Source: an uncultured Opitutia bacterium (GTDB lineage: Bacteria > Verrucomicrobiota > Verrucomicrobiia > Opitutales > Opitutaceae). Taken from it: a stretch of DNA of 36,232 nt. Shown here piece after piece: positions 1 through 36,232 of the stretch (its first letter is position 1; each line of letters begins with the position of its first letter). Below the pieces are notes generated by a model. That model had not been told where the DNA came from. It was given only the letters and a program-made list of their open reading frames with translations, and ran no database searches. Position numbers and translations under genes: made by a program. The DNA is taken from contig CAIRTK010000068.1 in the NCBI GenBank assembly GCA_903881475.1, positions 1 to 36,232 of the forward strand. Reading direction: 5' to 3'.

Positions 1-365
1 CTCGCGCGGCGCTCGGCTCCGCCTCCGGGAGCTCCGGCCTGGGGGGCGGGGATGAGGCGTTCTGGGATGGGGACGGGGACATCTGTATCATGGGCTTTCG
101 GGTTTGCTGTCCCGTGTCCAAGGAAATCGGTGGCGAGATAATTAAGGTGGTAAGTTCAATGCCGGCCTGCTCCGCGGGACGATCTTACACAATTATTACA
201 AGCCCGGAAGAGGTCGCGCAACGCGCGCCGTTTTGTCCAATTGTCCGGACGTAAGAAAAATTAATCACGGTCCTCCGGCCGCATACTTGGATTGGGTTAG
301 GACACGGCCGCGTCGGACCGATGCTTGACGCCGGGGCCCCGATCCCCGTTTTGTTGCCGCCCAAT
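1..365. other. Non-coding leader upstream of the Gfo/Idh gene
   Basis: No credible coding frame lies in these 365 bases. The first 60 are very G/C-rich; 130-270 contains A/T-rich patches around 140-160 and 186-200. A small palindrome GTCCGGAC sits at 243-250 and the unit TTGTCC occurs twice (233-238, 241-246), which could belong to an operator or promoter for the gene at 366. The spacing to any -10-like hexamer is poor, so I do not call a promoter. No hairpin with a T-run is seen. Confidence 0.4.
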
Positions 366-1472
366 ATGCTCCGCAAAGTTAATGTTGGCATCGTCGGCTG
401 CGGCAACATCAGCGACGCCTACTTCACCGGCTCGAAGAAATTCGACATCCTCAATCTCGTCGCCTGCGCCGACCTTGATCCCGCGCGGGCCAAGGCCAAG
501 GCCGCCCAATATGGCATCCGGGCCTGCGCCAGCGTGGCCGACCTGCTCCATGATCCGGAAGTGGAGATTGTCATCAACCTTACCGTGCCCAAGGCCCACG
601 CCGAGGTGAACACCGCCGCCCTCCACGCCGGCAAGCACGCCTACTGCGAGAAACCCTTTGCCCTGACGTCGGCGGATGGCGCCGTCGTGCTTGAGCTCGC
701 GAAAAGCAAGCATCTCCTGGTCGGCAGCGCGCCCGACACCTTTCTCGGCGCCGGCATCCAGACCGCCCGCAAGGCGGTGGACGACGGGGCGATCGGCCGC
801 CCGGTCTCGGCCCTGGCGTTCATGATGTGCCGCGGCCATGAATCCTGGCACCCGAGCCCGCAGTTTTATTATCAGAAGGGCGGCGGTCCGATGTTCGACA
901 TGGGGCCGTATTACGTCACGGCTCTCGTCAACCTGTTCGGTCCCGTCTCGCGCGTGGCCGGCTCGACCTCCGCGGCCTTCTCCGAGCGCCTGATCACGAG
1001 CCAGCCCCTGAACGGCACCCTCATGCCCGTCGAGACTCCCACCCACCTCACCGGGACCATGGATTTCGCCGGCGGTGGCACCGGCACCCTGGTCATGAGC
1101 TTCGATACCTGGCCCTATCCGCTGCCCTTCATCGTGCTGTTCGGCACCGACGGCACGCTTGAGGTGCCGGACCCGAACCATTTCACCGGCGCCGTCCGGC
1201 TGCGGAGCAAGGATGGCACGACCTATGAGGAAATCCCCCATGCCCACCTCGCCGAGCGCAGCCGTGGCGTGGGTGTCGCGGACATGGCCTATTCGATCCT
1301 CCGGCGCGACCGCCCCGCGCGCGCCAGCGGCGAACTCGCCGAGCATGTCGTCGAGATCATGGAGTCCTTCGAAAAATCTTCGGTCACCGGCCGCCACGTG
1401 ACACTCAAGACTTCCTGCGCCCGGCCCGCCGCGTTGCCGGGCAATCTTGGGCCCAACGAGCTCGACGCCTGA
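366..1472 (+). CDS. Gfo/Idh/MocA family NAD(P)-dependent oxidoreductase
   Basis: A 368-residue soluble protein with the two-domain layout of the Gfo/Idh/MocA family, which oxidises or reduces hydroxyl groups of sugars and cyclitols with a bound nicotinamide cofactor. The N-terminal Rossmann motif VGIVGCGNIS is at residues 7-16, and the EKP signature (residues 95-97, in HAYCEKPFAL) carries the conserved lysine. The ATG at 366 puts the Rossmann strand right at the N-terminus; an in-frame start at 321 would add 15 unconserved residues. No signal peptide is present, so it should be cytoplasmic. A ThuA-like gene follows 43 bases downstream on the same strand, a pairing often seen in sugar catabolism loci. 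The exact substrate cannot be read from the sequence. Confidence 0.9.
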   Translation: MLRKVNVGIVGCGNISDAYFTGSKKFDILNLVACADLDPARAKAKAAQYGIRACASVADLLHDPEVEIVINLTVPKAHAEVNTAALHAGKHAYCEKPFALTSADGAVVLELAKSKHLLVGSAPDTFLGAGIQTARKAVDDGAIGRPVSALAFMMCRGHESWHPSPQFYYQKGGGPMFDMGPYYVTALVNLFGPVSRVAGSTSAAFSERLITSQPLNGTLMPVETPTHLTGTMDFAGGGTGTLVMSFDTWPYPLPFIVLFGTDGTLEVPDPNHFTGAVRLRSKDGTTYEEIPHAHLAERSRGVGVADMAYSILRRDRPARASGELAEHVVEIMESFEKSSVTGRHVTLKTSCARPAALPGNLGPNELDA

Positions 1473-1515
1473 CCCTTCCCACGTTTCTTCGCCCAATTTC
1501 CTTCTCCACTACTAT

Positions 1516-2163
1516 ATGAAAAATGCCCTTATCGTCTGGGGTGGCTGGGATGGCCACGAACCGAAGCAATGCGCGGAGTTCTTCGCGCCGAAACTCGCGG
1601 AGCGCGGTTTCCAGGTCGAGATCTCCGACACCCTCGAGGTTTTTACCGACGCCGCCAAGCTCGCCCGCCTTTCGCTTATCGTCCCGATGTGGACCTGCGG
1701 CACCATGACCCCGGAGCAGTCCAAGGGTGTGCACGATGCCGTCTTGTCCGGCGTCGGGCTCGCCGGCTTTCACGGCGGCATGTGCGACGCCTTCCGCGGC
1801 AACACCGACTGGATGTGGATGACCGGCGGCCAGTTCGTCTCCCATCCGGACAACTTCAAGGATTACACGGTCAACATTGTGAACAAGACCGACCCGATCA
1901 CCGCGGGCATTGCCGACTTCAAGGTGCGCAGCGAGCAGTATTACATGCTGGTCGACCCGCGCAACGAGGTCCTCGCCACGAGCACCCACGAGCCGGTCAG
2001 CGCCCCGTGGGACCGCGGCGTCGTCATGCCCTTCGTCTGGAAAAAGGTCCACGGCAGCGGCCGGGTCTTTTATTCCGCCATGGGCCACGTACTTTCCGAA
2101 TTTACGGCTTACCCCCAGCAGCTGGAAATCACGCTGCGCGGCATGGTCTGGGCGGCCCGCTGA
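1516..2163 (+). CDS. ThuA-like domain protein (glutamine amidotransferase-like fold)
   Basis: A 215-residue protein starting MKNALIVWGGWDGHEPKQC, the typical opening of ThuA-like proteins, with the family segment GVGLAGFHGGMCDAF in the middle and YYMLVDP further on. ThuA was named from a trehalose/sucrose utilisation locus and has a class I glutamine-amidotransferase-like fold; the biochemical activity of most members is not settled. The start at 1516 is chosen because homologues begin just before the first strand; the frame opens earlier but the extension is unconserved. It probably forms a transcription unit with the oxidoreductase 43 bases upstream, suggesting a joint role in converting a sugar or keto-sugar. 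The gene ends only 12 bases from the convergent guanylyltransferase gene. Confidence 0.87.
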   Translation: MKNALIVWGGWDGHEPKQCAEFFAPKLAERGFQVEISDTLEVFTDAAKLARLSLIVPMWTCGTMTPEQSKGVHDAVLSGVGLAGFHGGMCDAFRGNTDWMWMTGGQFVSHPDNFKDYTVNIVNKTDPITAGIADFKVRSEQYYMLVDPRNEVLATSTHEPVSAPWDRGVVMPFVWKKVHGSGRVFYSAMGHVLSEFTAYPQQLEITLRGMVWAAR

Positions 2164-2175
2164 CGCCCGGGTCAG

Positions 2176-3243
2176 CTACAGTACGTCCTTCGGTAGGTGC
2201 GGCATCAGCTGCTTGATCTCGCCCACGGCATCACGGTGGCAGACCAGGATCGCATCCGCGGTCTCCACCACGACGAGGTCCTTCACGCCCACCAGGGCGA
2301 TCACGCGGCCGTTGCTGACGGCGATGTTGTTCTCCGCGCCGGCCACGCTGATCACGGGACCGCGCACCGCGTTGCCCGCCGGATCGGCCGCCAGGTGTGC
2401 GGGGAGCGCGGTCCACAATCCCACGTCGTCCCAGTCAAACTCCGCCAGCATCGTCTCGACGGACACCGCCTTTTCCATGATCGCGTAATCCACCGAGACC
2501 TTCGGCTCGAGGGCGGCAAATCTTTCCGCAAGATAACCCGCCGGGTCGCCGGCCGGAAATTCCCGGATGAATTTCGCCAGCGCCGGGGTCTGCCGCTCCG
2601 CCTCGGCCAGAAACGCGCCCACGCTCCAGACGAACATCCCGGCATTCCACGCAAAGTTGCCGGCGGCCACGTACCGCGCCGCCGTCGCCGCATCGGGCTT
2701 CTCCACAAACCTCACCACCCGGCGGAAACCGTCGCCACCCGCGACCAGCTCGCCAATCTCCAGATAGCCAAACCCGGTCGCCGGGTGCGTCGGCTTGACG
2801 GCAAAGGTCAGCAGGGCCTGGGTCTGCGCCGCCCGGGCCAGGCCCGCGCCCAGCTGCTGCGCGAAGGCCGCCGCATCCTTGATGAAGGAGTCCGCCGGCA
2901 GCAGCGCCATGACAGCCTGCGGATCCCGCGCCCGCACCAGGCCCGTGGCCAGCGCTGCCGCCGCCGCCGTGTCCCGCTTCGCCGGCTCGGCGATGATTTG
3001 CCGCGGGGGGAGCAGCCCGGCCAGCGCCGTCCGCGTGCCTTCCAGCTGGGCCAGATTGGTCAGGACAAACACATGCTCGCGTGGCACCAGCCCTTCGAGC
3101 CGCCGCACCGTTTCCTCCACCAGCGTGCGTTCGGAAAACAGCTTGAGCAGGTGCTTCGGCGTGCGCTGCCGGCTCATCGGCCAGAAGCGCTCGCCGCTGC
3201 CGCCGGCCATGATGCAGACATAGGCGTGGGGAAATTCCTTCAT
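2176..3243 (-). CDS. manC: Mannose-1-phosphate guanylyltransferase
   Basis: A 355-residue nucleotidyltransferase that should make GDP-mannose from mannose 1-phosphate and GTP, feeding polysaccharide or glycoconjugate synthesis. The signature GGSGERFWPMSR at residues 14-25, followed by TPK, is the nucleotide-binding loop of the family. FVEKPD and NAGMFVW in the middle are also characteristic. The protein ends after the catalytic domain and lacks the cupin isomerase domain of bifunctional ManC/AlgA enzymes, so only the guanylyltransferase step is expected. The start ATG is preceded by the pyrimidine core TCCTCC rather than a Shine-Dalgarno sequence. It is divergent from the rhamnosidase gene, with a 186-base gap. 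Confidence 0.9.
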   Translation of the reverse strand: MKEFPHAYVCIMAGGSGERFWPMSRQRTPKHLLKLFSERTLVEETVRRLEGLVPREHVFVLTNLAQLEGTRTALAGLLPPRQIIAEPAKRDTAAAAALATGLVRARDPQAVMALLPADSFIKDAAAFAQQLGAGLARAAQTQALLTFAVKPTHPATGFGYLEIGELVAGGDGFRRVVRFVEKPDAATAARYVAAGNFAWNAGMFVWSVGAFLAEAERQTPALAKFIREFPAGDPAGYLAERFAALEPKVSVDYAIMEKAVSVETMLAEFDWDDVGLWTALPAHLAADPAGNAVRGPVISVAGAENNIAVSNGRVIALVGVKDLVVVETADAILVCHRDAVGEIKQLMPHLPKDVL

Positions 3244-3429
3244 CAGGGAGGATGCTGGGGGTAGCTTCAGCCCTCAGCAATCAGGTTTCGGCCTTTCCCG
3301 CCGAGGCCGGGTTCAAGCGGATTGACCGGGTGCCGAGGGCCGCTCGCGGTTCCGCCGCTGCTGATTGTTCGGTCATCCCGCCCTTGCTTCGCGACCGGCA
3401 AATCGCATTTTCTCGTGTCCCCTTACTCC

Positions 3430-6147
3430 ATGCCCACCCCGACCCTCGCCGTTCAGCTGCGTTGCAACCATCTCGACAATCCGCTCGGCGTGCATGCCGC
3501 CGCCCCTCGGCTGAGCTGGCGGCTCGCGACCGATGGCCGCCGCGGCGCCCGGCAGGCTTCCTACCGGATCGTGGTCTCGACCCAGCGGCATGGGTTGTCC
3601 GATCTCTGGGACAGCGGCCGCGTGCATTCCGATGCCACGACCGAGATCGCCTATCGCGGACGCGCGCTCGCCTCCCGCCAGCGCGCCTGGTGGCGGGTCG
3701 AGGTCTGGGATGAAAGGAACCGCCGCAGCGAAAGCGCTCCCGCCTTCTGGGAGGCCGGCCTGCTCACGCGGCAGGAATGGCGGGGAGCCTGGATCGGCGC
3801 CGCTCTCGCCGGCGGCCCGGAAACCGGCGCCCACAGCCCTTACCTCCGCACGATTTTCAATGTCGGCAAGAAGATCGCGTCCGCCCGCCTCTATGCCACG
3901 GCGCTCGGCGTGTACGAATTTCACCTCAACGGCCAGCGCGTGGGCCACGACGTCTTCACCCCCGGCTGGACCGAGTACAAGAAGCGCGTGCAATACCAGA
4001 CCTACGATGTCACGGCCCTGCTGCGTCCGGGCGCCAATGCGGCGGGTGCCATCCTGGGCGACGGCTGGTACTGCGGCCATATCGGCTGGCGGGAGCGCAA
4101 CTATTACGGCGAGCGCCCCGCGCTCTTCGCCCAGCTGGTCCTCACGTTCACCGACGGCTCGACCCAGACCATCGTCACCGACGGCGCCTGGAAAACCGCC
4201 TTCGGCGCCATCGTCGAATCCGACCTGATCCACGGCGAAACCCACGACGCCCGCCGGGAACTGACCGGCTGGGACGAGCCGGGTTATGATGACGGCGCCT
4301 GGCTCCCGGCCACCCGTCTGGCCGACCCGGCGATCGAGATCTCCCCGATGCTCGGGCCGACCGTGCGCGCTACTCAGGAACTCAAGCCCGTGGCGCCGCC
4401 GACGAAGATCATCATCTGGCCGTCGTCCATCTGGGTGTTCGACCTCGGCCAGAACATGGTCGGCCGCGTCCGCCTCCATGTCCGCGGCAAGGCCGGCCAG
4501 GTCGTCCGCCTGCGGTTCGCCGAAATGCTCAACGCCGCCGACGGCACGATCTACACGGAGAACCTTCGCGCCGCCCGCCAGACCGACCACTACATCCTGC
4601 GCGGCGACCCGCGCGGCGAAACTTGGGAATCGCGCTTCACGTTCCACGGGTTCCGCTACGTTGAGATCTCCGGCCATCCGGACACACTCCTGCCTGATGC
4701 CATCACCGGCATCGTGCTCCACAGCGACACGCCGCGCACCGGCATCTTCTCGTGCAGCGACCGGCTCATCAACCAGCTCCAGAGCAACATCGACTGGGGC
4801 CAGCGCGGCAACTTCCTCGAGGTTCCCACCGACTGCCCGCAGCGCAACGAACGCCTCGGCTGGATGGGTGACGCCCAGGTCTTCAGCCGTACTGCGGCCT
4901 GGAACCGCGATGTCGCCTCGTTCTTCACCAAGTGGCAGCGCGACATCTCCGACGCCCAGGGCGCCGAGGGCCAGATGCCCTCCGTCGCCCCGCACATCGA
5001 GGGCGTGGGCGCCGACGGCGGGCCGGCCTGGGCCGACGCCGCGGCCATCTGCCCGTGGACCATGTACCTGTGCTATGGCGACAAGGAACTGCTCGCGGAG
5101 CACTTTGAATCGCTGACGAAGTTCATCGGCTACATGGAGACCAAGGCCCGCAACCTGATCCGGTCGCATCCCGATACGGACGTCTGGCACGGGTACGGCG
5201 ACTGGCTGGCGCTCGACGGCAGCGGCAACGTTTTTGGCAACACGCCGAAGGACCTCATCGGCACCGCCATGTTCGCCTACAGCACGACGCTCGTCGCCAA
5301 GATGGCCCGCGTGCTTGGCCGTACCTCGGACGCCGTCCGTTACGAACGGCTTGCCGGGCGTATCCGCCGCGCCTACCAGAAGCGCTATCTCACCGACGAT
5401 GGCGTCGCCACCGGACTGACGCAGACCAGCTACGTGCTGACGCTGCAGTTCGACCTCGCGCCCGCCGCGCTCCGCCCGAAGCTGCTCGCCGAGCTGGTGC
5501 GCGACATCGAGCAGCGCGGCAACAAGCTCACCACCGGCTTCGTCGGCGCCTCCTACCTGCCCCACGTCCTCTCGCGCTTCGGCCGGGCCGACCTCGCCTA
5601 CAAGCTGCTGCACCAGAAGGCCTGGCCGTCCTGGCTCTACGCCGTCACGCAGGGCGCCACGACCATCTGGGAGCGTTGGGACGGCTGGACTCAGGAGAAG
5701 GGTTTCCAGGACAAGGGCATGAATTCCTTCAACCACTATGCCTACGGGGCGATCGGCTCGTGGCTCTATGCGGTGGTGGCCGGAGTCGATCTCGATCCCG
5801 CGCAGCCCGGCTTCAAGCACATCCTCCTGCAACCGCAACCGGGCGGGGAACTCACCTCGGCCCGCGGCGTTCTCCAGAGCCTGCATGGCGAGATCCTCAG
5901 CGCGTGGAAACTCCGCGCCGGCCGTTTCGAATGGGAGGTCGTCGTGCCGCCCAATACGACCGCCACCGCCCGTTTCCCCGTGCCGAAATCGGCCAGGATC
6001 ACCGAGGGCACGAAGCCGCTCGCGCGCTCGGCCGGAGTTTCGGCCGTGAAAACCGCAGGCGGAGCCGCCACCTGCACCCTCGCCGCCGGCCACTACAAGT
6101 TCACCGCCACCTGGAAGCCCGCGCCCGCCAAGCCCATCGCCAAGTAA
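3430..6147 (+). CDS. Alpha-L-rhamnosidase, glycoside hydrolase family 78
   Basis: A 905-residue inverting glycosidase that releases terminal alpha-L-rhamnose from plant or microbial glycans and glycosides. Beta-rich N-terminal domains (about 1-430) precede the (alpha/alpha)6 barrel. The GH78 signature at residues 467-481, PTDCPQRNERLGWMGD, contains the presumed general acid Glu474. ATTIWERWDGW carries the presumed catalytic base Glu748. A C-terminal beta domain follows. No signal peptide is seen from the ATG at 3430, so it probably acts on imported oligosaccharides in the cytoplasm. The frame is open from 3322, but that extension is low-complexity and unconserved. The leader just before the ATG is pyrimidine-rich. 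Confidence 0.95.
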   Translation: MPTPTLAVQLRCNHLDNPLGVHAAAPRLSWRLATDGRRGARQASYRIVVSTQRHGLSDLWDSGRVHSDATTEIAYRGRALASRQRAWWRVEVWDERNRRSESAPAFWEAGLLTRQEWRGAWIGAALAGGPETGAHSPYLRTIFNVGKKIASARLYATALGVYEFHLNGQRVGHDVFTPGWTEYKKRVQYQTYDVTALLRPGANAAGAILGDGWYCGHIGWRERNYYGERPALFAQLVLTFTDGSTQTIVTDGAWKTAFGAIVESDLIHGETHDARRELTGWDEPGYDDGAWLPATRLADPAIEISPMLGPTVRATQELKPVAPPTKIIIWPSSIWVFDLGQNMVGRVRLHVRGKAGQVVRLRFAEMLNAADGTIYTENLRAARQTDHYILRGDPRGETWESRFTFHGFRYVEISGHPDTLLPDAITGIVLHSDTPRTGIFSCSDRLINQLQSNIDWGQRGNFLEVPTDCPQRNERLGWMGDAQVFSRTAAWNRDVASFFTKWQRDISDAQGAEGQMPSVAPHIEGVGADGGPAWADAAAICPWTMYLCYGDKELLAEHFESLTKFIGYMETKARNLIRSHPDTDVWHGYGDWLALDGSGNVFGNTPKDLIGTAMFAYSTTLVAKMARVLGRTSDAVRYERLAGRIRRAYQKRYLTDDGVATGLTQTSYVLTLQFDLAPAALRPKLLAELVRDIEQRGNKLTTGFVGASYLPHVLSRFGRADLAYKLLHQKAWPSWLYAVTQGATTIWERWDGWTQEKGFQDKGMNSFNHYAYGAIGSWLYAVVAGVDLDPAQPGFKHILLQPQPGGELTSARGVLQSLHGEILSAWKLRAGRFEWEVVVPPNTTATARFPVPKSARITEGTKPLARSAGVSAVKTAGGAATCTLAAGHYKFTATWKPAPAKPIAK

Positions 6148-6176
6148 CCGCGACGTCCAGTAGCAGCCGACATAAG

Positions 6177-6202
6177 GAGGCTGGCCCGGCACAGGCAGCC
6201 TC
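6177..6202. terminator. Hairpin between convergent rhamnosidase and dehydrogenase genes
   Basis: A 7-bp perfect stem, GAGGCTG (6177-6183) with CAGCCTC (6196-6202), lies in the 66-base gap between two convergent genes, preceded by TAGCAGCCGAC at 6160-6170. It could end transcription from either side or be a member of a dispersed palindromic repeat. There is no T-run on either side, so a classical intrinsic terminator is not proven. Confidence 0.35.
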
Positions 6203-6213
6203 ACCGACTCCGC

Positions 6214-7212
6214 TTACACCGACACTCGCAGGACTATTTTCCCGAACTGTCCACCGCGTTCCATCAGGTCGAACGCTTCGCCGGCACGGTCGAATGGGAT
6301 CGTGTCGCTGACCACCGGCTTGAGCCGGTGCATCGTCACGTACTGCGTCATCGCGGCGAATTCCACCGGCATGCCCATGGTCGAGCCCAGCAGCGAAAGC
6401 TGGCGCCAGAAGAGCTTCCGCAGCGTGAGCGTGGAGGGGTTGCCGCGCGTTGCACCGTACGACACGATCCGTCCGCCCGGTTTGGCCAGGTCAATGAGGT
6501 CCGCAAAGCCCTCGCCGCCCGCGCTGTCCACGATCACGTCAAAGCCGCCGGATTGCTTGAGCAAGTCCGCCGCCCAACCGGGCTGGGTATAGTTCGCGCC
6601 GCCCCTGGCGCCGAGGGCAACCGCGCGGGCGAGCTTGCCTGCATCGCTGGACGTCACCCAGACCTCGGCCCCGTGACCGACCGCGAATTGCAGCGCAAGG
6701 AGCGCCACCCCGCCGCCGATTCCCGTCACCAGCACCCGTTCGCCGGGCAGGACCGCCGCCCGGGTCACGACCGCCCGCCACGCCGTCAGCCCGCCCAGCG
6801 GCAGCGCCGCGGCTTCCTCCCATGAAAAATGCGCGGGCTTGGCCGTGAGCTGGCCCACCGGCACCGCCACCCGCTCCGCCAGCGTGCCGTCACGCGGCAG
6901 GCCGAGGATCGAGAATTTGGGCCCCTGCGCATCCAGGCTATCGCCCCAGTCCAGGGCCGGATTGAGGATGACCTCGCGGCCGACCCACGCCGCGTCGACG
7001 CCCGCACCCACCGCGGTGACCATGCCCGCGCCGTCCGAGCCAGGGATGCACGGCCACTTCAGCCCGGCATACTGCCCGAGCTTGATCCACAGGTCCCGAT
7101 GATTGAGCGCGGCCGCCCGGATCGTGACCACCGCCTCGCCGGCCACCGGCGCCGGCTCGGGCACCGTGGCGATTTTCAGTTCGTTGACCGCGGTAAGTTG
7201 AATTGCGCGCAT
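6214..7212 (-). CDS. Medium-chain dehydrogenase/reductase, quinone-oxidoreductase-like
   Basis: A 332-residue MDR-superfamily oxidoreductase. The GroES-like N-terminal half contains AALNHRDLWIK, where zinc alcohol dehydrogenases would carry the catalytic cysteine; the structural zinc cysteine cluster is also missing. I therefore expect a zinc-free NADPH-dependent enzyme acting on quinones or enones. GERVLVTGIGGGVALLALQ is the Rossmann nucleotide-binding loop. The start at ATG 7212 (MRAIQLTAVNELKI) matches the family N-terminus. It is one of few genes here with a Shine-Dalgarno-like GAGGA about 10 bases upstream. It is divergent from the pseudouridine synthase gene. Substrate unknown. Confidence 0.88.
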   Translation of the reverse strand: MRAIQLTAVNELKIATVPEPAPVAGEAVVTIRAAALNHRDLWIKLGQYAGLKWPCIPGSDGAGMVTAVGAGVDAAWVGREVILNPALDWGDSLDAQGPKFSILGLPRDGTLAERVAVPVGQLTAKPAHFSWEEAAALPLGGLTAWRAVVTRAAVLPGERVLVTGIGGGVALLALQFAVGHGAEVWVTSSDAGKLARAVALGARGGANYTQPGWAADLLKQSGGFDVIVDSAGGEGFADLIDLAKPGGRIVSYGATRGNPSTLTLRKLFWRQLSLLGSTMGMPVEFAAMTQYVTMHRLKPVVSDTIPFDRAGEAFDLMERGGQFGKIVLRVSV

Positions 7213-7251
7213 GCCAAGTCTTTCCTCGCAGCATCGCGGAAACCCAGAGGA

Positions 7252-7290
7252 ACGGAAGCGCGGAAATTTTCCCTGTTTCCGCCCTTCCGC
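7252..7290. repeat. Imperfect inverted repeat in a divergent promoter region
   Basis: GGAAGCGCGGAAA (7254-7266) faces TTTCCGCCCTTCC (7276-7288), with one mismatch in 13 and a 9-base loop. The repeat occupies the 108-base gap between the divergent MDR and pseudouridine synthase genes and would form a hairpin in either transcript. It is either a dispersed repeat or an operator-like site; sequence alone does not decide. Confidence 0.45.
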
Positions 7291-7320
7291 GCCCCTGTGA
7301 TTACTGTATGCCTTTCCCGC

Positions 7321-7896
7321 GTGCTGATCGCCCTTCACAAACCCTACGGCGTGCTCTCGCAGTTCACGCCCGAGCCCGGCTCGAAGTGGCGCACCCTCGC
7401 GGACTTCAAACTCCCGGCGGGCGTTTACCCGCTGGGCCGGCTGGATGCCGATTCCGAGGGTCTCCTGCTGCTCAGTGATGAACCCGGTCTGAACACTCGG
7501 CTGCTCGATCCGAGGCACGCCCATCGCCGGGAATACTGGGCCCAGGTCGAGGGCGTGCCCCGGCCGGCTTCACTCACCCGGTTGGAACAGGGCGGCATCG
7601 CAATCGACGACTACCGGACCCTGCCCTGCCGCGTCCGCCTGCTGGACCCGGCTCCCACCCTGCCGCCGCGTGATCCGCCGATTCGCGTGCGAAAAAGCGT
7701 GCCCGACTGCTGGCTCGCCCTGGAACTCACCGAGGGCAAGAACCGGCAGGTCCGCCGCATGACCGCCGCAATCGGCCATCCGACCCTGCGGCTTATTCGC
7801 GTCCGGATCGGTGAATATCACCTGGGGCAGTTGCCCCCGGGAACCTGGCACGAACTGACCGCAGCTGAGCGCGCCCAAATCTTTGTCCAAATCTGA
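7321..7896 (+). CDS. Pseudouridine synthase, RluE/RsuA family
   Basis: A 191-residue enzyme of the RsuA/RluB/E/F family, which isomerises a uridine in rRNA to pseudouridine. The N-terminus LIALHKPYGVLSQF and the catalytic block GRLDADSEGLLLLSD (residues 39-53, presumed nucleophile Asp42) are diagnostic; EGKNRQVRRMTAAIGHPTLRL is the C-terminal family motif. There is no N-terminal S4 domain, which fits RluE (23S rRNA) better than RsuA. The start is taken as GTG 7321, giving the usual family N-terminus; GTG 7297 is possible. The stop codon is immediately followed by a long inverted repeat. Confidence 0.9.
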   Translation: MLIALHKPYGVLSQFTPEPGSKWRTLADFKLPAGVYPLGRLDADSEGLLLLSDEPGLNTRLLDPRHAHRREYWAQVEGVPRPASLTRLEQGGIAIDDYRTLPCRVRLLDPAPTLPPRDPPIRVRKSVPDCWLALELTEGKNRQVRRMTAAIGHPTLRLIRVRIGEYHLGQLPPGTWHELTAAERAQIFVQI

Positions 7897-8002
7897 AATT
7901 GAAAACCCTGATCCTTCAGGAGGTAGCTGAGAAAACGGAGGCCTCTCGATCATTTTTATCCTCAGTTGCCTTCGTTTCCTCCTGTAAAACAGGTTTTCAA
8001 TT
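7897..8002. repeat. Long imperfect inverted repeat, CAGGAGG-type family, copy 1
   Basis: This fills the whole gap between convergent rluE-like and osmC genes. The left arm (7897-7940) carries AATTGAAAACC, then CAGGAGGTA and AACGGAG. The right arm (7961-8002), read on the minus strand, carries AATTGAAAACC, then ACAGGAGGAAACGAAGG. The arms pair imperfectly around a roughly 20-base A/T-rich loop. The core recurs at 13313-13417, 24509-24536 and 28795-28993, making this a dispersed family. It could act as a bidirectional terminator. Confidence 0.7.
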
Positions 8003-8004
8003 CC

Positions 8005-8430
8005 TCAGGCCAGTTTCGCGTCGAGCGTGATCTCCGCCTTGAGCAGGCGGGAGATCGGGCAGCCGGCCTTGGCTCCGGCCGCCACCTCGGCGAATTTGTC
8101 GGCCGGAATTCCCGGCACCGTGGCCGTCGTTTCGAGATGGATGGCCGTCACCGTCCAACTGGTGGTCGGCAGGTTTTCCATCGTAAGCGTGGCGGTGGTA
8201 TTCAGGGTGTCGGCGGTGAATCCGGCCTGCTGCAACGCGAGTGAGAGCGCCATCGTGAAGCAGCCCGCATGGGCCGCCGCGATGAGTTCCTCGGGGTTGG
8301 TACCCCGGCCGTTTTCAAACCGGGTCGTGAACGAGTACTGCGCTGCGTCAAGGACTCCGCTCTCGGTCGAGATCGTGCCTTTGCCCTTTGCCAGATTGCC
8401 GTGCCAGACGGCGGATGCTTTGCGTTTCAT
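8005..8430 (-). CDS. osmC: OsmC-family peroxiredoxin
   Basis: A 141-residue cytoplasmic thiol peroxidase that reduces organic hydroperoxides. The two redox cysteines of the OsmC/Ohr fold are present: Cys57 in AAHAGCFTMAL and Cys124 in AKAGCPISRLLKAEI. The opening MKRKASAVWHGNLAKGKG and the GTNPEELIAAAHAGC block place it in the OsmC branch rather than Ohr. Length is normal for the family. It is followed 50 bases upstream by a nitroreductase and an Old Yellow Enzyme homologue on the same strand, suggesting a detoxification cluster. Confidence 0.93.
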   Translation of the reverse strand: MKRKASAVWHGNLAKGKGTISTESGVLDAAQYSFTTRFENGRGTNPEELIAAAHAGCFTMALSLALQQAGFTADTLNTTATLTMENLPTTSWTVTAIHLETTATVPGIPADKFAEVAAGAKAGCPISRLLKAEITLDAKLA

Positions 8431-8480
8431 CGGTGGATGGAGTGGGTTGATGGAACAGTCGAAATACCGTGGCGCGGGGC

Positions 8481-9131
8481 TTAAATCCGCACGATCACGT
8501 CATCGGGCTTGAACCGGACCTTCTTCGTTGTCGCATACCTGTCATCCGCAGCGCGGTAGCCGGCGGCACAGCACACGACCGAGGCGTAACCGGTGCCCCC
8601 AAGCCCAAGGATCTCGTCGAATTTCGCCGGCTCAAACCCCTCCATCGGGCAGGTGTCCACGCCGAGCAGCGCCGCGCTCGCGATGAACTGGCCGAGCGCA
8701 ATGTACACCTGGTGAGACTGCCAGATATCGAGCCGGGCCTCGGCCCGGGCCTTGTCGAGATTGCCGGTGATCATCTGGCGGAATTTCGCCAGCGACTCCG
8801 GCGCCACGCCCCGCACCTCGGCCATCCGGCCGATGTGCCGGTCCACATGGTCGGCCCCGAGATCCTTGCGCACGGCCAGCACGACAAAATGCGAGCAGTC
8901 GACCACCTGCGACTGGTCCCAGGCGGCGGGTCGCAGCCGTGCTTTCATCGCCGGATCCGTGACGATGATGAATTTCCACGGCTGCAGCCCCACCGACGAG
9001 GGCGAGAGCACCAGCGCCTGCTCCAGCGCCTGCCAGTCGGACGCGGGGATCCTTTTGGCCGGGTCGAATTTCTTCGTGGCATAGCGCCAGTGCAGCGCGT
9101 GCAGGAGGGTGTCGGTCGGGATGGGATGCAT
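8481..9131 (-). CDS. NAD(P)H-dependent nitroreductase-family flavoprotein (NfsB-like)
   Basis: A 216-residue FMN enzyme of the nitroreductase superfamily. RYATKKFDPAKRI at the N-terminus and SPSSVGLQPWKFIIV at residues 43-57 are the FMN-binding motifs seen in NfsB/NfnB-type enzymes. GLGGTGYASVVCCAAGYR is the C-terminal conserved block. Members reduce nitroaromatics, quinones or flavins; the physiological substrate cannot be assigned. The size and the single domain are typical. It lies 21 bases downstream of the OYE-family gene and may be transcribed with it. Confidence 0.92.
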   Translation of the reverse strand: MHPIPTDTLLHALHWRYATKKFDPAKRIPASDWQALEQALVLSPSSVGLQPWKFIIVTDPAMKARLRPAAWDQSQVVDCSHFVVLAVRKDLGADHVDRHIGRMAEVRGVAPESLAKFRQMITGNLDKARAEARLDIWQSHQVYIALGQFIASAALLGVDTCPMEGFEPAKFDEILGLGGTGYASVVCCAAGYRAADDRYATTKKVRFKPDDVIVRI

Positions 9132-9152
9132 GGATCGGAAGTGGGATCAGGC

Positions 9153-10274
<1,122 letters not shown>

Positions 10275-10310
10275 CTATTTGCCCTGACCGCCTGGAGCCG
10301 CCGATTGGAA

Positions 10311-10604
10311 TCAGCCCAGCAGGTCCTGAAACTCCCGGTGCCGTTCGATGAACGCGGCCACATAGGAGCATTCCGGCACCACCTTTCGCCGATCGGCCCG
10401 GGCCTGTTCCAATCCCGTGCGCACGAGCTTCTCCGCCAGGCCGCGGCCACGCAGTTCGGGCGGCACAAAGGTGTGCGTAAAAACCATGCGCCCGTCCCGA
10501 ATCACGTAGTCCGCCACGGCCCGATGGGCCCCCGCCACCGCCTCAAACCGGCTGGCCGAGGGATCGTGGCTCACCGTCACGTCGTCGGGCCCCGGTGAAT
10601 TCAT
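10311..10604 (-). CDS. Small GNAT-family N-acetyltransferase
   Basis: A 97-residue protein of the short GNAT type (YjdJ/NATD1-like). The acetyl-CoA binding segment is HTFVPPELRGRGLAEKLV, with the RGRGLA loop, followed by a helix and PECSYVAAFIERHREF. Only the core of the GNAT fold is present, as is normal for this subgroup. The substrate is unknown. The ATG at 10604 has a purine-rich AGGGGGA just upstream, one of few Shine-Dalgarno-like sites in the window. It starts 9 bases after the murJ stop and is probably co-transcribed with murJ. Confidence 0.85.
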   Translation of the reverse strand: MNSPGPDDVTVSHDPSASRFEAVAGAHRAVADYVIRDGRMVFTHTFVPPELRGRGLAEKLVRTGLEQARADRRKVVPECSYVAAFIERHREFQDLLG

Positions 10605-10613
10605 GCGATCCCC

Positions 10614-12170
10614 CTATCCTTTCCGCCTGAAAATCCGGCTGGAGAGTTCCGCGAACTCTTCCCGGCCCTCGACCTTGAGCAGCCAAAGCAGCGCGCCGTA
10701 CACCGCGACGCCCAAGGGAATCAAACCCACCAGGGCGAGCAGATCCCGCATCCGGGCACCCAGCCCGGCGCCCTGCAGCCCGTGCCAGCCTGCGCCCACC
10801 AGCAGTCCCATGGCCAGCGCGGCCGCGACAACCTTCGCGACGGATGGCCACAGCGGGGCAAAGCGCATCTCCGGCAGCTTCCGGGTCAGGGCGCGGGTGA
10901 GCAGCAGCGTTTGCACGATGATCGCGGTGGTGCTGGCCAGCACCAGGCCGGCGGCCCCGAGCCAGTGCATGAGCGACAGGCTCAGCGCGAGGTTCACGAC
11001 GAAATCCACCACTGCGACCCGCACGGGCGTCGCCGTGTCCTTGACCGCGTAGAAGGCGCGCACGGTCAGGTTGACCACCGAAAAAAACGGCATGCCCGCC
11101 GAAAAGAGCGCCAGGAGCGGCACCATGGCGCGGGTGTCGGCGGAGGTGAATTCGCCATGCTGGAAAATCAGCCGGATGATCGGCTCGCTCAGCAGGGCCA
11201 GGCCCACGGCGGCGGGGACATTGATCATCAGGATGAGCCGGATGCCCTTGCGGTAGTCCTCCGCCATCGCGGTGAATTTTTTCTCCACGGCGTGCCGCGC
11301 GATCAGCGGATAGACGACGGTCGAAACCGCGATGGCGAAAACCCCGATCGGCAGCTCCATGAGCCGGTTGCCATAGAACAGCAGCGTGCCCGCCGAGTCG
11401 CTGATCGCATAGGCCAGCACGCCGGCCACGTAGACATTCACCTGGTAGATCGCCGAACCGAAAAACCCGGGAGTCATCAGCGCCGTGATCTCACTCACCC
11501 GGGCGGAGGCCCCGAGGTCAAAGCGCGGCCGCCAGCCTTCCCGAACCAGCACCACGGCCGGCACGGTCATTTGGAGCAGGCCCCCCAGCAGCACCCCCGC
11601 GCACAACCAGTGCATCTCACCCATCGGGGTGTCCGCGAAATGCAGCCCTGCGCCACCCAGCGTGAAGATCATCGAGAGATTCAGCCAGATGGGCGACAGC
11701 GCCGGCTCGGTGAAGCGCTGGAACACATTCAAGGCCGCATTGAAGGCCGCGGCGATGCAGACGAAGGCCAGGTAGGGAAACAGGATCACCGTGAGGTCGG
11801 CCACCAGGTACCATTTCGGATCCTGCCCCGGCAGCCGCCGCGACTGGCTGAAGAGCAGCATGGCCGCCACCACCACCAGGCCGGTGACGACCGCCAGCCG
11901 GCTCACCACCTTGTTCAGCAGGGCAAAGGCTCCGGCCGCACCCTTTTCATGCAATTCCTCCTGCAGGGTCGGCAGGAACGCGGCCGTCAGCGAGCCCTCG
12001 CCCAGCAGGCGGCGGAACAGGTTCGGCAGGCGGAACGCGGTGAGAAAGGCCGAGTTCAGCACGCTGGCGCCGAAGATTCCGGCACTGAGCGAGTCGCGCA
12101 CCAGCCCAAGCACCCGCGACACCACCGTCAGCAACGAGATGACGCCGATGTTCTTGAGCTTCTTCGACAC
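10614..12170 (-). CDS. murJ: Lipid II flippase MurJ
   Basis: A 518-residue polytopic inner-membrane protein of the MVF/MOP superfamily that flips lipid II across the membrane for peptidoglycan synthesis. The N-terminus SRVLGLVRDSLSAGIFGAS followed by AFRLPNLFRRLLGEG is the MurJ signature, and about 14 hydrophobic helices follow. I take GTG 12170 as start (MSKKLKNIGVISLLTVVSR), which fits the family better than TTG 12194. The upstream sequence is CCTTCCTGC, with no Shine-Dalgarno. Its presence shows that this organism makes peptidoglycan, consistent with ftsAZ at the right end. Confidence 0.95.
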   Translation of the reverse strand: MSKKLKNIGVISLLTVVSRVLGLVRDSLSAGIFGASVLNSAFLTAFRLPNLFRRLLGEGSLTAAFLPTLQEELHEKGAAGAFALLNKVVSRLAVVTGLVVVAAMLLFSQSRRLPGQDPKWYLVADLTVILFPYLAFVCIAAAFNAALNVFQRFTEPALSPIWLNLSMIFTLGGAGLHFADTPMGEMHWLCAGVLLGGLLQMTVPAVVLVREGWRPRFDLGASARVSEITALMTPGFFGSAIYQVNVYVAGVLAYAISDSAGTLLFYGNRLMELPIGVFAIAVSTVVYPLIARHAVEKKFTAMAEDYRKGIRLILMINVPAAVGLALLSEPIIRLIFQHGEFTSADTRAMVPLLALFSAGMPFFSVVNLTVRAFYAVKDTATPVRVAVVDFVVNLALSLSLMHWLGAAGLVLASTTAIIVQTLLLTRALTRKLPEMRFAPLWPSVAKVVAAALAMGLLVGAGWHGLQGAGLGARMRDLLALVGLIPLGVAVYGALLWLLKVEGREEFAELSSRIFRRKG

Positions 12171-12232
12171 GCAGGAAGGTTTCGGATGGCGCAACGGAGC
12201 GGCAAGCCCTTAACCCGCCCGTCCGCCGCGCC

Positions 12233-12949
12233 TCACGGCTTCGGCATCGTCAGCTTGAGCGCCGTCGGCTCAAGTGTAACATCAGCCAACCGGCCCCAGG
12301 CCGCGGCAAGTTCCGGCGGCACATGCTGCGCGGACAGAATCTTGTTCATCACCCAGCCGGTCGCCAGCGGCAGCCGCTGCAGCGGGCAGGAGCCGTCATA
12401 GACCGTGTCGGGCACATAGGTGAAGGTGTCGCCCTGCCGGGCAATGGTCCCCTTGGCCTGGACGAGAAACGACTGGTTGAGGCCCACGAGGGCGTATTTC
12501 ACGCGCACCGGCACGCTGATCTGCAGCTCGCCGTCATGGATGCGGAAGTTGGGCGCACCCGGCGTCAGGAACTCCCCGGAGTCCGCTTCCGCCGCCGGGC
12601 CCTTGCCTGGTGCAGCGGGGCCTTTGGCGGGCGCCGGCGGCGGGCCGGCCGGGGTCGCCGGGGCGGCCGCCGTGTTGATCTCGTCCTCATTGAGGACAAT
12701 CGAGCCACCTTGGGCAAAAATCTTCAGCTTTGAAACCACGCGCCTCGCCTTGGCGGAGTCATGCGATCCCTCGATGTAATAAACCATCCCGACCGCCGGC
12801 TCCTTGGGGAGCTCCTTGACCTGGGTCACGGGCTTGAAAATCAGGAAGGCCGCCGCCAGCACAATGCCGATGATCACACTGAACACGGCACCCACCATGA
12901 CTTCAATCCAGCTGGGCCCGTACATGGCACGATCGAGTTTTTTGCTCAT
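12233..12949 (-). CDS. Membrane-anchored protein of unknown function
   Basis: A 238-residue protein I do not recognise. A short cytoplasmic N-terminus is followed by one strong hydrophobic helix (about residues 16-40), then a soluble region predicted outside the cytoplasm. The middle (about 93-120) is an Ala/Pro/Gly-rich linker, and a mixed alpha/beta segment follows (FRIHDGELQISVPVRVKYAL onward). It has no enzyme motif. It lies between the FmdB-like zinc ribbon (8 bases upstream) and murJ on the same strand, so a role at the cell envelope is possible but inferred only from position and topology. Confidence 0.75.
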   Translation of the reverse strand: MSKKLDRAMYGPSWIEVMVGAVFSVIIGIVLAAAFLIFKPVTQVKELPKEPAVGMVYYIEGSHDSAKARRVVSKLKIFAQGGSIVLNEDEINTAAAPATPAGPPPAPAKGPAAPGKGPAAEADSGEFLTPGAPNFRIHDGELQISVPVRVKYALVGLNQSFLVQAKGTIARQGDTFTYVPDTVYDGSCPLQRLPLATGWVMNKILSAQHVPPELAAAWGRLADVTLEPTALKLTMPKP

Positions 12950-12957
12950 AGGGAAAT

Positions 12958-13230
12958 CTATTTGGCGGCCGGCGCGGGCTTGGTCTCCGGCTTCGCGGGC
13001 GCGGCCGCGGGTTTGGCCCCGTCACCGGATTTTTCCGGGGATTTTTTGTTTTTGTAATCCGTGATATAGAAACCCGAGCCCTTGAAAATCAGGCCGGCAC
13101 CCCCGCCAATCAGCCGCTTCACGCCCTTTTTCTTGCACTTCGGGCAATGCGTCAGCGGCTCGTCCCGCATCGACTGGAAAAGCTCGAAGGCGTAACCGCA
13201 TTTGGGACAGACGTAGTCGTAAGTGGGCAT
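12958..13230 (-). CDS. FmdB-family zinc ribbon protein
   Basis: A 90-residue protein with the classic FmdB N-terminus: MPTYDYVCPKCGYAFE then HCPKCKKKGVKRLIGGG. The two CxxC pairs (Cys8/Cys11 and Cys29/Cys32) should bind one zinc. GLIFKGSGFYITDYK is the conserved continuation. The last 30 residues are a low-complexity Lys/Pro/Ala tail. The family is called a putative regulatory protein, but no general function is proven. The gene is the first of a minus-strand run that continues to the unknown membrane protein and murJ. Confidence 0.9.
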   Translation of the reverse strand: MPTYDYVCPKCGYAFELFQSMRDEPLTHCPKCKKKGVKRLIGGGAGLIFKGSGFYITDYKNKKSPEKSGDGAKPAAAPAKPETKPAPAAK

Positions 13231-13312
13231 CGGAAAACGCCGCGGTTATGGGTCCACTCGGGGCGGATGGCGAGTGTGTTCTCGGCCGGCACCCTGATCC
13301 CCAAGCGACAAT

Positions 13313-13417
13313 CCATTTTACAGGAGGTAACGGAGGAAACGGAGCGTTCGTTCCCGTCATGCAGGGAGCATGACGGCAAACCCCACCTCTGTTCTCTCCT
13401 TTACTGCCTGTAAATTG
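13313..13417. repeat. Long inverted repeat, CAGGAGG-type family, copy 2
   Basis: The left arm (13313-13344) reads TTTTACAGGAGGTAACGGAG and on into GAAACGGAG. The right arm (about 13388-13417), on the opposite strand, reads TTTACAGGCAGTAAAGGAG and on. Inside the loop is a second, perfect 9-bp hairpin: CCGTCATGC (13354-13362) with GCATGACGG (13368-13376). It sits in the 267-base gap between the divergent fmdB and ispA genes, so here it lies among promoters, not terminators. Apart from it the gap holds nothing I recognise. Confidence 0.7.
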
Positions 13418-13497
13418 TCCGCCGATTGGGCCTGACCGCTCCAGCCTGCTGCCACGAGGGTTGCGCCGGGGCGGATTTTCGCCCACGCAAGGATGCG

Positions 13498-14412
13498 ATG
13501 GATTTTGCCGCCGAACTGAAACGCCGCGTCACCCGCATCGAGCAGGGGATTGACCTCCTGCTGCCGCCTGCCGCGACCCCACCCGCGCGGCTGCATGAAG
13601 CCATGCGCTACAGCCTGCAGGCCGGCGGCAAACGCCTCCGCCCCGTGCTCGTGCTGGCCACCTTCGATCTGTTCGACGGCTTGCAACCGCCGGAGCCCCG
13701 TCCCCTCCCTGCCGGGACCGATCCGCTGCCGGCGGCGGTCGCCATCGAGTGCCTGCATACCTATTCGCTGATCCACGACGACCTGCCCTGCATGGACAAC
13801 GACGACCTCCGGCGCGGACGGCCCACGGCGCACCGGCAGTTCGACGAGGCCACGGCGCTGCTCGCCGGCGATGCCCTGCTGACCCATGCCTTCGCCCTGC
13901 TCGCCGGGGGTTATGCCGCCCGACCTTCCCTCGCCCATGCGCTTGTCCGTGAACTGGCTGACGCCGCCGGCAGCCGCCGGCTCATTGGCGGCCAGATGGC
14001 AGACCTGCTCGCCGAGAGAAAGACCGGCGTCTCTATCGAGGAACTCGAGTTCATCCATCTGAACAAAACCGCCGCCATGATCGAGGCTGCCCTGGTCATG
14101 GGCGGGCTCACGGGCGGCGCCGGGGAAAGCGAGCTGGCGATGCTGCGCGACGCCGGCCGGCATCTCGGCCTCGCGTTCCAGATCATCGACGATGTGCTCG
14201 ATGCGACCGCCGACACCGCCACCCTCGGCAAGACCGCGGGCAAGGATGCCAGGGCCGGGAAAACCACCTTCGTGAAGCTGCACGGCATCGCGAACTCCCG
14301 CCAGCTGGCGCAGCACCATTCGGACGCCGCCCGTGTTGCCTTGGGCCGCCTGCCCGGCGACCCGGCTTTTCTCATGACCCTGATCGCCAGCATGACCGCC
14401 CGCTCCAGCTGA
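13498..14412 (+). CDS. ispA: Polyprenyl (farnesyl/geranylgeranyl) diphosphate synthase
   Basis: A 304-residue class I trans-prenyltransferase that condenses isopentenyl diphosphate with allylic diphosphates. The first aspartate-rich motif, IHDDLPCMDNDDLRRGRPT, is at about residues 92-110 and the second is IIDDVLDATAD. The early AGGKRLRPVLVLA block binds diphosphate. The insertion between DD and D is the bacterial FPP-synthase pattern, so farnesyl or geranylgeranyl diphosphate is the likely product; exact chain length cannot be fixed by eye. The start at ATG 13498 matches family N-termini; AAGGA lies a few bases upstream. Confidence 0.92.
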   Translation: MDFAAELKRRVTRIEQGIDLLLPPAATPPARLHEAMRYSLQAGGKRLRPVLVLATFDLFDGLQPPEPRPLPAGTDPLPAAVAIECLHTYSLIHDDLPCMDNDDLRRGRPTAHRQFDEATALLAGDALLTHAFALLAGGYAARPSLAHALVRELADAAGSRRLIGGQMADLLAERKTGVSIEELEFIHLNKTAAMIEAALVMGGLTGGAGESELAMLRDAGRHLGLAFQIIDDVLDATADTATLGKTAGKDARAGKTTFVKLHGIANSRQLAQHHSDAARVALGRLPGDPAFLMTLIASMTARSS

Positions 14413-14514
14413 GCCGGGTCTTGTGATGGCGGCCGGGAATTTGCTCAGTATTTACCACACTGCGTCCGGGATTGAGTTCTGACCCGGCGTCCCTGATTCT
14501 CCGGCTTCAATCCC

Positions 14515-14736
14515 GTGGCCTCCGAACGTCCCAAAGAGCATCCCATCCGCGAATTACTCCTGCACGGGGGGCATCCTTTTCCCAAGGACATGGAAGAGAT
14601 GATCCGCCGGCTGCATCTGAAGCCCAACGCCATCACGGCGGAGATCGCCATGGATGCCTACGACTGGGAGCGCGGCGAGCAACTGGACCGGGGTCGGAAG
14701 AAGCTCCTCGCCCTATGCGCCTTGCACGGTGTTTAA
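14515..14736 (+). CDS. Small protein of unknown function
   Basis: A 73-residue reading frame starting at GTG 14515. It is charged, with no hydrophobic segment, and looks like a small helical cytoplasmic protein (HPFPKDMEEMIRRLHLKPN, then AMDAYDWERGEQLDRG). I do not recognise the family. It follows the prenyl synthase by 102 bases on the same strand and is convergent with the PaiB-like gene. Amino-acid composition is that of a real protein, not of a shadow frame, but the call rests on that alone. Confidence 0.55.
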   Translation: MASERPKEHPIRELLLHGGHPFPKDMEEMIRRLHLKPNAITAEIAMDAYDWERGEQLDRGRKKLLALCALHGV

Positions 14737-14773
14737 GCCGCAGACAGGCGTCCACCCTGCCCCAGGTCGGTGA

Positions 14774-14790
14774 GCAGGCCGGAGGCCTGC
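14774..14790. terminator. Perfect GC hairpin between convergent genes, abutting the paiB-like stop
   Basis: GCAGGCC (14774-14780) pairs perfectly with GGCCTGC (14784-14790) around a 3-base loop. On the minus strand the palindrome begins one base after the TAG stop (14792-14794) of the PaiB-like gene. It lies between that gene and the small convergent gene, so it could stop transcription from both sides. No T-run follows, which also fits a repetitive palindromic element. Confidence 0.45.
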
Positions 14791-14791
14791 G

Positions 14792-15430
14792 CTACCCTTG
14801 ATTCTCACGCCGCATGGCCGCGGCCAACCGCACCGCGGCGGGATCGCCGGTTTGCTCCAGGGCCGCCGCCGCGCTGGCGGCATCCTCCTTCTTCCGGTTC
14901 TGGCTGAGCTTGAATTTCGCCTCGAGTCGCGTGAGCGGGATCTCGAATGCCACGATCGCCTTCGCCAGCTGGCGGATAAAATCATCCGGCTGGTTCCGCG
15001 CCGAATAGGGCGAATCCGGCCGTTCATAGGCGCGGACGGTCGCTTCGAGCAGGTCCACGGTCCGGCGGGCGTCTTCCACGATCCGGGGAACCCCATAGGC
15101 ATGGACCGCCTCGTAATTCCAGGTCGGGACATGCGGCGTCACCGGGTAGCTCGCATACCAGGTGGGCGAAATGTAGCCATGCTCACCCTGGAAAACCACC
15201 AGCACTTCCGCGGCGGGATGGGCCGCGAACTCCTGCCACTGCCGGTTGGCCCGCGCCATGTGGGCCAGCAATGTGCCATGCGGCCCCGCCGACTCGTCGT
15301 AGAGAAACGGGAGGTGGGTGGCCGTCAGACCCTGCGCTCCGGCCGTGGTCAGCGTCGCAAAGCTGTTCGCCCGGATGACCGCCGTGATCCTGGCGCGGTC
15401 CTGCACCTGGAAATGGGCCGGCGTGTACAT
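14792..15430 (-). CDS. PaiB-like FMN-binding protein
   Basis: A 212-residue protein of the PaiB family, annotated as FMN-binding negative transcriptional regulators with a split-barrel flavin fold. MYTPAHFQ at the very start, THLPFLYD, HMARANRQW and HGYISPTWY followed by VPTWNYEAVHAYG are the conserved family blocks. The start at ATG 15430 places MYTPAHFQ at residue 1 as in homologues; the frame is open 12 codons further upstream. PaiB was named from a Bacillus locus affecting sporulation and protease genes; its role here is unknown. It lies 22 bases after tpiA on the same strand. Confidence 0.9.
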   Translation of the reverse strand: MYTPAHFQVQDRARITAVIRANSFATLTTAGAQGLTATHLPFLYDESAGPHGTLLAHMARANRQWQEFAAHPAAEVLVVFQGEHGYISPTWYASYPVTPHVPTWNYEAVHAYGVPRIVEDARRTVDLLEATVRAYERPDSPYSARNQPDDFIRQLAKAIVAFEIPLTRLEAKFKLSQNRKKEDAASAAAALEQTGDPAAVRLAAAMRRENQG

Positions 15431-15452
15431 CGGAACCGCCGCGCGGACGCGG

Positions 15453-16223
15453 CTACTTCGCCGCAACCGCGGCCTTCACGAGCTCGACAAAACTGCGCGC
15501 CTCCAAGGAGGCGCCCCCGATCAGGCCGCCATCAATGTCCTTTTGCGCCAGCAGCTCGGGGGCGTTGGCGGGTTTCATCGAGCCGCCGTACAGGATGCGG
15601 ACGCGCTGCGCGACGGGCTCGGTGAAGAGGTTGGTCAACAGCCCGCGGATGAAGGCATGAACTTCCTGCGCCTGGTCCGTCGTGGCCACCTTGCCCGTGC
15701 CAATGGCCCAGACCGGCTCGTAGGCCACGATCAAACCGGCCGCCTGCTCCTTGCTGACACCCTCGAGGCCGGCTTCTAGCTGCGTTTGCACGACCTTGAG
15801 CGTGGCGCCCGCCTCTCGCTCGGCCAGGGTTTCCCCGACACAGAAAATGGGCCGGAGCTGGTTTTTCATCGCGGCCAGCACCTTCTGGTTGATGAAGGCG
15901 TCCGTCTCGCCAAACAGGCTGCGCCGCTCGCTGTGCCCGAGAATGACGTGGGTCGTGAACAGCGCGCGGAGCATCGGGGCGGAAATTTCCCCCGTGAACG
16001 CGCCGCTCGCCTCGGGGTGAACGTTCTGCGCGCCCAGCTTCACCGTCGAGCCTTCCAGCGCGCGCGCCACGGACTCCAGCGCGACGAACGGCGGGCACAC
16101 CACGATGTCGACGTCGGTGAGCTTGCCGACGGTGGCGACGAGCTCGGCCACCAGCGCGGCGCCGTCGGCCGGCGTCTTGTTCATCTTCCAATTGCCTGCG
16201 ATCAGTTTTTTCCGGGAGGACAT
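15453..16223 (-). CDS. tpiA: Triosephosphate isomerase
   Basis: A 256-residue TIM barrel that interconverts dihydroxyacetone phosphate and glyceraldehyde 3-phosphate. Catalytic residues are all visible: Asn11 and Lys13 in AGNWKMN, His97 in ILGHSERR, and Glu169 in VAYEPVWAIGTGK. The phosphate-binding loops YGGSMKPAN and GLIGGASL are intact. It is the last of the gap-pgk-tpiA minus-strand set. The 162-base spacer to pgk holds facing repeat arms. The start ATG is preceded by CACTCCC, not by a Shine-Dalgarno sequence. Confidence 0.97.
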   Translation of the reverse strand: MSSRKKLIAGNWKMNKTPADGAALVAELVATVGKLTDVDIVVCPPFVALESVARALEGSTVKLGAQNVHPEASGAFTGEISAPMLRALFTTHVILGHSERRSLFGETDAFINQKVLAAMKNQLRPIFCVGETLAEREAGATLKVVQTQLEAGLEGVSKEQAAGLIVAYEPVWAIGTGKVATTDQAQEVHAFIRGLLTNLFTEPVAQRVRILYGGSMKPANAPELLAQKDIDGGLIGGASLEARSFVELVKAAVAAK

Positions 16224-16392
16224 GGGAGTGAGTAGAAAGTAGCGGGTAGTGAGTAGCGGGTAGCGAGTAGAAATTTCAGCAGGATTCCCGCAAAGCAGGA
16301 AACGTGCGGAACCGTTTCTAACAAGCCTTCACGACAGAAATGTCGTGGGTGACATCCATGCTCGCTGCTCACTACTCGCTAGCCGCTACTGC
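16224..16392. repeat. Facing GTAGCGAGTAG repeat arms between tpiA and pgk
   Basis: The left arm (16228-16270) is built of variants of AGTAG and CGGGTAG. Its 19-base part at 16252-16270 matches, with one mismatch, the reverse complement of 16372-16390. The right arm therefore runs through the pgk stop codon (16386-16388) and its last codons. Between the arms sits a hairpin, CACGACA (16330-16336) with TGTCGTG (16341-16347) and a 4-base loop. The same repeat recurs in the pgk-gap spacer. Confidence 0.7.
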
Positions 16393-17630
16393 TCGAGGAA
16401 CGCCACGCCCGGAAGCACCTTGCCCTCAAGGTATTCGAGACTCGCGCCCCCGCCCGTGGAGCAGTGGGTGACCTTGTCGGCCACCTTGAATTTCTTCGCC
16501 GCTGTGGCGGTGTCGCCGCCACCCACGACTGTCGTGGCGCCCAGCGCGGTCGCCTCGGCCACGGCCTCGGCCATGGCCTTCGTCGCCCCGGAAAACCGGT
16601 CGAACTCAAACACCCCGGCCGGCCCGTTCCAGATGATGGTCTTCGCGCCGAGGATCGCCGCGCGGTACAGCGCGATCGACTGCGGCCCGGCATCCAGGCC
16701 CTGCCAGCCGGGCGGAATGCCGGAAGCGTCGGTCGCCGGCTGGATGTTGGCGTCGGGGGCAAACTTGTCGGCGCAAATATAGTCCACCGGGAAGATGAGC
16801 TTCACGCCACGGCCCCGCGCGTCGTCGGCGAGCTGCTGCACGATCTTCGCGCCCTCGGGGTCGAAGAGGCTGTCGCCGATCGCCATGCCGTTGATCACTT
16901 TCTTGAAGGTGTAGGCCATGCCGCCGCCGATGATGATTTCGTCCGCTTTGGCAAGGAGGTTCCGGATGAGCGGGATCTTGTCCGCGATCTTGGCGCCGCC
17001 CAGAATGGCGAGCAACGGGCGCCGCGGATGCTCCAGCACGGCGGCGAAGGCCTTCAGCTCGGCTTCCATCAGGAAGCCGGCGGCCTTCGACGGCAAATTG
17101 ATGCCGACCATCGACGAATGCGCCCGGTGCGCGGTGCCGAAGGCGTCATTGACAAAAACATCCCCCAGCTTCGAGAGCCCCGCCCGAAAGGGCTCCACGG
17201 CCTGCGGGTCGGCCTTTACCGAGGTGCCGTCCTCCAGCTTGATCTTGCCCTCTTCCTCGATGTGAAACCGCAGGTTCTCCAGGAGCAGCACGTGGCCCGG
17301 CCGGAGCGCGGCCACCGCCTGTTCCGCGACCGGACCGACACAATCCGCGGCAAAGGCCACGGGCTGCCCGAGCAGCTTCGCCAGCTCGGTGGCGACGGGC
17401 TGCAGGGAGTATTTGGCGATGACCTTGCCGTCGGGCCGGCCCAGGTGGCTCATCAGCACGACCGCGGCGCCTTTTTCCAGGGCATAGCGGATCGTGGGCA
17501 GCGCCGCGACGATGCGCTGGTTGTTCGTGATCGCACCCGTGGCCTTGTCCTGCGGGACGTTGAAGTCGACGCGCATGAGCACGCGTTGGCCGGCCAGGGA
17601 GAGATCGCGGATGGATTTGAACTTGGGCAT
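16386..17630 (-). CDS. pgk: Phosphoglycerate kinase
   Basis: A 414-residue kinase transferring phosphate from 1,3-bisphosphoglycerate to ADP. The conserved blocks are all present: [11 protein letters not shown] near the N-terminus, [49 protein letters not shown], and the nucleotide loop VGGGDTATA. The protein is slightly longer than the common 390-400 residues, partly because of a short insertion around [14 protein letters not shown]. The TAG stop lies inside an intergenic repeat arm. The ATG at 17630 is preceded by TTCCTCCTC. It sits between gap and tpiA on the same strand. Confidence 0.97.
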
Positions 17631-17635
17631 GAGGA

Positions 17636-17730
17636 GGAAGTAGCGAGTAGTGGAAGGAGCGGGTAGCGAGTAGGAGAATGCTGCGGCGCGATCGATGTGC
17701 CCGCTACTCGCTACCCACTGCTCGCTGCTT
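17636..17730. repeat. Facing GTAGCGAGTAG repeat arms between pgk and gap
   Basis: GGGTAGCGAGTAG (17661-17673) is matched perfectly over 13 bases by CTACTCGCTACCC (17704-17716) on the same strand, giving a hairpin with a 30-base loop. Further partial units lie at 17640-17650 and 17717-17727. The repeat belongs to the same family as the arms between tpiA and pgk. No transposase or target duplication is visible. Confidence 0.7.
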
Positions 17731-17732
17731 TC

Positions 17733-17746
17733 AAGCGCTTGCGCGC

Positions 17747-17748
<2 letters not shown>
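17733..17748 (-). terminator. Short hairpin overlapping the gap stop codon
   Basis: AAGCGC (17733-17738) pairs with GCGCTT (17743-17748) around a 4-base loop. On the minus strand the stem begins inside the TAA stop of gap (17747-17749). There is no T-run after it; it may attenuate read-through into pgk or simply be structural. Confidence 0.35.
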
Positions 17749-18877
<1,129 letters not shown>

Positions 18878-18882
18878 TTATG

Positions 18883-21342
18883 CTACGGCTCGCCCACCCA
18901 GAGCCCGCAGCCCAGCGCGGGCACGAACAGCTGGGGCTCCACCGGCAGCGTCGCGCCCGGGGTCACCGTCGGGAAAAAACGCTCGTGGTCGGCCTGCTGC
19001 CGCCACGTGGACGCGGTCACATCGGCCGGCAGCGGCACCGTGACATCGCCGAACGTCGGATTGACCGCGAAGAGCAGGCGCAGCGCACCCTGGGCGCGGT
19101 CGGCATTGTAGATGACGGCAAAGGCGGGCGAACCGGGCGGGGAGAAAAACTGGAAGAAGCCCTCGCCCGGCCGCGAGTGCTGGCGCAGCAGCCGGCCGCG
19201 CTCGCTGCGCCGGAACGCGATCCAGCCCGCGAAATACGCATGCGTGCCGAGATAGCGGTAGAGCCGGCGGTAATCGAGGGCGTTGAGGTCGCCGCGCTGG
19301 TAGGTGTTGTTCACGCCGTGCTTCGAGCGCAGGAAATCCTGCCCTTCCGCCAGCAGCGGGATGCCGAGCGACATGAACAGCAGCGCCGCCATCAGGTGCG
19401 TGCGGGCCCGGTCGTTCGCCGTCGGCGCAAAGCCGTCAAAGTTCGGGTTCTCCGTGATCGTGTCCAGCCATGTGCGGTCATCGTGTGACTCGGTGTAGTT
19501 CACCGTCTGCGCGGGCCATTTGGCGAAATACCACGGTGAGCCCTTGAGGAAATATTCCATCCGGTCCGCCGCGCCGTTGCCGCGGACATAATCCCGCACA
19601 AAATTGCGGTAGCCATCGTTCCACGAGGCCCAGCCGGTGTCGCGCAGGGCCCCGGCGATGTGGCCGCGGAAGCTCCACGGCTCGGCGATCAGGATCACGC
19701 CGGGCTTGGCGCGCTTCAGCGCCGCCTCGATGTCGCGCAGCACGGCCACGCCGAGGAGCTCGGCGAGGTCGAACCGGAACCCGTCCACGCCGTAGGCCTC
19801 GATCAGATGGAGGCAGCTGTCGATGATCAGGCGCGTCGCCATCGCCGAGCGCGCCCGGAGGTCGTTGCCGCAGCCGCTCCAGTTGGCGAGCTGCCCGGCG
19901 GCGTCCTGCTCGAAATAATAGACCCGGTCGATGAACAGCAGGTGCGCCGGCTCGCCCACATGGTTGTAAACCACGTCGAGCACCACCGCCATGCCCCGCC
20001 GGTGAAACGCCCGCACCAGCTCCTGCAGCTCGCGCACCCCCGAGGCCTGCTCCGGCGCGAGGGTGTAGCTGCTCTCGGGCGCGAAGTAATTGTTCGTCAT
20101 GTAGCCCCAGTGGTACTCCTCCGTCGTGCGGTTATCGAATTCCTGCACCGGCTGCAGCTCCACGCAGTTCACGCCCAGATGCTGCAGGTAGAATTCCGGG
20201 CTTTCGACCCATTTGCGCAGGCCGCTGAAACCCAAGCGCTCCGCCGCCGTGGCGTTCACCGGCGCATTCGCCGCCAGATCGCGCACATGCACCTCGGCCA
20301 TGACCAGGTCGTGCCAGGCCGGCGTCCGGAAATTCCGGTCGCCCTCCCCCACCCACGCGCGGTCCAGCACGATGCCCGGCCCGTCGCGGCCCAGCGCGGC
20401 GAGTGCATACGGGTCCAATACCCGCTGGGCCGGGTCGAATTTGCCCGCCCCGTCCCGCACCCCATCCACAGTGTACCAGTAGAACCAGCCGTGCAGGTTT
20501 TGGTTGAGCGTGACTTCCCAGACCCCCGCGGCTCCCTCCGCATCCTCTCGGCGCGCCAGCCCGAACGACTGCATGCCGTCCGCGGCTCCGGCGGTCGGCG
20601 TGAAGAACAGCGTGACCGCCCGGGCCCGCGGCGCAAACAGCCGGAAGACCGTGGCGTCGTGATGGACGATGGCTCCCAGCGGCAGATCCGTCTTGAGCTT
20701 GTAGAAAAAATGCCCCGGGACCAGCGGCACGCCCGGCTCGCCGTCGGTGGCTTCCGACCAGGTCACATTCCGGGGCTCAGCGAGGTCCAGCGGCGCAGCC
20801 AGCGCAAATTCCCAGAGGTGCCAGCCGGTCCGATGGGGGTCGAGGAGCCGATTGAGATTGCCACCCTCGTCCCTCACCACGTTCGGCGCATCATCCAGCG
20901 GCACCAGCCACTGGTGCTCGCCCGTCACGAACTTGAAGCGCTGCCCCTCCTTGACCAGAAAATGCGCCGGATCGCCGGTCCAGATCAGCACCTTCGCGCC
21001 GTCGAGCTCGGCCGGCTGCAGCCGCCACTCATCCGCGCCGATCGCCGCCTGCCAGCCGTTGAAATCACCCGCGAGATAAACGGCATCCCGCGCCGGATCC
21101 ACGGCGGAACCGTGCTCCAGCGGCAGTACGAATGATATCCGGCCGTGGGGATTGAGGAAATAGCCGTAGGTGCTGCCCGCCACGAGCTCCGGCGCCGGCT
21201 TCAGGCCCGCCGGCGCGGCGCATTGCTCCCCGAGCGTGAAGCGCGGCAGGGCGTGGTCCGTCCAGTCCCGGTCCAGTTCGACAATGCCGGTCGTGAGCGA
21301 TTCGAGCCAGGCGCGGACAATGCGGTGCGGGGAATCGGCCAT
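18883..21342 (-). CDS. Glycoside hydrolase family 13, pullulanase/debranching-like
   Basis: An 819-residue alpha-amylase-family enzyme. Two beta-sandwich modules resembling CBM48 precede the barrel: VYLAGDFNGWQ at about 88-98 and TVFRLFAPRARAVTLFF at about 231-247. The barrel has DVVYNH (456-461), GVDGFRFDLAELLG with presumed nucleophile Asp525, ILIAEPW with presumed acid/base Glu554, and TESHDD with Asp621. EYHWGYMTNNYFAPESSYT corresponds to the pullulanase YNWGYDP region but is altered. No signal peptide, so an intracellular glycogen- or maltodextrin-debranching role is likely. The start could be 21342 or 21360; TCCTCCTC precedes the ATG at 21342. Confidence 0.88.
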   Translation of the reverse strand: MADSPHRIVRAWLESLTTGIVELDRDWTDHALPRFTLGEQCAAPAGLKPAPELVAGSTYGYFLNPHGRISFVLPLEHGSAVDPARDAVYLAGDFNGWQAAIGADEWRLQPAELDGAKVLIWTGDPAHFLVKEGQRFKFVTGEHQWLVPLDDAPNVVRDEGGNLNRLLDPHRTGWHLWEFALAAPLDLAEPRNVTWSEATDGEPGVPLVPGHFFYKLKTDLPLGAIVHHDATVFRLFAPRARAVTLFFTPTAGAADGMQSFGLARREDAEGAAGVWEVTLNQNLHGWFYWYTVDGVRDGAGKFDPAQRVLDPYALAALGRDGPGIVLDRAWVGEGDRNFRTPAWHDLVMAEVHVRDLAANAPVNATAAERLGFSGLRKWVESPEFYLQHLGVNCVELQPVQEFDNRTTEEYHWGYMTNNYFAPESSYTLAPEQASGVRELQELVRAFHRRGMAVVLDVVYNHVGEPAHLLFIDRVYYFEQDAAGQLANWSGCGNDLRARSAMATRLIIDSCLHLIEAYGVDGFRFDLAELLGVAVLRDIEAALKRAKPGVILIAEPWSFRGHIAGALRDTGWASWNDGYRNFVRDYVRGNGAADRMEYFLKGSPWYFAKWPAQTVNYTESHDDRTWLDTITENPNFDGFAPTANDRARTHLMAALLFMSLGIPLLAEGQDFLRSKHGVNNTYQRGDLNALDYRRLYRYLGTHAYFAGWIAFRRSERGRLLRQHSRPGEGFFQFFSPPGSPAFAVIYNADRAQGALRLLFAVNPTFGDVTVPLPADVTASTWRQQADHERFFPTVTPGATLPVEPQLFVPALGCGLWVGEP

Positions 21343-21500
21343 GAGGAGGATGTTCAGCATCCTCCGCGCCAAGGACCGGACAAGCCGGAAACGTCGGCCG
21401 GGCGTTTGACAACGGCGTGACAAGTCTCGCGGGAAGCCATTTTGGTGGCGACTCCCCGCGTTCCTGCCGTCATCAACGCCAGCCTCCACCCGGAATTACC

Positions 21501-22838
21501 ATGAGCCTTCGCCCGCGCCCCTGCCACCTCTTCAACCGGATTCTCCGCCTGGGAAGCGTGCTCTTCACCGTGGCGCTGGCCGTGTCGTGCTCGGCCCGCG
21601 CCGGCGAGCCGGACAGCGAGCTGAAGCTGGTGATCGTGCTGACGCGCCACGGGGTGCGTTCGCCCCTCCTTACCAACGAGGCCCTGGGCAAATTCGCCGC
21701 CCGGCCCTGGCCGCAATGGTCGGTGGCACCCGGCATCCTGACGCCCCACGGCCGGCAGCAGATGGAGTTGTTCGGCGCCTATTACCGGGCGCGCTATGCC
21801 AGCGAGGGCCTGCTGACCGGGAAAACCGCGGATGATTTCCCGCAGGTTTTTTTCCGGGCGGACAATGACCAGCGCACCCTTGAGACCACCCTTGCGCTGG
21901 CGGCCGGGCTGCTGCCCGGCAGCAAGCCGGACCTGCACGCCCGGCCGGCCGGGCAGGTCGATCCGTTGTTTCAGCCGGTCAAGGCGAACCCCGGCCTGCC
22001 CGACCGCAACCTCGCCATCGCTTCCGTGCTGGGCCGGATCGGCAACAATCCCGCCACCGTTCCACAAGCCTACCAGCCGGTCTTCGCCACGCTGCAGCAG
22101 GTGCTGGGCGGAGAGCACGGCACCCTGCCGCCGGGCAAGACCGTCGTCACCGACCTGCCGGGCCAGGTGCAGGCCGGCACCGGGGACAACACCGTGGCCC
22201 TGCAGGGCCCGCTTCGCACGGCCGAGCAGATCGTGGACGCGCTGCTGCTGGAATACACCGAGGGCCTGCCCATGAAGGATGTCGGCTGGGGCCGCCTGAC
22301 GCCGGCGATGCTGACCCAGGTCCTCCAGCTGCACTCGCTCTACTTCGACCTCACCCAGGCGACGCTCTATCCCGCCCAGGCCCAGGCCTCGAATCTGGCG
22401 GACCATCTGCTGCAGACCATCGAACAGTCCACCGGCGGGCAGTCCCGGCCCGGCGCTTTCGGCGCCCCCGGGCAAAAGCTGATCATCGTCGTGGGCCATG
22501 ATACCAACATCATCAACCTGGGCGGCCTGCTCGGCCTCAACTGGTGGCTGCCCGGCACGCAGGTCAACCCCGTGCTTCCGGGCGGCGCGCTCGTCCTAGA
22601 AGTGCGCCGTCGCCCGCACGACGGCCAGTTCGTCATCCGGACCTATTACATGAGCCAGAGCCTCGAGCAGATCCGGAACCTGTCGCCGCTGACCCTGGAG
22701 TCCCCGCCCGCCATCGCCCCCATCTTCATCCCCGGGTGCAGCGGGGCCGGCCCGGGTTTCGATGCACCACTCGGCAAGTTCGAGGACCTCCTGCACCGCG
22801 TGATCGACCCGAAGTTCGTGGTACCGGGCACGCCGTAG
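21501..22838 (+). CDS. Secreted histidine acid phosphatase (phytase/glucose-1-phosphatase-like)
   Basis: A 445-residue histidine-acid phosphatase. The hydrophobic N-terminus (about residues 14-30) ending near SARA-GE is a signal peptide; Cys30 in AVSCS makes a lipoprotein possible, though the lipobox is weak. The catalytic motif LTRHGVRSP has His50, and GHDTN at 332-336 supplies the proton-donor pair His333/Asp334. These place it with AppA/Agp-type enzymes that release phosphate from phytate or sugar phosphates outside the cytoplasm. Start ATG 21501 is used because it directly precedes the signal peptide. The stop codon lies in the loop of a perfect 10-bp hairpin. Confidence 0.92.
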   Translation: MSLRPRPCHLFNRILRLGSVLFTVALAVSCSARAGEPDSELKLVIVLTRHGVRSPLLTNEALGKFAARPWPQWSVAPGILTPHGRQQMELFGAYYRARYASEGLLTGKTADDFPQVFFRADNDQRTLETTLALAAGLLPGSKPDLHARPAGQVDPLFQPVKANPGLPDRNLAIASVLGRIGNNPATVPQAYQPVFATLQQVLGGEHGTLPPGKTVVTDLPGQVQAGTGDNTVALQGPLRTAEQIVDALLLEYTEGLPMKDVGWGRLTPAMLTQVLQLHSLYFDLTQATLYPAQAQASNLADHLLQTIEQSTGGQSRPGAFGAPGQKLIIVVGHDTNIINLGGLLGLNWWLPGTQVNPVLPGGALVLEVRRRPHDGQFVIRTYYMSQSLEQIRNLSPLTLESPPAIAPIFIPGCSGAGPGFDAPLGKFEDLLHRVIDPKFVVPGTP

Positions 22839-22854
22839 CGGTCGCGGCGTGCCC
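22826..22854 (+). terminator. Perfect 10-bp hairpin with the phosphatase stop codon in its loop
   Basis: GGGCACGCCG (22826-22835) is perfectly complementary to CGGCGTGCCC (22845-22854). The 9-base loop begins with the TAG stop (22836-22838) of the phosphatase gene. mnmA starts 32 bases after the hairpin. There is no T-run, so termination would need another factor; it may instead protect the transcript 3' end. Confidence 0.5.
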
Positions 22855-22886
22855 CGCGTTCGTTTGACAAAGCGTCCGGCGGGCGC

Positions 22887-23981
22887 GTGGGTTTTCCCGT
22901 GTCTGGAAAGGAACCCATCCTCGTCGCCATGTCCGGCGGAGTCGACAGCTCCGTCGCCGCCCTGCTGCTCCAGCGGCAGGGCCACGACCTCGTGGGCGCC
23001 TACATGAAGAACTGGATCAACGAAGACAACGTGATCGGCGAGTGTCCCTGGCAGCAGGACATCGTGGACGCGCGCGCGGTCTGCGACCGGCTCGGGATCG
23101 AGTTCCGCGTGGTCAACCTAATGGCGGAGTACCGCGAGCGCGTCGTCGCCTACCTGCTCGACGGCTATGCCCGCGGGCTCACGCCAAACCCGGACATCAT
23201 GTGCAACCGCGAGATCAAGTTCGGGGTGTTCCGCACCTGGGCGAAGTCCCACGGCTTCGGGGCTGTCGCCACCGGCCATTACGCCCGCCGCGCGGAGAAC
23301 CCCGACGGCACGGTCGCGCTGCTCGAGGGCACCGATAGAAACAAGGACCAGTCCTACTTTCTCGCCCTGCTCAGCCAGGCGCAGCTTGCCGACGCGCGAT
23401 TCCCGGTCGGCGACCTGGCGAAGCCAGCGCTGCGCCGAATCGCGCGCGAGGCCGGCCTGCCCACCGCAGACAAGAAGGACAGCCAGGGTATCTGCTTCAT
23501 CGGCGAGGTGAAGATGCAGGACTTCCTCCGCACCTACGTCCCCGATGCGCCCGGCCCGATCCGGCGCGCCCATGACGGCCTGGAACTCGGCCGGCATCGC
23601 GGCCTGCATTTCTACACGCTCGGCCAGCGCCGGGGCATCGGCGTGCCTTCCAACACCGACCACGAGGCCTATGTCGTGGTCGGCAAGCGCGCCGCCGACA
23701 ACGCCCTGCTCGTGGCGTTCGACCATCCAGACGCACCGGGGCTGTTTCAAAACGAGGTGCGCGTCCATTCGCTCAGCTGGGTCGGCACGCCGCTCGACGG
23801 CGTGCAAACCCTGGAGGGCCGGGTCCGCTACCGCGACCCTCGCGTCGCCCTGGAATTCATCCCGCAGGGCGGCGGCACCGCCCTGGTCAAATTCCGCGAA
23901 CCCCAGCGCGGCCTCGCCTCAGGCCAGATCCTGGCCTTCTACAACGGCGAGCGCCTCCTCGGCGGCGGAGTTTATCAGTAA
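22887..23981 (+). CDS. mnmA: tRNA-specific 2-thiouridylase MnmA
   Basis: A 364-residue enzyme that thiolates U34 of tRNAs for Lys, Glu and Gln using ATP and a persulfide relay. The PP-loop [14 protein letters not shown] (residues 14-27) binds ATP. The two catalytic cysteines are present: Cys106 in [14 protein letters not shown] and Cys203 in [18 protein letters not shown] and [12 protein letters not shown] are other family blocks. GTG 22887 is used as start; GTG 22899 ([14 protein letters not shown]) is equally possible, and neither has a Shine-Dalgarno. It is followed 74 bases later by a toxin-antitoxin pair. Confidence 0.95.
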
Positions 23982-24055
23982 ACCAATTGCCCTTGGCCAA
24001 GAAACGGAATCCGAAGACTTACTTGTCCTGCAATTCAAAACCAGTAGGTTTCCAC

Positions 24056-24235
24056 GTGAGCACCGTCCAAGAAATCGCGTCCGCCATCGAGAAGCTTGGC
24101 GAAGCAGAGCTGGCTGACTTGAAGGCTTGGCTGTGGGATCGCGATTTTGAGCGTGATGTCGCAACCGGCCGGCTCGATACCGTCGCTGAGGATGCTATCC
24201 AGGAGTATGGCAAGGGCCAGTCGAAGCCGTTGTGA
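24056..24235 (+). CDS. Antitoxin-like protein of a type II toxin-antitoxin pair
   Basis: A 59-residue protein from GTG 24056: STVQEIASAIEKLGEAELAD, then LKAWLWDRDFERDVATGR and a short charged tail. This pattern of an N-terminal helix pair with a xxLKAWLWDxDxExD segment is seen in small antitoxins encoded just before RelE/ParE-like toxins. Its stop overlaps the toxin start in GTGA (24232-24235), the usual coupled arrangement. Local sequence is less GC-rich than the neighbours, suggesting later acquisition. A TTG at 23987 would add 23 residues overlapping nothing, but the family start supports 24056. Confidence 0.75.
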   Translation: MSTVQEIASAIEKLGEAELADLKAWLWDRDFERDVATGRLDTVAEDAIQEYGKGQSKPL

Positions 24236-24486
24236 AACATTTCGCGGTGTCGCGTTTCTGGCAGGGCTATGAGCATCTTTCACCCGATACCCAGAAACAG
24301 GCTGACAAGCAGTTTCTATTGCTGAAAGCCAATCCCCGACATCCTTCATTGCATCTCAAGAAAGTGGGGCGCTATTAGTCCGCCCGAGTCAATGCCACCA
24401 CCCGTGCGGTGGCGGTCGAGCAGGACGGCAATCTGGTTTGGTTCTGGATCGGCACGCATCGTGATTACGAGAAATTAATCGGCTAA
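24232..24486 (+). pseudogene. RelE/ParE-like toxin interrupted by an amber codon
   Basis: From GTG 24232 the frame reads KHFAVSRFWQGYEHLSPDTQ, then LLLKANPRHPSLHLKKVGRY and meets TAG at 24376-24378 (codon 49). The same frame continues without further stops, SARVNATTRAVAVEQDGNLV then WFWIGTHRDYEKLIG, to TAA at 24484-24486, 84 codons in all. The joined protein matches the size and pattern of RelE/ParE-like toxins, in which the block KKVGRYWSARV is usual, so TAG most likely replaces TGG (Trp). The product would lose its C-terminal half and probably be inactive, leaving the antitoxin as a relic. A sequencing error is the main alternative. Confidence 0.75.
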
Positions 24487-24508
24487 CGACCCTGAGATCG
24501 GACCTCCC

Positions 24509-24536
24509 CTCTGTTTTCTCCGTTTCCTCCTGTAAA
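24509..24536. repeat. Single arm of the CAGGAGG-type repeat, copy 3
   Basis: On the minus strand this reads TTTACAGGAGGAAACGGAG followed by AAAACAGAG, matching the arms of the copies at 7897-8002 and 13313-13417. Only one arm is present here; the position expected for the facing arm is taken by the broken toxin gene. It lies 22 bases after the toxin frame and 64 bases before the FUSC gene. Confidence 0.6.
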
Positions 24537-24599
24537 TCTGGATTTATCGGCTGCGCAAAACGCGTGACGCCGCCCCGCCGGTTGCACCACCCTGCGCGC

Positions 24600-26795
24600 A
24601 TGAAAGCCACGGGTCTCGTCGCCGGCATTGCGCAATTCGCGGAACGCGAATCGCTCCTGCCCGACCTGCGGCGCGCCCTGCGCACCACCGCGGCCTTCAT
24701 GGGGCCGCTGCTGCTGTCCCATTTCGGCGTGCTCACCGGGCCCGTGGTGTTTGCCGCCATCGCGGCGCAAAACGTCGCGCTCATCGATGTGCGCGGACCC
24801 TACCGGGTGCGCATCCACCTCCTGCTGGCCAAGGCCGTGATTCTCGCGGGCGCCACCTGGCTCGGCTGCACCGCCGCCGGCACCCTCACCGGCGCCGTGC
24901 TGGCCACCGCCGGCATCGCGCTCTCCATGGGACTCTGGCGCCACCTCAGCACCGACTACGGTCCGTCCATGGCGACCACCTCGGCCTTTCTGTTTCTCAT
25001 CGCCCTCGCCACTCCCGTGACCGCCGCGGCGCCCACCGTGCTTTTGACCCTCGGCGGCGCACTCTGGGGCATCGTGCTGCAGGCGTCCCTCTGGCCGTTC
25101 CGGCCGCAGCATCCCCTCCGCCAGGCGGCCGCGGAAAGCTGGATCGCCCTCGGCGACCTGTTCGCTGCGATGTCGCTGGAAGACGGGCGCGACGAGGCCG
25201 CCCGCCATCGCGCCATCACGGATCAGGAAACAACCGTGCGGACCACGCTCGACCGCACCACGGCCCTGCTCGCGATCACCGGTTTGTCGGCCAAGCTGCA
25301 CCAGCGGCTCGACGCCCTCAATCTCACCGCCACCCGCCTGTCCACCCGGGTCATCGTGTTCAACAATGTCCTCGAGTCCCTCCGGCCACACCCGGACTTC
25401 CGCCGCCTCGCCCCGACCGTCCAGCCCGTGCTGACGTCACTGACCAACACGTCGCGCACCGTCGCGCTGGCCATCGTGTCCCGCCAGCCGGCCCGGCTGG
25501 CCACGGCCGAGGTGCGCCTGCAACGGCTGGCCAATCTCCTCCAGGTCCTGCAGGCGCGCATCACCGCGCATGGCAGCGGCACGCCCGCGGCCGCCGAGCT
25601 GGTGGACCTGCTCCGCCAGATCGCGGAGCCCCTGGCCGCCCTCCGGCCGCAACTGCGCGCCACGATGGATCGCGCGGCCGAGCACGGCGCCTGGACGCTC
25701 GAGCTCTTCGATCTCGACGCCTGGACGATGCGGCCCTTCGCCTCGGTCCTCAACCTCCGCCTGCGCCCCGACCCGGCGCTCGTGCGTTTCACGGCGCGGC
25801 TGGCCGTCCTGCTGATGCTCGGCGTCGCCGTGTTTGAATACTGGTCGATTCCCCGCGGGTATTGGCTGCCGCTGACCATCGTCGTCGTGCTCCAGCCGGA
25901 CTACGGCTCGACGCGGCTCCGCGCCGCGCAGCGCCTGCTCGGTACCCTCGTCGGCGGCACGCTCGCCAGCGTGCTGATCTGGCTGAAGCTGCCGGCCCCG
26001 GCCCTGCTCGCGGCCATCGCCGTCACCACCTTTGGGTTTTCCTACTCCGTGCGGAAGAACTACGCCGTCGCGGTTTTCTTCATCACGCTGCTGATCGTGC
26101 TGCTGACCGAGACGGTGGGCACGGTGACGATCCACTTCACCATCGACCGGCTGGTCGCCACGCTGGCCGGTGGCTCCCTCGCCATGCTGGCGGCGCTGCT
26201 GTTCTGGCCGGTATGGGAATGGCAGCGGTTTCCGTCCTTCCTCGCGACGGCCCTGCGGGCCAACCGCGACTACCTGCGCCTGCTGCAGGATCGCCTGGCG
26301 ACCGGCGGTGCGTACGACGCACCCGTGATCGCCGCGAAGCGCCGCGCCGAGTCCGCCAATGGCACGGTGTTCGCTTCGCTGCAGCGCATGTCCGGCGACC
26401 CCAAGCACCAGCAGGACAGCCTGGCGCAGGCCGCCGCCCTGGCGAACGGCAACCAGCGGCTCACACGGGCGCTGACCACGATCGCCCTGCACCTGACCCC
26501 GGGCTCGCCCCTGACGCATCCCGAGGCCGCCCGTTTCAGCGGGCTGGCGGGCGAGGCGCTCGCGGCCCTGGCTCTGCGGATCGAATCCCGGGACGCGTCC
26601 GCGCCGCCGCTCGCTCCGCTGCTCACCGCCCTGGAGGATTTCCAGGTCCCGCCACCCGAGACGGACCCCGCCGCCCAGCGGGACCAGTGGGTTTTTGGCC
26701 AGATGAGCCGCGCCGCGCTGGAATTGAGCGCGATGTTGCTGGCCGCCTCCCCGGCCGCACCAACTGAACCCAAGGCGGTCGAAGCCCTCCCCTAA
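24600..26795 (+). CDS. FUSC-family inner-membrane transporter (YccS/AaeB-like)
   Basis: A 731-residue membrane protein with two hydrophobic bundles: about residues 25-170 and 396-543, each followed by a long soluble helical region. The second bundle carries PRGYWLPLTIVVVLQPDYG followed by R-x2-A-x-R-x2-GT-x2-G, the FUSC signature. Relatives include aromatic carboxylic acid efflux proteins (AaeB) and YccS; the substrate here is unknown, and no membrane-fusion partner gene is adjacent. Start ATG 24600 gives the usual short cytoplasmic N-terminus. It ends 3 bases before the GAF gene, so the two are almost surely co-transcribed. Confidence 0.9.
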   Translation: MKATGLVAGIAQFAERESLLPDLRRALRTTAAFMGPLLLSHFGVLTGPVVFAAIAAQNVALIDVRGPYRVRIHLLLAKAVILAGATWLGCTAAGTLTGAVLATAGIALSMGLWRHLSTDYGPSMATTSAFLFLIALATPVTAAAPTVLLTLGGALWGIVLQASLWPFRPQHPLRQAAAESWIALGDLFAAMSLEDGRDEAARHRAITDQETTVRTTLDRTTALLAITGLSAKLHQRLDALNLTATRLSTRVIVFNNVLESLRPHPDFRRLAPTVQPVLTSLTNTSRTVALAIVSRQPARLATAEVRLQRLANLLQVLQARITAHGSGTPAAAELVDLLRQIAEPLAALRPQLRATMDRAAEHGAWTLELFDLDAWTMRPFASVLNLRLRPDPALVRFTARLAVLLMLGVAVFEYWSIPRGYWLPLTIVVVLQPDYGSTRLRAAQRLLGTLVGGTLASVLIWLKLPAPALLAAIAVTTFGFSYSVRKNYAVAVFFITLLIVLLTETVGTVTIHFTIDRLVATLAGGSLAMLAALLFWPVWEWQRFPSFLATALRANRDYLRLLQDRLATGGAYDAPVIAAKRRAESANGTVFASLQRMSGDPKHQQDSLAQAAALANGNQRLTRALTTIALHLTPGSPLTHPEAARFSGLAGEALAALALRIESRDASAPPLAPLLTALEDFQVPPPETDPAAQRDQWVFGQMSRAALELSAMLLAASPAAPTEPKAVEALP

Positions 26796-26798
26796 ACC

Positions 26799-27491
26799 AT
26801 GCACGCTCCCCTTCCTCCCGATGAATCCGCCCGGCTCGAGGCCCTCGCGCGTTATCAGGTGCTTGATTCCGGGGCCGAAAAAAACTTCGACGACATCGCC
26901 CGGCTCGCGGGCTTCATCTGCCAGAGCCCGATCGCGACCGTCACGCTGATCGACCGGAACCGGCAGTGGCTGAAGGCCAGGGTCGGCCTCGACGTCACGG
27001 AGACGCCCCGCAACATGTCGTTTTGCGCCCATACCATCCTGTCCAGCGAGGTGATGGTCGTCGAGGACGCGACCAAGGACAGCCGTTTCAGCGACAATCC
27101 CTCGGTCACCGGCGAAGCCCACGTGCGGTTCTATGCCGGGGCGCCCCTCATCACGCCGGACCATTTCAAGCTCGGTTCGCTCTGCGTGATCGATCGGAAA
27201 CCCCGGACGCTTTCCGCCGAGGACAAGCAGGCGCTGGAGGCCCTGGCCCGGCTCGTGATGACCGAGCTGGAATTGCGCCGCTCGTCCCGCGAACTCGCCG
27301 CCGCCCTGAAGGAAGTGAAGACCCTGAGCGGGCTCCTGCCCATCTGCTGCTATTGCAAGGATGTCCGCGATGACCAGGGCTACTGGAAACGGGTGGAGGA
27401 ATATGTCGGCGACCGGACCAGCGCGGAATTCAGCCACGGCCTTTGCCCCAAGTGCGCCAAGATCCACTACCCCGGAATCCATCTCACGTAA
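26799..27491 (+). CDS. GAF-domain protein with C-terminal cysteine-rich tail
   Basis: A 230-residue cytoplasmic sensor-like protein. Residues about 10-160 form a GAF domain of the type opening with ARYQVLDSGAEKNFDDIARLA and containing NMSFCAHTIL and FYAGAPLITPDHFKLGSLCV, often found in front of kinases or cyclases. A helix (ELELRRSSRELAAALKEVKT) leads to the tail LPICCYCKDVRDDQGYW and EFSHGLCPKCA, with four to five cysteines and a histidine placed like a zinc-binding site. No kinase, cyclase or HTH output is present. It is 3 bases after the FUSC gene, so it may sense a ligand related to that transporter; this is inference. Confidence 0.88.
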   Translation: MHAPLPPDESARLEALARYQVLDSGAEKNFDDIARLAGFICQSPIATVTLIDRNRQWLKARVGLDVTETPRNMSFCAHTILSSEVMVVEDATKDSRFSDNPSVTGEAHVRFYAGAPLITPDHFKLGSLCVIDRKPRTLSAEDKQALEALARLVMTELELRRSSRELAAALKEVKTLSGLLPICCYCKDVRDDQGYWKRVEEYVGDRTSAEFSHGLCPKCAKIHYPGIHLT

Positions 27492-27519
27492 CCGGGGTTG
27501 CGACGCTGGGTTTCTGATA

Positions 27520-27583
27520 ATCGCAAAGCCGCGAAGCGGCGAAGAATCGATCCGAACTTCGCGCCTTGGCGTCTTTGCGATTC
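27520..27583. repeat. Inverted repeat of AATCGCAAAG-type arms
   Basis: The left arm (27520-27545) reads AATCGCAAAGCCGCGAAG and GCGAAG. The right arm (27558-27583), on the other strand, reads AATCGCAAAGACGCCAAGG and CGCGAAG. The loop is 12 bases. The repeat fills most of the gap between the convergent GAF and LysE genes. Outside the arms, GGGGTT at 27494-27499 faces AACCCC at 27591-27596, extending the symmetry. Confidence 0.65.
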
Positions 27584-27608
27584 AAGCCAAACCCCGCGCA
27601 TCGTTTGG

Positions 27609-27631
27609 GTCGCTGCGCTTAGCGCAGCGAC
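27609..27631 (-). terminator. Perfect hairpin with the lysE-like stop codon as its loop
   Basis: GTCGCTGCGC (27609-27618) and GCGCAGCGAC (27622-27631) are perfectly complementary. The 3-base loop is exactly the TAA stop (27619-27621) of the LysE-family gene. The structure therefore covers the last three codons and the stop. No T-run follows. Confidence 0.5.
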
Positions 27632-28254
27632 GCCAGCGCGAGGCTGGCGGCGAAGATGAGGAAGACCACGCCGAGCGCGCGGTCGATCCAGTGGCCGTAG
27701 CGAAGGAACCGGCGGCGCACGCCTTCCCGCGTGAAGACCACCGATACGAGTGAAAACCATCCGATTGTCGCCAGAGCCATCCACAGGCCGTAACCGGCCT
27801 GAACCAGCTTCGGCGTGCGCGGGTTAACGAGCAGCACAAACAGCGAGATGAAGAACAGCGTGACCTTCGGATTCAGCGCGTTGGTCAGGAAGCCGGTCGC
27901 GAACGCCCCGCGGTCCGACGGCGGCATGGCCACATCGGCACCGACCAGCGTCGCCATCACCCGTGGCTTTGCCCGCAGCGCCTGCACCCCCAGCCACGCG
28001 ATGTACGCCGCGCCGGCGTACTTCACCACATTGAACCACAGGACCGAGCCGCGGATCAGCAGCCCGAGCCCCAGCAGTGAATAGGTGACGTGCAGCAGGA
28101 TCGCCGTGCCCACCCCGACACTCGTCCAGAGCGCGGTGCGGCGGCCGTGGGTCAGGCTCTGCTTGAGGACGATGGCGAAATCGGGGCCCGGGCTCGCGAC
28201 GGCCAGCAGGTGGGCCAGGGCGACCTTGGAAAACTCCAGCCAGAGGTCGGGCAT
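27619..28254 (-). CDS. LysE/RhtB-family amino-acid exporter
   Basis: A 211-residue inner-membrane protein with about six hydrophobic helices. The LysE signature is clear near the N-terminus: LLAVASPGPDFAIVLKQSL then GRRTALWTSVGVGTAILLH, followed by YAGAAYIAWLGVQALRAK and GFLTNALNPKVTLFFISLF. The family exports amino acids or similar small molecules; which one cannot be told. Length is typical. It starts 11 bases after the TPR lipoprotein gene and could share its transcript. Confidence 0.93.
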   Translation of the reverse strand: MPDLWLEFSKVALAHLLAVASPGPDFAIVLKQSLTHGRRTALWTSVGVGTAILLHVTYSLLGLGLLIRGSVLWFNVVKYAGAAYIAWLGVQALRAKPRVMATLVGADVAMPPSDRGAFATGFLTNALNPKVTLFFISLFVLLVNPRTPKLVQAGYGLWMALATIGWFSLVSVVFTREGVRRRFLRYGHWIDRALGVVFLIFAASLALASLR

Positions 28255-28265
28255 CGCGCGGCGGA

Positions 28266-28766
28266 TCAGAGGGCCTGCTCCTTGAAGCCCGGGTCGGCGA
28301 GCATCCGGTCCAATGCTCCGCTCTCCACGAAGATCCGGAGATTGCGGTCATCGGGATGGTCCTTGCGCGCCTGCGCCAACACCGAGCGGGCCTCGTCCAC
28401 CCGGCCCATGAGCGCGAGCACGTACACCTGCTGCAGCAGCAACGGGGAATTCTGGGGGTCATGCTGGTAACTCTCCCGGACGGCCTTGAGCCCTTCCTCG
28501 TAGGCCTCCTTCGCGCCAGAGCGGTTGTCCAGCCGCCGGCGGACCGTCCCGAGGTTGAACCAATAGTCCGACGTATCCGGGCACACCGCCACGGCCTGCA
28601 CCAGCAGGCCCTCCGCGCGGGCATAATCCCGCAGCGTGACCGCGAAACCGGCCTCGCTCGCCAAGCTCGCCGCCTGCTTGCGCTGCAGCCCGGTGACCTC
28701 CTTGCGCGCACAGCCCGCGAAAAGGGCCGCGGTCAGGCCCAGCAGAATGAGAAAATGGCGTCGCAT
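28266..28766 (-). CDS. TPR-repeat lipoprotein
   Basis: A 166-residue protein with a lipoprotein signal: hydrophobic residues 5-17 and the lipobox LFAGC, giving Cys19 as the lipidated residue. After processing there are about three tetratricopeptide-like helix pairs, for example SDYWFNLGTVRRRLDNRSG and NSPLLLQQVYVLALMGRVDE. TPR lipoproteins act as protein-binding scaffolds in the periplasm or outer membrane. No partner is evident; the PilB-like ATPase gene lies upstream on the same strand behind a repeat-filled spacer. Confidence 0.85.
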   Translation of the reverse strand: MRRHFLILLGLTAALFAGCARKEVTGLQRKQAASLASEAGFAVTLRDYARAEGLLVQAVAVCPDTSDYWFNLGTVRRRLDNRSGAKEAYEEGLKAVRESYQHDPQNSPLLLQQVYVLALMGRVDEARSVLAQARKDHPDDRNLRIFVESGALDRMLADPGFKEQAL

Positions 28767-28794
28767 GAAATTTTTAGGTCCCCGGGGATTTTTT

Positions 28795-28993
28795 GATTCT
28801 TGCAGGAGGCAACGGAGCGAACGGAGAAGTAAGCCTGGACTCGGACTTTTAAACCACGGGTTTCACGGATTCGATCCGGATAAGACCTCGGCCACGGATC
28901 GATGCCTTGGGTTTGATTTCCTATCCGGTTATATCCGTGGTTTAAACTTCCGGGGTTTGCTCCTCTTCTCCGTTTCCTCCGTTACCTCTTGTA
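28795..28993. repeat. Nested inverted repeats; outer arms are CAGGAGG-type copy 4
   Basis: The outer arms are 28795-28829 (TTGCAGGAGGCAACGGAG then CGAACGGAG) and 28965-28993, whose minus strand reads TACAAGAGGTAACGGAGG then AAACGGAG. Inside them lies a perfect 12-bp inverted repeat TTTAAACCACGG (28848-28859) facing CCGTGGTTTAAA (28935-28946). A third, imperfect pair, ATCCGGATA (28874-28882) with TATCCGGTT (28922-28930), is nested within that. The element makes up nearly all of the 243-base spacer between the PilB-like gene and the TPR lipoprotein gene. Confidence 0.7.
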
Positions 28994-29009
28994 AAAAAAG
29001 ACCCCGCCC

Positions 29010-30719
29010 TCACAGATCCGGCGGGACGGTAGCGATGGCTTCCTCCAGCGTGGACAGGCCTTCCTTGACCTTGAGCAGGCTGTCCTGGTGCAGCGTCTTC
29101 ATGCCGGCCCGCATGGCGATCTTCTTCAACTCGGAGGTCTCGACCTCCTTGTTGATGCCCTCGACCAGCTCGTCGTTGGAGATCATCAGCTCGTGAATGC
29201 CGACCCGGCCCTTGTAGCCGCTGCCGCCGCACTTCGAGCAGCCGCGGGGGCTGTGCCGGTAGATCGTCCCGCTCCAGCCGATCCCCTTCTCCAGGATTTC
29301 CTTTTCCCGGCCCTGCGGCTGGTAGCTCACCCGGCACGTCTTGCAGACCCGGCGCATCAGGCGCTGGGAGCAGACGCAGAGCAGCGAGGACGAGATCATG
29401 AACGGCTCGATGCCCATGTCGGCGAGACGGGCAATCGTGCTCGGCGCGTCGTTGGTGTGCAGCGTGCTCATGAGCAGGTGACCCGTGAGCGCGGCCTCTA
29501 CCGCCACATCCGCCGTTTCCTTGTCTCGAATTTCGCCCACGAGGATGATGTCGGGGTCCTGCCGGAGGAACGAGCGCAGCGCCGCGGCAAACGTGAGCCC
29601 GATCTGCCGGTGCATCTGCATTTGGTTGATGCCCATCAGGGTGTATTCGATCGGGTCCTCGGCCGTGCGGATGACGAGTTCCGGCGAGTTGATCTCGTTC
29701 AGCGCGGAGTAGAGCGTCATCGACTTGCCGGAGCCGGTCGGGCCGCAGTGCAGGATCATGCCGTAGGGCTGGCGGATCACCTCGCGGTAGCGGACCAGCG
29801 CCTCCTCGGAGAAACCGAGGGCCGGCAGCGGCAGCGTGGCCTTCTGCTTGTCGAGGATACGCATGACCATGCCTTCGCCGTGGTTGAGCGGCGCGGTCGA
29901 GACGCGGAGGTCGAGGTCGAGGGATTTCTTGGTGAACTGCTTGAAAATGATGCGCCCGTCCTGCGGCAGGCGCCGCTCGGCGATGTCGAGGTTGCACATG
30001 ATCTTCACGCGGGCGACGAGCGCCGGGGCGACCTTGGCGGGCAGGCGGAGCTTTTCCTGGCACAGGCCGTCGATCCGGTAACGGACGATGATCTCGTTTT
30101 CCTGCGGCTCGATGTGGATATCGCTCGCCCCCGCAAAGTACGCATCCTCGATGATCCGGTTGGCCAGCTGGATGATCGGGCCCGACTCCTCGTTCACGAG
30201 TTCGTCGTCGCTCGCCTCGATCACCGTGCCGAACTCCGCGCCGATCTGCTGCACGACGTCGTCGAAGCCCGTGGAGCGGTTGTCCTGCCCCTGGTTGAAT
30301 TTGTCGCGGATGTCCTTCTCGCGACCGAGCATTCGGACCACGCGGAGGCCGGTCATCTCGTGGATCTTCACCGGCACCGTCACCTCGAAGGGATTCGCGA
30401 ACACCACCAGCAGCAGCTGGCCGACGGTGCCGACCGGGATCACCAGGTTTTCCTCGCAGAACTCCCGCGGGATGCGCTCGTAGGTGGCGGGGGTGACGCG
30501 ATAGCGGGCGATATTGTAGGGCGCCAGGCCGAGCGCGCGGGCCTTCGCCACGAGAATCTGGAGGGGCGTGATCCGGTATTCCTCCTGCAGCAGGCGGTCG
30601 AGCGCGTCGCCGTTCAGGTCGGCGGTCACTGCCGCGATGACGTCCCGCTGCCGGCCCGAAAGCCGGTTCATCTCCATCAGCTTGGCGACGATCTGGGTCT
30701 GGACTTTTCCGAGGGGCAT
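29010..30719 (-). CDS. PilB/GspE-family type II secretion/type IV pilus assembly ATPase
   Basis: A 569-residue hexameric secretion ATPase that would power pilus extension or type II secretion. A T2SSE N-terminal domain (about 35-140) is followed by the ATPase core: Walker A GPTGSGKS at 326-333, Asp box RTAEDPIEY, Walker B DPDIILVGEIRD at 388-399, and His box TGHLLMSTLHTND. The tetracysteine zinc site of this family is present (RVCKTC, then CSKCGGSGYKGR). The start at ATG 30719 gives MPLGKVQTQIVAKL; earlier in-frame sequence is low-complexity. Four bases upstream ends a gene for a stand-alone MshEN-like protein. No pilin or secretin gene is in view. Confidence 0.93.
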   Translation of the reverse strand: MPLGKVQTQIVAKLMEMNRLSGRQRDVIAAVTADLNGDALDRLLQEEYRITPLQILVAKARALGLAPYNIARYRVTPATYERIPREFCEENLVIPVGTVGQLLLVVFANPFEVTVPVKIHEMTGLRVVRMLGREKDIRDKFNQGQDNRSTGFDDVVQQIGAEFGTVIEASDDELVNEESGPIIQLANRIIEDAYFAGASDIHIEPQENEIIVRYRIDGLCQEKLRLPAKVAPALVARVKIMCNLDIAERRLPQDGRIIFKQFTKKSLDLDLRVSTAPLNHGEGMVMRILDKQKATLPLPALGFSEEALVRYREVIRQPYGMILHCGPTGSGKSMTLYSALNEINSPELVIRTAEDPIEYTLMGINQMQMHRQIGLTFAAALRSFLRQDPDIILVGEIRDKETADVAVEAALTGHLLMSTLHTNDAPSTIARLADMGIEPFMISSSLLCVCSQRLMRRVCKTCRVSYQPQGREKEILEKGIGWSGTIYRHSPRGCSKCGGSGYKGRVGIHELMISNDELVEGINKEVETSELKKIAMRAGMKTLHQDSLLKVKEGLSTLEEAIATVPPDL

Positions 30720-30723
30720 GGCG

Positions 30724-31365
30724 TCAGTTGGCGCCCGCGGGCGGCGGCGTTTTGGCGGGGGATGGCGCGGCCGCGGCGGGTTTGGGGAACGGCGTCTTTG
30801 AGCCGAACGGCGAGCGGGTGCCCGACGACGGTGTCCCAAAGGGCGAACGCGTCCCGGTGACCACCGCCGGCGGCGGGGCGGCGCGCTCGATGGCGAGTTT
30901 CTCGAGATAGTCGGCGATGACCTCGAGCGTGGTGCCGAACCACAGAATCGGGCCGGTGAACTGCTTTTCCCAGAAGCTGCGGACCGCCGGGCTCAAGTGG
31001 TACGCTGTGGCGATGAAGTGAAAATCCTCGTCGTGGTCGAATGGCACGGACCACGTTGCCCAGCACGTGGGGATGTCGATGGTCTTCTTCACCTCGTCAT
31101 GGACCTCGTAGCCGCGCAGGTCCACCAGCCCGGCCCCCTCGTTGTCCACGATGTACTGCAGCACGTCCTCCTCGCTGAGCACCTTGAGCTCGTAGGCAAG
31201 GATGCCGAGCACGGTGCTCTGCCTCGGCTGTTCCAAGCTGACGATTTCCAGCAGCCGCTCGTTGGCCTTCTCGAGATCCTCAATCTTCACTAGGTTGGCC
31301 TCGACCAGGCCCGCGCCCAGCAGGCGGTTGGCGCGCATCAGGAGTTGACGGTGTTCCGATGACAT
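30724..31365 (-). CDS. Stand-alone MshEN/GspE-N-like protein, partner of the PilB-like ATPase
   Basis: A 213-residue protein. Its N-terminal part has two helical units resembling the tandem motifs of MshEN domains: RLLGAGLVEANLVKIEDLEK at about 14-33 and VLGILAYELKVLSEEDVLQ at about 52-70. In MshE such motifs bind cyclic di-GMP. The middle (LVDLRGYEVHDEV to WFGTTLEVIADYLEK, about 80-160) is an alpha/beta part. The tail is Pro/Ala-rich and contains TRSPFG twice. There is no ATPase domain. It ends 4 bases before the PilB-like gene, so the two probably work together; cyclic di-GMP binding is an inference. Confidence 0.78.
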   Translation of the reverse strand: MSSEHRQLLMRANRLLGAGLVEANLVKIEDLEKANERLLEIVSLEQPRQSTVLGILAYELKVLSEEDVLQYIVDNEGAGLVDLRGYEVHDEVKKTIDIPTCWATWSVPFDHDEDFHFIATAYHLSPAVRSFWEKQFTGPILWFGTTLEVIADYLEKLAIERAAPPPAVVTGTRSPFGTPSSGTRSPFGSKTPFPKPAAAAPSPAKTPPPAGAN

Positions 31366-31385
31366 AGGTCAGGCCCGAACCTGCT

Positions 31386-32501
<1,116 letters not shown>

Positions 32502-32582
32502 TCAACAAAGCCTGCCAGTTGGTGTGAACATTCCAGTGAACCGCGCTTAGCGTCGGTTCCGGGGAATGGTTAGTCGCGGAGA

Positions 32583-33119
32583 TCATATTGTCAGCTTTCC
32601 GACTAGTCGGTAACAGGCTTCCAAAAATAGCTTTAATTCACGCCCTTCTTCTCGATCTGCGAGCTGAGTGCAGACCCATTTTGGGGCGTAAATCCGCAAT
32701 TCGGATAAGGTCCCGTTGGATCGGGAAATTATGCTCAATGTAACATCGTCAAACGGAGGCAAAAACTCTGGGTCGCTACTTGCCTCTACTTTAGAGAACT
32801 TGAAATTGCTGGAATTGAAATGACGACTGGTAAATCTATTCCACGCCGCCTCGAAAGTGCGAAAGTCGTCACCCTGAACGTAGGTCACAAAAGGCACCCT
32901 CCCGTTGGGCAGTATGACTGCAAGCGCACTGCCCTTGGCTAAATCGACGTTCTCCAACTCGAATCCCGAACCCGGCCGGCCATGCAAATCAGCTTTTGGT
33001 CCGTGAAACGGGTAGGCAAAATAAATGCCCATTTGTGCGGCAGACGCTGACGGAATCGATTCCGCACGCGCCGATCCTGAGGCGACGCACAAGAGGCAAA
33101 AAATCAGAAGTCGTTTCAC
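32583..33119 (-). CDS. Secreted protein of unknown function
   Basis: A 178-residue protein starting at GTG 33119 (an in-frame stop lies just upstream). The N-terminus KRLLIFCLLCVASGSARA is a Sec signal peptide, with likely cleavage after ARA (residue 19). The mature protein has no motif I recognise; it has a single late cysteine pair (WVCTQLADRE and LEACYRLVG). Its codons use A and T far more than the genes on either side, and it sits alone between obg and the division genes, which suggests it was acquired. Confidence 0.7.
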   Translation of the reverse strand: MKRLLIFCLLCVASGSARAESIPSASAAQMGIYFAYPFHGPKADLHGRPGSGFELENVDLAKGSALAVILPNGRVPFVTYVQGDDFRTFEAAWNRFTSRHFNSSNFKFSKVEASSDPEFLPPFDDVTLSIISRSNGTLSELRIYAPKWVCTQLADREEGRELKLFLEACYRLVGKLTI

Positions 33120-33385
33120 ACTTGGCTAACGTTGATTCAACCGCGGACCGCGGTTCAACCGAATTTGCAAACTCTGATGGAGAACTCCGCCGAGAACTCC
33201 GACGGGGTCATGACTGAACAATAGACAAAGCCCGCTGGAACGCACGGTCTTTTGCTCCGCAGATTGGGCCAAACCGCTTTACGGACCGTGCCATTATTTA
33301 CCCGCTGGATTGTGCGGATCATTGCGGATGGCCGGAATTTATTCGCGTCGATCCGTGATATTCGCGGGAAGATCGGCAGAGGTTT
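33120..33385. other. Spacer between the acquired-looking gene and ftsZ
   Basis: No gene is visible in this stretch. At 33140-33156 there is a near-perfect palindrome, AACCGCGG-A-CCGCGGTT. AGAACTCCG occurs twice (33181-33189 and 33193-33201). From about 33315 the sequence GCGGATGGCCGGAATTTATT and GATCCGTGATATTCGCGG resembles degenerate parts of the ATCCGTGG-type repeat seen at 28848-28946. No promoter can be named with confidence. Confidence 0.4.
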
Positions 33386-33406
33386 GGCGGGGTCAGCAAC
33401 CCCGCC
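33386..33406 (-). terminator. Perfect GC hairpin directly after the ftsZ stop
   Basis: GGCGGGGT (33386-33393) pairs perfectly with ACCCCGCC (33399-33406) around a 5-base loop. On the minus strand the stem starts at the base right after the ftsZ TAG (33407-33409). It is the likely end structure of the ftsQ-ftsA-ftsZ transcript. There is no T-run, so it may equally be a copy of a mobile palindromic repeat. Confidence 0.5.
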
Positions 33407-34690
33407 CTACAGCGTAATCTTGATTCCCTTGCGCAGATAGGTCGGCACGTCGAGGTCCTGGCCGTCAAAGAGGTTGCGGTCGGTTTTCTCGAAGTGACCG
33501 CGGCTTTCGACTTCGCCGAAGCCGAATTCCTCCTGCGCGGTCTTCGCCTGCTCCGCGGTCATCGCGGCCGGAATCAGCTCCGGTTCGGCCGGCCGGTCTG
33601 CACCGCTGGTCTTCTCGGGCGCGGGCGTGGACGTGGCGGCAACCTCGGTGCGCGTGAAAGGGGTCTTCGTCCGGCCCGCCGGGGTCGGCCGGCGGGTCGT
33701 CACCGCCCGCCCGCCCATGTCGCTCATGCCCAGCACGCAGACCTCGACGCGGTGCTGCATGCCTTCGTCGATCACCGCACCCATGATGATGTGGGACTCG
33801 CGGCCGAATTGCTCGGTGATGGCGGTCATCAGCTCGTTGACCTTCGGCAGCGTCAGGTCGGTGCCGCCGATGATATTCACCAGCATGCGGTCCGCCTTCC
33901 GGGAAAATTCCGGCGTGTGCAGCAGCGGGCAGAGCTTCAGGCTCGCCAGCGCGTCCGCCACCGCGTTCTCGCCCGTGCCCTCGCCCAGCCCGAACAGCGT
34001 CTTGCCGCCGCGCTGCTGGAACACCTGGCGCAGTGTGGCAAAGTCGAGGTTGATGAGGCCGGTCTTGAACAGCATCGCCCAGATGGACTTCACGCCGCGG
34101 CCGATCCATTCGTCGGCCCGCGCAAACGAATCGAGCACGCTGGTATCCTCCGCGCCTTCCTGGAGCAGGATGTCGTTCGGGAGCGGAATGACCGCGTCGC
34201 AGACCTTGCGCAGGGCCAGCAGACCCTCCTCGGCCTGCTTGAGCCGGCGGCCGCCCTCAAAACTGAACGGGAGCGTCACGAACGCGATGACGAGCGCGCC
34301 CTGCTCCGCGGCGATCTCCGCCACGACCGGCATCGCCCCGCTGCCCGTGCCGCCACCCATGCCGGCGATCAGGAATACGAGGTCGCAGTCCTTCACCACG
34401 GCAGCGATCTTCTCGCGGTCAGCCTCGGCGGCCTCGCGGCCGAGCTCGGGATCGCCGCCCGCGCCGAGGCCGCGGGTGACGCCCATGCCGATGAGGACCT
34501 TGTCCTGCACCGGGGAACTCGCGAGCGCCTGGTAGTCGGTGTTGATGACCGCGAGCTGCAGGCGCTCGAGGTTCTCCATCTTGAGACGGTCAACGGCGTT
34601 GGAGCCGGCGCCACCGACGCCGATGAGCTTGATCGCGATGTTGCGGTCGGTGAGCAGCGAGTGTTCCAGCGGGAGTTCGTTGAGGTTCAT
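33407..34690 (-). CDS. ftsZ: Cell division protein FtsZ, with variant T7 loop
   Basis: A 427-residue tubulin-like GTPase forming the division ring. The GTP-binding domain starts IKLIGVGGAGSNAVDRL (20-36); the tubulin signature is AGMGGGTGSGAMPVVA at 109-124, where GGGTGTGAAP is usual. The T7 loop reads GLINLDFATLRQ: Asn214 and Asp216 are kept, but the position of the second catalytic aspartate (Asp212 in E. coli) is Thr219. A variable linker (about 335-410) leads to the conserved C-terminal peptide DVPTYLRKGIKI, which binds FtsA. It starts 6 bases after ftsA. The sequence is divergent but complete. Confidence 0.96.
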   Translation of the reverse strand: MNLNELPLEHSLLTDRNIAIKLIGVGGAGSNAVDRLKMENLERLQLAVINTDYQALASSPVQDKVLIGMGVTRGLGAGGDPELGREAAEADREKIAAVVKDCDLVFLIAGMGGGTGSGAMPVVAEIAAEQGALVIAFVTLPFSFEGGRRLKQAEEGLLALRKVCDAVIPLPNDILLQEGAEDTSVLDSFARADEWIGRGVKSIWAMLFKTGLINLDFATLRQVFQQRGGKTLFGLGEGTGENAVADALASLKLCPLLHTPEFSRKADRMLVNIIGGTDLTLPKVNELMTAITEQFGRESHIIMGAVIDEGMQHRVEVCVLGMSDMGGRAVTTRRPTPAGRTKTPFTRTEVAATSTPAPEKTSGADRPAEPELIPAAMTAEQAKTAQEEFGFGEVESRGHFEKTDRNLFDGQDLDVPTYLRKGIKITL

Positions 34691-34696
34691 GGCGGC

Positions 34697-35911
34697 TCAG
34701 GAGCTGGCGAACAGGCGTTTGACGTTGGAAAGGAAACCGCCGCGGCGCCGGTTGGACAGGGCGCGCTCGTTCTGCGAGCTGACGCCGTAGTACAGCAGGC
34801 CGAGCGCGGTGTTGTTGGCGGGATCGCGCAGGTTCTCGGCCACCCAGGAGGGCGTTTCGCCGAGATGGGCCGGGACGCCGAACACCTTGGCGGCGGTCTC
34901 CGCGATGCCGGCCAGCTTGGCCGTGCCGCCAGTCAGCACGACGCCGGCGGCGCAGGTCTCGGGCGAGAAGGCGCTGCCGAGCTTCTTCTTCACGACCTCG
35001 AGCAGTTCCCACGTGCGCGCCGCGGTGATCTGCTCGATCGCCACGCGCGGGAACTGGCGGTCGCCGATCGAGAAATTGCCGTCGAGCCAGACCTTGTCGG
35101 ACTTGTCGCGGGCCTGCACGCTGGCGCGGCCGAAGCGCAGCTTCAGCTTCTCGGCCTGGCCCTCGGTGAGCCGCAGGCCGATGCTCAGGTCGTTGGTCAG
35201 GTGCGAGCCGCCGACCGGGACGACGCCCGTCGTGTGCGGGCTGCCATCGCGGTAGAGCACATAGTCCGTCGTGCCCGCCCCGAGGTCGATCGCGAGCACG
35301 CCATGCTGGCGCTCCTCGGCGGTGGTGACCATGTGGCCGGACGCGAGGCTCGAGAGGACCAGCTCGCGCACCTCGAGGTTGAAACCGCGGATGACATGGA
35401 TGTTGTCGGCCAGCCGGGGCTCCTGCCCGTGCACGGTCCAGTAGCCGACCTCGAGCCGCTGGCCCACGAGATTTTCCGGGGTGCCGGGGATCAGGCGGCC
35501 GTCCACCCGGAACGGCCGGCGGATATTATGCACGACCATGCGGCCGGCGGGCAGCTCCTTCGACTTGGCGAGGTCGCTGACCGTCCGGATGTCATCCGCG
35601 TCGATCATGTTGTCCGCCGCCTTCACGTTGAGCGACGCCTCGTTGTAGAAACCCTCAAGGTGGCCGCCAGTCTGGGCCAGGAAGACCATCTCGATGCGCT
35701 CGCCGGCGTCGCGCTCGGCCTGCTCCAGCGCACTGTGCGTGCACTCGCTGGCGGCCTTGTAGTCCACCACGGCTCCCTTGATGACGCCGCGCGAGCTGCA
35801 CTCGCCGTGGCCGATGATGGCGAGCTCACGGCCGTTGTATTCGCCGACGAGCGCGGTGATCTTCGAGGTGCCGATCTCGACGGCGCCGATGAAAGTGGTT
35901 CTGGAACTCAC
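34697..35911 (-). CDS. ftsA: Cell division protein FtsA
   Basis: A 404-residue actin-like ATPase that tethers FtsZ to the membrane. Phosphate-1 motif GAVEIGTSKITALVGE (9-24), phosphate-2 LAIDLGAGTTDYVLY, and the adenosine motif GVVLTGGTAKLAG are present, with the SHS2-like 1C region between. The last residues, GGFLSNVKRLFASS, form the amphipathic membrane-targeting helix. The start is GTG 35911, preceded by ATCCTCCTCCC and not by a Shine-Dalgarno. It lies 15 bases after ftsQ and 6 before ftsZ, a typical division operon. Confidence 0.96.
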   Translation of the reverse strand: MSSRTTFIGAVEIGTSKITALVGEYNGRELAIIGHGECSSRGVIKGAVVDYKAASECTHSALEQAERDAGERIEMVFLAQTGGHLEGFYNEASLNVKAADNMIDADDIRTVSDLAKSKELPAGRMVVHNIRRPFRVDGRLIPGTPENLVGQRLEVGYWTVHGQEPRLADNIHVIRGFNLEVRELVLSSLASGHMVTTAEERQHGVLAIDLGAGTTDYVLYRDGSPHTTGVVPVGGSHLTNDLSIGLRLTEGQAEKLKLRFGRASVQARDKSDKVWLDGNFSIGDRQFPRVAIEQITAARTWELLEVVKKKLGSAFSPETCAAGVVLTGGTAKLAGIAETAAKVFGVPAHLGETPSWVAENLRDPANNTALGLLYYGVSSQNERALSNRRRGGFLSNVKRLFASS

Positions 35912-35926
35912 GGGAGGAGGATGGGA

Positions 35927-36232
35927 CTAGTGATTGGGAAAGCCGGTGAAAAGCGGTGGCGCGGAAACGGGCGCCGGCCGGGCCGCCGCCGGCGGGGTCT
36001 GGGCGGTAAGCCCATCAAAGGCCACGGGCACCTGCCCGCCGACCGCGAGGTTGATCTCGCGCAGCGCCTTGTCCGGCTGGGCGCGCGCCGCGTCCAGGAT
36101 GGCGTCAAGGTTCGCGAGCTGCCGGAAAAAATCCTCCGTCGCACCGAAAGTGATCTTCGTGCCGTCCTTCGTGCCGATCTCGATCTCGCCGTCCGATTCC
36201 AGCCGGGCCAGCGACACCACCCGCCAGTTCAC
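35927..36232 (-). CDS. ftsQ: Cell division protein FtsQ, C-terminal part (gene runs off the window)
   Basis: The last 101 to 102 codons of a gene whose 5' end lies beyond position 36232. The visible part begins VNWRVVSLARLESDGEIEIG, matches the C-terminal beta domain of FtsQ/DivIB, and ends INLAVGGQVPVAF followed by a Pro/Ala-rich tail. FtsQ is a bitopic membrane protein bridging early and late divisome proteins; the membrane helix and POTRA domain are outside the window. The assignment rests mostly on position directly before ftsA plus the GGQVPVAF end motif. Confidence 0.8.
   Translation of the reverse strand: MNWRVVSLARLESDGEIEIGTKDGTKITFGATEDFFRQLANLDAILDAARAQPDKALREINLAVGGQVPVAFDGLTAQTPPAAARPAPVSAPPLFTGFPNH

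Follow-up and report, generated by a model that had tools for sequence, protein, structure and literature searches.

The idea that FtsZ turns over by hydrolysing GTP is central to our picture of bacterial division, and PMC8936486 describes both aspartates of the FtsZ T7 loop as conserved across species. How does a bacterium divide when its only FtsZ carries one of them? The question is raised by an uncultured Opitutia bacterium of the family Opitutaceae (phylum Verrucomicrobiota; assembly GCA_903881475.1), in which such a protein is encoded on contig CAIRTK010000068.1 within the 36,232-nucleotide stretch analysed here, referred to as the window. The first-pass annotation of this DNA had noted the absence of the second aspartate from an otherwise complete gene in its normal operon, pointed to an altered tubulin signature in the same protein, and suggested a probably functional FtsZ whose turnover is slower or catalysed in another way.

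The gene lies at positions 33407-34690 on the minus strand and encodes a complete protein of 427 amino acids. Its identity follows from the NCBIfam model TIGR00065 (318.3 bits against a curated cut-off of 295.2), from the Pfam domains PF00091 (Tubulin/FtsZ GTPase, 151.3 bits) and PF12327 (FtsZ_C, 53.7 bits), and from the predicted fold. An AlphaFold model built from 20 sequences of the family, of middling quality (mean pLDDT 65.6) with a fine core fold, matches solved FtsZ structures with Z up to 38.4 over 302 residues and an rmsd of 2.1. The T7 loop is poorly modelled (pLDDT below 50 at residues 212-215), which makes the model uninformative on the T7 side chains. The possibility that the genome encodes another, canonical FtsZ was rejected: at an assembly completeness of 99.91%, a profile search returned a single FtsZ match, and a genome-wide search with PF00091, the tubulin superfamily model, returned one match, ftsZ itself, and no BtubA/BtubB-type tubulin genes besides it.

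The neighbourhood is that of a dcw-type cluster. Directly upstream of ftsZ stands ftsA (34697-35911, minus strand; TIGR01174 at 279.4 bits, cut-off 175.85), preceded by the 3′ end of another gene (35927-36232, minus strand) that is cut by the contig end and has no Pfam match; this is perhaps ftsQ, a name given solely by its position before ftsA. In a relative with 87% identity (L055), ftsA is preceded at some distance by murB and ddl, with intervening frames between ddl and ftsA that match no NCBIfam model, and ftsZ is followed downstream by obgE and a pilB-like gene whose score falls below the model cut-off. In the window, a 178-amino acid frame between ftsZ and obgE (32583-33119, minus strand) has a start that resembles a signal peptide by eye, and has no Pfam match. 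The window gene is the ordinary, single, housekeeping FtsZ of this organism in a lineage-specific variant.

The variant part of the protein is the T7 loop. Residues 211-225, in the minus-strand translation of 33407-34690, read GLINLDFATLRQVFQ, and the loop with its following residues, NLDFATLRQ, occupies residues 214-222 (34025-34051, minus strand, as are all codons below) according to the translation and the alignments. Of the canonical two-aspartate site the first Asp is present, as Asp216 (34043-34045), which aligns with D209 of Escherichia coli FtsZ and D210 of Staphylococcus aureus FtsZ. The second, D212 in E. coli and D213 in S. aureus, is replaced by Thr219, encoded by ACA at 34034-34036. 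In phmmer comparisons with the three best-scoring solved FtsZ sequences (e.g. 2vam, 1rlu, 2rhh) the T7 loop is gapless with Thr219 on the second Asp, and a MAFFT alignment with E. coli FtsZ also places Thr219 on D212. No other acidic residue stands in register with Asp212 in these alignments. Nor does an acid stand one or two positions away from it; by eye, the translation holds no Asp or Glu between D216 and E237. The absence of the second aspartate, as first described, is therefore upheld.

The residues that partner the two aspartates in S. aureus, namely D46, Q48, G72, R143 and N208, are all present, as D52, Q54, G78, R149 and N214. They include Asp52 (34535-34537), equivalent to D46 of the T2 loop in the Mg2+ water shell, Gln54 (34529-34531) at the K+ site, Arg149 (34244-34246), whose S. 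aureus equivalent reaches D213 via a water (PMC8936486), and Asn214 (34049-34051). In the 61 genomes of the family whose loops were read, D45, G71, E138 and R142 (E. coli numbering) are each found in 61/61 and N207 in 59/61, while position 47 is Gln in 49, Lys in nine and Arg in two. Elsewhere in the order, across eight further families, these residues are less constant (D45 in 15/19, R142 in 14/19, N207 in 11/19 and Q47 in 7/19), and the clean picture of a one-aspartate site thus applies best to the window's own family.

The rest of the protein is under evident constraint. Six pairings of the window FtsZ with relatives, over 323-325 core codons, gave dN/dS values of 0.02-0.11 (Nei-Gojobori, own script), and strong conservation among 20 relatives extends to the C-terminal peptide containing DVPTYLRKG. 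In Verrucomicrobium spinosum, a species with reported targeted mutagenesis, ftsZ is essential by transposon sequencing (PMC12283558). The partner residues kept in the family and the low dN/dS point to a strongly constrained and probably working FtsZ. The gene is complete, as first described, with an intact 427-residue frame; it is also constrained and adjoined by ftsA.

To place the variant, we read the T7 loop of 201 genomes of the phylum, a non-random sample spanning 78 family codes (f1-f78), in alignments to E. coli FtsZ. From the window's family 150 genomes were searched, of which 144 had a match and 61 were read, mostly the best-scoring ones together with chosen weak ones; outside the family 387 were searched, 337 had a match in the main search and 140 were read. 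No FtsZ match was obtained in 6/150 family genomes and 13/387 others. From a set of 80 weaker genomes searched, 70 were read and ten omitted, mostly for weak or cut matches (G492, G484, G328, G246, G338, G226, G189, G393, G311 and G325). A duplicate, G360, was counted once. Position 209 was scored as kept for Asp only and position 212 for Asp or Glu, so that Glu at 209 in G440, a gene flagged with a TAA, counted as lost. L282, with no alignable T7 loop, was scored as having neither aspartate, and the alignment of L283 is poor.

Thr219 is no peculiarity of one protein, as the first-pass annotation might have had it. Throughout the family D209 is kept (61/61) and an acid at 212 is missing (0/61), its place being taken by Thr in 40 genomes, Ala in 13, Ser and Gln in three each, and Gly and Lys in one each. 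The other eight families of the order also keep D209 (19/19) and lack the acid at 212 in 18/19, the exception being one Glu. For the whole order, this amounts to D209 in 80/80 and no acid at 212 in 79/80 of the genomes read. Among the best 80 of 172 contig-database loci, partly from the same organisms, position 212 is Thr in 70 and Ala in ten. On a FastTree tree, 40 of the 41 rows from the order cluster together, with a support of 93 (unstarred) and L247 standing apart, and the loss of D212 in the order therefore looks like one old event.

Elsewhere in the class the opposite half of the site has gone. Among the remaining 25 genomes, D209 is replaced in 22 (15 times by Gly) and one more has no alignable loop, while 21 carry Asp or Glu at 212 and 14 carry Asp at 211. 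The two that keep D209 (L160 and L283) have no acid at 212. FtsZs of this opposite type, with D209 mostly changed to Gly, Asp or Glu at 212 and often Asp at 211, include those of L043, L052, L145-L147, L149, L150 and L152-L155. The FtsZ-like proteins of L281, L282 and L283 (f38 and f11) have degenerate G-boxes as well.

The 96 remaining genomes of the phylum are more varied still: 32 have both aspartates, 41 have D209 only, 16 have D212 only and seven have neither. A basic residue stands at the D212 position in 21/201 genomes of the phylum (Lys or Arg in 12, His in nine). Arginine occupies it in all seven sampled members of f39 (L245, L258, L266, L267 and L272) and f41 (L259 and L270). This is reminiscent of Lys254 of beta-tubulin, position 254 of tubulin being what we take to be the counterpart of E. 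coli FtsZ D212. The FtsZ model matched two or three times in each of four f14 genomes (G318, G321, G330 and G363), which may reflect BtubA/B-like tubulins or another copy of FtsZ.

Outside the phylum, all 15 FtsZs, divergent ones included, have Asp at both positions. This control is of modest size, consisting of E. coli and 14 sequences from 117 plasmid records with a match (60 of them listed), and spans Pseudomonadota, Actinomycetota, Bacillota, Bacteroidota, Spirochaetota and haloarchaea (Halobacteria).

The FastTree tree, built without the T7 columns, has 176 rows, including 22 of the 61 family genomes; Microbacterium was omitted since its gene was read only in part. The least number of changes on it is 20 at D209 and 18 at D212, both rough figures because support is poor at many deep forks and several long branches join. 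When losses of D209 and of D212 were compared over independent pairs (9 and 8, starred branches), the median p for their avoiding each other was 1, and the reciprocal pattern accordingly rests mainly on two big clades. Judged from these alignments, the two-aspartate T7 loop is no fixed feature of FtsZ in this phylum.

The MinC C-terminal domain (MinC_C, PF03775) was searched for as a co-lost partner and gave no match in 76/76 phylum genomes searched, so that MinC loss does not discriminate among them; 6/14 control genomes had a match. Loss of MinC, MinD and MinE was already reported for Methylacidiphilum infernorum (PMC2474590).

The second peculiarity first noted in this protein, a tubulin signature reading GGGTGSG, is less unusual than first stated. 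The motif agrees with the PROSITE tubulin pattern that PMC1845146 quotes, and the same Ser was published there for V. spinosum, as uncommon in FtsZ. A tie between this change and the T7 loss found no backing and was rejected. Ser110 occurs in 51/61 family genomes and in 24/25 from the rest of the class, where 21/25 keep an acid at 212, and it is common in the phylum irrespective of the residue at 212; it therefore does not track the loss of D212. The signature Ser is a separate, already published trait.

What the missing aspartate would mean for the enzyme can be read against S. aureus filaments, where three residues hold the catalytic water: D210 and D213 in the T7 loop of the top subunit, and G72 in the bottom subunit. 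At the transition state D210 swings; D213 stays static and reaches R143 via a bridging water (PMC8936486). The window FtsZ retains the moving residue and the Arg and is missing the static one, from which we infer a one-aspartate site with slower hydrolysis. The composite GTPase site would be completed by a single T7-loop aspartate instead of two. Asp216, the equivalent of the D210 that swings to position the water, would still act, while the residue that holds the other side of the water and reaches Arg149 through the bridging water would be gone. Compared with E. coli, GTP would be hydrolysed more slowly and filaments would last longer; cell division in the lineage would either work with slow turnover or have it compensated. 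A D216-based site with slower GTP turnover appears to be the best explanation, and we hold it with somewhat better than even confidence; the earlier suggestion, a functional FtsZ that turns over more slowly or by other catalysis, remains the likeliest reading.

In S. aureus, assembly is wholly suppressed by the change D213N (PMC8936486). The E. coli mutant D212G does assemble, into static rings, with a GTPase almost tenfold lower in one fusion construct (PMC7320174), and it complements an ftsZ null only when a suppressor is present (PMC5405962). As the loss is not tolerated in either species, some compensation is implied in the window lineage, and if that compensation is good, turnover may be normal. 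The E. coli mutant resembles the window FtsZ in losing D212 while keeping D209. It is, however, a laboratory lesion that needs suppressors for division (PMC5405962), whereas the variant described here is natural, near-fixed in the order and carried by the genome's only FtsZ.

Compensation might also be complete, with function restored by some other residue, by a bound ion or by an altered interface, and a GTPase rate near normal. We consider this unlikely. Several positions (E. coli numbering) shift in the family where they are conserved or largely conserved outside it: Glu274 becomes Lys or Arg in 49/61, position 188 becomes Trp in 61/61 and Ala223 becomes Thr in 61/61. Within the order, Lys or Arg replaces the K+-site Gln at 47 alongside Ala at 212 in 12/19 genomes, against 4/47 alongside Thr, and in the rest of the class there is the Asp at 211 in 14/25. 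However, none of the positions 274, 188, 223, 47 and 211 is placed at the gamma-phosphate by any evidence here, including the AlphaFold model, which is middling and poor in the T7 loop. The link between 47 and 212 may be one clade counted many times, and over all 201 genomes a basic residue at 47 is no commoner with loss (46/168) than with both aspartates (9/33). The hints from 47, 188, 223 and 274 are weak, and a basic residue at 47 is suggestive within the order only.

At the other extreme, hydrolysis might be essentially abolished, the Z-ring serving as a static scaffold whose filaments are dismantled by other factors. The static rings of E. coli D212G, for which PMC7320174 cites a GTPase below 1% of the wild type, would fit such a scaffold, as would the hydrolysis-blocking Lys254 in the T7 loop of tubulin (PMC13394414) taken with Lys, Arg or His at 212 in 21/201 genomes. 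What makes it quite improbable in our judgement is the retention of D216, with its moving catalytic role, in 80/80 genomes of the order, and of R142 (61/61) and N207 (59/61) in the family. A pure scaffold would not obviously need such conservation, though the same residues serve assembly (PMC8936486).

Relaxed selection, under which FtsZ is decaying in the lineage and the loss means little, finds an echo in reports of verrucomicrobial ftsZ as fast-evolving or most divergent (PMC2474590; PMC9871819) and in the families with degenerate G-boxes. It is nevertheless very improbable given the intact frame, the conserved C-terminal peptide, the adjoining ftsA and the essential ftsZ of V. spinosum (PMC12283558), and gene decay was rejected on the dN/dS of 0.02-0.11. 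That the change is an artefact of misalignment or sequencing error, for which nothing was found in favour, was rejected as having a negligible chance, since the register is gapless against solved FtsZ, the acid is absent at 212 in 61/61 family genomes and relatives from other assemblies carry the same change.

Set beside known systems, the window protein shares with the canonical FtsZs of E. coli, S. aureus and Bacillus subtilis the fold, the G-box, the T2, T3 and H5 residues, the Asn and first Asp of the T7 loop, and the ftsA neighbour; it differs in Thr for the second T7 Asp and in the signature Ser. Another parallel is found in alpha/beta-tubulin, where the acid of the T7 loop likewise controls hydrolysis at the next interface: E254 is active, and K254 in place of Glu silences one interface (PMC13394414). 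Tubulin, however, alternates active and inactive interfaces, while no homologue besides the window FtsZ was found in the genome, so that every interface would be without the acid, and the loss in the family is mostly to Thr or Ala, not Lys.

Nearer in descent is the FtsZ of V. spinosum, called canonical (PMC1845146), which is also verrucomicrobial, carries the signature Ser and lies in a dcw cluster. In four f14 genomes whose FtsZ frames are similarly long to that of V. spinosum, D209 is changed to Gly and D212 kept, the opposite of the window. That verrucomicrobial FtsZ is divergent or fast-evolving is already in print (PMC1845146; PMC2474590; PMC9871819; PMC12283558), and Fig. 1 of PMC1845146 marks eight unusual positions of the V. 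spinosum protein. No report of T7-aspartate losses was found in the literature searched, which included portions of PMC1845146, PMC5147048, PMC9871819, PMC9939409 and PMC12283558; Pilhofer 2007/2008 and Fig. 1 of PMC1845146, outside that search, could mention the T7 loop.

As far as sequences can tell, the T7 loss is a genuine variant of the FtsZ GTPase site that occurs naturally across the lineage. It reaches further and takes more forms than first noted, and we infer that it affects turnover. More tentatively, and with more doubt than confidence, Verrucomicrobiota may have repeatedly dismantled the two-aspartate site, neighbouring clades keeping opposite halves of it: D209 in the order and D212 in most of the rest of the class, while some other lineages have lost both or have put a basic residue at 212, as beta-tubulin does. 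Across much of the phylum, FtsZ-based division would then do without the canonical hydrolysis of GTP and without treadmilling, or would use several catalytic sites rebuilt independently of one another.

A phylum in which FtsZs, among them the strongly constrained one described here, may lack one, the other or both of the T7 aspartates offers natural variants for testing the need for hydrolysis and treadmilling and the role of each aspartate. In these bacteria the presence of FtsZ is not the same as a canonical FtsZ mechanism, and inhibitors aimed at the T7/GTP interface may not transfer to them. In this group, the machinery that drives division may work in another way.
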